From: Synechococcus sp. CBW1108
GTDB lineage: Bacteria > Cyanobacteriota > Cyanobacteriia > PCC-6307 > Cyanobiaceae
Direction of reading: 5' to 3'
NCBI RefSeq assembly: GCF_015840335.1
Contig: NZ_CP060395.1
Location: 682,001-746,000 of the forward strand
Length of the DNA stretch: 64,000 bases
In this document: piece after piece, positions 1-64,000 of the stretch
Layout: every line of letters begins with the position of its first letter
Position numbering within the stretch: position 1 is the stretch's first letter
The notes under the pieces: generated by a model
The model's database searches: none
What the model saw: only the letters and a program-made list of their open reading frames with translations
Told to the model about the DNA's origin: nothing
Position numbers and translations under genes: made by a program

Positions 1-597
1 CAGCTCAAACAGCACGCTGCTCTCCTGTTCATCCCGCCGCACATAGCCAATGTCATCGATCAGCAGCAGCGGGTAGCGATCCAGCCGCTCCAGCGCTGCC
101 GGCAGGTTGTATTCGGCGCGGGCCTTCTGCAGCTCCTGCACCAGGCTCGTGGCGGGATAGAAGCGGCAGGCCTGATCCAGGCCGATCTGCGCCAGGGCGA
201 TGCCGATGGCCAGATGGGTCTTGCCGACGCCACTGGGGCCGAACAGCAGCACGTTCTCGCCCCGCTGCAGCCACTCGCTCTGGCGGCTCAAGGCCTCCAG
301 TTCCTGCCATCGGTGCGCCTCGATCCGGCCGCCATGGTCGTAGTCCGCCAGCGCTTTGCTCCAGGGCAGCTGGGCCGCGCGCAGCAGCCGGTGCTGGCGG
401 GCCTGCTGGCGTTGCTCCATTTCCTGCTCGCACAGGGCATAGAGAAACTGACTGGGGCTCCAGCCCTCGCCCTCAGCATGCGAGGCGATGCTCTGCCAGT
501 GGCAGCGGATCCATGCCAACCGCAGCTGTCGCAGCAGGATCGGCAGGGCGGCTTCCGCCGCCTGGGGCCGCGGGATGGAGGGCAAGGAGGTCGTCAT
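1..597 (-). CDS. istB: IS21-family ATP-binding helper protein IstB (partial, runs off left edge)
   Basis: AAA+ ATPase partner of the IS21 transposase IstA; it assists target selection and transposition. The first 199 residues are present. A Walker A motif (GPSGVGKTH) lies near residues 120-128 and a Walker B motif (LLLIDD) near 177-182. Family members are about 250 aa, so roughly the last 50 residues lie outside the window. The ATG at 597 was chosen because the protein then begins like other IstB proteins. It overlaps the end of istA by 125 nt in another frame, which suggests translational coupling. The visible part has no stop or frameshift. Confidence 0.9.
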   Translation of the reverse strand, partial: MTTSLPSIPRPQAAEAALPILLRQLRLAWIRCHWQSIASHAEGEGWSPSQFLYALCEQEMEQRQQARQHRLLRAAQLPWSKALADYDHGGRIEAHRWQELEALSRQSEWLQRGENVLLFGPSGVGKTHLAIGIALAQIGLDQACRFYPATSLVQELQKARAEYNLPAALERLDRYPLLLIDDIGYVRRDEQESSVLFEL

Positions 598-2110
598 AGC
601 TCTGCAGGCTGTGTTGGGGAATGCGTTGCGGTGGGTGGGGGCGATGGGGCGGCAGCCGGAAGCGTTGCTGCAGCGCCGCCAGCGACAGCCCTTGCCGTTG
701 ATGGGCCTTCTCGAGCCAAACCAGCACTGGCTCGTAGCCCGCCAGGCGGCAGCCCACATACAGCGCCTCGACCATCAATCGGGCGGCGGCGTCACGGTCA
801 CCGCCATTGCGCAGCTGCTGCCACAGCTGCCACCAGCGCTCATCGGGGAACAGCTCCCGCTGGTAACTGCAGTGCAGCAATGCCCGGGGTTTGCGCCTGA
901 GCGCATCGATCAGGTGCTCCAGATCGATGCTCCACGCCCGCCCATGACGCTCGACACCGCCGTGGCGCCGCTCCAGTTCGCAGGCGATCTGCCGGCCCAG
1001 AAGCAGCTGCAGCCGGTCGTGGAAGATCCGCACCGTCAGCCGCTGGTCGATCAGCCGCGGCGGCACCGAATACACGACTCTGCGTACCTCGATCGTGCTG
1101 GTGCGCCGCACCGTGAGCTGTTCAATGTCGTAGTCGGCAAAACGAAACCGCGGTAGTGGCCGCAGCGCCGCCTGCTCCTGCTCCAGCCGGATCAGGCGCG
1201 GCCTGTTGTACTGGTCAATCACCGCGGCCAGAAAAGCCTGGTATTCAGCCAGCGTCTCGAAATCACTGCTGCCGCGCAGCAGCAACGCCTGCTCGATCCG
1301 CCGCTTGAGATGGCCATGGGGACTCTCCACACGGCCGTTCTCATGCGCCACCCCCAGGTTGTTGCGGCTGTAGGCCAGGCTGTAGTGGCTGCAGAGGGCG
1401 TGATAACGGCGGGTGATGTCGGAGCTAAAACTGCCGTTGCGGTTACGGCACGCTGCTGATAACCGGTCGGTGCGCAGTTCACCTGGCACCCCGCCGCAGG
1501 CAGCCAGAGCGTTCTGCAGACCCTCGGAGAGGGCGGCAAAACTCTCGCCGCCCTGGACCACCTGCGCGTAGCTCCAGCCGCTCCAGGCCAGGCGGTAGTG
1601 GAACAGCAGATGGGGGAACACCTGGCCGGCGATCGTCACCTCCACCCCCTTGAGCTGGGTGAAGTCACAGAAGGCAATTTCGCCAGGCTCATAGCTCAAA
1701 GGGAAGATCACCTCCGGCGCCGGGCCGTGCAGTGCCTTCCACTCCCGCACCCGACGCTGCAGGGTGCGCTGTAGCGGAATCCAGTCCACATCAGGTTTCT
1801 GCTGCTGCAGATGCTCCAGGAGCGTGATCGGCGTCAGCGCGGGTGAACGCTGCAGCAACGGCACCAGCTCCTCCTCCCATACCCCCACCAGCGGATCGGG
1901 GCGGGTGCGGCCACGGGGCTGGTTCGCCCGCGGCTGCAGCTGATTGCATTCAATCCGGCGAGCACTGCGCACTGAGATGCCCGCCGCCGCGGCAGCAGCC
2001 TCCTGGCTGCTGCCGCCTCGTCGTTTCGTCATGAACAGGTTGCGTTGGTGGCTTGTCAGTGGTGCCGGCATCCCCTGGTCCCTGCGCATCGGCACCAGGG
2101 TCTCCAGCAC
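473..2110 (-). CDS. istA: IS21-family transposase IstA
   Basis: DDE transposase of an IS21-family element, 545 aa. An N-terminal helix-turn-helix reads as QEAAAAAAGISVRSARRIE. The integrase core has plausible catalytic acidic residues in IAFCDFTQ, in the ELRTDRLSAA segment and in the HENGRVESPHGH segment. The frame is open throughout. Starts at 2110 and at 2071 (MPAPLTSHQ) are both possible; the second resembles family N-termini more closely. The downstream istB start lies inside its last 125 nt. With the left part of istB visible, this looks like a potentially active element. Confidence 0.92.
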   Translation of the reverse strand: MLETLVPMRRDQGMPAPLTSHQRNLFMTKRRGGSSQEAAAAAAGISVRSARRIECNQLQPRANQPRGRTRPDPLVGVWEEELVPLLQRSPALTPITLLEHLQQQKPDVDWIPLQRTLQRRVREWKALHGPAPEVIFPLSYEPGEIAFCDFTQLKGVEVTIAGQVFPHLLFHYRLAWSGWSYAQVVQGGESFAALSEGLQNALAACGGVPGELRTDRLSAACRNRNGSFSSDITRRYHALCSHYSLAYSRNNLGVAHENGRVESPHGHLKRRIEQALLLRGSSDFETLAEYQAFLAAVIDQYNRPRLIRLEQEQAALRPLPRFRFADYDIEQLTVRRTSTIEVRRVVYSVPPRLIDQRLTVRIFHDRLQLLLGRQIACELERRHGGVERHGRAWSIDLEHLIDALRRKPRALLHCSYQRELFPDERWWQLWQQLRNGGDRDAAARLMVEALYVGCRLAGYEPVLVWLEKAHQRQGLSLAALQQRFRLPPHRPHPPQRIPQHSLQSYDDLLALHPAAPGGGSRPADPAATAAVGMDPLPLAEHRLAC

Positions 2111-2167
2111 TCACCCCACCGGCCAACGAGCTTGTCGCCGACCGGCCAACTTCATTGTCGGCGGACA
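2104..2167. repeat. Terminal end of the IS21-family element with two internal repeats
   Basis: Read on the minus strand the end starts TGTCCGCCGACAATGAAG at 2167, with the TG typical of IS21 ends. Two related units of about 23 bp follow in tandem, each carrying a CGGCGACAA-like block and then GTTGGCCGG. IS21 ends usually carry multiple transposase-binding repeats, which these match. Adjacent DNA at 2168 is IS1595 transposase coding sequence. The other end and the target duplication lie outside the window. Confidence 0.7.
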
Positions 2168-2344
2168 CTTGAGCCTGCGGCCATAGACCAGCCCATGCTC
2201 ATGGCCATTGCAGCGGGGACAGCGGAACCCACCGGGCCAGCGCGCCTTCTCCAAAGCAGCCTCACATTGCTCCTCGGTGCCGTAGAGCCGCTGGAAGTCA
2301 GGCAGTGAAAGGCCTTTCTGGAACTGGATGACGTTGCGCGCCAT
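2168..2344 (-). pseudogene. IS1595-family transposase, 5' fragment cut by the IS21 element
   Basis: About 59 codons remain, starting at the ATG at 2344. The segment contains FQKGLSLPDFQRLYGTEEQC and the zinc-ribbon start FRCPRCNG, the N-terminal signature of IS1595/ISXO2 transposases. The homology stops at 2168 where the IS21 end begins; reading on into the IS21 end gives a meaningless tail that stops at 2111. The catalytic domain is absent from the window and may continue beyond the left edge, on the far side of the IS21 element. Confidence 0.8.
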
Positions 2345-2443
2345 GACTGAACTGGTATGTGCGTACCAGTCTACGGCCCAGGCTCGCGGTGCGCGGAGCG
2401 AGCTGGGTAATCAAGTCCGCCCTTAACCTGCTGCTGATACGGA

Positions 2444-2770
2444 TCAGAGCGGTTTGGTCGTCTGCTGGTTATCTGCGACCCAGCGCGAGAAGGCCTCGCG
2501 ATCAAGCTCGCCGCTGGCCACTGCCAAAACAACGCCCTCTGCAGCATCGATTGTGGCGATCAACTCGACGCCGTTCAGTACGAGGGTCGTTTCCATGGCG
2601 GCATGGCCGATCCGCTTGTTGCCATCCACGAAGGGCTGGTTCTGGATCAGGGAGACCCCCAGCGCTGCTGCTTTGGCATTCAGTCCTGGGTAAAGATCAA
2701 CACCGCCAAAGCTCTGGTGGGGCTGGGCGATGGAGGACTCCAGCAGGCCCAGGTCCCGCAGACCGGGCAT
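2444..2770 (-). pseudogene. Doc/Fic-type toxin, N-terminally truncated and lacking the catalytic His
   Basis: About 108 codons resemble death-on-curing (Doc-like Fic) toxins: [15 protein letters not shown], then [19 protein letters not shown], then the Fic core [17 protein letters not shown]. In this family the core normally starts NHPFxDGNKR; here the catalytic His codon is CAG (Gln). About the first 20-25 residues of a normal Doc, including a proper start, are missing between the antitoxin stop at 2784 and this homology. Both changes point to loss of AMP/phosphotransferase activity. Position 2770 is the first available ATG, not necessarily a used start. Confidence 0.75.
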
Positions 2771-2783
2771 GCCTCCGCCAGGC

Positions 2784-2978
2784 TCAGGCCAGCCGGCGAT
2801 AGAGCTCCTGGTTCTTGTTGACCACCCGATCCGCAGCGGCCTGGAAATCAACCGATTGCCGAGCAACCAGATCCCGCACTGCAGCAGAAGCGAGATCGGC
2901 CTCACTGACGTGAAGCCGACGTGCTGTTTCGCTCAAGGCCTGGGCCTGTTGGTCACTGAGCTCGATCGCGATTCCCAC
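2784..2978 (-). CDS. Antitoxin of a Doc-type toxin-antitoxin pair
   Basis: A 64-residue protein whose N-terminal half looks like a short DNA-binding antitoxin domain ([20 protein letters not shown]). It ends [11 protein letters not shown], a tail I associate with antitoxins paired with Doc-like toxins. It lies directly upstream of the toxin remnant on the same strand, the normal operon order. It appears intact although its toxin is decayed. The family assignment comes from recalled sequence patterns and gene order; the exact antitoxin class is uncertain. Confidence 0.7.
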
Positions 2979-3411
2979 CGGCGCTCTCCAACTAAAGGAC
3001 TGATGACATCCAGGTTGGCACCTCCGTTCGCGGATGGCTTGCAGCCTGTTCAGCGCAGCGGCCCTGGCAGGCGGCGGATCGGCCGCATCTGTGGCCTGAG
3101 CGGAGGCGGGATCTGCAGTTGCTGGTCGACCCAGTGGGCAGCAAGGGCTGCCAGCAGGCTGTTGCGATCGCAGTGGATGCGGAGCATGGCGTTGGCTGAA
3201 AGTGCTGCCCGCCAGCCTGATCGCGCCGGCCCGCTCCGCCAGCGCAGAAGGCGACAGGGCCGCGCAACCAATGGCACAACCGCGGCCAGCAATGGCATCA
3301 GCGCAAGCTCCGGGAATGTATGTCAGTCCGCGCTGCTTCCTAGCGGCTCCAGATCAGCGCCATGCCGACCCTCACCAGGAGTAGAACAGCCGTACTGCTG
3401 CCGAAGCTTGG
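2979..3411. other. Intergenic stretch without a recognisable gene
   Basis: About 430 bp between the antitoxin gene and the UmuD-like fragment. Short open frames exist on both strands; one on the minus strand at 3050-3298 encodes about 82 aa. None matches a family I know or has a convincing start context. It is probably decayed accessory DNA. Confidence 0.4.
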
Positions 3412-3597
3412 ATGTTGGCCGACCTGCCCATTGGCGAACCTGTCCCCTACCGCCAGGACTCATTCGCTGAGGACCTAGATCTCCATGCTGCTCTGGTTCC
3501 CAACCCGGTCTGCACCTTTTACATGCGGGTCAGCGGCAATCGCCTGCGCCAGCACGGGATCAACGACGGCGACCTGCTGCGGCCGCTGCTGCGCCAG
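3412..3597 (+). pseudogene. UmuD/LexA-like (S24 peptidase) fragment
   Basis: About 62 codons read PIGEPVPYRQDSFAEDLDLH, then NPVCTFYMRVSG, then HGINDGDLL, the order found in UmuD-type SOS mutagenesis proteins. The catalytic serine region, normally SGxSM after the MRV segment, reads SGNRLR, so the nucleophile is gone. The homology stops at a run of 13 G at 3597-3609. No UmuC partner is seen. This is a dead fragment, probably from a cassette once carried on a mobile element. Confidence 0.6.
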
Positions 3598-3609
3598 GGG
3601 GGGGGGGGG
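3597..3609 (+). repeat. Homopolymer run of 13 G
   Basis: Thirteen consecutive G residues lie at the point where the UmuD-like homology stops. Such runs are prone to slippage in cells and to base-calling errors, so the exact length is uncertain. Confidence 0.8.
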
Positions 3610-3774
3610 ATCACACGAAAGAGAGGGTTCCCCAGGCTGGCCAATAAGTGGAGGATCCTTTGGCCCTGGAGAAAATTCTCCTTGCCTCTCCAGGTACGCC
3701 CTCCAGAAATCAGATCGTCTTCCTGTCTTACCGCTCCACTGCTCTCCATCCCGATCAAGGATCTCCGGCCACCC

Positions 3775-4452
3775 CTACCTGAGGCGCTGGCTGATCTCGA
3801 CTTTGCCTGTGGCTACGCCAGGCTCGAAGTAGCACTTGGCGCGATATCCGATCTCTGTGGCGAAGGCGTTCTTGGCATCGAAGTCAGAGGTAACGACCAC
3901 GTTGCCTGTGCTCGGGGCCTTGTAGACGCTTGTACCTAGGAAGCTATGAACCTTGACGCTGGTGGGGATCGAGGCGCTCTGGCGGATCAGTTCTTCGCAG
4001 GCGCTGCGGGCCTCAGCCTCGCCCCAAGCCTTCTGGGTCTCAGAAGCAACAGGGCCGGCACTAGCAAGTTCTGTCTCGGAGAAACGGAATCGGGTGCTGT
4101 TGGCGCAGTCCACGAAGTAGTTCAGGTCGCTCAGGCTGCTGCGAACCTGGGAAAGCTCGACGACTTCGACGCGATCACAGGTCGGTGACGCTGCGGCTTT
4201 CTCGGCGGCAGCGCGACGCAGGCGCTCCACGTCGTCAATGCGGCTGCCGAAGGCGGCGAACAGCTTGGGGTACTGGTCTGCGGTGTAGGGGCTCAGGACG
4301 TAGTCGGGAATATCAGCCTTGTGACTGCTGGTCGCCAGCGACGACGGGGCCGAAGCGCCGGTGTCGCTCGAGTTGGTCGTGGAGGGATCACCGCAGGCGG
4401 TCAGGACCGAAACCAGCGCCAGGCCAGCTATGGAAAGAGGGAGACGTTTCAT
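3775..4452 (-). CDS. Putative lipoprotein of unknown function
   Basis: A 225-residue protein with a lipoprotein signal peptide ending in the lipobox LTAC (residues about 17-20), followed by a Ser/Thr-rich linker. This predicts attachment to a membrane facing the periplasm. The rest has a charged helix near residues 70-90 (DDVERLRRAAAEKAAA) and a C-terminal part rich in beta-strand residues; three further Cys could form disulfides. I do not recognise a family. It stands alone in the accessory block. The ATG at 4452 gives a clean signal peptide. Confidence 0.75.
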   Translation of the reverse strand: MKRLPLSIAGLALVSVLTACGDPSTTNSSDTGASAPSSLATSSHKADIPDYVLSPYTADQYPKLFAAFGSRIDDVERLRRAAAEKAAASPTCDRVEVVELSQVRSSLSDLNYFVDCANSTRFRFSETELASAGPVASETQKAWGEAEARSACEELIRQSASIPTSVKVHSFLGTSVYKAPSTGNVVVTSDFDAKNAFATEIGYRAKCYFEPGVATGKVEISQRLR

Positions 4453-4567
4453 GGGGGGTGGTGCGGTTAAGAGAAGCCTCGCGGCGGGGGGGTCAGTGCC
4501 TACTCGGCAGCTCAGGGAGTGTTCACCACCATGCAGCGGCGGACATCTGCCCGAAAGGCCTTAAAGC

Positions 4568-5065
4568 TCACCGCTCTACCCTCCAGCTAATTACGCGGCG
4601 ACAATTAGGTAGGCGGGCGCCTTCGTAGTTGACACCGGGCAAGCTGGTCTCCTGGCCGTGTTTCCCAGCCGGCCGGAAGTTGAACCCATACCTGGAGAAG
4701 GTGGTCCCGCGGGGTTTGGCCCCCACCAGAAGCTGGACCTGGGAGGTGGGAAGCTCCCAGCTGTTTCGGGCCGCTTTCGTCAGGAAGGAGAGCAGACCAT
4801 CCAGGTGGGAGACGGCCGCGGCCACCAGCTCCTCCGGAGCCTCCTGGTCCTCCTCGGGCTCCTCCAGCAACGGGGGAAGAGGCTGGCTGGGAGCAGGGAC
4901 CAGAGCCATCTCCGGAGATGTCTGGAGACGTCCAGGAAGACCTCTGGCTTCTCTCCAGCCAGGGCCGCTAAGTTTTTTTATTAGGGGGGGGGGCATACAC
5001 GGGTGGAGTACCAAGGCTTCATTGGACCTATCATGAATAGTGTCACATATCCAGAGATCCTTCAC
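4568..5065 (-). CDS. Doubtful ORF, possibly a decayed gene
   Basis: An open frame of 165 codons between the lipoprotein gene and the low-GC gene. The C-terminal half (SHLDGLLSFLTKAARNSWE, then VGAKPRGTTFSRYGFNFRPA) reads like a real protein. The N-terminal half is Pro/Glu-rich and crosses a run of 10 G at 4984-4993, so the true start may lie elsewhere. Its last codons fall in the 23-bp direct repeat at 4596-4618. No family is recognised. It may be a mobile-element remnant. Confidence 0.25.
   Translation of the reverse strand: MKDLWICDTIHDRSNEALVLHPCMPPPLIKKLSGPGWREARGLPGRLQTSPEMALVPAPSQPLPPLLEEPEEDQEAPEELVAAAVSHLDGLLSFLTKAARNSWELPTSQVQLLVGAKPRGTTFSRYGFNFRPAGKHGQETSLPGVNYEGARLPNCRRVISWRVER
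4596..4618 (+). repeat. 23-bp direct repeat, copy 1
   Basis: Identical over 23 bp to positions 6777-6799 and in the same orientation; the unit contains CGACAATTAGGTAGGCGGGC. The second copy lies just beyond the 5' end of an IS66 transposase remnant, so both copies may be ends of related IS66-type elements. Confidence 0.75.
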
Positions 5066-5086
5066 CCCTAGAGAGCGAACTTTGAT

Positions 5087-6013
5087 TTACAATGCGCTGC
5101 TCCGAAGTTCGTCATATTCAGCCTTGGTAGCAACGCTTGAATTAAACGCATCTCTTATGTGTTTTCTTCTCGAGTAAACTCTAAGACTGTCTATATTGAT
5201 TGCCCCTAAATCTTTAAGCATGCTTGGAACCGACAAATACTCGTGCGCCTTTCTCATGGCATCTTGCGCTTCTCTGGCATAGGCGCATAGCGATTCGTGT
5301 TCAGCTTGCAATACATTGATCATCTTTAGCAATTGCTTACTATTTCCCGAAAGCAGCTCATTTGATAATGATGCATAATATGTAGCAGTTATAGGCTCAA
5401 GCGTGGCCTCCAGCTCTGCTGCTGCTTTGCACGCCCATTGAGCTTCGGGAAGATTAAGAAACATCAGACTACATACCTCCGCGTCAAGTGAGCCTTGTCC
5501 AAAAAAAGAGACAGAGCCTTGTCGACACAACCTATCCAGGCTTGCATTGAATAGCGGAATAGAAGGCCACCTTCTAATTGGGGGGAAACTTAAGAAGCTT
5601 AAGTCGATTAAATGCCATCGCCCTGGTTCAATTCTAAATGAAAAGCGACCGCCGAGGACGCCTCCAGTTGCAGTTGTGAAATTCACTAATTCATTTGATT
5701 GACCAAGATCAGGCTCGATGACTGAGCAAAAGAGTGTCAAGAAGTCTGTGCCTACATCTGTCCCTTGTGGAAATTCACTTATGCCAATTTCATCGATCCG
5801 AATGCACCTTACTTGGTCAGTTTGCTGAATCCCATGCAATCCTACAAATGTCTGCCGGAGACTGGGCAAAATGGATTTGGCAGCTCGTACATTCTTGGCA
5901 TGTATAAGCGTGCCGGCTACTGGCAAACCAATCAAGATTACTGCGATGACAAAGACGAGTAAAGGCATAAAGCTGAAAGCCATCTGCTGTCTCTTATTGT
6001 ATGACGATGTCAA
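5087..6013 (-). CDS. Low-GC membrane-anchored protein of unknown function
   Basis: A 308-residue protein with one hydrophobic segment near residues 13-33 (FSFMPLLVFVIAVILIGLPV); the remaining 270 residues are probably outside the cytoplasm. The middle is rich in aromatic and beta residues and the C-terminal part looks helical (QAEHESLCAYAREAQDAM). No family is recognised. The gene is visibly AT-richer than everything around it, with many TTA, AAT and ATA codons, which suggests recent acquisition. Start choices are the ATG at 6013 or one ten codons later. No partner gene is adjacent. Confidence 0.65.
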   Translation of the reverse strand: MTSSYNKRQQMAFSFMPLLVFVIAVILIGLPVAGTLIHAKNVRAAKSILPSLRQTFVGLHGIQQTDQVRCIRIDEIGISEFPQGTDVGTDFLTLFCSVIEPDLGQSNELVNFTTATGGVLGGRFSFRIEPGRWHLIDLSFLSFPPIRRWPSIPLFNASLDRLCRQGSVSFFGQGSLDAEVCSLMFLNLPEAQWACKAAAELEATLEPITATYYASLSNELLSGNSKQLLKMINVLQAEHESLCAYAREAQDAMRKAHEYLSVPSMLKDLGAINIDSLRVYSRRKHIRDAFNSSVATKAEYDELRSSAL

Positions 6014-6125
6014 GGCTCAGCTTATGGCCACCCCGATAAATTCCTGTAAGCATTCAGGGGTCGGGTCGCTACGCCGCGCGAATACGCGCCTCATAGCTAT
6101 CCCTGAGTGGGCAAAGATGCATTGC

Positions 6126-6705
6126 GGCACTTTCTTCTGCTCTCAGGGATCTGGCAGCAGTGACGGCATCACCCCGCCGCGGTGATGGGCGATCCAGGCC
6201 TGCTCGAGGAACTCCCAGACGTCGCGGCCCTGTTGCCGCAGGGTGGCGGTAACCGTCAGTAGGCGGCTGCGGCGTTGTTGGTGGGCTCGATTCCCCCGTC
6301 TCCAGGAAGGTCCAGAGGCCGCCTGTAACCTTCTGGAGCCACTGGCATTTCCGCACTGTGCTGGCCCAAGACGTCAGCTCGCCGTGCTGGTAGCCCCAGC
6401 ACCACTACCTGCTGCAGCGTGGTCTCAAATGCACGGCGAATCGGCAGGCAGCTTTGCTGCAAGGAGGACCAGTCAATCTTTTCCTTCTTGTAGCGGTGTC
6501 AGTGGCCAAACAGCTGCTGCTCTAGGTCCAGCAGCTTTGCTCCGAATTGAGCGCCGGCGCCCGGGCGTTCGGCGATGGCCGTTAGATCGCGAACCAGGTG
6601 CGCCAAGCACAGCTGGCGTTGCTGTTGGGCAGGTGGTTGTAAGCCGAGAAGCGATAGCTCAGACAATCCCCCCCCCAAAAAAAAAGGCAGTACCGAGCAG
6701 CTCAA
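6126..6705 (-). pseudogene. IS66-family transposase remnant (multiple frameshifts)
   Basis: Three pieces of an IS66-type transposase lie in order on the minus strand but in different frames. LCLAHLVRDLTAIAERPGA and LLDLEQQLFGH come from the central domain near 6500-6620. EGYRRPLDLPGDGGIEPTNN comes from the catalytic C-terminal region near 6260-6320. RQQGRDVWEFLEQAW is the C-terminal tail near 6180-6250. A run of nine C and nine A at 6668-6685 interrupts the upstream part. The N-terminal half is missing. It cannot make an active transposase. Confidence 0.8.
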
Positions 6706-6776
6706 TCGCAGCAGCGGCCTTTAAACTGCCTAGCCCCTGCAGAAACGCCTTCGCCAGCGGTGTGACAGTCCCTGCA

Positions 6777-6799
6777 CGGCGACAATTAGGTAGGCGGGC
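6777..6799 (+). repeat. 23-bp direct repeat, copy 2
   Basis: A perfect 23-bp match to 4596-4618, lying between the 3' end of the serine recombinase gene and the 5' side of the IS66 remnant. Read on the minus strand it precedes the IS66 remnant, as an IS left end would. The two copies bracket the low-GC gene and the IS66 wreck. Confidence 0.75.
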
Positions 6800-6823
6800 A
6801 CCCAGGCCGTTGTCGGGCCGCGG

Positions 6824-8659
6824 TCACGGTGATGACGTGGGACTGGAGACCTGGGCTGCATTTTTTACCGCCTTGCCTTGGAGCATCCCCACAGAATGCG
6901 CAACAGGCTTGGCTTGCCGTCGCGGCCGGCCAACCTTTGCGGCCATTTGCTTCTCAGCCTTGATCTCCCCCAACCGCACTTCCCTATCGACCTCGCTGAA
7001 GCCAAGGACGGCCATGTCAGCGAGGGTCTCGTCAGAAACCACCTTTCCCGCCCCCGCCCGGTAGACGTGAGCCTCACCCCAACGGTCGCCTTCCTGCCAG
7101 CTGAGGCAGCTGAGGTGTCGGCCCTGGAGTCTCATCCGCACACCGAGATTCCTTAACCAGCCATTGAATCGCTGCCGCTCCGAAGGATCTTGACGACCAT
7201 CCGCCAGGAAGGCCTTCACCTTGGTCTTGATCTGCTCGCCCATCTGTTTGCCGCTGGGCTTAGACAGCAACGCCTGCAGCGCTGCATCCACCTTCAGTAG
7301 CTGGCGCTTGGTCTGATCTGCGGCTGCCGTGGCTTTCCGCACGGTGCTAGCCAACATGTCCGCCGTGTCCTTACCCAGCTGGCCATCGAGAAGGAGCCGT
7401 GAAGCGTTCCCCTCCGCGTTAGCGGCCTGCTGCTGCTGCTTGGCCAACGTGGTCCGCAGCGTAAGGCGCTGCCCCTCAAGCTCCCGCTGCTGGCGCGTAT
7501 CGGCCTTAACGCTGAAGAACTTGTCCCACCGTTGCGCCATGAAGGACAGCAGCAACGCTTCCTCGTCGTAGTTGAGCCAACCGACCTGCTCGGCGCAACG
7601 CAGATCGAGATGTCCCTGGCAAAGAAGCTTCTCGTACCTGCCGCCATGGCTGGCGCGATGCCCCAATGGCAGGCCGCAGGGGCATCTCAGCACCCCGGCA
7701 AACAGGTTGCGCACCCGCATCGAGTTGCGATCTCGCCCTGGTGCCGTATCTCTCGCCGTGGCCAGAGCACGGCAGCGGTCGAATTGACCGAGGTTGACGA
7801 TCACCGGGAAGTAACCCTGCAGCGTCTCGGTGTTGCCGTCTGGATCAGTGATCTCACGCTCCCCCAACACCCGGCGATCCTTCAGGAGCAGGCCAGTGGT
7901 GGCGCCCGTCACTGTGCTGCCGGCGGTGTTGGTGAAACCCTCAGCCGTGAGCTGTCGGCCAATCGCGGCGTGACCCAGCCCCTGCTCGCTGAGCTGAAAA
8001 CACCGCTGCACCATCGCCGTGCTGGCGTTGGACTTGAAGTCGCCAGCAGCGCCATCCCAGTCGAGCCAGAACGGCCTGCAACGTGGCGATGGGTCCTTCT
8101 GGCCTGCCTTGATGGCCTCATAGCGCTTGGCCCAGTTGGCCTTGCTGCGCATCCCGTTGCGCTTGCTGAACTCGTGCGCCGCCTGGATCTTCACCACCAG
8201 CACCAGAAGCTTGCTGGCATCGGCGGCAATGGTGACCCGGCTGTATTCCTGCTGGTCCTCCAGGGTGATGACCCGCACGCCGCTGCCGACCAGCCCGCTC
8301 AAGATCGTCTCAATGGCATCCAACGGTTCCTGCCGACTGAGCCGGTCGATGGCCTCGACCAGCAGCACGGGACTGGGACCGAGCTGCCCGAACTGCGCCA
8401 GCTCCAGGAAGTGCCCCAAAGCACCCTTGAGGTGGCGGCCGCTGTATGCACTCCTGCCGCGATCAGAAAATGCCAGCTGCTGATCGAGCTGGTGGCCGTT
8501 GGCCGCACACCAGAGCGCCGCTGCATCAGCCTGCCGATCAAGGCCATGGCCGACGACCTGCTGGCCACTGCTGACCCGCTGGTAACTGAAAGCGACGGGC
8601 GCCGCCAGACTCTCAACCGTCACAAACGGAGCCGTCCGGCGCTGCCGTGTCGATGGCAT
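6824..8659 (-). CDS. Large serine recombinase / integrase
   Basis: A 611-residue site-specific recombinase. The N-terminal resolvase domain has VAFSYQRVSSGQQ with the candidate nucleophile Ser, and DRLSRQ near residue 130. It is followed by a recombinase domain, a Cys-rich zinc ribbon (FAGVLRCPCGLPLG then LLCQGHLDLRC) and a long coiled-coil-like tail (QQRELEGQRL). This architecture is that of large serine integrases and cyanobacterial XisF-type excisases. The ATG at 8659 (MPSTRQRR) was chosen because the upstream codons lack homology and run into the neighbouring gene fragment. The gene starts about 50 bp from a truncated response-regulator gene. No frameshift is seen, so it may be active. 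Confidence 0.88.
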   Translation of the reverse strand: MPSTRQRRTAPFVTVESLAAPVAFSYQRVSSGQQVVGHGLDRQADAAALWCAANGHQLDQQLAFSDRGRSAYSGRHLKGALGHFLELAQFGQLGPSPVLLVEAIDRLSRQEPLDAIETILSGLVGSGVRVITLEDQQEYSRVTIAADASKLLVLVVKIQAAHEFSKRNGMRSKANWAKRYEAIKAGQKDPSPRCRPFWLDWDGAAGDFKSNASTAMVQRCFQLSEQGLGHAAIGRQLTAEGFTNTAGSTVTGATTGLLLKDRRVLGEREITDPDGNTETLQGYFPVIVNLGQFDRCRALATARDTAPGRDRNSMRVRNLFAGVLRCPCGLPLGHRASHGGRYEKLLCQGHLDLRCAEQVGWLNYDEEALLLSFMAQRWDKFFSVKADTRQQRELEGQRLTLRTTLAKQQQQAANAEGNASRLLLDGQLGKDTADMLASTVRKATAAADQTKRQLLKVDAALQALLSKPSGKQMGEQIKTKVKAFLADGRQDPSERQRFNGWLRNLGVRMRLQGRHLSCLSWQEGDRWGEAHVYRAGAGKVVSDETLADMAVLGFSEVDREVRLGEIKAEKQMAAKVGRPRRQAKPVAHSVGMLQGKAVKNAAQVSSPTSSP

Positions 8660-8690
8660 TAGCACCCCAGAACTCCCTCCATCATTACAG

Positions 8691-8720
8691 TCCGTGGCGC
8701 AACAACAATGGAACACGGTC
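8691..8720. other. Probable attachment-site junction of the integrative element
   Basis: The homology to a LuxR-type helix-turn-helix begins abruptly around 8709 with NTVKTH. The codons just upstream do not give the expected preceding helix. The integrase gene starts 50 bp to the left. This is the arrangement expected where a serine integrase has inserted its element into a coding sequence. The exact crossover dinucleotide cannot be seen without the other end. Confidence 0.45.
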
Positions 8721-8825
8721 AAAACCCACCTGCGCAATCTGAGCGCCAAGCTCCGGGCCCGGGATCGCACCCACGCGGCCGTGCTTGGCCTGCGTCTGGG
8801 GCTGATCGACTGGCCGAACGACTAA
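8697..8825 (+). pseudogene. 3' fragment of a NarL/LuxR-type response-regulator gene
   Basis: About 40 codons read NTVKTHLRNLSAKLRARDR, then THAAVLGLRLGLIDWPND and a TAA stop. This is the recognition helix and tail of a GerE/LuxR DNA-binding domain, as at the C-terminus of NarL/FixJ response regulators. The receiver domain and the first half of the helix-turn-helix are absent from the window. It lies directly before the ComEA-like gene. The most likely cause is insertion of the element carrying the serine recombinase. Confidence 0.7.
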
Positions 8826-8870
8826 GACCCCAGCTAAGTTCGGTGCAATTCGAATCGGCAGCGTTCCGCC

Positions 8871-9614
8871 ATGGCCCAGAGGCACTGGTTGGACCCCCTG
8901 GCGCGTCAGCTGCTACGGGCAACCGGTCAAATTCCAGCGGCAGCGCGGCAGCCCAACCCTCCCGAAGGGAGCCCTACCAAACCAACCCAGACCAGGCCAA
9001 CCCAGGGCGAACCCACCCAGCCTGAGGCCCTGGCCTTAGAGGAGGTAGAGCGTGAGCTGCTCGCCCTCAAGTTGCAGCAGAATCCAGGCCTGCGGCTTAA
9101 CGATGCCAATGCGGTGCAGCGGGCCTCTGCCCTGGGTTGGCGCCTGGATGTGAACCGCGCCACCGCCTCCGACTGGCTGCGCTTGCCAGGGATGGCGGCC
9201 TCCCAGGTGGATCTGTTGCTGCGCCTCCAGGCAAGTGGAATCCAGCTCAGCTGCAGCGAAGACCTGCAGCGGGTGCTGGAGCTGCCCGAATCCCTGGTGC
9301 AAACCTGGCTACCGCTGCTGGAGTTCCGTTGGTACAGCGAGCCCGCCCCGCCAGCAATGCCCGCCAAGCGGATCGATCTCAATCGGGCAGCGGCGGGGGA
9401 ACTCCAATCGCTGGGCCTTGACAGCCAACGGCTGGGCCGGCTGCTGCTCGAACGCAACCGCGCTCCCTTCCTCGACCTGGCCGATCTGCAACAGCGGCTC
9501 CAGCTTCCGGCCGCCCTGGTGGAGAGCTGGATTGGCCGGGTGCAGTTCAGTCCAGGCCCCGCCGGACCTATCTTGCCGCCCGCCGCTAAAGGAGCGGCCA
9601 GTAAGGGGCCCTAG
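8871..9614 (+). CDS. ComEA-like helix-hairpin-helix protein
   Basis: A 247-residue protein with at least two helix-hairpin-helix segments: DVNRATASDWLRLPGMAASQ near residues 91-110 and IDLNRAAAGELQSLGLDSQR near 167-186. Such repeats occur in ComEA and other nonspecific DNA-binding proteins. The N-terminal region is Pro/Thr/Gln-rich and probably disordered. No signal peptide or membrane anchor is evident, unlike classical ComEA, so a cytoplasmic DNA-binding role is possible. The next gene begins 4 nt after its stop and encodes a GIY-YIG protein, so the two are probably co-transcribed. Confidence 0.75.
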   Translation: MAQRHWLDPLARQLLRATGQIPAAARQPNPPEGSPTKPTQTRPTQGEPTQPEALALEEVERELLALKLQQNPGLRLNDANAVQRASALGWRLDVNRATASDWLRLPGMAASQVDLLLRLQASGIQLSCSEDLQRVLELPESLVQTWLPLLEFRWYSEPAPPAMPAKRIDLNRAAAGELQSLGLDSQRLGRLLLERNRAPFLDLADLQQRLQLPAALVESWIGRVQFSPGPAGPILPPAAKGAASKGP

Positions 9615-9618
9615 GCCG

Positions 9619-10218
9619 ATGGCACGTCAGGGAGAACTATTTGGGAGATCGCAGCTTGGTGAAGTGGGCCAGATAGGGACCGGGGCCATCCCCCTGCTGG
9701 CCCACCAACTGGAGCAATGGCAGGGGCGGCTGGCCTGCCACCAAGGGCCCCTGTTCGCCAACCAGCAGGCTGCTGCCGAACAGATTTCCCTATTCGGCAG
9801 CAGGGGCGACACGGCCGAGCAGCAAGCCGAGCACTTCAACCCCCTGAGCCTCCAGCCCCAACCCCTCAGCTTCTGGCGCTGGCCAGCCGCCCCCCAGCAC
9901 GGCTGTGCCCTCTATTTCGTGGCCGATCGGCCAGCAGGCCTGGGCCAGCCCCTGCTGCTCTACGTGGGTGAAACCGGCCGGGCCGACCAGCGCTGGAAAG
10001 GCGAGCACGATTGCAAGGCCTACCTGGCCGCCTACGGCGAAGCCCTGCTCAAGGCCAACCTGGTGTGCCAGCTCAGCATCCGCTTCTGGCTGGATGTGCC
10101 CAGCGCCCTAGGAGCTCGCCGCGCCCTCGAACAGGCGCTGATCCGCCGCTGGCTGCCGCCCTTTAACAAGGAGACCCGCAGCCGTTGGGCCACACCCTTC
10201 CAGGCCGATCCGGCCTAG
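9619..10218 (+). CDS. GIY-YIG domain protein
   Basis: A 199-residue protein. The C-terminal half has a GIY-YIG-like pattern: GCALYFVADR, then LLLYVGETGRADQRWKGEHD, then RRALEQALIRRWLPPFNKE. The Glu near the end of the last segment and the Asn in FNK fit the catalytic Glu and Asn of GIY-YIG nucleases. The N-terminal 90 residues are not recognised. The start at 9619 lies 4 nt after the preceding stop. Together the pair (helix-hairpin-helix plus nuclease fold) suggests a DNA transaction, but the role is unknown. Confidence 0.72.
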   Translation: MARQGELFGRSQLGEVGQIGTGAIPLLAHQLEQWQGRLACHQGPLFANQQAAAEQISLFGSRGDTAEQQAEHFNPLSLQPQPLSFWRWPAAPQHGCALYFVADRPAGLGQPLLLYVGETGRADQRWKGEHDCKAYLAAYGEALLKANLVCQLSIRFWLDVPSALGARRALEQALIRRWLPPFNKETRSRWATPFQADPA

Positions 10219-10256
10219 CGGCGCTGGCTACGATCCCCCCTCACCCCGGCCGGCCC

Positions 10257-11774
<1,518 letters not shown>

Positions 11775-11803
11775 GTTTGGGGCCTTGCCTCCCAGCTCCT
11801 TTG

Positions 11804-12061
11804 ATGGCCGCTCAGAAAATCCGCTGGTACGTCAAAGCCCAGCTCGGTGTGCTGCTGCTGCCGGCCGGGCTCTGCCTGTTCGGTGAGGCCGTGATCCGCA
11901 AGGGCGTCCAGGTGCTGGCGGCGACGGGAAAGGTTGAGACCCTGACCACACCCGGCCCCTGGTTTTGGTATGGCACCTTCGGCCTGATTCTGATCAATGC
12001 GGGCGTGGGCCTGATGATCGAAAGCGGCCTGCTGCGGGGCTATCCGGGCCGCAAGCCCTAG
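11804..12061 (+). CDS. Small conserved membrane protein
   Basis: An 85-residue protein with two hydrophobic segments: LGVLLLPAGLCLFGEAVI near residues 15-32 and FWYGTFGLILINAGVGLMIE near 54-73. It is probably an inner or thylakoid membrane protein with short loops. The function is unknown. It follows pepA after 29 nt and probably shares its transcript. The ATG at 11804 gives the compact form. Confidence 0.7.
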   Translation: MAAQKIRWYVKAQLGVLLLPAGLCLFGEAVIRKGVQVLAATGKVETLTTPGPWFWYGTFGLILINAGVGLMIESGLLRGYPGRKP

Positions 12062-12068
12062 GTGGGTG

Positions 12069-12725
12069 TCAGGTTTTAGCCGTTGGCACGATCCAGGCCC
12101 TGCCACTGCGGGCCCGGGAGCCCCACACTGAGTCGAGGCGCCGATCGCGGCCGCAGGCCCAGCGGTAATAGTTGTATTTGACCTTGTTGCGCTCGGCGTA
12201 ATCCTGGTGATAGTTCTCTGCCGGCCAGAAGCGCTTGAGGGGTTTGATCTGCACCTTCAGCGCCTCAGCAGGTCGCCGAAGTTCGGCTGCAGCCGCACGC
12301 AGGCTGGCCTGGGCCTGGCTCCGCTGCTGATCCCCTTTGACAAAGATCACCGGGCTGTAGGAGCTGCCGCGATCACAGAACTGGCCGCCCCCATCAAGGG
12401 GATCGATATTGCGCCAGTAGGCCCGCAATAGGTCGCCGTAGCTGATCCGGGCCGTATCAAACTTCACCAGCACCACCTCCTGGTGGCCGGTCCCCCCCGC
12501 CGAAACCTGGCCGTAGGTGGGGTTCTCCAGCGAGCCACCGCTGTAACCGCTCTGGGCATCCAGCACTCCGGCAAGAACCTCGAGGTCGTGCTCCAGGCAC
12601 CAGAAGCAGCCCCCCGCCAGCACGGCTTCCTGAGTAGGTGCTGCCAGAGCCGGAGCTGGCGCCCAGCTGGCCAGCAAGAGCACCAGGCCGAGCAGCCAGG
12701 CCATCGGCCTCACCCATCGCTTCAT
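12069..12725 (-). CDS. msrA: Peptide-methionine (S)-S-oxide reductase, exported
   Basis: Reduces the S epimer of methionine sulfoxide in proteins; 218 aa. The catalytic motif GGCFWCLE is at residues 38-45. A Sec-type signal peptide (residues 1-28, hydrophobic core [13 protein letters not shown], then ALA) predicts export to the periplasm or thylakoid lumen. The C-terminal third ([19 protein letters not shown]) matches the family. Its start overlaps the lpxB stop by 4 nt, so it is the last gene of the lipid A operon. The exported MsrB at 50718-51215 would handle the other epimer. Confidence 0.92.
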
Positions 12726-13906
12726 CCGGCTGCCAATAATTGGTCAAAGATGGCCACTGCCGCCCGCTGGGTCACGCCGGGCTCGCCCAGCTCCAGCCGC
12801 AGCCTGCGGTAGCCCTCGAGCATGGTATGGCGAGCTGCATTGCCGCCATCAAGTAAGGGCAGGGCCTCCCGCACGATCGCCGCTGCCGAGAGGTCCTCTT
12901 GGAGCAGTTCCGGCACCAGCCGCTCGCCCAGCACCAGGTTCACCGGCGAAATGTGGGGCACGCTGAAGCGCAGGATGTGGCGGGCCACAAAGGCGGTGAC
13001 GGCGCTGACCCGGTATACAACCACTTGGGGCACGCCCCGCAGGGCCAGCTCCAGGTTCACCGTTCCCGACTTGGCCAAGGCCAGATCGGCAGCTGCGCAA
13101 AGACAGGCCTTGAGTTCATCGGAGTCGCAGGCGGGGATGATCTCGGCGCGCACCCCGGCCTGGCTCAACTGCAGGGACAGATGGGCTTCGAAGCCGGGCA
13201 GCCCAGCCGGCACCACCACCTGGAGCTCCGGGCGCTGGCGTTGCAGCTCCGCAGCAGCAGCGACAATGTGGGGCAGCATGTAGCGGATTTCCTGGCGCCT
13301 GGAAGCAGGCATCAGCAACAGCACCGGAGCATCGAGCAGCCCGAGTTGGCGGCGGGCCTCCTGGCGACTCGGGAGCTCGCCGAGCGTATCTACCAGCGGG
13401 TGCCCCACGTAGGTGACCTTGGCGCCGCGACAGCGATAGAAGCGGGCTTCCTCCTGGAAAATCGCCAGGATCTGGTTGGTGAAGCCGATCAGATTGGAGC
13501 GGCCCCCATTGCCAAACTTGAAGGCCCATTCCTGGGGGGCGATGTAATAAGTCACCGGCACCCGGGGAAAGCGCCGCTTGAGCCGCAAGCCCAGGCTCAC
13601 ATTGGGGCCCATATAATCAATCAGTACCACCCCATCGGGCGGGTCTGTGCTGAACCAGCGCTTCAGGCGGCGCTGCAACCTCAGGGTGGGCAGCACAAAG
13701 GGAATGGCCTCCAGCAGGCCAATGGCCCCCATCCGGGTCGTGTTGGCCAGCAGTTCCGCACCGGCCCTTTCCATCCGCTCGCCGCCCAGAGCCACGATCT
13801 CCAGATCCAGCTTGCGGCGGCTGGCCTCCTGGTGCAGTGCCTTGACCAACAGCGCTCCCTGCAGATCCCCAGACACCTCGCCCGTGCTCACCAGCAGGCG
13901 CAGCAT
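12722..13906 (-). CDS. lpxB: Lipid-A-disaccharide synthase
   Basis: A glycosyltransferase that joins UDP-2,3-diacylglucosamine and lipid X into the lipid A disaccharide on the inner face of the membrane; 394 aa. The N-terminus [18 protein letters not shown] is the family signature; [15 protein letters not shown] and [15 protein letters not shown] also match. It starts one base into the lpxA stop region and its stop overlaps msrA. It is part of the run fabZ-lpxC-lpxA-lpxB that makes lipid A. Confidence 0.95.
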
Positions 13907-14712
13907 CAGCGCCCCCCCGGAATCGGGCCGCGGCGGGAGGGGCCCAGGGAGGCCTCCAGGAAGGCACAGAGCTGGGCGACGGCGCCCCGGGGGGGCTCCA
14001 GGGTGAGTTGCCCCAAGGCTTCGGCAAGGGTGAGCCCACGGCGATAGATCAAGGTCCAGGCCCGCTTGAGCTGCTCAAACTCCTGGCCACCATCGAGGTC
14101 AATCAAACCACTGCGCTGCAAACCGATCCTGTTGAGGGCCCGCACCCGGGCGGGGTGGCCCTCCACCAGGGTGAAGGGGGGCACATCCCGCTCGATGCGG
14201 CTCATCCCCCCCACCATCGCCAGGGTGCCGATGTGAACAAATTGGTGAATGCCGAGCACTCCGCCGATAACAGCCCGATCTCCGATGACCACATGGCCGG
14301 CCACGGCGACCCCATTGGCAATCACGATCCGATCGCCCAGCTCACAGTTGTGGCCCAGATGGGTGTAGGCCATCAGCAGGTTGCCACTGCCCAGGCGGGT
14401 CTGCTGGTTGCCGGTGGTGGCGCGGTTGATGGTGACGCACTCCCTGATGGTGTTGTCATCGCCCAGCACCACCTCGGTGGGATCGCCGGTGTACTTGAGG
14501 TCCTGGGGCTCTAGGCCGATGCAGGCCCCTGGAAAGATGCGATTGCCCCTACCCAAACGCACCCTACCGTCGAGCACCACATGGGGCCCGATCCAGCAAC
14601 CGGCTCCGATCTCCACATCCGGGCCGACCACGGCGTAGGGGCCCACCTCAACCCCATCGGCCAGCTGGGCCCTGGGATCCACAACGGCGGTGGGATGGAT
14701 CAACGTCGCCAT
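13906..14712 (-). CDS. lpxA: UDP-N-acetylglucosamine acyltransferase
   Basis: Catalyses the first acyl transfer from acyl-ACP to UDP-GlcNAc in lipid A synthesis; 268 aa. The left-handed beta-helix hexapeptide repeats are visible from residue 3 ([20 protein letters not shown]). The segments [12 protein letters not shown] (catalytic His region) and [12 protein letters not shown] are present. The ATG at 14712 shares a base with the fabZ stop (TGATG), a sign of coupled translation. Upstream in-frame codons belong to fabZ and were excluded. Confidence 0.95.
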
Positions 14713-15221
14713 CAGTCCACCAGCGAGAACATCAGTTCTCCGGAGCAAACAAGTTTGCCCTCCACGGTGGCTGCAGCCTTCACCTTGCCAAAGCGCCTGC
14801 GCTTGAGGCTGAGCAGCTCACAGCTGATCAGCAACTGGTCGCCAGGCACGACGGGCCGGCGAAAACGCACTCCATCAATTCCCGCGAAGACAAACAAGCC
14901 GTTCGGCAGATCGGGCATCTGGGTGACGATCAACCCACCCACCTGGGCCATCGCCTCGACGATCAACACACCTGGCATCAGGGGGCGACCGGGGAAATGC
15001 CCCTGAAACTGGGGCTCGTTGCAGCTGACGTTCTTGATGGCCACGGCCCGTTTGCCCGGTTCATGCTCAATCACCCGGTCGACCAGAGCAAAGGGATAGC
15101 GGTGGGGAAGTAAGCCCTGGATCTGCTCGTTGGTCAGAATCACCCCGCTGGTTGCTGGAAGTTCAGTGTCGGCTGGAGATAAAGGGGGCTGGGGAGCGCT
15201 GGATTCAGACAAGGGCATCAA
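14712..15221 (-). CDS. fabZ: 3-hydroxyacyl-ACP dehydratase
   Basis: Dehydrates 3-hydroxyacyl-ACP in fatty acid elongation; 169 aa. The hot-dog fold active site is seen in [18 protein letters not shown] (His) and [20 protein letters not shown] (Glu). The first 25 residues are Pro/Ser-rich and outside the conserved core, so a shorter start is possible. It shares its start region with the lpxC stop and its stop with the lpxA start. It draws on the same acyl pool that lpxA and lpxC use. Confidence 0.95.
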
Positions 15222-16108
15222 CCGGGAGAGGGATGGGCGGAATTGGGGCTGGAGGGGGAATTGACTGCCGGCAGACCAGCCAGAACAGCCGCCATCGAGG
15301 TGTGGAGCCCATGGGAACCGCGATAGGCGAAAACCTGGGCCCTTGGCAGGCCCACAAGGGCAAGGTCCCCCATTAGGTCCAGAATTTTATGGCGCACCGG
15401 CTCCTCGACGAAGCGCAGGGGTGGATTGAGCCACTGATCGCCGTCACATACCAGGGCATTCTCCAGGCACCCCCCCCGAATCAAGCCCGCTGAGCGCAAC
15501 TGGTCCACCTGGGAGCGCAGACCGAAGGTGCGAGCCGGAGCGATCTGCTCAACGAAACTGGTGGGGCTCAGGTCCAGGGAAAACAACTGGCGGCCGATCG
15601 CCGCATCGGCAAATTCAATGGCCGCGCCCAGACGCAGCCCCGCATGGGGAAGGGCAGTTGCAAAGCTGGTCCCACTGCAGACAGTGATGGGCGCGTCCAG
15701 CTCCAGTCCCCCGGAGCTACCTGGCAGGACCTGGAGCCCCGCCTCAGCCAAAGCCTGCACCCAGGGGAGGGCTGAGCCATCCAGCAGGGGAATCTCCTCG
15801 CCGTTGACCAGGATTTCGGCCTGGGTAACCCCGGTGCCGGCCAGAGCAGCCAGCAGATGCTCCACGGTGGCCAGACGCCTTTGATCCAGCTGCAGGGCCG
15901 TACACAGGCGGGTATCACTAACCTGGCTTGGGGTGAGGCGACAGAGGGGCAGCTTGGGAGCGTCGAGCCAGCCGACCCAGAAGCCGGAACGCTCAGAGGC
16001 CTGGAGCCGAACTGTGGTCTCAAGACCGCCGTGCAGACCAACCCCCCGCCGCTCCACCGGGTCTTGAATGGTCCAGCGGCCGGAGTAATCGGCGGGCCAC
16101 TGCATCAT
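15218..16108 (-). CDS. lpxC: UDP-3-O-acyl-N-acetylglucosamine deacetylase
   Basis: A zinc deacetylase and the first committed step of lipid A synthesis; 296 aa. Zinc ligands are visible in [24 protein letters not shown] and the [11 protein letters not shown] segment. The N-terminus [11 protein letters not shown] matches the family. It begins directly after the bamA stop and overlaps fabZ by 4 nt, so bamA-lpxC-fabZ-lpxA-lpxB-msrA form one tight transcription unit on the minus strand. Confidence 0.95.
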
Positions 16109-18361
16109 CTAAAACTTCCAGCCCACACCGAGGTTGAAGCGCCACTCGCTGGAGAAATCCTGGGTGGCAACCTCCAGGCGCAGGGGGCCCACCGGGGTGG
16201 TGACAATCAGTCCGACCCCAGGTGAATAGCCCTCACCTGATTTACCAAGCAGCCCACCCGGGTTACCTGGGATACCGCTCTGGCTGCCGAAAGTGGTGCC
16301 TGCATCAAAGAAAATCTCGCCGCTGATGATGCTGAAAATAGGAAAGCGGTACTCAATCGTCGCCTCGGCAAAACTCTTGCCAACCCCGAGATCGCAGTCG
16401 TAATAGCCCCTCACCGAGTTGCCGCCTCCAAGGCAGAAGGCCTCATAGGGAGGAATATCGCTACCCACCAGGGTTCCTGCCGACACCTGGAAAGCCAGGG
16501 CCTGCTTGCAGTCTTTGGTTTCACCGGGCTTGGGCCGGCAGCCCTTGAAGATCTTCAACCACTCCACAGGGATGTAGTGGGTGAAGCTGCCCCGCAGTCG
16601 GTTGAAGGTGGGGGAGTTCTCACCCACCGAGATGAACTGCTCAGTGCCCAGGCTCAGGAAATTGCCCTTAGTGGGATTACGGGGATCGTTGAGGGTGCTG
16701 TAGGTGGCTCCAACCCGGAAGCTCACCAGCTGGTTTTCCGAGGCGCAGTTGTAGGCCAGGCAAATCACCGAAGCACCGTTGCTGGTGTTAAAACCCCCAT
16801 CGGGCTGAAGATTGCCCACCACGCCCCTTGAATACTTGGACCCAGAGAAATCCATGGGGGTGACCTCCTGGCCACCAAAGGAGAGAATCAGATTCCAGGG
16901 AGCTTTCTTGAAGGGGTTACCACGATTAAGCGGCCGCACAAACTGCACGTTTGCACCGACTCGCTGAATTGCAACCGTGTCAAAGTTCGTTGTGCCCGTG
17001 CCCTGATTAGAGCCTGCAGGGTTCTCATCAAACGAGGTAACTACGTCGAAATCAGAGCCGGTATAGTTTTGCAGCTGATAGCTAAACGATGAATTTTCGC
17101 TCTGGAAGAGCTGGGGCACTTCCCGGCTGAAGAAAACGCGAGCCCGGAAGGAGGTGCGATATTTGTTGTCCTTGATCCAGGGGTCGGTGAAGGTGATGTC
17201 ACCGAGACCACCGTATTGGCCGTAGGAGATATTGGTGCCGAGGTCCCAGGCGCGGCCGAAGAGGTTGCTGTCATTCAACTGAATCTGAGCAAATGCACCC
17301 TGGCTCTGGCTATAGCCAATACCACCAGATAGGGAGCCGCTCGACTGCTCGACGATGCCCAGCATGATCACAACTTTGCCGGGCTCAGCTGGCACCGGCC
17401 TGAGGGTCACCTTGACGTCGCTGAAAAGGCCCGTGCCATAGATCCGCTTGATGTCCTCTTCCAGCTCCCGGCGGTTGAACACCTGGCCCGGGCGAAGGGA
17501 CACCTCCCTGGTCACAACCCAGGGTTTGGTCTTGCCGCGGATCGGCTCACCCTTGTCGTTGGTGGCTGAGCCCTCCTTATTGAGGAACTGCACTTCAACG
17601 CCCTCCACGGTGCCCTGGCGCACCAACAGCTCGACCACACCTTCGGGACTGACCCGGCTGGGGCCGGTGATGCGGGCCAGGGAATAGCCCTGGTCTGCAT
17701 ACCAGCGCTGCAGCTCCTGCATGCGGGACTGCAGGGTGTTGAGATTGAGCGTCTTGCCGTAGTCGGCCGCGAAGGTGTCCTTAACCACTTGGGCAGGCAG
17801 CTTGAGATCGGCCGGATCGAGCTTGATTTGCTGGAGCACGGGGTTGGCCACCACCACCACCACCAGACGCACACCCAGGGGGCCATCGACAGGCTGGATG
17901 CGCACATCGGAGAACCAGCCGCTGGCGTAGATCGCCGAGAGATCCGTCTGCAGCTCGGTGCGGGTGACCAGGGAACCCGGGGTGGCCGCCATGGCCGCAT
18001 AGGCCGCCAGTTCGAGCCGCTCCCGCTCGGGATGGTCCTGCAGCCCCTCGATCGCCACCTCGGCGATCAGGACCTTGGGTTCGGCCTTGGGTGCTGGCTC
18101 GGTGCTGGCAGCTGGCGCGGGGCTGGCGGCCGGCTGCTGGGCTGGGGAGGTTTCGGCTGGGGAGGTTTGGGCCGGGGCTGGGGTTGGGGTTGGGGTTGGG
18201 GACGCAGGATCGGCCAGTGGGTTGTCCAGCTGCTGAGCAGCGGGCTGGGGTTGCCCGCCTGGCGGCGCTGCATCCCCAGACTGGGCAAGGGCCGGACCAG
18301 CAGCGAACAGGGCAAAGCCCAGCAGGGACACCGCAGCCTTTAGACCCAGCAAACCAGCCAT
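16109..18361 (-). CDS. bamA: Outer-membrane assembly protein BamA / Omp85
   Basis: The outer-membrane beta-barrel insertase, 750 aa. It has a signal peptide (GLKAAVSLLGFALFAAGPALA), then a Pro/Thr/Gln-rich linker with PTPTPTPAPAQ, three POTRA-like repeats (about residues 90-340) and a C-terminal barrel ending in GVGWKF with a terminal aromatic. The barrel part has the conserved FCLGGGNSVRGYYDCDLG stretch with its VRGY motif. The ATG at 18361 was chosen for the signal peptide. The long Pro-rich linker before POTRA1 is typical of cyanobacterial Omp85. Confidence 0.93.
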   Translation of the reverse strand: MAGLLGLKAAVSLLGFALFAAGPALAQSGDAAPPGGQPQPAAQQLDNPLADPASPTPTPTPAPAQTSPAETSPAQQPAASPAPAASTEPAPKAEPKVLIAEVAIEGLQDHPERERLELAAYAAMAATPGSLVTRTELQTDLSAIYASGWFSDVRIQPVDGPLGVRLVVVVVANPVLQQIKLDPADLKLPAQVVKDTFAADYGKTLNLNTLQSRMQELQRWYADQGYSLARITGPSRVSPEGVVELLVRQGTVEGVEVQFLNKEGSATNDKGEPIRGKTKPWVVTREVSLRPGQVFNRRELEEDIKRIYGTGLFSDVKVTLRPVPAEPGKVVIMLGIVEQSSGSLSGGIGYSQSQGAFAQIQLNDSNLFGRAWDLGTNISYGQYGGLGDITFTDPWIKDNKYRTSFRARVFFSREVPQLFQSENSSFSYQLQNYTGSDFDVVTSFDENPAGSNQGTGTTNFDTVAIQRVGANVQFVRPLNRGNPFKKAPWNLILSFGGQEVTPMDFSGSKYSRGVVGNLQPDGGFNTSNGASVICLAYNCASENQLVSFRVGATYSTLNDPRNPTKGNFLSLGTEQFISVGENSPTFNRLRGSFTHYIPVEWLKIFKGCRPKPGETKDCKQALAFQVSAGTLVGSDIPPYEAFCLGGGNSVRGYYDCDLGVGKSFAEATIEYRFPIFSIISGEIFFDAGTTFGSQSGIPGNPGGLLGKSGEGYSPGVGLIVTTPVGPLRLEVATQDFSSEWRFNLGVGWKF

Positions 18362-18404
18362 GTGATGGGGGGGCAGAGCGGCAAGGCCGCAAATGCCGAC
18401 GACC

Positions 18405-19160
18405 TTACCCGTAGACCATGGGTTGGGGACATGCCCCTTGGACCCGTTTGCAGACCTCCCCGTAGGCCTCGACAACGCCGCCAAGATCCTGGCGGAATCG
18501 GTCCTTGTCGAGAATGCGGTCGCTGACATCAGCCACGGCCCGGTCCCAGAGCCGGCAGGTGTCGGGACTGATCTCATCCGCCACCACCAGCTCACCGTAG
18601 GCAGTAAAGCCCAGCTCGATCTTAAAATCCACCAGCTGTAGGCCGATTGAGCTGAACAGGGCTATCAGTTCCCGGTTCACCTGGCGAGCCAACTCTTCGA
18701 GGCGGCGCCTTTGATCGGCATTCACCAGCCCAAGCAGCTCCAGCCGCGCTTCGGTGAGCAGGGGATCGCCATAGGCATCATCCTTGTAATAGAGATCCAG
18801 CAAGGCGGGCTCCAGACAGGTGCCCAGCTCGATCGGCATCTGCTTGCAAAGGGATCCGGCGGCCACATTGCGGATCACCACTTCAACTGGAATCACCCGC
18901 ACCGGACGCACGAGCATCCAGCGGGTGTCCCCCACGCCCAGATAGTGGGTGGGAACCCCACGGGCGGCGAGGTACTCAAACAGTCGGGCCGAGATCTGGC
19001 AGTTGAGCTCCCCCTTGCCCGCCAGTTCGGCCTTTTTGAGGGCGTTGAAGGCCGTGGCGTCATCCTTGAACTCAACCGCCACCAGGTCGGGGCGATCGGT
19101 GGCATAGACCCGCTTGGCCTTGCCTTCGTATAGAAGCGAACCGAGGCAGTAGGCCGTCAT
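18405..19160 (-). CDS. purC: SAICAR synthetase (phosphoribosylaminoimidazole-succinocarboxamide synthase)
   Basis: Joins aspartate to CAIR in purine synthesis using ATP; 251 aa. Motifs [17 protein letters not shown] near the start, [20 protein letters not shown] in the middle, and [20 protein letters not shown] near the end match the family. Upstream in-frame codons were excluded because the ATG at 19160 gives the standard N-terminus. It overlaps the preceding gene by 4 nt. purD lies just beyond that gene on the other strand. Confidence 0.95.
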
Positions 19161-20170
19161 GGCTGGGGATCGGAGAACGATTGGGGGGCATGGCCGCCAG
19201 GGGAGCGCGGCGAGCGCAATTGCCGCTCCAACTCGGCCTGACGGGACTGGGCCGTACGACCCAGCAGCCATTCTGCGTAGGCATCGTCGATGCCACGGCT
19301 GAGCCGCAGCCGCCGCTCCGCCGCCCGCTCGGTCCGCTCCGGGGTGCCCTGGCCCAGGGCCAGCTGCTGATCGAGAATCTGGCCCACCAGGCCCCAGGCC
19401 CCGGCGGTGGCTGCCTGCTCCAGGGCGAGTTCCAGCAGCCGATCCTGTTCAACGGCTGGGAGCCCATCGAACAACGCCACCGCCTGGGCAAGGCGCGCCG
19501 CATTGACGGCCCCCGGCTGGGTTCCACTCAGCAACACCTGGGCGGCCCGCTGCCGCTGGCCCAGGCTTTCCAGGTGGCCCGCCAGCAGATCCAGGGCCGA
19601 GCGCGTCACCGCGGTGCCGTCCTGCCGCCGGCTCACCGGCAGCTCAAGTGCCTCCAGCTGGGCCAGGTTCCCAGCCGCGAGTCGCCGCAGGGCATTGGCC
19701 GCCACCTGGTGGTTCAGGCCGGCCTGGGCAGCCCGCCACTGCATCACCAGCCACTGGATCCGCTCGGCACCGGCTGCTGGGCTGATCCGGGCGAGCACCT
19801 GCAGGGCCCCATCCGGGGCCTCGCAGCGCAGCAGAACCTCTGCATTGGCAAACACCACAGCCAGGGGCTGGGGGGCGGGATGGAGGCCGAGCAACCGCTG
19901 TTGCAGCAAGCGCAGGCGGGGCCCATCTCCCTGCTCGACGGCCGTGGCGCAGGCCCCGTCAAAATCACTGAGGTTCCCACTGGCCAGCAGGGTCTTAAGG
20001 GCAGGATCAAGCTCCACTGGCTTGACAGCCGCCCCACTGGGGGCGGACCCAACCAGGACCAGGGCCAGCGAGACCGAAACCGAGGCCAGAGCCGCCAGCA
20101 GCGCCCGGGCGCGGGGGGAGAATGGCGCTGGGCTTGCCGGCATCTGCTGGGGCTGGGCCCACGGACCCAT
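19157..20170 (-). CDS. Conserved exported or membrane-anchored helical-repeat protein
   Basis: A 337-residue protein with a hydrophobic N-terminal segment near residues 24-48 ([20 protein letters not shown]), either a signal peptide or an anchor. The remainder is Ala/Leu-rich and looks like helical repeats of the TPR type ([39 protein letters not shown]). No enzyme motif is seen. It overlaps the purC start by ATGA and is divergent from purD, 66 nt apart. The function is unknown. Confidence 0.7.
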
Positions 20171-20236
20171 CAGGCAAGGTCCAACCTAGAAGAGCTTCTG
20201 CGTCAATCCACCCCCATTCCGGAACGTCCAGGCCCC

Positions 20237-21553
20237 ATGGCTCCAGCTCCCAGCCCCTCTCCCTGCCCAGCTCCCACCAGGATCCTGGTGGTCGGCTCTG
20301 GCGGGCGCGAAAATTCCCTGGGCTGGGCCCTGGCCCGCTGCCCAGGGGTGGAGGCCGTTTGGATCGCACCGGGGAATGGGGGCACTGCTGAAATTTCAGG
20401 CTGCAGCCAGCTGGAAATCGCCGAATCCGACCCTGGGAGCCTGCTCGCCGCCTGCCGTGACCACGCCGTCGAGCTGGTGGTGGTGGGCCCAGAGGCACCT
20501 CTGGCCGCCGGCCTGGCGGACCGGCTGCGCGAAGCCGGCTTCCCGGTGTTCGGGCCCGGGGCAGATGGGGCCCAGCTCGAGGCGAGCAAACAATGGGCCA
20601 AGGCCCTGATGCTGGAGGTCGGGATACCCACCGCCGGCTACTGGAGCGCGAGCAGCCGGGAGGAGGCCCTGGAGGTGCTGGAGGCCGCAGGCAGACCGCT
20701 GGTGGTGAAGGCCGATGGCCTGGCCGCTGGCAAGGGGGTGACCGTGGCTGCCAGCCTGGAAGAGGCCCGTGCGGCGATTGAGGAGATTTTTGCCGGTCGT
20801 TTCGGCGAGGGCGGCGGCGCCAGGTTGGTGCTTGAGGAACGCACCCATGGGCCCGAGGTGTCGGTGTTCGCGCTCTGTGACGGCCAGCGGCTGGTTTTGC
20901 TGCCCAGCGCCCAGGACCACAAGCGAATAGGTGAGGGCGACACCGGACCCAACACCGGCGGCATGGGCGCCTATGCACCGGCGCCGCTGCTGGATGGGGG
21001 GGGGCTGGAGCAGGTGAAGCGCCTGGTGCTCGAACCCACCGTGGCCGCCCTGCGGGCCCGGGGCATCGACTACCGCGGGGTGATCTATGCCGGCCTGATG
21101 CTCACCGAACATGGGCCCAGCGTGATCGAATTCAACTGCCGCTTCGGCGATCCGGAATGCGAGACCCTGATGCCGCTACTCGGGCCGGAACTGGCCCAGA
21201 TCCTGCTGGCCTGTGCCAACGGCCAGCTCGACCAGGCTCCGCCACTCACCATCCATCCCGGCTGCAGCGCCTGTGTAATTGCCGCCGCCGCGGGCTACCC
21301 CGGCGAGATCCGCAGCGGCGATGTGGTGCGCAGTGAACTGGTTAGCAGCAACAGCCTGCAACTGTTCCACGCGGGCACCCGGCGCAGCGGCGACGGCAGC
21401 TGCCAAACCAGTGGCGGCCGGGTGCTGGCCGTGGTCGCCCAGGCCGAAAGCTTTGATGCCGCCTTCGAGCAGGCCTACGCCGGCCTGGCCCAGGTTCACT
21501 TTGAGGGCATGACCTACCGGCGGGACATCGGCCACCAGGTGCGCAGCCTATGA
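20237..21553 (+). CDS. purD: Phosphoribosylamine-glycine ligase (GAR synthetase)
   Basis: The second step of purine synthesis; 438 aa. The N-terminus ILVVGSGGRENSLGWALARC, the ATP-grasp region KADGLAAGKGVTVAASLEEA and the metal-binding FNCRFGDPECETLMPLL are all present. The ATG at 20237 was chosen because the protein then starts about 15 residues before the first strand. The stop overlaps the nblS start (ATGA), so the sensor kinase is probably translated from the purD message. Confidence 0.95.
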   Translation: MAPAPSPSPCPAPTRILVVGSGGRENSLGWALARCPGVEAVWIAPGNGGTAEISGCSQLEIAESDPGSLLAACRDHAVELVVVGPEAPLAAGLADRLREAGFPVFGPGADGAQLEASKQWAKALMLEVGIPTAGYWSASSREEALEVLEAAGRPLVVKADGLAAGKGVTVAASLEEARAAIEEIFAGRFGEGGGARLVLEERTHGPEVSVFALCDGQRLVLLPSAQDHKRIGEGDTGPNTGGMGAYAPAPLLDGGGLEQVKRLVLEPTVAALRARGIDYRGVIYAGLMLTEHGPSVIEFNCRFGDPECETLMPLLGPELAQILLACANGQLDQAPPLTIHPGCSACVIAAAAGYPGEIRSGDVVRSELVSSNSLQLFHAGTRRSGDGSCQTSGGRVLAVVAQAESFDAAFEQAYAGLAQVHFEGMTYRRDIGHQVRSL

Positions 21554-23535
21554 GCTGGCGCCAGGCCCTGAATCGCTGGTGGCAGGAGTTCAGCCTGCAG
21601 ACCAAGCTGCTGGCGGTGGCGACCCTGGTGGTCAGCCTGCTGATGACGGGCATCACCTTCCTGGCCCTCAACGGCATTCAACGGGACGCCCAGCTGGGTG
21701 ACACCCGCTACGCCCGTGACCTGGGCCTGCTGCTCTCCGCCAACGTGACCCCGCTGGTGGCGGAGGGCAATGACCGGGAGCTGGCGGCAGTCGCCGATCG
21801 CTTCTGGCGCTCCAGCCGCAGCCTTCGGTATGTCTTCTTTGCCGACCCTGAGGGGGTGATCTACCTGGGCATCCCCATCGGTGCCAGCTCGGGCAGCAGC
21901 GAACTGCTGCTCAGCCGCAGGCTGGAGCTGCCGGAGGATCTACGCAAGCGCCCGGACACCCCCCTGATTCGCCAGCACCTCAGCCCAGATGGCCAGGTGA
22001 CTGACGTCTTCGTGCCGATGGTGAGTGAGGGGAAATATCTGGGGGTGATGGCCCTGGGCATCAACCCCAATGAGACCCTGCTGGCCAGTGCTGCCCTCAC
22101 CCGGGAGGTGACCGTGGCGGTGTTCATTTCGATCTGGGTGCTGGTGATCCTGGGGGCCGTGTTCAACGCCCTCACCATCACCCGCCCGGTCAAGGAGCTG
22201 CTCCAGGGGGTGCGCTCAATCACCGGTGGCAACTTTGAAACCAGGCTTGCCCTGCCGGTGGGCGGTGAGCTTGGCGAGCTGCTCGAGGGTTTCAACGCCA
22301 TGGCGGCCCAGCTGGAGGACTACAAGGCCGCCAACATCGAGGAGCTGACCGCGGCCCAGGTGAAGCAGGAATCCCTGATTGCCACCATGGCAGATGGGGC
22401 CGTACTGCTCGATGCCGAAGGGGCAATAGTGCTGGCCAATCCCACCGCCCGCCGCCTGTTCCGCTGGGAGGGCCGCAAGCTCGAAGGCAGCGACCTGATC
22501 GCCGAACTGCCCGAAAGGTTGGCGATGGAGCTCCAGTCAGCTCTGGAGAGTCTGATCTGCAGCGCCCGCGACAGTGCTGATGTGCGCTGCCGATTTGGCG
22601 AACCGCCCCGCACCCTGCGGATCGTGCTGCAATCAGTGCGGGATGCCACCGGCGAAAGCCTTAAGGGAATCGCCGTCACCATCCAGGACCTCAGCCGCGA
22701 GGTGGAATTGAACGCCGCCCAGAGCCGCTTCATCAGCAACGTCTCCCACGAATTGCGCACACCCCTGTTCAATATCAAGAGCTACGTGGAAACCCTCCAC
22801 GACCTGGGCGACCAGCTCACAGAAGCGGAAAAAAAGGAGTTTCTGGGCATCGCCAACGATGAAACCGATCGACTTACCCGGCTCGTCAACGACGTGCTCG
22901 ACCTCTCCAGGCTGGAATCGGAACGGGTCTGGACCCTCGAACCGATGGAGCTGACTGCCGCCATCGAACAGACCCTCCGTACCTATCGGCTCAATGCGGA
23001 TGAAAAGGAGGTGGCCCTGGACTTTCACGCCGACCCCCAACTGCCTCGGATTCTGGGCAACTGGGACCTGCTGTTGCAGGTGTTCGACAACCTGGTGGGC
23101 AATGCCCTCAAATTCACCCCCAAGGGTGGCAGGCTACAGCTGCGGGCCTATCCCTGGCCAGATCTCTGCCAGCTCACCCCAGGCACCGAACCGAATAGCG
23201 AAAGTCCGAGCTGTGAGCTGACCTCACCCCTGCCCAGGCTGCGCATCGAAATCTCCGACAGCGGCTGTGGCATCAGCGAGGCCGATAAGGAGCGCATCTT
23301 CGAGCGCTTCTACAGGGTCGAAAACGCGGTGCACACCGAAGCTGGAACAGGACTGGGCCTTTCGATCGTGCGGGGCATTCTCGAAAAACATGGGACCCAG
23401 GTGCGCATGGCCAGCGAACCGGGCACGGGCTCCACCTTTTGGTTCGACCTGCCGCTTGAGGGTTCCGACAACGACGAACTTCGACTCCTCTCCGAACGAC
23501 GGCGTTACGACCAGCTGGAGCCAGCCAACTCCTAG
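21550..23535 (+). CDS. nblS: Sensor histidine kinase NblS (Hik33/DspA type)
   Basis: A membrane sensor kinase that in cyanobacteria controls high-light and nutrient-stress responses and phycobilisome degradation; 661 aa. Two membrane segments (near residues 17-40 and 183-205) flank a periplasmic loop. A HAMP region, a PAS-like region, the phosphoacceptor in NVSHELRTPLFNIKSYVETL (His near 400) and the ATPase boxes (DNLVGNALKF, then GTGLGLSIVRGI) follow. Its TAG stop lies in the CTAG now occupied by the IS630 element: the T and A are target bases and the G is the first base of the element. The protein itself is unaltered. Confidence 0.9.
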   Translation: MSWRQALNRWWQEFSLQTKLLAVATLVVSLLMTGITFLALNGIQRDAQLGDTRYARDLGLLLSANVTPLVAEGNDRELAAVADRFWRSSRSLRYVFFADPEGVIYLGIPIGASSGSSELLLSRRLELPEDLRKRPDTPLIRQHLSPDGQVTDVFVPMVSEGKYLGVMALGINPNETLLASAALTREVTVAVFISIWVLVILGAVFNALTITRPVKELLQGVRSITGGNFETRLALPVGGELGELLEGFNAMAAQLEDYKAANIEELTAAQVKQESLIATMADGAVLLDAEGAIVLANPTARRLFRWEGRKLEGSDLIAELPERLAMELQSALESLICSARDSADVRCRFGEPPRTLRIVLQSVRDATGESLKGIAVTIQDLSREVELNAAQSRFISNVSHELRTPLFNIKSYVETLHDLGDQLTEAEKKEFLGIANDETDRLTRLVNDVLDLSRLESERVWTLEPMELTAAIEQTLRTYRLNADEKEVALDFHADPQLPRILGNWDLLLQVFDNLVGNALKFTPKGGRLQLRAYPWPDLCQLTPGTEPNSESPSCELTSPLPRLRIEISDSGCGISEADKERIFERFYRVENAVHTEAGTGLGLSIVRGILEKHGTQVRMASEPGTGSTFWFDLPLEGSDNDELRLLSERRRYDQLEPANS

Positions 23536-24681
23536 TGTTCAGTCCCGCAAATAACTGATAGAATATGAAGTGTCTCCCGGGGGAGTCTTTCCATGGCCGT
23601 CGGCCGTCCGATGCCGCCGCTGGTCCTCACAGGGGACGAAGTTCAGCAGTTGCAGGCCCTTGCCCATTCCCGATCCCTGCCGCATTCGATCGTGCAGCGC
23701 GCCCAGATCGTGTTGGCCTGCGGCGCTGGTGAAACCAACACCGCTATCGCCAGACGGATGGGCCTGACCGGAATGACCGTTGGCAAATGGCGCAAGCGAT
23801 ATCGGGAGCTGGGCTTGGAAGGTCTGCACGACGAGCTCCGCCCCGGCCGGCCGCGCACCTACGAGGACGACAAGGTTGCCGAGGTGATCAACCGGGCCCT
23901 GCAGACCAAGCCCGCCGATGGCAGCACCCAGTGGTCAGCGCGTTCTCTGGCAGCCGCCACAGGAATTTCAAAAACCACCGTTCACCGCTGGCTGCAGACC
24001 TTCTCGGTCCAGCCGCATCGGCAGAAGCATTTCAAATTGCCGACCGATCCGTTCTTTGTTGAGAAGGTCCGCGACATCGTTGGCCTGTACCTGAATCCAC
24101 CCGAGAACGCTGTCGTGCTCTGCGTTGATGAGAAGACGCAGATCCAGGCCCTAGACCGCACTCAGCCGCTGTTGCCCATGGGCCTGGGCTACGTGGAAGG
24201 TGTGACGCATGACTACATCCGCCACGGCACCACCACCCTGTTCGCCGCACTGGATGTGGCCACCGGTGCGGTAATCGCCGAATGCAAGCCCAGGCACCGG
24301 CACCAGGAGTTCCTCAGCTTCTTGCGAAGGATCGACAAGGAGGTGCCCAAGGAGCTCGATCTGCACCTGATCGTCGACAACTACTGCACTCACAAGCACA
24401 CCAAAGTGAAGGCCTGGCTGGCGCAGCGGCCTCGTTTCCACGTCCACTACACCCCCACCTACGCCTCCTGGCTCAACCAGGTGGAGCGATGGTTTGGGAT
24501 CATCACCCAGAAGGCGATTCGGCGCGGCAGCTTCTCGAGCGTCAAAGAGCTGATCAACAAGATCGAGCAGTTCGTGGCGGCCTACGACAAGACCAAGGTG
24601 CCGTTCAAGTGGACCGCCCACGCCGACTCAATCCTGGAGAAGCTCCAGCGACTTTGCTCGCAAATCTCCGGGACGGCACAC
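23535..24681 (+). mobile_element. IS630-family insertion sequence, complete
   Basis: An element of 1147 bp flanked by a duplicated TA (23533-23534 and 24682-24683) inside CTAG, the known target preference of IS630-type elements. Inverted ends begin GTGTTCAGTCCCG on the left and GTGTGCCGTCCCG on the right (read inward), matching at 13 of the first 18 positions. It holds one uninterrupted transposase gene. It separates nblS from kaiC without changing either product. Confidence 0.9.
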
Positions 24682-24684
24682 TAG
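23593..24684 (+). CDS. IS630-family transposase
   Basis: A DDE transposase of 363 aa. An N-terminal helix-turn-helix (TNTAIARRMGLTGMTVGKWR) and a second winged region (AAATGISKTTVHRWLQ) precede the catalytic core. The acidic triad is in VVLCVDEKTQIQALDR, in LHLIVDNYCTHKH and in WLNQVERWFGIITQKA, the DD34E-type arrangement of the family. Unlike many IS630 genes it is in a single frame. Its TAG stop at 24682-24684 lies outside the element and is supplied by the CTAG target. Confidence 0.95.
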   Translation: MAVGRPMPPLVLTGDEVQQLQALAHSRSLPHSIVQRAQIVLACGAGETNTAIARRMGLTGMTVGKWRKRYRELGLEGLHDELRPGRPRTYEDDKVAEVINRALQTKPADGSTQWSARSLAAATGISKTTVHRWLQTFSVQPHRQKHFKLPTDPFFVEKVRDIVGLYLNPPENAVVLCVDEKTQIQALDRTQPLLPMGLGYVEGVTHDYIRHGTTTLFAALDVATGAVIAECKPRHRHQEFLSFLRRIDKEVPKELDLHLIVDNYCTHKHTKVKAWLAQRPRFHVHYTPTYASWLNQVERWFGIITQKAIRRGSFSSVKELINKIEQFVAAYDKTKVPFKWTAHADSILEKLQRLCSQISGTAH

Positions 24685-26222
24685 AGCGCATCGTCAGCAA
24701 CTCCCCGCACAATGCGGGAGAGCTCACTGCGCTCATCGGTGGTGATGCGGTGGGGAACACCGGAAATGATCCGCTCGAAGTTTGAGAAGGAATCCTTGAT
24801 CTCAGGGCCATTGCTGGTGATCACAAATTCACGGATACCCTTGTCGTGCCAGGAGCCCCGCATCTTGAACACATTGAGGGCGCGGGCCATCTCACCGCGA
24901 ATCTCCACGTACTGCAGCAACAGGATCGTATCCGTAATGGTGGATATGTGGGAGTCGGTAATCGAGTGGCTGCCCATGAACTCCTCAGAGGTGTTCGTAA
25001 AGAAACCGGCGATCTCCTCCTGCTTGGCGTAGCCAGTCACACCGATAACAAACTGTCTAAAGGCATTGTGACTGACACCCCTCGCCAGAGCGGAGAGCGA
25101 ATCAATCGCCATACGCGAGGGCTTGAACTGGCTGATCTCCGTTTTAATTATTTGGAGATGGTCTTCCAAGCCAGTCGATTCTGGATAGGCACAGATGATT
25201 TTGAGCAGGCCGTCCTGCTCCATCTTTTCAAAATCAATGCCCCAACTGGTCGCATTGCGCAGCAACTGGGCCCGGGATTCCTCATAGGCAAACAAAATCG
25301 CCCGCTCCCTGCTGCGGCATGCATCCTCAACAAACTTGGAAACCAGCAGGGTCTTGCCCGTACCGGTGGCACCAGTGGCCAGAATGATTGAGTCCTTGAA
25401 GAAACCGCCACCACACATCTCGTCGAGCTTGGGCACCCCGGAGCTGATGCGCACATTGGAAGATCGCTGGGTGAGACGCATGGCACCCAGGGGGAAAACG
25501 CTGATGCCATGGCCACCCATGGTGAAGGGAAATTCACCCTTCATATGGGTGGTGCCCCGCAATTTTAAAATCTCAGCCGTGCGCCGCCGCCGCTCACCCT
25601 CGAGCACATTGCGCAAAATCACAACATTGTCTGAAACAAATTCTTCCACCCCGTAGCGGGCAATCGGACCATATTCATCAATTCGCTCGGTGGTCATCAC
25701 CGTAGTGACGCCAATCTCCTTGAGCCGGGCAATCAACCTGAAGATTTCACGCCGCACTACCGAAACCGCATCATATTGCTGAAAAACGGCGGTTATCGAA
25801 TCAATCGCAACCCGCTTTGCCTTATATTTACGGATGGCATAGTTGATTCTCTCGATCAAGCCCGAGAGATCAAAACTGCCGGCCACATCCTGGCCCTCGG
25901 GATCCGGCGAGGCATCAAGAATAAACAGCTTATCCTGCTCAACCATGCTCTGAAGATCCCAGCCAAAGCTAGCCGCATTGCGCAATATATCCAGAGGCGA
26001 TTCCTCAAATGTCACAAAAATGCCAGGCTCGTTGTACTGGCGGATCCCGTTGTAGAGAAAATTGAGCGAGAAAATTGTCTTGCCGGTGCCGGAAGTACCG
26101 CTGATCAGGGTGGAGCGGCCAATGGGCAGGCCCCCATGGCAGACATCATCGAAGCCCTCGATCCCAGTCGGGAGCTTCTGAACCTGCATCAGGGCATTAC
26201 TGGTAGGGCTTGGTTCCTGCAT
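24681..26222 (-). CDS. kaiC: Circadian clock ATPase/kinase KaiC
   Basis: The core clock protein, a double-domain RecA-like ATPase that autophosphorylates in a daily cycle; 513 aa. Walker A motifs are GTSGTGKT (residues 42-49) and GATGTGKT (near 281-288). Catalytic Glu pairs are in VTFEESPLDILRN and FAYEESRAQLLRN. The phosphorylated Ser-Thr pair lies in DSHISTITDT near residues 424-425. The C-terminal tail is complete. The stop codon is built from the IS630 target duplication. kaiB and kaiA follow upstream on the same strand in standard order. Confidence 0.97.
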   Translation of the reverse strand: MQEPSPTSNALMQVQKLPTGIEGFDDVCHGGLPIGRSTLISGTSGTGKTIFSLNFLYNGIRQYNEPGIFVTFEESPLDILRNAASFGWDLQSMVEQDKLFILDASPDPEGQDVAGSFDLSGLIERINYAIRKYKAKRVAIDSITAVFQQYDAVSVVRREIFRLIARLKEIGVTTVMTTERIDEYGPIARYGVEEFVSDNVVILRNVLEGERRRRTAEILKLRGTTHMKGEFPFTMGGHGISVFPLGAMRLTQRSSNVRISSGVPKLDEMCGGGFFKDSIILATGATGTGKTLLVSKFVEDACRSRERAILFAYEESRAQLLRNATSWGIDFEKMEQDGLLKIICAYPESTGLEDHLQIIKTEISQFKPSRMAIDSLSALARGVSHNAFRQFVIGVTGYAKQEEIAGFFTNTSEEFMGSHSITDSHISTITDTILLLQYVEIRGEMARALNVFKMRGSWHDKGIREFVITSNGPEIKDSFSNFERIISGVPHRITTDERSELSRIVRGVADDAL

Positions 26223-26304
26223 CGACAGTTAGGGTCTGATCAAAAGCTACTCAAGGCAGCGGCCCATGAGAAGGGAGAAGATCTATAGGAGCCGTGGGCG
26301 GGGC

Positions 26305-26640
26305 TCAGGCTGGATTTTCCTCTGGCCCCTGCTCGTCCGAGCCATCTTCACTGAGCTCCTCATAGAGAAGATCTAGGCCGATCAACACCCGCTCCCGATC
26401 TGAGAGGTCGCCAATGATGCGGCGCACGGGGGGGGGCAGGATCTTGGCCAGGGTGGGGGTGGCCAGAATTTTGTCTTCTTCAGCCAACTGGGGGTTTTTC
26501 AACACATCTATCACCTTGAGGGCATAGACGCCGAGAAACTCCGTTTCCAGAATGTTGCGCAGGGTCTTGAGGGCGCGCATCGAGTTTGGCGTATTGCCCG
26601 CCACGTAAAGCTTAAGGATGTAGGTCTTGCGGGGAGTCAT
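26305..26640 (-). CDS. kaiB: Circadian clock protein KaiB
   Basis: A thioredoxin-like fold-switching protein that binds phosphorylated KaiC and sequesters KaiA; 111 aa. The N-terminus [20 protein letters not shown] and the cis-proline region [20 protein letters not shown] match KaiB closely. A Glu/Asp-rich tail extends slightly beyond the usual length of about 102 residues. It lies 82 nt upstream of kaiC and 19 nt downstream of kaiA, so the three genes are likely read together. Confidence 0.97.
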
Positions 26641-26659
26641 GTTTCAGGAGCGTCCTGGT

Positions 26660-27523
26660 TCAAACCATTGTGGGCTGGCCGGTTGCCTGGAGCGGGATGG
26701 CTGCCAAGGGAGCATCGGGTGGGATGGAGCGGCGATACATCTCGCAGAGATGGGCCATCACATCAAGGAGGGCTAATCGATAGTCCCGAAGAAAATCGTT
26801 CTTGTGTCCTTCCAGCTTGAGGCGCTGCGAGAAAGCATCAATGAGATTCACGTGAATCTCAACAGTTTTTGTAATTGGCAAATCGCTAAAAAAAGCAGTA
26901 TTCACAAAGCTTTCCAGGGCCTGGTTGGCAGCAGCCGGATCCCGAAAGTAACTGAGCAGCAGGTCTCGGTAGGTGCGTTCGAGCGAATGGAACAGCTCTT
27001 CCCGTTCCAGCTCGGGCAGGTTGCGCAAAAAGCGGGAGGGATCGCGCTTGTAAAAAACTCCCACATAGCCCAGGCGGCCCTTCAGCCGATTGGCCAGCTT
27101 CCAGCCCTCCGGGGTCTCGGGCTTGGTCTGCCCGAGGGGCGGGCTAGCCCCAGCCCTAGGGCCGCGCTGGAGGACCCGAGAGATGGCGGCATCGAGGCTG
27201 TAGCTGAGCTGCTCGAGCTGATCTGGGGGCAGGTGCACCTCCGCTTGATGGAATTCGGTCTGACCGCTGACCGCACCGATCACCACTGCTGGCAGCTGCA
27301 GGCCCAGGTCTGAAAGGGCCTGATAGGCCTGGCTCTCCAGGGCGCCCTCCTCCAATACCAGGGCATCAAACTCCTCGCGGCGCAGCTCCAGCTGCGCCAC
27401 AGGATTGGCGTCGGGATCGAGCCACACCATCCGCCAGCGGCCGCCGGCGAGCCAGCGGCCGCAAGCCTCCTGGAGAGAAGAATCGCGGATCAGCGAAGCA
27501 ATGGTGAGAGCCGGTTCGGGCAT
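26660..27523 (-). CDS. kaiA: Circadian clock protein KaiA
   Basis: Stimulates KaiC autophosphorylation; 287 aa, full length. An N-terminal pseudo-receiver domain (residues about 1-135, no clear phospho-acceptor) is followed by the helical dimer/KaiC-binding domain from LKGRLGYVGVFYKRDPSRFL onward. Upstream in-frame codons were excluded because the ATG at 27523 gives the standard start MPEPALTIASL. A complete kaiA rules out the reduced hourglass clock of most Prochlorococcus. Confidence 0.95.
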   Translation of the reverse strand: MPEPALTIASLIRDSSLQEACGRWLAGGRWRMVWLDPDANPVAQLELRREEFDALVLEEGALESQAYQALSDLGLQLPAVVIGAVSGQTEFHQAEVHLPPDQLEQLSYSLDAAISRVLQRGPRAGASPPLGQTKPETPEGWKLANRLKGRLGYVGVFYKRDPSRFLRNLPELEREELFHSLERTYRDLLLSYFRDPAAANQALESFVNTAFFSDLPITKTVEIHVNLIDAFSQRLKLEGHKNDFLRDYRLALLDVMAHLCEMYRRSIPPDAPLAAIPLQATGQPTMV

Positions 27524-27696
27524 GGACCGCTTCAACGGCGGGACAACCCGCAGCAAAGGCCACCAAATGTTGACTAAAGGAAGGCCGAAACGGGAAGATT
27601 GTTGTTTGTTTTCCCATTTTGTGCGCCAGGCCCAATGACGGCCTGCTCCTTCGCTAGTCAAGGAGCCTCCGTCAGCCTGGCCACGCCCTTGCCGCC
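27524..27696. promoter_or_regulatory. Divergent intergenic region between kaiA and rplU
   Basis: 173 bp between the start codons of kaiA (minus strand) and rplU (plus strand). It must hold promoters or leaders for both. I see no well-defined -10/-35 pair, hairpin or clock-related box that can be named with confidence. Confidence 0.4.
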
Positions 27697-28107
27697 ATGA
27701 GCTCAACTCCAGGAAACACGTCCGAAAACACGTCCACAGCCGAGCTGCCCAGCCCAGCTGCTGGGGCCCCAACCGGCCCCTACGCCATTGTTGAAACTTC
27801 AGGTCAGCAGTTCTGGCTGCAACCCAACCGCTACTACGACCTCGACCGGATCGCCCTGGAGGTGGACGGCACCTTAACCATCGACAACGTGCTGTTGGTA
27901 AACGACGGCAAGGCGACCACCCTGGGCCAGCCCTACGTCAAAGGGGCCACCGTGGAGCTCAAGGTGATGGCCCATCGCCGCGGCACAAAAATCATCGTCT
28001 ACAAGATGCGCCCCAAAAAGAAAACCAGGCGTAAAAACGGCCACCGTCAAGAACTGACCCGGGTGATGGTCGAGTCGATCAGCGTCAGCGGCAAGCCGAT
28101 CGCCTGA
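27697..28107 (+). CDS. rplU: 50S ribosomal protein L21
   Basis: A 23S rRNA-binding protein of the large subunit; 136 aa. The L21 core [20 protein letters not shown] starts near residue 28, and [20 protein letters not shown] is the basic RNA-binding tail. The first 25 residues are Ser/Thr/Pro-rich and non-conserved; a shorter start is possible but no better ATG lies before the core. rpmA follows 40 nt later, the usual rplU-rpmA order. Confidence 0.95.
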
Positions 28108-28147
28108 AGCAAGTTTCCATTTCCATTCCCCCTGATTTCTCCGATCC

Positions 28148-28411
28148 ATGGCCCACAAGAAAGGCACAGGCTCCACTCGCAACGGTCGCGACTCAAACTC
28201 CAAGCGCCTCGGCGTCAAGCGCTATGGCGGTGAAACCGTCAGCGCCGGTTCGATCCTGATCCGCCAGCGCGGCACCTCCGTGCTGCCCGGCGTCAACGTC
28301 GGCCGGGGTTCGGACGACACCCTCTATGCCCTCGTGGCTGGGGTAGTGAAATTCGAAAGCATCAAGCGCGGCCTGCGCAACCGCAAACGCATCAACATCG
28401 CCGTCGCCTAA
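28148..28411 (+). CDS. rpmA: 50S ribosomal protein L27
   Basis: A large-subunit protein near the peptidyl-transferase centre; 87 aa. It starts [17 protein letters not shown] and contains [20 protein letters not shown], both family signatures. It is co-transcribed with rplU. It is intact and of normal length. Confidence 0.97.
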
Positions 28412-28419
28412 AGGTCGGC

Positions 28420-29163
28420 TTAGGCCAACCGGTAGGCCCGGGTAGTGATCAAGAAGGGGTGAAACACCTCCAGGAAACGGCCAGAGAGGGTGCGGAAAAA
28501 GCTTTCCACCAGCTCCGGGGCGTCGAAATGGAAGGGGTATTCCCCCTGAAAACCCTTGAAGAAATACCAGTTGAGCAGGGCGGTCCCCGCCGGGCCCAAC
28601 CTGTCTGCAAAGATCTCCAGCTGGGCTGAGGGATCGGGGAGATGTTCGAGCACATCCAGACACACGATCGTGTCGAAGCACCGCGGTAGAGCCGGATCAG
28701 CCAGATCCCGGTAGCAGCCCAGCTTCGCCGCCAGGCCCAGCTCGGTGGCCCGGGCCTCCACAAAGGCGCGGTTGTGGGGGTTGAGATCGACGAACCACAC
28801 CCGCTCCACCTGGGGCAGGGCCGCCGCCGCCAGGGCATGGCTGCCGATGCCGCCGCCGAAGTCCAGCAGCTGCCCCTGGGCGAAGAGCTGCTGCAGGCGC
28901 AGGGTGTCGGCGATGTAGTCGGCACTGCCCAGGTGCCAGGCCGCCAGCTCCAGCAGGTGGCCGGTGCCCACAGCATCTTCATAGAACTGCTCCACCCGCT
29001 CGGGATCGAAGGAGCCTGGATGGAGGGCGGCCAGATCGTCGGTGCTGCTGGGCAGGCGGCCCTCAAGCTCTTCGGGCGCTATCGCCAGGAAGGCGGCCAG
29101 CTGGGCGCGCAGGCCAAAACCATCGGCCAGAAAGCGCCCAACCCCCAGCCCCGTCTCCGCCAT
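28420..29163 (-). CDS. Class I SAM-dependent methyltransferase
   Basis: A 247-residue protein with the SAM-binding glycine loop LLDFGGGIGSHALAAAAL near residue 110 and an acidic residue at the end of the next strand (VWFVDLNPHN). A later CLDVLEHLPDP segment is typical of small-molecule methyltransferases. The substrate cannot be told. A start at 29175, four codons upstream, is also possible. It is convergent with rpmA, 8 nt apart. Confidence 0.78.
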   Translation of the reverse strand: MAETGLGVGRFLADGFGLRAQLAAFLAIAPEELEGRLPSSTDDLAALHPGSFDPERVEQFYEDAVGTGHLLELAAWHLGSADYIADTLRLQQLFAQGQLLDFGGGIGSHALAAAALPQVERVWFVDLNPHNRAFVEARATELGLAAKLGCYRDLADPALPRCFDTIVCLDVLEHLPDPSAQLEIFADRLGPAGTALLNWYFFKGFQGEYPFHFDAPELVESFFRTLSGRFLEVFHPFLITTRAYRLA

Positions 29164-29226
29164 GGCCAAAGTCACCCTGAGCAGTGCAGGGCCAAGCTAA
29201 GGGTCAGGGGGCGGAAGCCCCATCGC

Positions 29227-29931
29227 TCAGTCAGGCAGCTCGGCCCCCGCTTCGGGCACCTCCAGCCAGTGGCGCAACCAGGCCACCAGGCCGTAGAAGG
29301 GCAGGGTGTCAACCAAAGCGGCCAGGGCCTTGAACAGGTAGCCACTGGCAATGAAAGAAACCAGCTGGGGCCAGACGGGCTCGCCGGGCCGCACCGGCAA
29401 CACATGGCTGGCGTAGTGACTAATAAGCACCACGGCACTGGTATCGACCAGTTGGCTCACCAGGGTGGAGCCGTTGTTTCGCAGCCAGAGGGCCTTGCCC
29501 CCACTGAAGCGCTTCCAGAAATGGAACAGCCGCACATCGGTGAATTGGGCCGCCAGGTAGGCGACCATCGAGGCCCCGACAGCCCCAAATGCCAGACGAC
29601 GCACCTCGAAGAAGGTGGCGTCCGGCGCACCGGCAACCCCCGGCAGGATGCCGCCAAGCCAAAGAATAAGCACGATCCAGCCATTGAGGGCGAGCCCGAC
29701 CCACACCAGCTGGCCCGCCTTCTGCTCACCCCACAGCTCACTGATCAGGTCTGTGCACAGGAAGGTGACCGGATAGGGCAGGGCCCCCACCGCCACCACG
29801 ATCGGCCAGGAGCCGATCGTGCCCAGCTGGAGAAAGCGAGTGAGACCGAGGATATTGAGCATGCCCATGGTGCCCAGGAAAATCCCGGCCAGCACCAAAA
29901 ACGTCAGGTCCCGGCGCTGCTGCAGGGTCAT
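29227..29931 (-). CDS. Queuosine precursor transporter (YhhQ family)
   Basis: A 234-residue integral membrane protein with about six hydrophobic segments, beginning FLVLAGIFLGTMGMLNILGL and ending in the SFIASGYLFKALAALVDTLP stretch. The segment VTFLCTDLISELWGEQKAG is the conserved YhhQ/DUF165 motif. Members import queuosine precursors for tRNA modification. The assignment is from family pattern only. It is divergent from truB, also a tRNA modification gene, 42 nt apart. Confidence 0.8.
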   Translation of the reverse strand: MTLQQRRDLTFLVLAGIFLGTMGMLNILGLTRFLQLGTIGSWPIVVAVGALPYPVTFLCTDLISELWGEQKAGQLVWVGLALNGWIVLILWLGGILPGVAGAPDATFFEVRRLAFGAVGASMVAYLAAQFTDVRLFHFWKRFSGGKALWLRNNGSTLVSQLVDTSAVVLISHYASHVLPVRPGEPVWPQLVSFIASGYLFKALAALVDTLPFYGLVAWLRHWLEVPEAGAELPD

Positions 29932-29973
29932 CGAAGCGGATCATGGGACCCTGCAAGGCTGACGCTCCCATCC

Positions 29974-30861
29974 ATGCCTGACCAGCCCTGCGGCTTTCTG
30001 GTGCTCGATAAGCCCGCGGGCCTCACCTCCCACGCCTGTGTCGCCCGGGTGCGGCGCGCCTACAAGCTCAAGCGCGTGGGCCATGGCGGCACCCTCGATC
30101 CAGCCGTGACCGGGGTGCTGCCGCTCGCCCTGGGGCCCGCCACCCGGCTGCTGCCCTACCTGGAGGGGGACAAGACCTACCGGGGCGTGGTGCAACTGGG
30201 GGTGCGCACCGTCAGCGACGACCTCGAGGGGGAGGTGCTGGCCCGAGCCGCCGTGCCTGTCCTCGAGGCAGGGGATCTCACTGCGGCCCTGGCGGCTTTC
30301 CGGGGCAAGATCCAGCAGGTGCCTCCCCAGGTGTCGGCCGTGCATGTAGACGGCCAACGGGCCTACAAGCGGGTGCGCCAGGGGGAACAACTGGAACTGG
30401 CAGCCCGGCCGGTGACGGTGCATCGCCTGGAACTGCTGGGCTGGGATCCCGCCAGTGGAGCCCTGGAGGTGGAGGTGGCCTGCTCGGCCGGCACCTACAT
30501 CCGCGCCCTGGCCAGGGACCTGGGGGAAGCCCTGGGCTGCGGTGGTGCCCTGGCCAGCCTGCGCCGCACCGGGGCCCTGGGCTTTGACCTGGAGCAGGCC
30601 GTGCCCCTGGCATGCCTCGATCAGCTCCCCCTGCCGCCCCTACTGGATCCCCTGGCGGCCCTGGCCCATCTACCCCGCCGGCAGCTGGCCGAGGCGGAGC
30701 AGGCGGACTGGCGCTGCGGGCGGGCCATCGGCCAGATCCTGCCCCTGGAGGCCGGACAAGCGGTGGTGGTGCTTAGCCAGGATGGCAACCTGGCCGGCAT
30801 GGCCCGCGCCAGAGGTGAAGGCCTGCTGCAACCCAAGCTGGTGTTCAACGCTGCTGGCTGA
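29974..30861 (+). CDS. truB: tRNA pseudouridine-55 synthase
   Basis: Converts U55 of the tRNA T-loop to pseudouridine; 295 aa. The N-terminus GFLVLDKPAGLTSHACVARV and the catalytic loop VGHGGTLDPAVTGVLPLALG (catalytic Asp in LDP) are intact. TYRGVVQLGVRTVSDDLEGE and SAGTYIRALARDLGEALGCG also match. Upstream in-frame codons were excluded. A set of short tandem repeats follows the stop. Confidence 0.96.
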   Translation: MPDQPCGFLVLDKPAGLTSHACVARVRRAYKLKRVGHGGTLDPAVTGVLPLALGPATRLLPYLEGDKTYRGVVQLGVRTVSDDLEGEVLARAAVPVLEAGDLTAALAAFRGKIQQVPPQVSAVHVDGQRAYKRVRQGEQLELAARPVTVHRLELLGWDPASGALEVEVACSAGTYIRALARDLGEALGCGGALASLRRTGALGFDLEQAVPLACLDQLPLPPLLDPLAALAHLPRRQLAEAEQADWRCGRAIGQILPLEAGQAVVVLSQDGNLAGMARARGEGLLQPKLVFNAAG

Positions 30862-30900
30862 ACCAGACCGGCTGAACCAGCCCACCTGAACCAGACCAGC
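30856..30900 (+). repeat. Short tandem repeats after truB
   Basis: Three imperfect copies of a 12-14 bp unit related to GGCTGAACCAGACC lie between the end of truB and the YebC-family gene. No stem-loop is obvious. They probably arose by replication slippage. Confidence 0.6.
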
Positions 30901-30929
30901 CCCCTCGCTCAATTCTCCCCCCCACTCCG

Positions 30930-31715
30930 ATGGCCGGCCACAGCAAGTGGGCCCAGATCAAGCGCACCAAGGCCGTGGTCGATGCCAAGCGGGGGGCCGT
31001 ATTCACCCGGCTGGGGCGGGAAATCACGGTGGCAGCCCGCAGCGGTGCCGATCCGACCGGCAACTTCCAGCTGCGCACAGCCATCGAGAAGGCCAAGGCC
31101 GCCGGGATGCCCAACGCCAACATCGAGCGGGCGATCGCCAAGGGTTCGGGCCAGGGCAGCGGCTCCGGCGAAGCCTTTGAAGCCGTGCGTTACGAGGGCT
31201 ACGGCCCCGGCGGCGTGGCGGTGCTGGTGGAGGCCTTCACCGACAACCGCAACCGCACTGCCGCCGAGGTGCGCCTGGCCTTCGGCAAACATAACGGCAG
31301 CCTGGGTGAGACGGGCTGCGTCGGCTACCTGTTTGAGCAGCGCTCGGTGGTGCAACTGGCCGCTGGGGATGGCCAAGCCATCGATGAAGAGGCCCTGCTG
31401 GAGGGGTTGCTGGCCCTGGAGGAGCAGGGCGGCCCCGCCGCCCTCGGCTACAGCCCGCTCGAGCAAGGGGCCCTGGAGGTGTTCGGCGGCTTCGCCGACC
31501 TGGAGGCCCTGCAGGACGGCCTGCGCCGCCAGGGCTGGGCAGTGGCGGGCTGGGAACACCGCTGGATTCCCCAGACCACCTGCCCCCTCAGCGATGCCGA
31601 CAGCCTGCGCGCCTGCCTGCGCCTGCTCGATGCCCTTGAGGAATTGGAAGATGGGCGCAGCGTCACCAGCAACCTGGAGGCCGACGAGGCGCTGCTGGCG
31701 GAGGTGATGGGCTGA
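30930..31715 (+). CDS. YebC/PmpR family (TACO1-like) protein
   Basis: A translation or transcription factor family that relieves ribosome stalling in some bacteria; 261 aa. The N-terminus [20 protein letters not shown] and the stretch [20 protein letters not shown] are diagnostic. It follows truB by 68 nt and may be read with it. It is intact and of normal length (about 245-260 aa). I give no symbol because the cellular role varies among members. Confidence 0.9.
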
Positions 31716-31746
31716 GAGCAGGGGCTCCAAGCACCTGCCAACCCAC

Positions 31747-32709
31747 TTAAGGATCCTCTCGGATCGTTTGGGCATCAACCCGCCGCAGAAAATCGATCAG
31801 ACCCTGGATGTAAACCACCTGGTCATCAACCATCGCCATATGGCTTCCATTCGGGCAGTGGAGATGGGAACCCCGCGGCAGAGCCTTGGCCATGGCCGCC
31901 ATCTGCTGGGGATCCATGGTGTCGTGGGCGGCACCAATGGTGAGAGTGGGAACCTGAATCCGGGGTAAATCAGCCCTGCGATCCCACTGGGCCAACTTGC
32001 CATGGGTGCCCAGCTCACTGGGACCCTGCATGGGGATGTAGACCTTCGGATTGAGGTGCTCAAATGCACGCAGAACCGAATCGGGCCATTGGGCATAGGG
32101 CCGGCGCAACACGCGGCGCTCGTAGTGGTGCGGGATCAACAACTCCATATAGCGCGGGTTGTCGTAATCCTCGGCAGCTTCGATGGCCTAGAGCTCGGCC
32201 AGAACACCCGCTGGCAGTTGACACATAAAACGATCTTCAGCGTAGCGATTGTACTCTGGCACACTCCAGACCATATTGGAAATTATCAATCTCTTCAGAT
32301 ATTGCTGGTAGCGCAGCGCATACTCAATCGCCAGTATCCCGCCCCAGGAGTGACCAAGCAAGAAAAAATTGCTGCCATCGAGAGCCAGGGCTTGACGCAC
32401 CTGCTCCACCTCATCTACAAAACGCCCGATCTCCCAGAGATCAGCGTGATCGGGCTGACTGCTGTGAAAAGAACCGAGCTGGTCGTAGAAATAGAGCTCG
32501 ATTCCCGCCTGGGGTAGAAAACCGTCAAACACCTCGAAATACTCGTGGGTGCAGCCCGGTCCGCCATGGAGCAGCAACAGCTTGAGGTGCGGACTCGCAC
32601 CGCTGCGGCGTGTCCACACCTCAAAGGTGCCGAAGTCAGTGCGCACCGGAATGCTGCGAACACCGGAACCGGGCGGAGCTGAAGAAGGCGGCATCGGCAA
32701 GGTCGACAA
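31747..32709 (-). pseudogene. Alpha/beta hydrolase, proline iminopeptidase-like, with one in-frame stop
   Basis: About 320 codons in one frame, interrupted once by TAG at 32188-32190 (codon 174). Upstream: the oxyanion region LLLLHGGPGCTHEYFEVFDG and the nucleophile elbow LLGHSWGGILAIEYALRYQQ. Downstream: the Asp in TIGAAHDTMDP and the His in NGSHMAMVDDQVV. So all three catalytic residues are coded but lie on opposite sides of the stop. The first half alone lacks Asp and His and should be inactive. No frameshift or other decay is seen, so the mutation is recent, a sequencing error, or read through. Confidence 0.75.
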
Positions 32710-32751
32710 AAAGCCTTAAATCATCATGGCTCCACCTCTGGCGACAGCCGA

Positions 32752-33519
32752 TCACCTACAGGGGCCAGGCCCCTGTAGGAACGCCCCTAGGGCAGCCTGA
32801 TCTGCCACCACCTCCAGCCGGGGGTGGTGCTGCAGCCAGCTGGCGGGTATCTCAGGGCAGGGGGGCTCCTGCAAAGCCCGTTTCAAGATGGCGGCCTTAC
32901 TGGCGCCGGTGACCACCAGCAGGATTTGCCCTGCAGCAAGGATCTCCGCCAATCCAAGCGTGATCGCCTGGGCCGGCACCGCCTCGGGATCGCCGCCAAA
33001 GGCGCCAGCGTTCTGGGTCCGGGTGGCGGCGCTGAGGGTCAGGCAGCGGCAGGGGGCCTCAGCGCTGCAGGGGGGCTCGTTGAAGCCCACATGGCCGTTT
33101 AAGCCCAGACCGAGCAGCTGTAGCCCCACGCCACCGGCAACCGCGAGCGCGGCCCCATAGCGCCGGGCTTCAGCCTGGGGATCGGCCGCCAGGCCATCGG
33201 GCAGCAGCACCTGCTCCGGCCGCAAGCCCAGGGGGGCCTGCAGCTGGCCGGCCATGAAAGCCTTGAAGGAGCGCGGATCGTGGGGCCCCAGGCCCACATA
33301 TTCATCGAGATTGAAGCTCAGCCAGTCGGCACGAATCTGGCGCTGCTGCTGGCTGCCAAGCCGGCCCAACTGCTGCCGCAGCGCCGCATAAACCGGCACC
33401 ATGGTGCGCCCGGTGGCCAGGCCCAGGGGCCGCTGCGGCTGGGCCTGGCGGGCCTGCAGCAACCGCTCGGCCGCAGCTGCCGCCACGGCCTGGGCGTCGG
33501 CCAATGCAAGCAATTGCAC
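32752..33519 (-). CDS. nagB: Glucosamine-6-phosphate deaminase-like isomerase
   Basis: Likely converts glucosamine-6-phosphate to fructose-6-phosphate and ammonia; 255 aa. WLSFNLDEYVGLGPHDPRSF and LGLGLNGHVGFNEPP are NagB signatures, which separate it from the related 6-phosphogluconolactonases. It sits 2 nt downstream of the SpoIID-like gene on the same strand. A hairpin overlaps its last codons. Amino-sugar recycling fits a neighbour implicated in cell-wall chemistry. Confidence 0.87.
   Translation of the reverse strand: MQLLALADAQAVAAAAAERLLQARQAQPQRPLGLATGRTMVPVYAALRQQLGRLGSQQQRQIRADWLSFNLDEYVGLGPHDPRSFKAFMAGQLQAPLGLRPEQVLLPDGLAADPQAEARRYGAALAVAGGVGLQLLGLGLNGHVGFNEPPCSAEAPCRCLTLSAATRTQNAGAFGGDPEAVPAQAITLGLAEILAAGQILLVVTGASKAAILKRALQEPPCPEIPASWLQHHPRLEVVADQAALGAFLQGPGPCR
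32755..32779 (-). terminator. Perfect hairpin overlapping the end of nagB
   Basis: Two 12-bp arms (CCTACAGGGGCC and its exact complement) are separated by one base and lie inside the last nine codons of nagB. No T-run follows. It could end the nagB transcript before the downstream hydrolase gene, or stabilise the 3' end. Confidence 0.5.
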
Positions 33520-33521
33520 GC

Positions 33522-34754
33522 TCAGGGGCTGGCGTAGGGGCGCAGCTCCGTGCCGCGGTAGTAATGGCGCAGGATTTGGTCATAGCTCTGGCCCCGTTGG
33601 GCCAGGCCCAGGGCACCCCACTGGCTCATGCCCACCCCGTGGCCGTAGCCCCTGCCAACCGCCAGCAGCGATGGGAGCGGCAGTTGCACCTGGGGCTGTA
33701 CATCCCCAACTTGGTACTGCTCCGGCAGCAAGGGTAGGGGCGGCAAGGCAGCCAGCTCTGAGGCCACCAGCTCAAAGCGCACCATGGTGCTCCTGAGGCC
33801 GAGGCGGCTGCGGAGCTGGGCTCCACTGACCACCAGGGTGCCTGAGGGGCCACTCACCCGGGCCTGACGCACCCTCCCGGTGCTGGTGGTGGAGAGCACG
33901 TCGATGCGTTGGGCTCCGCCGATCTCGGCAAAAGCCTGCTGGAGCTGCTCGGGCTCAAGACGCTGCTGCCAGGCCTGCACCGGGCTTGCCTGGTCAAAAT
34001 CGGGCACGCTGACCAAGTAGGGCAGCTGCTGGCTCCAGAGATCGCCGCTGTTTTCGGTCGCGCCGCCACTGCTGCTGTGGAAAACCGCATTGGCCAGACT
34101 GGAGCCATACATCAGCACCTGGCCGCGGGTGCTGAGCACCGCCTCTCGGGTGGAGGGGGTTTCCGAGTCCACCCCTTTGTAGACCTGGCTCGACACGGTG
34201 GCGCTGAGGTCAAATGGATCGGCAGGCTTGCGCTGCCGCAGGGCGTAGGTTCGGGCGGCCACGGCCTGGGCCCGCAGGGCCGCCTGGGGCCAGCTGGCCG
34301 GCATCTCGCTACCCACCACGCTGGGCAGGTAGGACTCGAGGCCCACGTGGTTGATGGCCCGCAGGCCAGAACCTCCTACCAGCACCTGCAGCCGGCCCCG
34401 GTAGCCGCGCTGCTTCAGCTGGAAATCGCCCCCCTCGGCAGGCCGCGAGGCCGGCTCGAGCCAGATTTCCCTCGCCGCTTGCAGGCGCTCAACTCCACCG
34501 CCGCGCTCCAACACCAGCTCACCTTCGGCCAGGCGCAGCACGACCTCCTCACCGGCGGCTAGCGCCAAGCGCTGGCCGCCTATGCGCAGCACCAGGGGCT
34601 GCTGCTGGGCGGCCAGCGGCAGGCTTTCCGCTTCCAGGATCAGCACCCTCACCTGGGGCTCCATAGACTGCATTCCCAGGGCCCCAGGCACAGCTGCAGC
34701 CAGCATGAGCGTCGCCATGGGCCAGGAGAGCAACCAGGACGCCATCCGGAACAC
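33522..34754 (-). CDS. SpoIID/LytB domain protein, exported
   Basis: A 410-residue protein of the SpoIID family, whose founder is a peptidoglycan lytic transglycosylase. A hydrophobic N-terminal segment ([20 protein letters not shown]) indicates export. The SpoIID core is in [20 protein letters not shown] then ARTYALRQR, with [12 protein letters not shown]; the end [20 protein letters not shown] is characteristic. It is likely cell-wall associated. nagB follows after 2 nt. Confidence 0.88.
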
Positions 34755-34817
34755 CAGCTGTTGGCAAGGCTCTCCATTTTGCCCGGCGTGGCAGCATGCG
34801 CCAGAGGCGGCAGGACC

Positions 34818-35777
34818 GTGCAGGTCACCTTTCTAGGCACCAGTTCGGGAGTGCCCACCCGCGGCCGCAATGTGTCAGCGGTGGCACTGCGCCTGCCCCA
34901 GCGCAGTGAACTGTGGCTATTCGACTGCGGCGAGGCCACCCAGCACCAGTTCCTGCGCAGCGAGCTGCGGGTCAGCCAGCTGCGGCGGATCTTTATCACC
35001 CACATGCACGGCGACCATGTGTTCGGCCTGCCCGGCCTGCTGGCCAGCCTCGGGCTGGCGGGCAGCTGCACGGGCATCGATCTCTATGGCCCCGATCCCC
35101 TGCGCGACTACCTCGAAGGGGTGCTTCGCACCTCCTCCACCCGGATCGGCTACCCCCTGCGCACCCACAGGGTGCAGGGGGTAGCCAGCAGCGGCGCCCT
35201 GCTGCTCGACGACGACGACCTCACCGTGCGCTGTACCCCGCTCAACCACCGGGTGCCGGCCTTTGCCTATCGGGTTGACCAGAAACCGCGGACCGGCCAC
35301 TTCGATGTGGAGCGAGCCAGGGCCATGGGTATTGCGCCCGGGCCGATCTACGCCGAGCTCAAGGCCGGCCACAGCGTCACACTCGATGACGGCCGGATCA
35401 TCAACGGCGCCAGCCTCTGCGGCCCCGATCGCCCCGGCGCCAGCGTGGTGTACTGCACCGACACCGTCTTCTGCCAGGCGGCGGTGGAGCTGGCCGCCGG
35501 CGCCGACCTGCTGATCCATGAAGCCACCTTCTCCCACGCCGAGGCGGCACTGGCCTACCAACGCCAGCACTCCACCAGCACCATGGCGGCCCAGACCGCC
35601 CTGGAGGCCGGCGTCAAGCAATTGGTGCTGACTCACCTGAGCCCCCGCTACATGCCAGGCAACGCCATGACCCCGGACGACCTGCTGGCGGAGGCCCGCG
35701 CCATCTTTGCCAACACCTTGGTGGCCAAGGATTTCCTCAGTCTGGACATCACCCCCGCCGAACCGGCCACGGCCTAG
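34818..35777 (+). CDS. rnz: Ribonuclease Z
   Basis: A metallo-beta-lactamase-fold endonuclease that trims tRNA 3' ends; 319 aa. The start is a GTG at 34818 ([20 protein letters not shown]), preferred over an upstream ATG because the core begins there. The metal site [18 protein letters not shown] and the later [10 protein letters not shown] and LTHLSPRY segments are intact. It is divergent from the SpoIID-like gene, 63 nt apart. Confidence 0.95.
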
Positions 35778-35839
35778 CCCTGCAACAGTTCACGCGATTC
35801 CGCTGCGGAGGGCCCTTTCCCCGTGATACAAGGTCTCCG

Positions 35840-36397
35840 ATGCGGTCTTTACCGCTTACCCGCCGGCTTTTCCCAATGGCCTCCTCCTTTCCCTCGGCTG
35901 CCCTCCGCAAGGCCGTTCGCGTTCTTGCTCGAACCCTGCTGGCCCTGCTGCTATTCACGGGCTTCGGCAGCCCAGCTCTGGCGGCCGCCTGGACCAGCGA
36001 GCAGCTCACCGTGCCCGCCACACCAGACGGCACCCTGGTGACCTTCAGCGAGCAGGAAATCAAGGCTGGCCGGAAGGTGTTCAACAGCAGCTGCGGCGAG
36101 TGCCACGCCGGTGGCATCACCAAGACCAACCAGAACGTGGGCCTCGATCCCGAGACCCTGGCCCTGGCTACCCCATCCCGGGACAACGTCGAGGCTCTGG
36201 TGGACTACATGAAGGATCCCACCTCCTACGACGGGGAATACAGCATCGCCGACGTGCATCCGAGCATGCGCAGCAGCGACATCTTCGTGAAAATGCGCGA
36301 CCTCGACGACGACGACCTGCGTCTGATGGCCGGCTACATCCTGGTGGCCCCCAAGGTGCAGGGCATCCAGTGGGGCGGCGGCAAGATTTACTTCTGA
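35840..36397 (+). CDS. psbV: Photosystem II cytochrome c550
   Basis: An extrinsic lumenal subunit of photosystem II that stabilises the oxygen-evolving Mn cluster; 185 aa. A signal peptide (LARTLLALLLFTGFGSPALA) precedes the mature AAWTSEQLTVPATPDG. The haem site is CGECH near residue 90 and the C-terminus is IQWGGGKIYF, typical of PsbV. Starts at 35840 and 35876 both give a signal peptide; the second is closer to usual length. The last 10 nt overlap a convergent gene. Confidence 0.95.
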   Translation: MRSLPLTRRLFPMASSFPSAALRKAVRVLARTLLALLLFTGFGSPALAAAWTSEQLTVPATPDGTLVTFSEQEIKAGRKVFNSSCGECHAGGITKTNQNVGLDPETLALATPSRDNVEALVDYMKDPTSYDGEYSIADVHPSMRSSDIFVKMRDLDDDDLRLMAGYILVAPKVQGIQWGGGKIYF

Positions 36398-36771
36398 GCC
36401 CGGGAGGGCGGCTCCCTGTTGACCTGATCCAGGGAGCTCGGCAACTTGCTGTACCACCACTCCTGCAGCTCCGAACCCAACCGCTCCGTAAATAGGGTGA
36501 TCACTGTTCGGGTCGGGCGTGCCCCCGGCTGAAGCAGCTCCACCGCATAGGTGGGACAGCGCCGCGAAGCCAGATCTGCCACAAAGCGACGCCCAACCCG
36601 CCGCCAGCTGGGCTCCTTGCTCCGCCAGGCCAGCCGGCAGCAGGGCCAGGGCAATTCCTCACGGTCAAACAACCGACAGCAGGGGCCCAGCACCCGATAG
36701 GTGTACTGACCACCGGGGCTGGCGTGCTCGCTGCCTGGCTCGAGCAGGGCAGTGGCGGCCTGGGCAGACAC
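36388..36771 (-). CDS. Small conserved protein of unknown function
   Basis: A 127-residue basic protein with many Cys, Trp and Arg residues (VLGPCCRLFDREELPWPCCR). Three Cys groups could bind a metal or form disulfides. No family is recognised. It is convergent with psbV and overlaps its last 10 nt; petF lies upstream on the same strand. The central and C-terminal parts read like a folded domain (TVITLFTERLGSELQEWWYS). Confidence 0.55.
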   Translation of the reverse strand: MSAQAATALLEPGSEHASPGGQYTYRVLGPCCRLFDREELPWPCCRLAWRSKEPSWRRVGRRFVADLASRRCPTYAVELLQPGARPTRTVITLFTERLGSELQEWWYSKLPSSLDQVNREPPSRAQK

Positions 36772-36796
36772 AGATCAACGACTCCGGGATGACAAC

Positions 36797-36820
36797 AAAA
36801 AAGCCACCCCGAAGGGTGGC
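36797..36820 (-). terminator. Rho-independent terminator after petF
   Basis: On the minus strand a 7-bp stem GCCACCC/GGGTGGC closed by a TTCG tetraloop is followed by six T. It lies 32 nt beyond the petF stop and is one of the clearest intrinsic terminators in the window. Confidence 0.88.
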
Positions 36821-36851
36821 AGATAGGGGCCAGGCACTCAAGCCAGGGGGC

Positions 36852-37151
36852 TCAATAGAGCTCTTCTTCAGCGTGGGTCTTGATGGTGCAGTCGCTGGTG
36901 GGGTAAGCCACGCAGGTGAGCACGAAGCCTGCCTCGATCTGGTCGTCGTCAAGGAAGCTTTGGTCGCTCTGGTCAACGGTGCCGGTGGTCAGCTTGCCGG
37001 CACAGGTGGAGCAGGCACCAGCCCGGCAGGAGTAGGGCAGATCGACACCCTGTTCCTCAGCGGCATCGAGGATGTACTGGTCGTCAGGAACCTCGATGGT
37101 CTTGTTGAGGCCTTCGCTCTCGCTAATGAGGGTGACCTTGTAGGAAGCCAT
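36852..37151 (-). CDS. petF: Plant-type [2Fe-2S] ferredoxin
   Basis: The soluble electron carrier from photosystem I to FNR and ferredoxin-thioredoxin reductase; 99 aa. Cluster ligands are in [15 protein letters not shown] and the later [11 protein letters not shown]. It is intact, acidic and of normal length. It is transcribed alone, with a strong terminator downstream. The variable chain of ferredoxin-thioredoxin reductase, a client pathway, is coded at 47851-48069. Confidence 0.96.
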
Positions 37152-37292
37152 GAAAAGGATTAGGGCTCACAGGTACCCGAAAGCCGGGCCTGTAGGACCC
37201 TACCTTCATACATCCGCCGCAAGCCTTTCCTGGCCATTTCCAGGCCAGGACGCTGGAAGCCCAATCAAAACCAGGGCACAGATCAGCGTGCC

Positions 37293-38213
37293 TTATGCAA
37301 CGCGCCGGATCGTCATCAGGCCCCACAGGCCCTGCTGGGCGGTGAGCTGGGCCCGCCAGCCCTGCTCCAACAGGGCCTGCTCCAGGCCTGGAGCCTGGTT
37401 CACCAACAGCCCACTCAGCAGGCCCACCCCGGTGGCGCCCAGCAGGGTGTGAAACGTCGGGGAGAGGGCCTCGATAACCGGAGCCAGGATGTTGCAGAGC
37501 AGCAGATCGGCGGGCCGGCCCTCCAGCAGGGCGGCGAGGGTTTGGGCCGACCCGAGCCCTACCTGGAGTCGATCGCTGCAGCCAGAGAGGGCGGCGTTGT
37601 CCTGGGTGGCCCGAACCGCCAGGCAATCGGTGTCCACGGCGGCCACCCGGGCCGCCCCCTGCAGCAGGGCAGCCAGGCCAAGGATGCCGCTGCCACAGCC
37701 CAGATCCGCCACCCGGATGGGGCCGAGGCTGCCGCCAGCCTGATCGGCCAGGGCCTCGATCGCCTCCAGGCACAGCCGGGTGGTGGGATGGCTGCCAGTA
37801 CCGAAGGCACTGCCTGGATCCAGCCGGATCACCCTCCGGTCTGCATGGGCAGCGGGCAGCTCCAACCAGACCGGCAGGATCAGCAGGGTGCGGCCCACCG
37901 GATCTGGCTGCCAGTGCTGCTTCCAGCTAAGGCTCCAGTCCTCGTCGTCCTGGAGGGTCCAGGTGATCGGCGGGAGTTGCAGGGCGAAGGGCTCCGCCAG
38001 GGGCGCCAGGGCCGCCTCCAGCTGCTGCCGCTCTGCTTCGGGCCAATCGGCTGCAGGCAGCCAGGCCAGCAGCTGCCGCTGCAGGGGCGCCTCCGGACGG
38101 TGGCGCAGCGCCACCCTGGGGATGCCCAGCAATTCGAGCTTCCAGAGCAGGGATTCCTCCAGTTCTGGCGGGCATGCCAGCTCCAGCCGCCACCAGCTCA
38201 GGGGGCATGGCAT
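37293..38213 (-). CDS. prmA: Ribosomal protein L11 methyltransferase
   Basis: Trimethylates ribosomal protein L11; 306 aa. The SAM site VADLGCGSGILGLAALLQGA is near residues 170-190 and the catalytic-region NILAPVIEAL follows. GSAFGTGSHPTTRLCLEAIE is the conserved PrmA motif. Its start overlaps the serA stop by one nucleotide, so it is read from the serA message. Confidence 0.93.
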   Translation of the reverse strand: MPCPLSWWRLELACPPELEESLLWKLELLGIPRVALRHRPEAPLQRQLLAWLPAADWPEAERQQLEAALAPLAEPFALQLPPITWTLQDDEDWSLSWKQHWQPDPVGRTLLILPVWLELPAAHADRRVIRLDPGSAFGTGSHPTTRLCLEAIEALADQAGGSLGPIRVADLGCGSGILGLAALLQGAARVAAVDTDCLAVRATQDNAALSGCSDRLQVGLGSAQTLAALLEGRPADLLLCNILAPVIEALSPTFHTLLGATGVGLLSGLLVNQAPGLEQALLEQGWRAQLTAQQGLWGLMTIRRVA

Positions 38214-39799
38214 CAGAGGGTAACCGGATGGGCTGCCTGGATGCCGTTGATGGCAAGCACCGAAGCCAGCAGGGTCGGCGGAATCGGGTCGTCCAGGCTC
38301 AGCACCATCACGGCATCACCGCGCACGATGCGGCGACCCACCTGCATCGAGGCGATGTTGACGTTGTGTTCGCCCAGCAGGGAGCCCAGCTCGCCGATGA
38401 TCCCGGGCATGTCGCGGTGGCGGGTAAACAGCATGTGGCGGCTGGGGACCACGTTCACCGGGAACTCATCAATGCTGGTAATACGCAGCTCACCCTCGGC
38501 GAACACCGCCCCGGTGACGCTGTGGCTGGCCTGGGGGCTGCGGGAGCGCAACTGCAGGGAGCCAGCGGCAAAATCGCGGCTGGCGTCGTCCTTTACCTCC
38601 AGAACATGGATACCCCGCTCCTTGGCCTCGAGGCTGGCATTGACGTAGTTGATGCTGTCCCCTAGGGCTGTGGAGAGCAGACCCTTGAGGGCCGCCACCA
38701 CGAGCGGCTGGGCAGGGTGCACGGCGAAATCACCCTGGAGGCGGACCTCCAGCTGGCTGATCGGGCCGCCGGCCAGCTGGCTGATGAGTTGGCCGAGGGT
38801 TTCGGCCAACTGCAGGTGGGGCTTGAGCTGCTCCATCACCTCGGCATTGAGGCCGGGGATGTTGACCGCACTGCGGGCGGGCAGGCCCAGCAACACATCG
38901 CGGATCTGCTCAGCCACGTCGATGGCCACATTCTCCTGAGCCTCTTCAGTGGAGGCGCCGAGGTGGGGAGTGAGGATCAGCCGCTCCTTGACCGATCGCA
39001 GGGGGGAGCCGGCCTCAAGGGGCTCCTTGGCGTACACGTCAAGGGCCGCGCCGCCGATGGTGCCATTTTCAACCGCCGCGGCCAGGGCTGCCTCGTCAAT
39101 GATGCCGCCACGGGCACAGTTGACGATGCGGGCCGTCGGTTTCATCGTCTTCAGCAGCTCCGCGTTCACCAGGTTCTCGGTGTCGGGGGTGCGGGGCAGG
39201 TGCAGGCTGACGTAATCGGCCTCGGCAAACAGGGCCGGCAGGGTCAGCAGCCGCACCTGCATCTGCTGGGCCCGTTCGGCCGACACATAGGGGTCGTAGG
39301 CCATCACATCCATGCCCATGGCCTTGCCCACCCGGGCCACGTGGGAGCCGATCTTGCCCAGACCAACCACGCCAAGCTTCTTTTTATAAAGCTCGTTACC
39401 GACGTATTTCTTGCGGTCCCAGCCGCCGGCCATGGTGCTGGCGTGGGCGTTGGGCACATGGCGCGAAAGAGCCAGCATCAGGGCCAGGGCCTGCTCAGCA
39501 GCGGCGATGGTGTTGCCCTCAGGCGAGTTCACCACCAGCACACCCCGCTTGGTGGCGGCCGGCACGTCCACGTTGTCCACCCCGACGCCGGCGCGGCCAA
39601 TGATCCGCAGTTTGTCGGCCGCTTCAATGATTTCGGCGGTCACCGTGGTGCCGGAGCGGATCATCAGGGCTTCGTAGTCGCCGATGATCGCCCTGAGCTC
39701 CTCCGGTGGAAGGCCAATGCGCACATCCACCTGGGCCACCTGGGAAAGGATGTCAATCCCCGCCTGGTCGATCGGATCCGAAACGAGAACCTTTGTCAT
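38213..39799 (-). CDS. serA: D-3-phosphoglycerate dehydrogenase
   Basis: The first step of serine synthesis, oxidising 3-phosphoglycerate with NAD; 528 aa, the long type. Substrate-binding domain, NAD domain (GVVGLGKIGSHVARVGKAMG), the catalytic His region LILTPHLGASTEEAQ, an intervening domain and a C-terminal ACT domain (RHRDMPGIIGELGSLLGEHN) are all present. Upstream in-frame codons were dropped in favour of the ATG at 39799 (MTKVLVSDPI). Confidence 0.96.
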   Translation of the reverse strand: MTKVLVSDPIDQAGIDILSQVAQVDVRIGLPPEELRAIIGDYEALMIRSGTTVTAEIIEAADKLRIIGRAGVGVDNVDVPAATKRGVLVVNSPEGNTIAAAEQALALMLALSRHVPNAHASTMAGGWDRKKYVGNELYKKKLGVVGLGKIGSHVARVGKAMGMDVMAYDPYVSAERAQQMQVRLLTLPALFAEADYVSLHLPRTPDTENLVNAELLKTMKPTARIVNCARGGIIDEAALAAAVENGTIGGAALDVYAKEPLEAGSPLRSVKERLILTPHLGASTEEAQENVAIDVAEQIRDVLLGLPARSAVNIPGLNAEVMEQLKPHLQLAETLGQLISQLAGGPISQLEVRLQGDFAVHPAQPLVVAALKGLLSTALGDSINYVNASLEAKERGIHVLEVKDDASRDFAAGSLQLRSRSPQASHSVTGAVFAEGELRITSIDEFPVNVVPSRHMLFTRHRDMPGIIGELGSLLGEHNVNIASMQVGRRIVRGDAVMVLSLDDPIPPTLLASVLAINGIQAAHPVTL

Positions 39800-39880
39800 G
39801 CCCAGCGGTGGGGAGGGTGAGCCGGGGGTGCAGTGTAGTGAGCGGTGAGAATTCCCCATCCCGAACCAAGAGAGCAGAGC

Positions 39881-40384
39881 GTGGGTACGAGTGTGGTAGT
39901 GGTGCTCAATGACCGCAAACGGATGCAGCAACTGCGGGATCGCCTGGCGGATCTGCAGCCACCCCTGCTGCAACTGGAGGCGATCGGCCCAGGCGAGCAG
40001 ACCCTGGCCGAGGTGGCCCGACTCAACCCAGCGATCGCCCGTCGCAATCGGCAGCGCACCATGGCCCGCTGGCTGATTCCCTTTGGCTTCCTGGCCGGCC
40101 TCACCTTCACTTACATCACCGATCTCGACACCTTCGCCTTTGCCGGAGCCTGGAGCCAGCACCTGATCGGCGCCCTGCTCGGCATGGGCTCGGGTTGGAT
40201 GGGCAGCTTCGCCGCCGCCGCCAGCGTGAGTTCGGAGGAAGACGACCGCATCCGCAGCCTGCGCAACCGGGTGGAGGAGGGCAACTGGCTGCTGCTGGCG
40301 GAAACCGCCAATGGGGTGGAGATGCCCTGGATCAGCCTGCAGCAGGCCAAACCCCTCGCCGTGGTGCGACTGGGCGATGGTTAA
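39881..40384 (+). CDS. Conserved membrane protein of unknown function
   Basis: A 167-residue protein from a GTG at 39881 (VGTSVVVVLNDRKRMQQLRD); an upstream ATG at 39845 is possible but adds a non-conserved stretch and lies closer to the divergent serA promoter. Two hydrophobic segments lie near residues 65-115 (WLIPFGFLAGLTFTYI and LIGALLGMGSGWMGSFAAAA). The soluble C-terminus is charged. It is 12 nt ahead of the S4-domain gene and may be co-transcribed. Confidence 0.65.
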   Translation: MGTSVVVVLNDRKRMQQLRDRLADLQPPLLQLEAIGPGEQTLAEVARLNPAIARRNRQRTMARWLIPFGFLAGLTFTYITDLDTFAFAGAWSQHLIGALLGMGSGWMGSFAAAASVSSEEDDRIRSLRNRVEEGNWLLLAETANGVEMPWISLQQAKPLAVVRLGDG

Positions 40385-40396
40385 CGGGGAATCACT

Positions 40397-41185
40397 TTGA
40401 CGTTGCCACGGCACGAATTACTCGAAGGCAGTGCCCACCCCCAGGAGCTCGAGGCCGTGATTGCGGCGGCTGAGCAGGGCCTGCGCAGCTGGGAGCCCGT
40501 CTGGACAGACTTCATGGACGGCGGTCTGCGCGAGGAGGCGGAGCAACGGTTGGCCACCCTGGCCGAACTCGACCTGGCCAGCTGGGGAGGTTTTCCGGGC
40601 GCTGAGCGGCGGCGACTGTTGCTGCAGCGCCGCGAAACAGCTCTGGCAGCAAACGCCCTCCCCAGCGGGTTGCTGGGTCTGGAGATCAGCGGCAACTTCC
40701 TGTTTGATCAGGCCGAGCGGGCCGACTTCCGCAGCGGCCTGCTGGCGGCCGGCGCCAGCCAGGGTGGCCTTGGCGACATCTGGCTGCGGGGCGACCGCGG
40801 CGCCCAGGCCATCGTCACCGCAAGCCAGGCCGCCTCTTTGGACGGCCTGGGCGCCAGCGTGCGCTCGGTGGAAGTGCGCCTGGAGGTCCGCCCCCTGGAG
40901 CAGCTGCAGCTGCCAGCCGAGCGCCAGCCCCGTCGCTTTCAGACGGTGGAGGCATCCCTGCGGCTGGATGCGGTGGCCTCAGCTGGCTTTGGCCTAGCTC
41001 GCAACCGCATGGTCGAAAAGATCCGCCAGGGCAAGGTGCGGCTCAATTGGCAACCGATCAGCAGCCCCAGCCGGCTGCTGCAGAAGGGCGATCGGGTTCA
41101 GCTGGAAGGCCGCGGTGAGCTGAGGCTTGAGGCGGTGGAATCCACCAAGCGGGAGCGCTGGCGAATCGCCATCCTGCGCTGCTAG
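40397..41185 (+). CDS. Photosystem II S4-domain protein (YlmH-like)
   Basis: A 262-residue RNA-binding protein. The C-terminal S4 domain reads SAGFGLARNRMVEKIRQGKV, then LQKGDRVQLEGRGELRL. The N-terminal part (LRSWEPVWTDFMDG, GLLGLEISGNF) matches the cyanobacterial and plastid family called photosystem II S4-domain protein. The precise role is unproven. A tRNA gene follows after 34 nt. Confidence 0.85.
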   Translation: MTLPRHELLEGSAHPQELEAVIAAAEQGLRSWEPVWTDFMDGGLREEAEQRLATLAELDLASWGGFPGAERRRLLLQRRETALAANALPSGLLGLEISGNFLFDQAERADFRSGLLAAGASQGGLGDIWLRGDRGAQAIVTASQAASLDGLGASVRSVEVRLEVRPLEQLQLPAERQPRRFQTVEASLRLDAVASAGFGLARNRMVEKIRQGKVRLNWQPISSPSRLLQKGDRVQLEGRGELRLEAVESTKRERWRIAILRC

Positions 41186-41219
41186 GGGCTGGTGGTTCTG
41201 TAAAGTCGAAAGGCTTCTG

Positions 41220-41291
41220 GGGCGATTAGCTCAGAGGTAGAGCACTACTTTGACACGGTAGGAGTCACTGGTTCGATTCCAGTATCGCCCA
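41220..41291 (+). tRNA. tRNA-Val (anticodon GAC)
   Basis: A full cloverleaf: acceptor arm GGGCGAT paired with ATCGCCC, D arm GCTC/GAGC, anticodon stem CTACT/GGTAG with loop TTGACAC, and T arm CTGG/CCAG around TTCGATT. The anticodon GAC reads GUC/GUU valine codons. The discriminator base is A and the CCA end is not encoded. Confidence 0.95.
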
Positions 41292-41386
41292 TTTATTGCA
41301 TCAATCTTTCTCGCCTCGCCCGTCTTTAATTTAACAGTTTTAACTCGACCATTTTTACACCTGAGCATCAATTACGTTTCGGCCAG

Positions 41387-42778
41387 ATGGCAATCACGGC
41401 AACCGATCTGACCGTTGTTGTCGGCCTGGCTCGCTCCGGTATCGGGGCCGCCAAGCTGCTACGCCATCGCGGCCAGCCGGTGCTGGTGATCGAAAGCCAG
41501 AGCAGCCCCGAGCTTCAAGCCAAGGCAGCCCAACTGCAGCAGCTCGGTATCGAGGTTCAACTTGGCACCCCCCTGAGCCCCGAGACTTTCGCCGCTCTCA
41601 CCCCCGCCGTCAGAAGCGTGGTGGTGAGCCCCGGCATCCGCTGGGACCACCCCACCCTGGCCTGGCTGCGGCAGCAGGGAATCTGCGTCCAGGGGGAAAT
41701 GGAGCTGGCCTTTGGGGCCAGCGGCGGCGTGCCCTGGATCGGCATCACCGGCACAAATGGCAAAACCACAGTCACCCACCTGGTGAGCCACCTGCTGCGG
41801 CATGGGGGCCTGGACGCCCCCATGGGAGGAAATGTGGGCTTTTCAGCCACCGAGCTGGTGCTCGCACGGCTCGAAAGCGGCGCCCCCCCTCCCGATTGGC
41901 TGGTAATGGAGCTCAGCAGCTACCAGATCGAAGCAGCTCCGAAGCTGGCTCCCCGGCTTGGCATCTGGACCACCCTCACCCCGGACCATCTCGAGCGCCA
42001 CGGCAGCCTTGAGGCCTACCGCGCCATCAAACGCAGCCTGTTGGAGCGATCGGCGGTGCCCATCCTCAACGCCGACGATCCCGACCTCCGCGCCCACGCC
42101 GCCAGCTGGAGTCGGGCCACCTGGATCACAGCCGGCAGCCGGGACTCCCTACCGGGCCCAATCCAGCCCAGTCTCTGGATCGAAAACGACACGGTGATGG
42201 GGGGCGGCAAAGCGCTCATGGACTCCAATTGTCTGGCCATGCCAGGCGCCCACAATCGCCAAAACCTGCTGCTGGCGGTGGCGGCCGGCCTCGAAGCAGG
42301 CCTGAGCGGCGCCCAGATGGAGAGGGCCTTGCGCGCCTTTCCCGGGGTGCCCCACCGGCTTGAGCGGCTGCCGGAACGACAGGGAATCACCTTTTACAAC
42401 GACAGCAAGGCCACCAATTACGACGCCGCCGAAGTCGCCCTCAAGGCCCTGACGGGGCCGCTGGTGGTGCTGGCCGGCGGCCAGTCCAAACAGGGCAATC
42501 CCGGCAGCTGGCTGGCGGCCCTTGGGGAAAAGGCTGCGGCTGTGGTGCTGTTTGGAGCAGCCCAGGCGGAATTCCAAGAGCTGCTCAGGGAGGCTGGCTT
42601 TCCCGGGGCCGTGCACCGCTGCCAAGCCCTCACAGACGGCGTCCCCCTTGCGGCCCAGCTGGCCCAGGCCCATCAGTGCCGGGCCGTGCTGCTGTCTCCA
42701 GCCTGCGCCAGCTTTGATCAATACGGCGATTTTGAAGCCCGCGGCGACCACTTCCGCCAACTGGTGGAGGCCCTGTAA
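41387..42778 (+). CDS. murD: UDP-N-acetylmuramoyl-L-alanine-D-glutamate ligase
   Basis: Adds D-Glu to the peptidoglycan precursor in the cytoplasm; 463 aa. The ATP site WIGITGTNGKTTVTHLVSHL is near residues 118-137. Other Mur ligase motifs are the TLTPDHLERHGSLEAY stretch, FYNDSKATNYDAAEVAL and the C-terminal domain. The N-terminal Rossmann segment is VVGLARSGIGAAKLLRHRGQ. It is intact. Confidence 0.96.
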   Translation: MAITATDLTVVVGLARSGIGAAKLLRHRGQPVLVIESQSSPELQAKAAQLQQLGIEVQLGTPLSPETFAALTPAVRSVVVSPGIRWDHPTLAWLRQQGICVQGEMELAFGASGGVPWIGITGTNGKTTVTHLVSHLLRHGGLDAPMGGNVGFSATELVLARLESGAPPPDWLVMELSSYQIEAAPKLAPRLGIWTTLTPDHLERHGSLEAYRAIKRSLLERSAVPILNADDPDLRAHAASWSRATWITAGSRDSLPGPIQPSLWIENDTVMGGGKALMDSNCLAMPGAHNRQNLLLAVAAGLEAGLSGAQMERALRAFPGVPHRLERLPERQGITFYNDSKATNYDAAEVALKALTGPLVVLAGGQSKQGNPGSWLAALGEKAAAVVLFGAAQAEFQELLREAGFPGAVHRCQALTDGVPLAAQLAQAHQCRAVLLSPACASFDQYGDFEARGDHFRQLVEAL

Positions 42779-42828
42779 ACCTGGCCGGAGGACTAGCATC
42801 GGGTCGGGAAGATTGCAGGGTTGGGGCC

Positions 42829-43287
42829 ATGGCCTACTGGTTGATGAAGAGCGAGCCTGATGTCTACGGGATCGGGCATCTACAGCGGGAAGGCACCACT
42901 CTGTGGGATGGGATTCGCAACTATCAGGCCCGCAATTTCATGCGGTCAATGCAAATCGGCGACCGGGCTTTCTTCTACCACTCAAACACCAAACCACCGG
43001 GCATTGTGGGCCTGATGGAGGTGATTGAAACCAACCTGACCGATCCCAGTCAGTTTGATTCCAGCTCCAAATACTTTGACCCTTCAGCCACCCCAGAGCG
43101 GCCCCGCTGGGACTGCGCTCGCCTGCGCTATCTGCGCAGCTTCCCAAACCTGCTGAGCCTCGACGCCCTGCGCGAGAGCTTCAGCCCTGAAGAGCTCGGC
43201 GTGGTGAGAAGGGGCAACCGCCTCTCGATCCTGCCGGTATCTGCCCCCTGTGCGGAGCGGCTGCTGGCCCTGCTCGAGGCGCCATGA
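42829..43287 (+). CDS. EVE-domain protein
   Basis: A 152-residue protein that is almost entirely an EVE domain (AYWLMKSEPDVYGIGHLQRE at the start, LWDGIRNYQARNFMRSMQIG, FFYHSNTKPPGIVGLMEV). Such PUA-like domains bind modified bases in nucleic acids; the target here is unknown. It overlaps the next gene by 4 nt. Confidence 0.85.
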   Translation: MAYWLMKSEPDVYGIGHLQREGTTLWDGIRNYQARNFMRSMQIGDRAFFYHSNTKPPGIVGLMEVIETNLTDPSQFDSSSKYFDPSATPERPRWDCARLRYLRSFPNLLSLDALRESFSPEELGVVRRGNRLSILPVSAPCAERLLALLEAP

Positions 43288-44039
43288 GCGGCCCCGCCCC
43301 CCTGGCGATCCGATCTGCCGTGGAGCGGGGTTGGCTGGCCTTCAGCCACTGTCCCTGGGTGCTGATGGGCTTCACCCTGGTAAGCGGCGCCAGCAATCTC
43401 CTGGCCCAGGTGTGGTTTCGGCGCGCGAGTGGTCGGGTGATCTCTGAGCTGGGCCAGCCCGATGGCCTGGCGATCGGCCTGGCCGCTGGCGCCTGGATCC
43501 TGTATGTAGCCACGGGCCTCTGGATGGTCGTGGGGCTGATGCGCGGATCCCTGCTGGCCCTCGACCAAGGCCGGCCCCGATTCGGCGATCTGATCCGGCT
43601 GGATGGTCGGGCCATGGTTCGCTGTTTTGGCACCCTGGGCCTGGCCCTGGTGGTGCTGGCGCTGATCGTGCGCCTGGCCCAGGCCAGTGCCTGGCTGCTC
43701 ACCTTGCTCCAGCCGCTACTGGCACCGCTGCCGCTGCTGGCGGGCGTGGCTGCTGCCATTTACCTCAGTGCAGACCAGATCCTCTGCCTGCCCCTCAGCC
43801 TGATCGGGGGCCTCAATCCGGTGGCCGCCTTTCAGGGCAGCCGGGCCGCCACCGATCCCCACTGGCTCCACGCCCTGGGACTAACCATGGTGCTGCTCGC
43901 GATGGTGCTCGCCGGTTTCCTGGTGCTGGTGGTGGGCCTGGTGGTCGCCCTACCGGTCGCCACCTGCACACTCACTGCCGCATATCAGCAATTGTTCGGA
44001 GCTGGGCAGGGAACAGGTTGGCGAGATAACAGCGGGTGA
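43284..44039 (+). CDS. Multi-pass membrane protein, DUF975-like
   Basis: A 251-residue protein with five to six hydrophobic segments, the clearest being LALVVLALIVRLAQASAWLL and VLLAMVLAGFLVLVVGLVVA. The Pro/Ala/Thr tail PVATCTLTAAYQQLFG is the kind seen in DUF975-type proteins. The function is unknown. It overlaps the EVE gene by 4 nt and its last 68 nt overlap a convergent gene. Confidence 0.65.
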   Translation: MSGPAPLAIRSAVERGWLAFSHCPWVLMGFTLVSGASNLLAQVWFRRASGRVISELGQPDGLAIGLAAGAWILYVATGLWMVVGLMRGSLLALDQGRPRFGDLIRLDGRAMVRCFGTLGLALVVLALIVRLAQASAWLLTLLQPLLAPLPLLAGVAAAIYLSADQILCLPLSLIGGLNPVAAFQGSRAATDPHWLHALGLTMVLLAMVLAGFLVLVVGLVVALPVATCTLTAAYQQLFGAGQGTGWRDNSG

Positions 44040-44313
44040 CCTCGCGGCTGCCCAGGCCGTTTTGCACCAAAAAACCGGCCAGCGCGGCCTGGAAAAGGCG
44101 ATATTGATCCCAGTTGGGATGCTGGGCAATGAAGCCTGCCATCGAGGCCAGCAATTCCCGGGGCACCTCAGTGCAGAAGCTGATGGTTTGGCTTTCCCCA
44201 GATTCACAGCCAGAGGCCCCAACCACTGGGGGCTCGAGTGCGCTTGCTCGGACGCTTCCAAGGGCCTGCGGTTCCACGGCGGTATGAGCGGGGTCTTGGC
44301 ACCAGTTCCCCAC
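43972..44313 (-). CDS. DUF2811-family protein
   Basis: A 113-residue protein whose C-terminal 70 residues fit DUF2811: ISFCTEVPRELLASMAGFIA, HPNWDQYRLFQAALAGFLVQ, then TRCYLANLF. The first 45 residues are not conserved and the real start may be a downstream GTG. Its last 68 nt are antisense to the end of the membrane-protein gene. The function is unknown; the family is known to me only from cyanobacteria. Confidence 0.7.
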   Translation of the reverse strand: MGNWCQDPAHTAVEPQALGSVRASALEPPVVGASGCESGESQTISFCTEVPRELLASMAGFIAQHPNWDQYRLFQAALAGFLVQNGLGSREVTRCYLANLFPAQLRTIADMRQ

Positions 44314-44617
44314 ATCCGCTGCAGACCGTCAAATCTCGTCAGGCAAGCCTTTCGCCCCCCATCCCGCGCTGAGATTGGGCTCTGGGCCTGGTCCCTGGCC
44401 GGGCCCAGGCCAACAGTGTCCCAGCAGGTGGCTCCAGGGCCGCAGTTGTCAAGGGGAAACTGGCCAAGGCCGCCATTCTCCCCAGCTCCCGGGCCCCGGG
44501 CGGGCTCTGGAGCGGCGAGCTGGGGAAAAGCTGGGCAAAACCCCGCACTACCTGGGGGTTAGGCGGGAATCGGGCCGTAATCAACAGTGCTGATCAAAGC
44601 CCGGATCCAGCCGGATC
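44314..44617. other. Intergenic stretch without a recognisable gene
   Basis: About 300 bp between the DUF2811 and DUF1818 genes, both on the minus strand. A short open frame on the minus strand (44339-44584) has no family resemblance and poor start context. Nothing else is seen. Confidence 0.4.
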
Positions 44618-44992
44618 TCAACCTGAATTGTTGCCGAGAGCCCCTAGGGCTGCGACCAATGCCTGGCTGACCGATGGCGGCCAGCTGCCTTCCACGGCTC
44701 GGAGCCCCCCCGAGGGGGTCAGCACGAAACGCAGCGTCCATGCCTCCAGGTCTCCCTCCAGAGCCAGCCAGAGCTGACCCCGCTCCAATTCAAGGGTGAT
44801 CGCCTCCTGGGGCATCAGCTGGGCGGCCAGGGCGCAATGCTCCCGCAGCAATTCGAGCAAGCCTCTCTGCAGCTCGCCAGCCTCGGCGGCGGTCAGCTCC
44901 ACGGCCCAGCCCGGGCCTCCAACCAAAACGGAAAAAGGGTGGCGGGCCGGGTCCACCAGCCAACGCCACCCTTCCCCCTCTTGAACCTGCAT
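44618..44992 (-). CDS. DUF1818-family protein
   Basis: A 124-residue soluble protein; the start EGEGWRWLVDPARHPFSVLV and the middle LTAAEAGELQRGLLELLREH match the cyanobacterial DUF1818 family. LTLELERGQLWLALEGD-like strands follow. The function is unknown. It is 10 nt downstream of rpoZ on the same strand and probably shares its transcript. Confidence 0.78.
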   Translation of the reverse strand: MQVQEGEGWRWLVDPARHPFSVLVGGPGWAVELTAAEAGELQRGLLELLREHCALAAQLMPQEAITLELERGQLWLALEGDLEAWTLRFVLTPSGGLRAVEGSWPPSVSQALVAALGALGNNSG

Positions 44993-45002
44993 CCTGGGGG
45001 AA

Positions 45003-45233
45003 TCAGCCGGGCAGCAGGTCGGGCTGGTCCTGCTCGTCGCTCAATTCAATGATGGCCCGCTGCACCGGTTTGACCATCGAATCGTCGAGGAGGCCATCAA
45101 AATCATCAAAACGGCGCTGCTTGGCCCGGAAGGCGATGCGCACCGTGGTCAGGTAGCGGTTGCTGGTGTTGCGGATCAGGCTGTCGGCCCGCTGGGCCAA
45201 TTCCTTGGGGTTGACATCAAAACCGCTTTTCAT
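45003..45233 (-). CDS. rpoZ: DNA-directed RNA polymerase omega subunit
   Basis: A small subunit that helps RNA polymerase assembly and, in cyanobacteria, sigma-factor recruitment; 76 aa. The sequence [20 protein letters not shown] then KQRRFDDFD and [15 protein letters not shown] is the cyanobacterial omega pattern. It is co-directional with the DUF1818 gene and divergent from the Hsp70-family gene. Confidence 0.9.
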
Positions 45234-45295
45234 AGATCCAGCCCAATGGCTAAAGCCTAGGTCAGCGGCCCTGTTCCCCTGGCTAGAAGGGAGCT

Positions 45296-46900
45296 ATGCA
45301 GGGCACCCTGGCGATCGATCTAGGCAGCACCACCACGGTGGTGGCCTACCAGGGGCCCAACGCCGCGGCCGAGCTGCTGGCCCTGCCGCCCTACAGCAGC
45401 TGCGAGCCGGTGGTGGTGCCGACCCTGCTTTGGCTCAACGATCCAGCCACAAGCCACCCCCTGATCGGACGCCAGGTGCTGGAGGCCGGCCTGGCCCATG
45501 GCGACGGCCCCCAGCTACACCGCGACTTCAAACGGCAGATCGGCGCCAATCCGGCTGCCACCACCCCAGCTACCGCTACTGGTTCGGCTTCTGGTTCGGC
45601 TTCCGGCGCTGGCCCGGCCCCTGCCTTGCCCCTTAGCCCTGAGCAGGCTGGCGCCTTGCTGCTACGTCGGCTCTGGGCCGCCCTCCCGCCCGAGCTTGAA
45701 CCCCAGCGCCTGGTGCTGACGGCGCCAATTGACAGTTATCCGCGCTATCGCCAGTGGCTGCAGGAGGTGTGCCGCGATCTGCAGGTGCCGGAACTGGCCC
45801 TGGTCGACGAGCCCACCGCCGCTGCCATCGGCGCCGGACTCCCCGCCGGCAGCACCGTGCTGGTGGTGGACCTAGGCGGCGGCACCATTGATCTGGCCCT
45901 GGTGGCCCTGGAAGGGGGCGAAGGCCGGCCGGCGCCAATGGCCCAGTTGCTGCGCTTCGCTGGCCGTGATCTGGGTGCCAGCCGCCAGGCCCTGCGCTGC
46001 GCCCGGGTGATCGGCAAGGCAGGCCTGGCCCTGGGCGGCAGGGATTTCGACCGCTGGATCGCCGCCCACCTCTGCCCCGGCGTGCCCCTCGATGGCAGCC
46101 TGCTGGAGGCAGCCGAAACCCTCAAGTGCCAGCTCAGCCAGCAGGAGGAAGGGCTGGTGCTCTGGAGCCGCAGCGGCCAGCCGCCCGTAGCCCTGAGGCT
46201 GAACCGCAGCGACCTTGAGGCCCTGCTGCGTCAGCACGGCTTAGTGGAGCAGCTAGATGCCCTCTTTGACCAGGTGGTCGCCGCAGCCCATCGCGACGGC
46301 CTCGCCCTCGGCCAGATCACCGCCGTCCTGCCGGTGGGCGGAAGCAGCCGCCTCCCCCTGATCCGCCAGTGGTTGGCCCAGCGTTGCGGCAACATTCCCC
46401 TGCGCGAGCAGCGGCCGGTGGAGGCCGTCGCCCTAGGGGCCCTGGCCCTCACCCCGGGAGTGCGGGTTCGCGATGTGCTCAGCCGCGGGGTCAGCCTGCG
46501 CTGCTGGGACCAACGCTCAGGTCGACATCGCTGGCGGCCCCTCTTCGTTGCGGGCCAAACCTGGCCCACGGAGAGCCCCCTGGAGCTGGTGCTGGCATGC
46601 AGCAGCGCCAACCAGAGGGTTCTGGAAGTGGTGCTTGGGGAACCCGAAAATGAACGGCGCAGCGAGGTCGTATTTGAAGCTGGACTGCCAGTGCTGCGGC
46701 AACGGCCGGCGGGAGAGGGCCGGGTTGTGGCCTGGACCAACCAGCCACCGCCCCTGGCCCTCGACAGCCCGGGCCAACCTGGCGAGGATTGCCTGAGATT
46801 GGCCTTTCAAGTGGATGGCCAGGGCCAGCTGATCCTGGAGGTCACCGACCTGCGCAGCGGCAGGCGCAACCCAACCCAGCGGCTGGGCCCCCTGCGCTGA
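45296..46900 (+). CDS. Hsp70-family (DnaK-like) protein
   Basis: A 534-residue protein with an Hsp70/actin-like ATPase domain: LAIDLGSTTTVVAYQGPNAA at the start, LVDEPTAAAIGAG near residue 170, VLVVDLGGGTIDLALVALEG near 185 and VLPVGGSSRLPLI near 345. A low-complexity insertion (TGSASGSASGAGPAPA) lies near residues 95-110 inside the ATPase domain. The C-terminal 150 residues are shorter than the DnaK substrate and lid domains and end without an EEVD-like tail. It is a divergent paralogue, not the main DnaK. Confidence 0.87.
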   Translation: MQGTLAIDLGSTTTVVAYQGPNAAAELLALPPYSSCEPVVVPTLLWLNDPATSHPLIGRQVLEAGLAHGDGPQLHRDFKRQIGANPAATTPATATGSASGSASGAGPAPALPLSPEQAGALLLRRLWAALPPELEPQRLVLTAPIDSYPRYRQWLQEVCRDLQVPELALVDEPTAAAIGAGLPAGSTVLVVDLGGGTIDLALVALEGGEGRPAPMAQLLRFAGRDLGASRQALRCARVIGKAGLALGGRDFDRWIAAHLCPGVPLDGSLLEAAETLKCQLSQQEEGLVLWSRSGQPPVALRLNRSDLEALLRQHGLVEQLDALFDQVVAAAHRDGLALGQITAVLPVGGSSRLPLIRQWLAQRCGNIPLREQRPVEAVALGALALTPGVRVRDVLSRGVSLRCWDQRSGRHRWRPLFVAGQTWPTESPLELVLACSSANQRVLEVVLGEPENERRSEVVFEAGLPVLRQRPAGEGRVVAWTNQPPPLALDSPGQPGEDCLRLAFQVDGQGQLILEVTDLRSGRRNPTQRLGPLR

Positions 46901-46952
46901 GAAGGACTGGCGCCCATAAAAAACCGCGCCCATTGCGAACGTAAAATGGGTT

Positions 46953-47798
46953 TTGAAGCCTTCTACCCCTTTGGCCCTGCGCCGCCACAGGCTGCCCCGA
47001 TTCTGGTTGGCACTCACCCTCGGCCTGGTGGCTTGCGGAGTTGCAACGGCCTACTGGTGGGAGCAACAGCTGCCCCGCCGCCTGGAGCAGGCCGCCAAAA
47101 GGGGGGATCTGGAGGCCTGCCTGCGCTACAGCGAGCAACTGGAATCCCTGCGTTGGCTGGGCGGCCAGGCCCCTGGGGCCCAGGGCAGCTGCCGGCGGCG
47201 CCAAGCGGCCCAGCTTTGGCAGCAAGAGCAGTGGGCCGCTGCCCTGCAGCAGCAGTTGCAACTGGTGAACTCCCAGGCCGGCAACGACCAAGACCGGCAA
47301 CAACTGCTCCTCTGGCAACAGAACCTGCAAGAGCGGGCACTGGCGCGGTTTCAGGAGGGGGATCTCAACGGATCTATGGCCCTACTTGCCGCCATGGGCG
47401 AAGACCGCCGCACCGATGGCACCAGCCTGGGCGACAAGCTGCGTGAAATCTGGACTCGCAATCGCCTCCAGTTCGAACGGGCCAAGGGCCTGAGCGCCCA
47501 ACGGCGCTGGTGGGAAGCCCTCGAAGCCCTCAATCGGATCGACCATCCCTGGTGGAGAACCCAGGGCCTCGCCCTGCAGGCAACGGTGCAGCAAGGGATC
47601 GAAAGCCTGGCGGGCAAGGAACGGGAACACGACGCCCACGGCCAGCTGCCCCACACGGTGCCCAGCGACCAACTCGACACCCTGGTGCGCCAACGACTGG
47701 CTAAGGGCATGGACGAATGGTCGGCTTTCCAGGACGCCTGCCGAGCCCTCGGGGGGAAGGTTGTGGAGGCCGGACCAGAAACGGCCTGCCAGCGCTGA
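46953..47798 (+). CDS. Membrane-anchored protein of unknown function
   Basis: A 281-residue protein with one hydrophobic segment near residues 17-34 (FWLALTLGLVACGVATAYWW); the rest is helical and rich in Gln, Trp and Arg (QAAQLWQQEQWAAALQQQLQ), probably TPR-like and periplasmic. It ends within a perfect 36-bp palindrome that contains its TGA stop. It follows the Hsp70-family gene on the same strand. No family is recognised. Confidence 0.65.
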   Translation: MKPSTPLALRRHRLPRFWLALTLGLVACGVATAYWWEQQLPRRLEQAAKRGDLEACLRYSEQLESLRWLGGQAPGAQGSCRRRQAAQLWQQEQWAAALQQQLQLVNSQAGNDQDRQQLLLWQQNLQERALARFQEGDLNGSMALLAAMGEDRRTDGTSLGDKLREIWTRNRLQFERAKGLSAQRRWWEALEALNRIDHPWWRTQGLALQATVQQGIESLAGKEREHDAHGQLPHTVPSDQLDTLVRQRLAKGMDEWSAFQDACRALGGKVVEAGPETACQR

Positions 47799-47816
47799 TC
47801 AGCGCTGGCAGGCCGT
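47781..47816. terminator. Perfect 36-bp palindrome across a stop codon
   Basis: An uninterrupted palindrome with arms of 18 bp, centred on TGATCA; the TGA stop of the preceding gene is at 47796-47798. The RNA would fold into a long loop-less hairpin. No T-run follows on either side. It could act as a transcription end, an RNA stabiliser or a protein site. Confidence 0.6.
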
Positions 47817-47850
47817 GAGAGGATGCCCTTGGTGATGTCAGGAGAGGGCT

Positions 47851-48069
47851 ATGCAACCAGGTGATCAGGTCAAGGTCTCCCAGAGCGTGGTCGTGTATCA
47901 CCATCCCCAGCACCGCGGTGAGGCCTACGACCTGCAGGGCCAAATGGGCGAGGTCGTCACCGTCCTCAACAATTGGAAAGGGAGGGTGATCAGTCCCACC
48001 CTGCCGGTGGTGGTGGCCTTCGGTAAATTTCGCGCCCACTTCCGCGACGACGAGCTAGAAGCGGTCTAG
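47851..48069 (+). CDS. ftrV: Ferredoxin-thioredoxin reductase, variable chain
   Basis: The small non-catalytic subunit of the enzyme that passes electrons from ferredoxin to thioredoxin in the light; 72 aa. QPGDQVKVSQSVVVYHHPQH and VAFGKFRAHFRDDELEAV are family hallmarks. The catalytic subunit is not in the window. It is convergent with pyrR, with 12 nt between. Confidence 0.93.
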   Translation: MQPGDQVKVSQSVVVYHHPQHRGEAYDLQGQMGEVVTVLNNWKGRVISPTLPVVVAFGKFRAHFRDDELEAV

Positions 48070-48081
48070 GAAAGGAGTTCT

Positions 48082-48618
48082 CTAGGGATCTGGCTTGACT
48101 AGGTAGACCCCCTCCTCTCCATCAATGGCCTGCAGGCAGAGCTGGATAGATTCTTGCCGCCTGGTGGGCACTACGCGGCCACAGAAATCGGGCTGGATCG
48201 GCAATTCCCGATGACCGCGATCCACCATCGCCACCAGGCTTACCCCCGTGGGCCTGCCCCAGGCTTGGAGGGCCTCCAGGGCAGCACGCACGGTTCGCCC
48301 CGTGAAGATCACGTCATCCACCAGCACCACCTGGCGGCCATCCAGCGCCACGGGCAGGTCGGTGGGTTGGCCCAGCCTGGTGCCCACCCGTTCAAGATCG
48401 TCGCGATAGAAGGTTGGATCAACCGTCCCCTGGTCAATCGGGTGGCCAGTCATGGCCGCCAGCCGTTGGGCGAGCACCTCGGCCAGGGCGACTCCGCGGG
48501 TGGGGATGCCCAGCAGCAGCAGGGAATGGCTATCGGCCGAGCTTTCGAGCACCTGGGAGGCCAGCCGATCGAGGGTTCGGGCCAGATCCTGGGCCGAGAG
48601 CAGTTCCAGCCGATGCAT
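48082..48618 (-). CDS. pyrR: PyrR-type bifunctional regulator / uracil phosphoribosyltransferase
   Basis: A 178-residue protein. The PRPP-binding loop VVLVDDVIFTGRTVRAALEA is near residues 95-115 and the N-terminal segment SLLLLGIPTRGVALAEVLAQ matches. PyrR proteins regulate pyrimidine genes by attenuation and have UPRT activity; whether attenuation operates here cannot be told. It is followed convergently by ftrV. Confidence 0.9.
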   Translation of the reverse strand: MHRLELLSAQDLARTLDRLASQVLESSADSHSLLLLGIPTRGVALAEVLAQRLAAMTGHPIDQGTVDPTFYRDDLERVGTRLGQPTDLPVALDGRQVVLVDDVIFTGRTVRAALEALQAWGRPTGVSLVAMVDRGHRELPIQPDFCGRVVPTRRQESIQLCLQAIDGEEGVYLVKPDP

Positions 48619-48634
48619 CAGAGATATGCCATAT

Positions 48635-48662
48635 CAGTGAAGCCAGAGCAGTGAAGCCAGAG
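48635..48662 (-). repeat. 14-bp tandem duplication upstream of pyrR
   Basis: CAGTGAAGCCAGAG occurs twice in direct succession just before the pyrR start. It is probably a slippage duplication in the leader. Confidence 0.7.
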
Positions 48663-48781
48663 CCTTAATCTTGCCCTGTGTGGCCAAAGGCTGACCCCGC
48701 CAGGGCCGGGCGGGTTTGCCGCACATCTGCACTGTAGGTTGGATTTTGAAGGCGTTGGAGTGACGCCGCCATGCTTGACGG

Positions 48782-50440
48782 GTGACAACTATTACCTCCC
48801 AGCAGCAATCCCCCTTCGCCCCTGAATCCACTCCCCCCTTCAGGGAGTCTGCTTCCGTCGCGCCCGTGGTTCTGGCCATTCTCGATGGCTGGGGCTACTC
48901 CCCCCAGAGCGAGCACAACGCCATCCGTGCAGCCAGCACACCGATTATGGACGCCCTCTGGCATGCCTACCCCCACACCCTGATCGAAGCCAGCGGCGGC
49001 GCCGTGGGTCTGCCCGACCACCAGATGGGCAACTCCGAGGTCGGCCACCTCACCATCGGCTCTGGTCGGATCATCCGCCAGGAGCTGGTGCGCATCAGCC
49101 AGGCTGTCAGAGACGGCAGCATCAACGCCAACCCAGCCCTCAACGCGCTGGCAGACAAGTTGCTGCAACGGGACGGCAGCCTCCATCTGATCGGGCTCTG
49201 CTCCGACGGTGGGGTGCACAGCCACATCAACCACCTGGCCGGCCTGCTGCACTGGGCAGCCGAGCGAGGCCTCGAAGACGTGTGTGTGCACGTGATCACC
49301 GATGGCCGCGACACCGATCCGAGCAGCGCCCCCCGTTTCGTGGCCCAGGTGCAGGAGCAGATCCAGAGGGCAGGGATCGGCCGCATCGCCACCCTCTGCG
49401 GCCGTTACTGGGCGATGGACCGCGACAACCGCTGGGATCGCACCGAGAAGGCCTACCGCCTTTACACCGAACCCAGCCCCATCTCCGAACTCAGCCCGAT
49501 CAACGCCATCCATGCCGCCTACGCCCAGGAGATCGGCGATGAGTTCCTCGAACCGATGCGCCTGGCTCCAGGCCAGATCCAGGCCGGAGATGGGGTGGTC
49601 TGCTTCAACTTCCGACCCGACCGGGTGCGCCAGCTGATCCGGTCCCTGGTGCTGCCTGACTTCGAAGAGTTTGAGCGCAAGCTGATCAGCCCCCTCGACG
49701 TGGTCACCTTCACCCAATACGAAAAGGGCCTGCCCTTGGCAGTGGCTTTCCCACCCGAATCCCTCGATGGCCTGCTGGGCCAGGTGGTGGCGGAGGCTGG
49801 GCTGCGCCAGTTCCGAACGGCGGAAACGGAGAAATATCCCCACGTCACCTATTTCATGAACGGTGGGATTGAGCAGGCCTTCCCCGGAGAAGACCGTCAC
49901 CTGGTGCCTTCCCCCCGGGTAGCCACCTACGACCAGTCCCCGGCGATGTCGGCTGGCCAGCTCACAGACAGCTGCATCGCCGCAATCTCGAAGGGCATCT
50001 ATGCCCTGGTGGTGATCAATTATGCCAACCCCGACATGGTGGGGCACACCGGCAAGATGGCTGCCACCACTGAAGCAATCAGCACCGTGGATGGCTGCGT
50101 GGGCCGGCTGATGGAGGCCACCAACCGCATGGGCGGCACCCTGCTGATCACCGCCGACCACGGCAATGCCGAGATGATGGAAGGCCCGGATGGCCGTCCC
50201 TGGACAGCCCACACCACCAACCCGGTGCCCGTGATCCTGGTTGAGGGTGAGAAACGCAAGCTGCCTGGCCATGGCACCAACGTGCTGCTCCGCAACAGCG
50301 GTGGGCTGGCCGACATCGCTCCCACCATCCTCGAGCTCCTGCATCTGCCCAAACCGCCAAAGATGAGCGGTGAATCCCTAGTTCTGCCGGCTGGCGCCAG
50401 CTCCGAGCCCAGCCCCATCCCCCAGGCCCTGGGCGTCTAA
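48782..50440 (+). CDS. gpmI: 2,3-bisphosphoglycerate-independent phosphoglycerate mutase
   Basis: Interconverts 3- and 2-phosphoglycerate in glycolysis, Mn-dependent; 552 aa from a GTG start. The phosphoserine site is in [17 protein letters not shown] near residue 80. Metal and substrate motifs [40 protein letters not shown] and [11 protein letters not shown] are complete. The first 25 residues are non-conserved, so an inner start is possible. secG follows after 39 nt. Confidence 0.95.
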
Positions 50441-50479
50441 CCTGCGCTTGTCTTAGCTTGCAGGAAGCCAGGAGCGCGC

Positions 50480-50710
50480 ATGGTCACATCGGTGTTGTCC
50501 TGGGTTTGGATCGGCAGTGGGGTGCTGCTGATCATCAGCGTGTTGCTGCACAGCCCCAAGGGCGACGGGATGGGCGGTCTGGCGGCCAGCGGCGGCTCGA
50601 TGTTCACGAGCGCCCGCAGCGCCGAGGCAACCCTCAACCGCATCAGCTGGACCCTGCTGGCCATCTTTCTCGCCCTGGCCGTGGTGCTCAGTGCCGGCTG
50701 GCTGGGCTGA
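50480..50710 (+). CDS. secG: Protein translocase subunit SecG
   Basis: A small two-helix component of the SecYEG channel; 76 aa. Hydrophobic segments lie near residues 5-25 and 54-74 and the loop SPKGDGMGGLAASGGSMFTS is typical of SecG. It lies between gpmI and msrB, 7 nt before the latter. Confidence 0.9.
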   Translation: MVTSVLSWVWIGSGVLLIISVLLHSPKGDGMGGLAASGGSMFTSARSAEATLNRISWTLLAIFLALAVVLSAGWLG

Positions 50711-50717
50711 GACTTCC

Positions 50718-51215
50718 ATGTCCATGCCAACCATGCCCCGTCGCAACCTGCTGCTGGCCCTGGGATCGAGCCTGGGTGCCTTCTTCAGTGGCGCAGCCAG
50801 TGCTGAGGCCGCCTCCAAGGCCCAGGATCCGGCCTGGCAACTGGGTGAGGCCGACTGGAAAAAACGACTCAGCCCGGCGGCCTACAAGGTGCTCCGTCAG
50901 GAGGGCACAGAGCGGCCCTTCTCCAGCCCGTTAAACGGCGAAAAACGCCCAGGCACTTTCGTTTGTGCTGGCTGCGCCCTGCCCCTTTTCAGCTCCAAGG
51001 CCAAATATGAGAGCGGCACCGGCTGGCCCAGCTTCTGGCAACCCCTGCCCAAGGGCATAGCCACCAAGCTTGATTTCAAGCTGATCGTGCCCCGCACCGA
51101 ATACCACTGCAGCCGCTGCGGCGGCCACCAGGGCCACGTGTTTGACGACGGCCCCAAACCCAGCGGCAAGCGCTACTGCAACAACGGCGTGGCGCTCAGC
51201 TTCAAGCCAGGCTGA
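50718..51215 (+). CDS. msrB: Peptide-methionine (R)-S-oxide reductase, exported
   Basis: Reduces the R epimer of methionine sulfoxide; 165 aa. Zinc ligands are in CAGC and CSRCGGHQGHVFDDG; the catalytic Cys is in RYCNNGVALSF. A twin-Arg leader (MPRRNLLLALGSSLGAFFSG then AASAEA) predicts Tat export. The start at 50718 avoids overlap with secG; an upstream ATG at 50691 is inside secG. With the Sec-exported MsrA at 12069-12725 it would complete extracytoplasmic methionine repair. Confidence 0.92.
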   Translation: MSMPTMPRRNLLLALGSSLGAFFSGAASAEAASKAQDPAWQLGEADWKKRLSPAAYKVLRQEGTERPFSSPLNGEKRPGTFVCAGCALPLFSSKAKYESGTGWPSFWQPLPKGIATKLDFKLIVPRTEYHCSRCGGHQGHVFDDGPKPSGKRYCNNGVALSFKPG

Positions 51216-51394
51216 TCTTCCTTCAGCCACCATTCACCTGCCCGTTTTTCCATCCCCAGGTCAAACACCTGAAAACAGCGGCGGCTATGGCGGCTCACCG
51301 TCGACTGGAAGCAGCGCAGATGGGCAGCGGCGCGATCACCGGTACGCAGCCACAGCAGGGAATCCAACGCTGCCAAGACCTCGACCGATACCAC
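51205..51394 (-). pseudogene. N-terminal fragment of a regulator-like protein, copy 1
   Basis: About 60 codons read EVLAALDSLLWLRTGDRAAA, HLRCFQSTVSRHSRRCFQVF, then GMEKRAGEWWLKED. This resembles a LysR-like helix-turn-helix followed by the start of a second domain, but the body is missing. The same pattern recurs in copy 2 at 51660-52237. No family name can be given with certainty. Confidence 0.5.
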
Positions 51395-51429
51395 CTGCAC
51401 TGCCCAGCCTGAGCCACGAGAGAGTATCG

Positions 51430-51615
51430 CCACCAAGCCACTAAAAAGGCGCGCACCGAGCCGAACACAACGCTATTTGGAGGAGCTTGCAGATTCTGCA
51501 TAAACAACCGGCTCGCATGCCGATGCGGCCAAAAAACCTTGTCAAAGTCGACTTCAACATGGTTGCGAACCATCGACAGGTAGCGCCGATAAAGCTCCAG
51601 CAGCAGGGCCTGCAA
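51430..51615 (-). pseudogene. Gene fragment of unknown family
   Basis: A short frame (LQALLLELYRRYLSMVRNHV, DFDKVFWPHRHASRLFMQNL) reads like part of a genuine protein but is bounded by frame changes on both sides. It lies between the two regulator-like remnants. The origin is unknown. Confidence 0.3.
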
Positions 51616-51659
51616 GTTGGGTGGTGGGCATACTCACGCCGTACCACCAGCCCATCGCC

Positions 51660-52237
51660 CTAGCCAAAAGGCAACTGCAGGGGCAGGCGACAGAGGGTGT
51701 CGCCGCTCGCCACCAGGCTGAGCGCAGTGCCGTAAGCCACCACCAACTCCTGCTCCACCAGGGGGTAGGTCCCCTCCGGCAGGGCAAGGGAGGGATGATG
51801 GGAATGGCGACCAGATCGGGGTTCCGGCTGGTGGGCAGATCGGGAAATCCCGTGATCAAGGCATCGACAACGCGCTCCTCCACCAGCTGGAAGGCGCGTC
51901 GCACTCCCATAATGTTCGACTCGCCCAACAGCCACCCCTGCAGCGGTGGGCTGCTGAGCAAGGGCGCCGACCAGTAGGTGGCCTCCAGGCGCAGCGGTCG
52001 ATAGCCGCGCCAACGGGCTTCCTGGTGCACATGCCGTTCCCGCAGCAACAGGCTGGTGTCGCCGATCAGCTCCCATTCACCGTGGCGACACTCCATCGCC
52101 AGCTCAAACAACTGCAGACAACGTTTGCGGTAGCGGCTGGTGGTGGCTTCGGTGATGCCGTAGCACCGCTCCACCTGAACGGCGGCCTGCAACCAGAGCA
52201 AGCCTTCGAAGGCCTCCAGCACGGGCAACTCAACCAA
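51660..52237 (-). pseudogene. Regulator-like protein, copy 2, frameshifted
   Basis: About 150 codons from 52237 carry an N-terminal helix-turn-helix-like region (VLEAFEGLLWLQAAVQVERC, TSRYRKRCLQLFELAM) and a second domain (YWSAPLLSSPPLQGWLLGES, FPDLPTSRNPDLVAIP). Near 51790 the sensible reading passes to another frame (EGTYPLVEQELVVAYGTALS) that stops at 51660. So one frameshift breaks the gene. It resembles LysR-type regulators in layout only. Confidence 0.5.
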
Positions 52238-52366
52238 GGCAGCGGGCAGGCACCTGGAGATTGTTGAAGCCAGCCCGGGGCAACAACCCCATACCCTGGG
52301 AAACCGTACAAATCAAAACATCGAGATCCTCCCCAGCGCCCCAAAGCTCCACGCAACGAAGGCCAC

Positions 52367-52401
52367 AAAAAAGGGAGAGGAGGGTAAACCCTCACTCTCC
52401 C
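52367..52401 (-). terminator. Intrinsic terminator after groEL
   Basis: On the minus strand GGGAGAGTGAGGG and CCCTCCTCTCCC pair around TTTA with one imperfection, followed by six T. It lies 36 nt past the groEL stop. Confidence 0.85.
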
Positions 52402-52436
52402 AAGCGATCTGAAGAAATCAGACCGAGCTACTGCGA

Positions 52437-54116
<1,680 letters not shown>

Positions 54117-54148
54117 TCAGCGAATCGCGGACTGGGCAGTCCCGAGAC

Positions 54149-54460
54149 TCAATTGACGATGGCGAGGATGTCCTTCTCGGACAGCAGCACGAATTCATCG
54201 CTGCCGAGTTTGATATCGGTGCCGGCATACTTGCTATAGAGCACCTTGTCGCCCACGCTGACTTCGGGAGCCTGGCGGCTGCCGTCGTCATTGCGCTTAC
54301 CGGGGCCGATTTGAACCACCTCACCCACCTGGGGCTTTTCCTTAGCGGTATCGGGCAGCAGGATCCCGCCGGCGGTTTTCTCCTCCGACTCGGACACCTT
54401 GATAAAAATGCGATCTCCGAGGGGCTTGACCGTGGAGACGCTGAGAGAGACAGCAGCCAT
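54149..54460 (-). CDS. groES: Co-chaperonin GroES (10 kDa)
   Basis: The lid of the GroEL ring; 103 aa. [20 protein letters not shown] and the mobile-loop segment [20 protein letters not shown] are typical. The ATG at 54460 was chosen over one at 54502 because the family N-terminus begins there. A CIRCE element lies 77 nt upstream. Confidence 0.96.
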
Positions 54461-54536
54461 GGATGAATTGCGAGAGCAATGGCATGGCGCCTGAGACGCC
54501 ACTGAACAACGAGCCTGAGTGGGCCAAAAAGGCGAA

Positions 54537-56187
<1,651 letters not shown>

Positions 56188-56216
56188 TCCCCACTCTCCC
56201 CTGAGGACCCCCACCC

Positions 56217-56624
56217 ATGAGTCTCACCCTGCGCGTTCTGGCCCCTGATCAGAGCGTTTTTGATGGCAGCGCCGAGGAGGTGATCCTGCCCAGCACCACC
56301 GGCCAGGTCGGGATCCTTCCCGGTCACGTCACCATGCTGGCCGCCCTCGACACCGGCGTGATGCGCCTGCGCTCCGCCGGTGTCTGGTCAACGATTGCCC
56401 TGATGGGCGGTTTCGCTGAAGTCGAAGCCGATGAGGTCACCGTGCTGGTCAACGCTGCCGAGCTGGGTAGCAGCATCGATGCGGCCGCCGCTGAAGCCGC
56501 CTTCGAGGAGGCCCAGAGCGCTGCAGCCAGCTTCGAGGGCCAGGCCTCCAGCCCTGAGAAAGTCAAGGCCAGCCAAGTTCTGGCCACTGCCCGGGCCCGT
56601 TTTCAGGCCAGCAAGGCACTCTGA
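56217..56624 (+). CDS. atpC: ATP synthase F1 epsilon subunit
   Basis: Regulates ATP synthase rotation and inhibits ATP hydrolysis; 135 aa. LTLRVLAPDQSVFDGSAEEV starts the N-terminal beta sandwich and the C-terminal two helices follow. It forms the atpD-atpC pair found in cyanobacteria apart from the main atp operon. Its last 62 nt are antisense to the end of the downstream convergent kinase gene. Confidence 0.95.
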   Translation: MSLTLRVLAPDQSVFDGSAEEVILPSTTGQVGILPGHVTMLAALDTGVMRLRSAGVWSTIALMGGFAEVEADEVTVLVNAAELGSSIDAAAAEAAFEEAQSAAASFEGQASSPEKVKASQVLATARARFQASKAL

Positions 56625-57942
56625 GTACCCATTCAACCAAGACGGGCAGTTGCAGCTCGGCCCGGAGGCCCCCACCTGGGGCCTCCAGCAGCCGCAGCCT
56701 GCCCTGGTGGTCAACGCAGAAGCGTTCTACGATCGCCAGGCCCAGCCCCCGATGCCTCTGGCGTTGGCGATCGTTGCTGCGACTGGGCCCCGGGATCGCC
56801 AGCAGGGTCTCGGTTGGGATGCCTGCGCCGTGGTCATCCACCCGCAACAGCAGATCGCTGCCGCGGCGCACCGCACTTAGTTCCACCGGTGGTGCGCCGT
56901 ACTCCAGGGCGTTGTCGATCAGGTTGTTGAGCGCCCGCTGCAGCCCCTCGGGGTCGAGATTCACCAGCAAGCGAGGCAGCCGCAGCTTGATTAACCTGGA
57001 AGGGTGGCTGGCCACAATGCGGCCGCACAGGTCGTCGAGCGCGCAGGATTGACGCCTCTCGGCCGGCAGTTCCTGCTCCCCCAGCAGGGCCAATTGGTCG
57101 GTCAGCTCGCGCAACCGGTCCAGATCGAGGGCCATGGCCTGGGCCAGCTGGCCATTCTCGCCACTGAGGCGCTCACAAAGAATTTCCGTGCGCAGCATCA
57201 GCCGGGCATGGGGGCCGCCCAGGTCGTGGGTGAGGCCATGCAGCAGCTGGCGTCGGGTGCTAGCGGTGTTGTTGATGCGCTCCAGCAGCCGGTTGATGCG
57301 CAGGCTGAGGTTTCGGATCGGGGCAATGCCCTGCTCAGGCAGCAGTTGCAGCGGGGCCGCCGAGCCCTGCTCCGCCAGCAGGGTCAACAGATGGCCAAGG
57401 GGGCGTTCAACCTTCAGCCGCAGGAAAAGTACCAGCCCGGCCAGCGCGCCGATCACGATGGCCAGGATGCGCAGCGGGGGCAGATACCAGAGACTGTTGC
57501 TAAGGAGCTGGGACTGGAAGAGCCAAAGGGTCTGGCCGGTTCTTTGGTCAATTCTGTTCAGTTGCACCCAATGCCCGCCCCAGGGGTCCTGCAGGGGAGG
57601 CTGGTCGCGCTGCAGCCTCCGTTGCAGCCCGAATTCCCGGGCCATGGCCTCTTCCACCAGCCGCTCAAACCGCCCGGATTGGGCCGGCGAGCCGCTCGGC
57701 AGCTGGTTCTGCTGGCGCACCAGCACCCCCGCAGGCAGGGGCTCCCCAGCGTGTTGCAACACCTGCTCGACCAGCACCGTGTACTTGCTCAGCCGCAGGG
57801 CCGTTTCGCTGACGATGCGCGGCTCGAGCAGCAGGCGCATGCCCAGCAACAGGCCCAGGTAACCGGCGATGCCCCCGAGAGCCAGGCTGACGACCAGCAG
57901 CAGCCAATCCACCCCCGCCAGGCGTGCCCTGGGCCGCGCCAT
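56563..57942 (-). CDS. Membrane histidine kinase (EnvZ-like) with atypical H-box
   Basis: A 459-residue kinase. Two membrane segments (near residues 12-36 and 157-175) flank an extracytoplasmic domain of 120 residues; HAMP, dimerisation and ATPase domains follow. The phosphoacceptor region is LTHDLGGPHARLMLRTEI (His near 239), where HDLGGPH replaces the common HDLRTPL. ATP boxes NNLIDNALEYG, DDHGAGIP and RGLGLAIVERF are present. The partner regulator lies upstream, with the regulator stop overlapping or touching its start. The gene ends inside atpC on the other strand. Confidence 0.82.
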   Translation of the reverse strand: MARPRARLAGVDWLLLVVSLALGGIAGYLGLLLGMRLLLEPRIVSETALRLSKYTVLVEQVLQHAGEPLPAGVLVRQQNQLPSGSPAQSGRFERLVEEAMAREFGLQRRLQRDQPPLQDPWGGHWVQLNRIDQRTGQTLWLFQSQLLSNSLWYLPPLRILAIVIGALAGLVLFLRLKVERPLGHLLTLLAEQGSAAPLQLLPEQGIAPIRNLSLRINRLLERINNTASTRRQLLHGLTHDLGGPHARLMLRTEILCERLSGENGQLAQAMALDLDRLRELTDQLALLGEQELPAERRQSCALDDLCGRIVASHPSRLIKLRLPRLLVNLDPEGLQRALNNLIDNALEYGAPPVELSAVRRGSDLLLRVDDHGAGIPTETLLAIPGPSRSNDRQRQRHRGLGLAIVERFCVDHQGRLRLLEAPGGGLRAELQLPVLVEWVLRVPCWPENGPGQWPELGWP

Positions 57943-57945
57943 GGC

Positions 57946-58671
57946 TCAGCTCCCTGGGTCACCGCCGGGCTGTAGCCGCCGCACCGGCGCCACCAGGCGA
58001 TAGCCGCGGCCCCGCACCGTTTCGATCACATTGAGCTCGGGCTCCAGCTCCGCCAGCAGGCGCCGCAGCCGGGATAACCGCACATCAATGCTGCGGCTCT
58101 GCTCCACATCCACCAGGCTGCCGCTGGCCTGGCCCAGGTCCTGGCGACTGACCACCTCCCCGGCCCGGCTGCAAAGCAGCTGCAGCAGGGCCACGTCGCC
58201 GCGGGAGAGGTCCAGGCCCGCGCCCCGGGGGTGGCCCAGCCAGAGCTGCTGGGGCTGGAACTGGAGCTCACCGAGTTGCCAGGCTTGGGCCCCAAGCCGG
58301 CTGATCTGGGCAGGCTTGAGCAACTGCTCCACCCGTAACTGGAGCTCCCGAAACAGAAAGGGCTTACCCAGGTAATCGTTGGCTCCGGCCTCCAGCCCCG
58401 CCACCCGATCCCGGGGTGCCCCCAGGGCGGACAACATCAGCACCGGCAGGTGGGGCAGCCCCCGGCGCAGACGCGCCAGCACATCGGTGCCCCGCTGTTC
58501 GGGCAACAACTCATCGAGCACCAGCAGATCCGGCTGGGATTGGTCAAGGGCAAGCTCGAGCTCGCGAGGATGGCTCAGGTGACGGGCCTCCCAGCCCCGC
58601 TGGGCGAACTGGCTCAGGAGCAGGGCTCCCAGCTCAGCATCGTCGTCGAGGATCCAAATCGTTTCGGCCAC
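57946..58671 (-). CDS. OmpR-type response regulator
   Basis: A 241-residue regulator. The receiver domain has the acidic pocket ILDDDAELG, the phosphoacceptor D53 in LLVLDELLP and the Lys in DYLGKPFLFREL. The C-terminal winged helix-turn-helix ends RSIDVRLSRLRRLLAELEPE, then IETVRGRGYRL. It lies immediately upstream of the histidine kinase gene (3 nt gap), so the two form a two-component pair. The target genes are unknown. Confidence 0.88.
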   Translation of the reverse strand: MAETIWILDDDAELGALLLSQFAQRGWEARHLSHPRELELALDQSQPDLLVLDELLPEQRGTDVLARLRRGLPHLPVLMLSALGAPRDRVAGLEAGANDYLGKPFLFRELQLRVEQLLKPAQISRLGAQAWQLGELQFQPQQLWLGHPRGAGLDLSRGDVALLQLLCSRAGEVVSRQDLGQASGSLVDVEQSRSIDVRLSRLRRLLAELEPELNVIETVRGRGYRLVAPVRRLQPGGDPGS

Positions 58672-58783
58672 GTCGATCAGTCCGATGGGAGCGCCATGAC
58701 CTGTGCCTAGTGACTTGTGCCCAAGGACTTGTACCTAGAGCCCCTAACGTGTCCAGACTAGCGCCAAGTTTCCTCGCCAGAAA

Positions 58784-59296
<513 letters not shown>

Positions 59297-59331
59297 TCAA
59301 ACAACTAACCTACCAGCCGCTTCCCCAGCCC

Positions 59332-59991
59332 ATGGCCCTGCGCCTGTTCCTTGATTCTGCCGACCCCCATGCCTGGCAGGAGTGGCTACCCAGCGGCCTC
59401 TTCCACGGGGTGACCACCAACCCCACCCTGCTCTGCCGGGCGGCCCAGACCTGCAGTCTGGACAACCTGGCCGCCCTCAGCGCGATGGCCCTCAGCCACG
59501 GCATCGCCGAGCTGCACCTGCAGGCCTGGGGACCATCCCCGGCGGAGATGCTGAGCTGCGCAGAGCAGCTGGCGGCCCTGGCCCCCGGCCGCATAGCCGT
59601 AAAGCTGCCTGTGACCCGCCAGGGGGCAGCCGTGGGCCGAGAGCTCGGCCGCAGGGGCATCCCCGTGACCTTCACCGCTTGCTACGAAGTCCACCAGGTG
59701 CTGATCGCTGCCGCCCTGGGGGCCACCTACATCGCCCCCTACCTGGGGCGCATCAATGATCAGGGCCGCGACGGGATGGCGGCGGTGATCGCCATGCAGC
59801 GCTGCCTGGAGGGCGTCGGCTCGAGTGTGCGCCTGCTGGCGGCGAGCCTGCGTCAACCCGGCGAGCTCAGCGAGCTGGCCGGCGCCGGGCTGAACAGCTT
59901 CACAATCAGCCCAGAGCTGGCCGCAGCCCTGTTCAGCAGTGGGGCCACCGCCGCCGCCAGCGCCCAATTCGAGCGCGAGGCCCAATCCTGA
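59332..59991 (+). CDS. Transaldolase-like / fructose-6-phosphate aldolase family protein
   Basis: A TIM-barrel aldolase of 219 aa, shorter than full transaldolases and similar to the TalC/FSA type. LRLFLDSADPHAWQEW at the start, GVTTNPTLL and the Schiff-base Lys in IAVKLPVTRQG are present; YIAPYLGRINDQGRDGM also fits. The sugar substrate is uncertain. It shares its stop base with the next start (TGATG). Confidence 0.87.
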   Translation: MALRLFLDSADPHAWQEWLPSGLFHGVTTNPTLLCRAAQTCSLDNLAALSAMALSHGIAELHLQAWGPSPAEMLSCAEQLAALAPGRIAVKLPVTRQGAAVGRELGRRGIPVTFTACYEVHQVLIAAALGATYIAPYLGRINDQGRDGMAAVIAMQRCLEGVGSSVRLLAASLRQPGELSELAGAGLNSFTISPELAAALFSSGATAAASAQFEREAQS

Positions 59992-60800
59992 TGCCCACCC
60001 CGCCCCAGGCCGTGGTGCTGTTCGACATCGACGGCGTGATCCGCGACGTGAGCGCCAGCTACCGCCGGGCAATCGTTGAGACCGTGCATCACTACGGGGG
60101 CCAGCGGCCCAAGCCGGCCGCCATCGACGCCCTCAAGGGCGAAGGCTGCTGGAACAACGACTGGCAGGCCTCACTGGAGCTGCTGCGGCGGCTTGGACAC
60201 ACACCCCTGCCGGCCCTTGAAGCGTTGGTCGCGGTGTTTGAGACCTTCTATTTCGGCGGCGATCCCGCTGGCGACCCCGGCCTGTGGCGAGGCTTCATCG
60301 GCCAGGAGCCCCTGTTGGTGCAGGCGCCCTTCTTTGCCTCCCTGACGGCGGCAAACCTGGCCTACGGCTTCGTCAGCGGCTCCGAGCCCCCCTCCTGCCG
60401 CTACGTGCTGCAAACCCGGCTGGGCCTGGCCGATCCGCCCCTGATCGCCATGGGGGATGCGCCGGACAAGCCCGATCCCACCGGTCTGCTGCGCCTGGCC
60501 ACCCGGCTGGCCGGCGCCAGCCTCGGCGCTGGTGCCCCGCCGGTGGCCTACTTGGGCGACACGGTGGCCGATGTGCTCACGGTGCAGAGAGCCCGGGCCC
60601 AGTGCCCCGGCCAGCTCTTCCTCAGCCTGGCGGTGGCGCCGCCCCACCTACACGGCGATCCCTTAGCACGACTCGCCTACGAGACCAAGCTACTGGAGGC
60701 CGGCGCCGATGCGGTTATCCCCAGCACTGCCATGCTGCTGAACCAGCTGCAACGGCTGGATGCCATCAGCCAGCAGATCAACCCAGAACGCTGGCCGTGA
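59991..60800 (+). CDS. HAD-superfamily hydrolase
   Basis: A 269-residue phosphatase-like protein. The nucleophile motif is VVLFDIDGVIRDVSASYRRA; the later GDAPDKPDPTGLLRLATRL and YLGDTVADVLTVQRARAQCP supply the Lys and the acidic metal ligands. The substrate is unknown. It is translationally coupled to the aldolase gene, which suggests a sugar-phosphate role. It is convergent with pepP, 3 nt apart. Confidence 0.83.
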   Translation: MPTPPQAVVLFDIDGVIRDVSASYRRAIVETVHHYGGQRPKPAAIDALKGEGCWNNDWQASLELLRRLGHTPLPALEALVAVFETFYFGGDPAGDPGLWRGFIGQEPLLVQAPFFASLTAANLAYGFVSGSEPPSCRYVLQTRLGLADPPLIAMGDAPDKPDPTGLLRLATRLAGASLGAGAPPVAYLGDTVADVLTVQRARAQCPGQLFLSLAVAPPHLHGDPLARLAYETKLLEAGADAVIPSTAMLLNQLQRLDAISQQINPERWP

Positions 60801-60803
60801 TCC

Positions 60804-62123
60804 TCAGCGCTCCAGCGCCGCCGGCGCCTTGAGGGCCGCTGCAGTGAGGTTTTCGTGGCCGTGGTCGGTGACGGCCACGTCGTCTTCAATCCGGATGCCG
60901 ATGCCCTTCCAGCGCTCTTCGATGGCGGGCTGCCCCTCTGGCAGCGGCAGCCGATCGCTCACATACAGGCCTGGCTCGACCGTGAGCACCATGCCCGGCT
61001 CCAGCTCCACGTGGTGCTCGCCCAGCCGATAGGCGCCCACATCGTGCACATCCAAGCCCAGCCAGTGGCCCGTGCGGTGCATGTAGAGGTGGCGATATGC
61101 CCCCTGCTCGATGATTCCGTCCAGCGAACCCGCCAGCAGGCCCAGTTCCACCAGCCCCTCCACCAGTACCCGCACAGCCGTGTCGTGCACGCCCTCCGCC
61201 GTGCAGCCCGGCGCCACCTCCGCCACCGCCGCCATCTGGGCCGCCAGCACCAACTCGTAGAGGGCCCGCTGTTCGCCGCTGAAACGGCCATTGATCGGAA
61301 AGGTGCGGGTGATGTCGCCGTTGTAGTAGTCGCCCAGGGAGCAGCCGGCATCGATCAACAGCAGGTCGCCATCCCGCAGGGGGGAGCTGTTGGCGGTGTA
61401 ATGCAGCACGCAGGCGTTGTCGCCGCCGGCCACGATCGAGCCATAGGCAGGGCCGCGGGCCCCCTGCTCCAGAAAGTGCTGCTCGATCACCGCCTGCACC
61501 TGCCGCTCCCTGAGGCCCGGCCGGGCCACCTGGCGGGCCAGTTCATGGGCCTCGGCGGAAATGCGGGCCGCCTCGCGCAGGCGCTCCAGCTCCTCGGGCC
61601 CCTTGCGCAGCCGCAGCTCGTGCAGCAAGGGGCAGGGGGCCACCAGACCGAAGGCTGCCGAGCCGCTGCGGGGAGCGCGGTCTAGCTGGCCGGCCCAGGC
61701 CGCCAGCACCAGGGGCTCCACCTGCGGATGCTTGCCCACGCGGAAGGCGATACCCTCGGCCCCCTTCAGATATCCAGGCAGCCGCTGGGCCAGCTCCTGA
61801 CGGGGATGGGCCAGGTCGGCCCCGAATTCCGCAACCGCGCCTTCACAACCCCACCGGAAGCCGTGCCACACCTCGGCGCTGGGCTCCTTGGGGGCAACAA
61901 ACAACACGAAGCGCTCCCCTTCTGGCCGGTGGGGCAGGAACAGGGCCACCGCCTCCGGTTCATCGAAACCGGTGAGATACCAGAAGTCGCTGTTCTGGCG
62001 GAAGGGCCACTCGCAATCGGCGTGGTGAACCGCCAGCGGCGCCGCCGGGATCACCGCCGCTGCCCCACCGAGCTGGGCAAAAAAGCGCCCACGCCGCTGG
62101 GCAAAGGTCGACGGATCGGTCAT
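60804..62123 (-). CDS. pepP: Xaa-Pro aminopeptidase (M24)
   Basis: Removes N-terminal residues before proline using two metal ions; 439 aa. The creatinase-like N-terminal domain includes ADCEWPFRQNSDFWYLTGFD. Metal ligands are in LLIDAGCSLGDYYNGDITRT, the HRTGHWLGLDVHDVG segment, then LTVEPGLYV and IRIEDDVAVT. Upstream in-frame codons were dropped for the ATG at 62123 (MTDPSTFAQRRGRFF). It is intact. Confidence 0.94.
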   Translation of the reverse strand: MTDPSTFAQRRGRFFAQLGGAAAVIPAAPLAVHHADCEWPFRQNSDFWYLTGFDEPEAVALFLPHRPEGERFVLFVAPKEPSAEVWHGFRWGCEGAVAEFGADLAHPRQELAQRLPGYLKGAEGIAFRVGKHPQVEPLVLAAWAGQLDRAPRSGSAAFGLVAPCPLLHELRLRKGPEELERLREAARISAEAHELARQVARPGLRERQVQAVIEQHFLEQGARGPAYGSIVAGGDNACVLHYTANSSPLRDGDLLLIDAGCSLGDYYNGDITRTFPINGRFSGEQRALYELVLAAQMAAVAEVAPGCTAEGVHDTAVRVLVEGLVELGLLAGSLDGIIEQGAYRHLYMHRTGHWLGLDVHDVGAYRLGEHHVELEPGMVLTVEPGLYVSDRLPLPEGQPAIEERWKGIGIRIEDDVAVTDHGHENLTAAALKAPAALER

Positions 62124-62229
62124 GGTGCGCAGTTTTCTAGCCCTGGCCGAGACCAGTCTGGAGCAGCCACCGGGCCAGGCGTTGGCAGAGACGATTGAAT
62201 AGGGGCATGGCGAGTGGCAAACCGGCCCA

Positions 62230-63246
62230 ATGAACGACCTGCTCGCCCTGGCGCTGCTGGTGGTAGTGGTGATCGCCGGATCGGCCCTCTGCTCTGGCGT
62301 GGAGGCCGCCCTGCTCACCGTGAATCCGGTGCGGGTGCATGAACTGGCGGCCCGCAGCCAGCCCGTTCGGGGCGCCCGCCGGCTGGAGCAACTGCGTCAG
62401 CGGCTGGGCCGCACCCTCTCGGTGCTGGTGATCGCCAACAACGTGTTCAACATCTTCGGCAGCTTGATGCTGGGTGGCTACGCCGCCATCGTGTTCAAAA
62501 GACTGGGAATTGGGGGCATCGCCCTGCCCCTTTTTTCCGTGAGCCTCACCGTGCTGGTGATCCTGCTGGGCGAGATCCTGCCCAAGGCCCTCGGCAGTCG
62601 CCTGGCCCTGCCGGTAGCCCTGAGCAGCGCACCCACCCTGGCGGTGATCGCCCGGCTAATGCTGCCGCTGGTGCTGGTGCTGGAACAGCTGCTGCCGGCA
62701 ATCACGGCCGACAACGAGATCAGCACCGACGAAGAGGAGATCCGGCAGCTGGCCCGCCTGGGCTCCCAGAAAGGCCAGATAGAAGCCGACGAGGCGGCCA
62801 TGATCGCCAAGGTGTTCCAGCTCAACGACCTCACCGCCCGCGACCTGATGACGCCGCGGGTGGCGGCCCCAACCCTGGAGGGCGCGGCCAGCCTGGAGCA
62901 GCTGCGCAGCATCTTGCTGGCCAACAACGCCGAGTGGTGGGTGGTGCTGGGCGAGGAGGTGGATGAGGTGCTGGGGGTGGCCAGCCGCGAGCGCCTGCTC
63001 ACCGCCCTGCTGGAGGGTGAGGGCGGCCGCAACGCCGCTTCCCTGAGCGCGCCGGTGGACTACGTGCCGGAGATGATCCGGGCCGACCGGCTGCTAACCG
63101 GCTTCCGTCGCAACAGCACCGGCGTGCGGGTGGTGGTGGATGAATTCGGCGGCTTCGTCGGGGTGATCGGGGCCGAGGCGGTGCTGGCGGTGCTGGCGGG
63201 CTGGTGGCGCCGGCCCCAACCGGCGGGCGAGACGGGCCGGCCATGA
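62230..63246 (+). CDS. CNNM/CorC-type membrane protein (DUF21 and CBS domains)
   Basis: A 338-residue protein. Three to four membrane segments of the DUF21 domain occupy residues 1-150 (LLALALLVVVVIAGSALCSG, LSVLVIANNVFNIFGSLMLG, LFSVSLTVLVILLGEILPKA). CBS-type domains follow, with the DLMTPRVAAPTLEGAASLEQ stretch. The family is linked to Mg2+ or other divalent-ion transport or sensing. No C-terminal CorC domain is seen. It overlaps the next gene by 4 nt. Confidence 0.85.
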   Translation: MNDLLALALLVVVVIAGSALCSGVEAALLTVNPVRVHELAARSQPVRGARRLEQLRQRLGRTLSVLVIANNVFNIFGSLMLGGYAAIVFKRLGIGGIALPLFSVSLTVLVILLGEILPKALGSRLALPVALSSAPTLAVIARLMLPLVLVLEQLLPAITADNEISTDEEEIRQLARLGSQKGQIEADEAAMIAKVFQLNDLTARDLMTPRVAAPTLEGAASLEQLRSILLANNAEWWVVLGEEVDEVLGVASRERLLTALLEGEGGRNAASLSAPVDYVPEMIRADRLLTGFRRNSTGVRVVVDEFGGFVGVIGAEAVLAVLAGWWRRPQPAGETGRP

Positions 63247-64000
63247 GCCAGGTTCCCGCCACGCCGGAGCGCTGCCGCCTGCTGCTGGAGCAGTGGCGCA
63301 GCCAGCTGCAGCTCAGTGGCCGCGAGCAGAGCCAACTGGGGGGCCAGCTGCAGGCCCTGGACCATCAGCTGGATCGACTGCAGCAGCGGCGGCTGCGGGT
63401 GGCCGTGTTCGGCCGGGTGGGGGTGGGCAAGTCGAGCCTGCTCAACGCCCTGTTGGGCCAGGCCGCCTTCGCCACCGACGTGGCCCATGGCTGCACCCGC
63501 CACCAGGAGGCCCGGGCCTGGGATCAACCGATTGCCGGCCTGGCGCAGGTGGAGCTGGTGGACACCCCCGGGATCGATGAGATCGCCGCCGCCGCCCGGG
63601 CCCGACTGGCGGCGCGGGTTGCCCTGAGCTCAGACCTGGTGCTGCTGGTGCTCGACGGCGATCTCACCAGCGTCGAGCACGATGCCCTCTCGCCCCTGCT
63701 GGCCAGTGGCAAGCCCCTGCTGCTGGTGCTCAACCGTTGCGACTGCTGGAGCGAGCAACAACAAACCGCCCTGATCGCCAGCATCCAGCGACGCCTGCCG
63801 GCGGCGGCCCGCCACCTCGAGCTGATCCCGGTGGCCGCCGCCCCCCGCCAGCCGGAGCTGCTGGCCGATGGCCGGGTGCGCAGCGTGACCCAGCCGCCCC
63901 GGGTGAGCCCCCTGCGCCGGGCCCTGGTGGACCTGCTGGAGCAGCACGGCGAGCTCCTGCTCGCCCTCAATGCCCTGGCAGGGGCCGAACGCTTCCACCT
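63243..64000 (+). CDS. Era/YihA-like GTPase (partial, runs off right edge)
   Basis: About 252 codons of a GTPase gene. The P-loop is VFGRVGVGKSSLLNALLGQA near residues 55-74, G3 is VELVDTPGIDEIAAA and G4 is LVLNRCDC. A coiled coil (SQLGGQLQALDHQLDRLQQR) precedes the G domain. The remainder lies beyond the window. It is translationally coupled to the CNNM-type gene. The function is unknown. Confidence 0.85.
   Translation, partial: MSQVPATPERCRLLLEQWRSQLQLSGREQSQLGGQLQALDHQLDRLQQRRLRVAVFGRVGVGKSSLLNALLGQAAFATDVAHGCTRHQEARAWDQPIAGLAQVELVDTPGIDEIAAAARARLAARVALSSDLVLLVLDGDLTSVEHDALSPLLASGKPLLLVLNRCDCWSEQQQTALIASIQRRLPAAARHLELIPVAAAPRQPELLADGRVRSVTQPPRVSPLRRALVDLLEQHGELLLALNALAGAERFH

Follow-up and report, generated by a model that had tools for sequence, protein, structure and literature searches.

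A putative 32.2-kb phage-derived integrative element within a LuxR-type regulator gene of Synechococcus sp. CBW1108

The integrase gene and the two parts of the regulator

The genome of Synechococcus sp. CBW1108 consists of one contig of 3,226,220 bp, from which we have analysed a stretch of 64,000 nucleotides (bases 682001 to 746000, referred to here as the window; positions are those of the window unless stated otherwise). Near its left end a gene for a large serine integrase lies beside the end of a LuxR-type regulator gene. The genes found there are the following:

1..2110 (-), transposase pair of IS21 type, named by eye: an istA-like gene and an istB-like one that extends beyond the left edge
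2111..2344 (-), ORF of 77 aa, interpreted as the N-terminal part of a transposase of IS1595 type
2444..2905 (-), Doc/Fic toxin-like ORF, PF02661 over the cut-off and TIGR01550 below it
2784..2978 (-), small ORF without confident family, upstream of the Doc-like ORF and overlapping it
3775..6013 (-), orphan ORFs of 225, 165 and 308 aa, only the first with a PHROG match (function unknown)
6824..8659 (-), large serine integrase gene, 611 aa, with 53 bp between its ATG and the attR core
8713..8825 (+), 3' part of the LuxR-type regulator, ending in a stop at 8823-8825

The integrase ORF is intact, as an earlier note on this DNA had described, and its ATG is separated by 53 bases (about 50 in that note) from the first base of the regulator remnant at 8713. 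The resolvase domain (PF00239) scored 48.3 bits, over the cut-off of 23.3, and the recombinase domain (PF07508) 17.2 bits, below the cut-off of 21.1, while PHROG integrase family 95 (phrog_95) matched residues 25-527 with 122 bits. In an alignment of six integrases the SYxRVS and R-S-R columns, which we take to be the catalytic Ser/Arg motif of the resolvase domain, were invariant, and so were C326 and C347, looked at as part of a zinc ribbon. The AlphaFold model, of moderate confidence (pLDDT 69, pTM 0.39), has predicted helices at 388-424 and 430-465 (pLDDT 69), looked at as a coiled coil. A profile of six integrase relatives matched the SPbeta, phiC31, A118 and TP901-1 integrases of solved structure, and the best full-length fold matches of the model were the integrases of SPbeta, Bxb1 and phiC31. 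The top one was 9dxh, a structure of the SPbeta integrase with attP/attB, at Z 16.4 and an rmsd of 25.1 over 454 residues; for Bxb1 9iu2 the values were Z 14.9 and 26.7 over 414 residues. These large rmsd values may come from flexible domains or from a poor domain placement in the model. A scan for sigma-70-like promoters gave none in 8500-9000, with only 0.1 expected there by chance.

The regulator remnant matches positions 32-55 of the 57 of the GerE domain with 22.3 bits, slightly below the cut-off of 23.5. It had been called the 3' third of a LuxR-type DNA-binding domain; it is indeed the end of a GerE domain and covers its last two fifths. The missing 5' half, proposed to lie to the left, was located by a GerE search of the whole genome. 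Among the seven matches, one at genome positions 658398-658502 (+) covers GerE positions 2-36 with 42 bits and ends at position 36, and its break is 32 kb from the remnant, on the same strand and in the matching frame. This 5' part belongs to an ORF of 219 aa with a receiver-like domain below the Pfam cut-off followed by the start of the GerE domain. The left junction reads ...GCCACTGACACGGTGAAGTCC and the right junction ...CAATGGAACACGGTCAAAACC, with the core ACACGGT shared by both and an element of 32,224 bp between the two breaks. When the flanks are joined in silico at the core, a regulator ORF of 249 aa is obtained.

Synechococcus sp. CS-1331 (G015) carries the uninterrupted regulator gene. 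Its DNA aligns with the left flank over 2498 bp (95% identity) and with the right flank over 788 bp (94%), both flanks are collinear with one unbroken stretch and the two alignments overlap by 10 bp, indicating that the regulator halves are not paired by chance. Together with the 249-aa ORF without frameshift, this collinearity indicates that the insertion neither lost nor added anything beyond the core. Most simply, the insertion would be younger than the split between the source strain and CS-1331. A comparison of 247 codons between the rejoined regulator and the CS-1331 gene, start codon included, gave 14 synonymous and 8 non-synonymous base differences and no frameshift. The rejoined ORF is four residues shorter at its end owing to a stop in the 3' remnant, and codon 227 in the remnant encodes R, mostly Q in the relatives read.

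We searched 60 related genomes for the regulator. Orthologs with 55-97% identity are present in 13 of the 15 congeners, the other two having only a 38% relative in one case and none in the other, and all 13 are in frame across the crossover up to their stop. Likewise, the 18 cyanobacterial loci in named genomes (48-100% identity, a count that leaves out two distant actinobacterial loci) all align past the crossover, although the more distant among them may be paralogs. Synechococcus and Cyanobium strains, together with cyanobacterial MAGs, make up most of these genomes. None of the relatives read carries the truncated 3' piece, so the observation that the earlier note had named as evidence against an interruption (the same piece in relatives that have no integrase) was not made. 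Only 7 bp are common to both breaks and IS elements are present, features that would also fit two unrelated fragments, or fragments parted by transposition, deletion or misassembly. Such an origin is nevertheless extremely improbable, since the flanks are collinear with the empty site to within the core, with no target duplication or base loss, the predicted attP is a dyad centred in the core and a second case is found in the congener G005 (both described below).

Attachment sites and the predicted integration

The attachment sites could be delimited at both ends of the element, of which only the right-hand part lies in the window:

1..8719 (no strand), right-hand end of the element (8.7 kb), with the remaining 23.5 kb left of the window at genome 658496-682000
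Genome 658489-658495, left of the window, attL core ACACGGT, the same 7 bp as in attR
Inside the element beside attL, TGCGCCA, inverted partner of the P arm and perfect inversion of TGGCGCA
8695..8701 (no strand), TGGCGCA, outer arm of the P half-site, dyad positions 18-24
8713..8719 (no strand), attR core ACACGGT, central dinucleotide GT at 8718-8719
8731..8737 (no strand), TGCGCAA, attB-side arm, dyad positions 13-19, inside the GerE codons of the regulator

A short shared core had been expected near 8700-8715 and is found at 8713-8719, but a shared stretch of 7 bp is by itself weak evidence of site-specific integration. The attP of the circular form, obtained by joining the two inner ends of the element, has dyad symmetry around the GT of the core, with 14 of 27 positions symmetric (3-9 for other core centres) and perfect 7-bp arms, TGGCGCA and TGCGCCA, at positions 18-24. 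A run of seven at GT was obtained in 0.055% of 20,000 shuffles and a score of 14 at any core centre in 0.9% of them. In the A118/LI integrase the zinc-ribbon domain contacts attP positions 16-24, and the motif for this domain is 5 bp nearer to the centre in attB than in attP (PMC3783163, in excerpt). The right arm of attB, TGCGCAA, has six of the seven bases of the attP arm exactly 5 bp nearer to the centre; none of the other arm/offset placements, 34 in all, scored above 4, and a match of this quality occurs at 0.33% of positions in this DNA. All seven arm bases are present in the regulator ortholog of two of the 13 congeners. No such motif was found in the left arm of attB, which is a poor dyad overall (7 of 27 at GT, with another centre nearby scoring 10). 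The site thus has the shared core, the attP arms at 18-24 and, on the right of attB, the arm at 13-19, the spacing of large serine integrases. A search of viral_contigs with the attP dyad pattern gave three contigs carrying one identical unrelated sequence, taken as chance.

The explanation that we favour, with a probability of about 0.92, is that the window begins within the right end of a 32.2-kb phage-derived integrative element, whose own serine integrase would have recombined attP with attB within the LuxR-type regulator. The attP of the circular element would pair with attB in the GerE-coding part of the gene, and strand exchange would take place at the GT dinucleotide within ACACGGT, an integration that we infer from the sequence with high confidence. 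The regulator now breaks off after its TVK codons, so that its ORF of 219 aa lacks the last part of the DNA-binding domain. As the flanks have neither gained nor lost bases outside the core, the reverse reaction would yield exactly the 249-aa ORF, at least in silico. For excision the integrase would need a directionality factor as a partner, which is how skin(Cd) and SPbeta work (PMC5025042, PMC4191935, both in excerpt). The earlier suggestion that the block 1-8.7 kb is part of a larger mobile element interrupting the regulator, and that excision could restore it, is supported by the sequence checks that the note had named: the 5' half to the left in matching strand and frame, the short common core and the uninterrupted gene in relatives. 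We consider it most likely that the regulator was lost through an ordinary site-specific integration, which would in principle be reversible. We also count in its favour an independent second case, the thiD gene of G005, split in the same way.

Relatives of the integrase and known gene-splitting elements

Among 388 genomes of the class, 41 match the integrase profile, with matches below 1e-50 only in the host's own family; outside it the best was 2.4e-11 and partial. With a single-sequence query no close relatives were confirmed in viral_contigs and genome_contigs, and an alignment-based query gave one relative in a viral contig (29%). In sequenced phages 18 records match the integrase, none covering 80% of it.

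Ten loci with relatives of the integrase were read, and a broken gene lies beside it at four of them: thiD in G005, a SLOG-type gene in G061 and mutY in both G098 and G434. None was seen at G112, G137, G085, G113 and two loci in G385; at G085 and G137, where the start of the integrase is broken or cannot be placed with certainty, the flank examined may be misplaced. No LuxR-type motif was found by simple pattern in the stretches around seven other integrases. Both gene halves with a restored frame were found only in G005, where about 65 bp separate the start of the related integrase (37% over 353 residues) from the break in thiD:

G005, C1:1089596-1089727 (L045:10597-10728), first part of thiD, on the same strand as the remainder
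G005, C1:1131084-1131731, remainder of thiD, the single stop in the match being on the element side of the junction

The CTG cores of this element are 41,395 bp apart (whole locus G005:C1:1089596-1131731). Joining the flanks gives an ORF of 274 aa, an uninterrupted thiD is present in G012 and only two pieces of the interrupted gene were found in the G005 genome. Its inferred attP is symmetric at 16 of 27 positions at one core centre (4-7 at the others), a value reached by 0.25% of shuffles. The cargo includes a type I restriction system with methylase, specificity and restriction subunits, and the genes in common with the regulator element are the integrase and one chance-level match. As a separate observation, the ThiD protein of G012 had no match at E 1e-3 in the CBW1108 genome or in G061, which indicates that not every member of the group has this ThiD.

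One integrase, the same in both genomes, is located within mutY in G098 and G434 (L047:9144-9296 and L187:126-1000 in G098; L188:9757 and 19315 in G434). At the far end, 9.5 kb away, an identical element-side 5' end runs into the mutY remainder in both genomes, so mutY stays open. No Pfam family matched the mutY piece of 51 aa in G098, which was named from its likeness to the gene at the other end. In G061 the SLOG-type fragment (L046:8772-9005) lacks both ends, and no other part of this gene was found in the one-contig genome. Judging from the thiD case and the mutY insertions, integrases of this clade seem to target coding genes frequently, and a clade-wide habit of gene interruption in unicellular picocyanobacteria is possible.

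Several known systems are comparable. The skin(Cd) element in sigK of Clostridioides difficile, with the large serine recombinase CD1231 and the directionality factor CD1234, also splits a regulator gene whose frame is restored by excision (here in silico), but its excision, directionality factor and developmental control are proven (PMC5025042, in excerpt), whereas those of the present element would be predictions. The SPbeta prophage in spsM of Bacillus subtilis (SprA/SprB) is likewise a phage-derived element with a serine recombinase that splits a coding gene, and its integrase is our top fold match; it is, however, an active phage excised during sporulation, (PMC4191935, in excerpt), while the element described here is a decayed mosaic. 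Elements of the fdxN/XisF type interrupt mostly genes of heterocyst formers, with three cases in unicellular non-heterocystous strains, one of them Synechococcus sp. PCC 7502 (PMC4874684, in excerpt). They share with ours a serine recombinase gene inside the element and an interrupted coding gene, and differ in that the target here is a LuxR-type regulator and that strong integrase relatives occur in the host's own family. What characterizes fdxN and skin-type elements, an interrupted ORF restored in frame, is seen in silico (249 aa, intact in CS-1331). The parallel with XisF drawn in the earlier note holds only for the way in which the element would work; strong relatives of the integrase were seen only in the host's own family among the 388 genomes of the class. 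XisH and XisI had no match in the CBW1108 genome, and none in the control genomes either, so that this is no evidence of their absence.

Large serine recombinases and their att sites have been mined systematically, most clusters being predicted to target one to three gene clusters (PMC10083194, in excerpt), and Integrase-On-Demand (PMC12884075, in excerpt), which tests one integrase in Synechococcus elongatus, and this survey use the same comparative method as we do. In the main texts, LuxR, cyanobacteria and response regulator are not mentioned in PMC10083194, nor LuxR, thiD and Cyanobium in PMC12884075; the present integrase may be in the supplementary tables of either. No prior report of the element, its target or the integrase clade appeared among the matches listed from open-access literature, taken in excerpt and without supplements, nor did we find any open-access literature joining Cyanobium with a serine recombinase. 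According to the excerpts, interruption elements with serine recombinases were already known in heterocystous and in three unicellular cyanobacteria, and gene-splitting integrases have been mined in bulk. This element, with its LuxR-type target, would be a further case of the known gene-splitting elements, and the work adds a serine integrase with attP and attB predicted to the base in unicellular phototrophs.

Contents of the element and its likely fate

Most of the element is left of the window, where the earlier note had placed any functional payload, and phage genes and a putative bacteriocin exporter were indeed found there:

L001:7307-8838, partial NAD-dependent ligase and small HTH gene
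L001:10524-14840, scaffold, LysM, 174-aa and portal block, following an IS transposase
L002:28-6266, NHLP-type exporter and 64-aa peptide, right of the portal block
L101:9620-10244, L102:1817-2822 and 8057-9582 (CBW1108 genome) and L103:9742-11264 (G005), whole or partial copies of the NAD-ligase/HTH genes outside the element

Beside attL a protein of 1400 aa joins a D5-type primase/helicase to a family A DNA polymerase. Its identity to the primase and the polymerase of Streptomyces phages, which are annotated separately there, is about one third, and no relatives were confirmed in viral_contigs. Next inward are the NAD-ligase fragment and the small HTH gene, which recur elsewhere in the CBW1108 genome (only the HTH gene in L101, one full unit and one ligase piece in L102), with a close copy of the HTH gene also in G118. 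No directionality factor was recognised for the integrase. The small HTH protein (L001:8204-8566) was considered for this role and set aside, given that no such integrase turned up around three of its close copies (stretches of 19 kb, two of them in the CBW1108 genome and one in G005); a distant homologue adjoins the integrases of G112 and G137, leaving it as a weak lead.

After an IS transposase (PF13586, PF05598) comes the cyanosiphovirus-like block with scaffold and portal. The portal has relatives in 29 of 197 related genomes (CBW1108 counted) with up to 94% identity. It is 88-95% identical to ten IMG/VR contigs, an eleventh being at 26%, and the nearest portals among sequenced phages are those of PSS2, S-CBS2 and S-CRES (28-29%). 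These matches point to a widespread temperate cyanophage family. The block is distributed across 13 genera, and the regulator orthologs of the same genus, CS-1331 apart, are only 55-81% identical. No integrase match was found in the stretches of 11-18 kb fetched from the ten portal-bearing IMG/VR contigs. Of the parts of a complete temperate phage, portal, scaffold and LysM are present, and the large terminase of a related prophage (L072) had no match inside the element.

The NHLP-type exporter (HlyD and peptidase-ABC over the cut-off, a second ABC below) is accompanied by a 64-aa peptide with a double-glycine-like leader (TIGR03949 below the cut-off) and is a predicted bacteriocin exporter. 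The IS21-type pair has a 98% identical copy elsewhere in the genome (L101). Judging by eye, the 77-aa ORF and a PF12762 piece beyond the IS21 copy (L002:8727-9449), its presumed remainder, would be one IS1595-type transposase parted by that copy. The element is thus a decayed phage-derived mosaic eroded by IS elements. It is probably not an autonomous phage, given three or more IS elements inside it and the absence of the terminase found in the prophages from which its portal comes.

What has happened since integration can be weighed on these grounds. There is an even chance that the insertion is now permanent, with the regulator lost and the integrase a relic yet to decay. The absent terminase, the three or more IS elements, the lack of a recognised directionality factor and the integrase being the only gene clearly shared with the thiD element all agree with this, while the integrase and both att sites display no visible damage. 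It appears unlikely that the element instead acts as a regulated switch, which is compatible with the proposed integration and would mean excision in some cells or conditions, turning the regulator on as in skin, SPbeta and the fdxN element. The intact integrase, the clean junctions, the exact restored frame, the few base differences (14 and 8, no frameshift) and two elements with integrases of one clade splitting genes in one genus would fit such a role. Against it stand the IS insertions, the directionality factor not being recognised, the premature stop removing the last four residues, the R at codon 227 and the interruption being found in one genome only. The host is moreover unicellular, and we know of no cell differentiation in these picocyanobacteria. 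The remaining probability falls to an ordinary integration from which the element might occasionally excise.

We regard as speculative, and rather improbable, the wider idea that this family-specific clade builds excisable interruption elements in conserved genes (the LuxR-type regulator, thiD), giving reversible and heritable on/off states of regulation and vitamin metabolism in unicellular picocyanobacteria without cell types, tied to bacteriocin-export or restriction cargo. If any such element still excises, phase-like switching of regulators or metabolism would occur in picocyanobacteria; if none does, their genomes record repeated gene loss through site-specific integration.

Apart from this locus, the genome has a further pair of GerE matches at 1966447-1966608 and 1992152-1992295, one in an open frame of 92 aa and one ending at position 49 of 57, which are possibly other truncated regulators.
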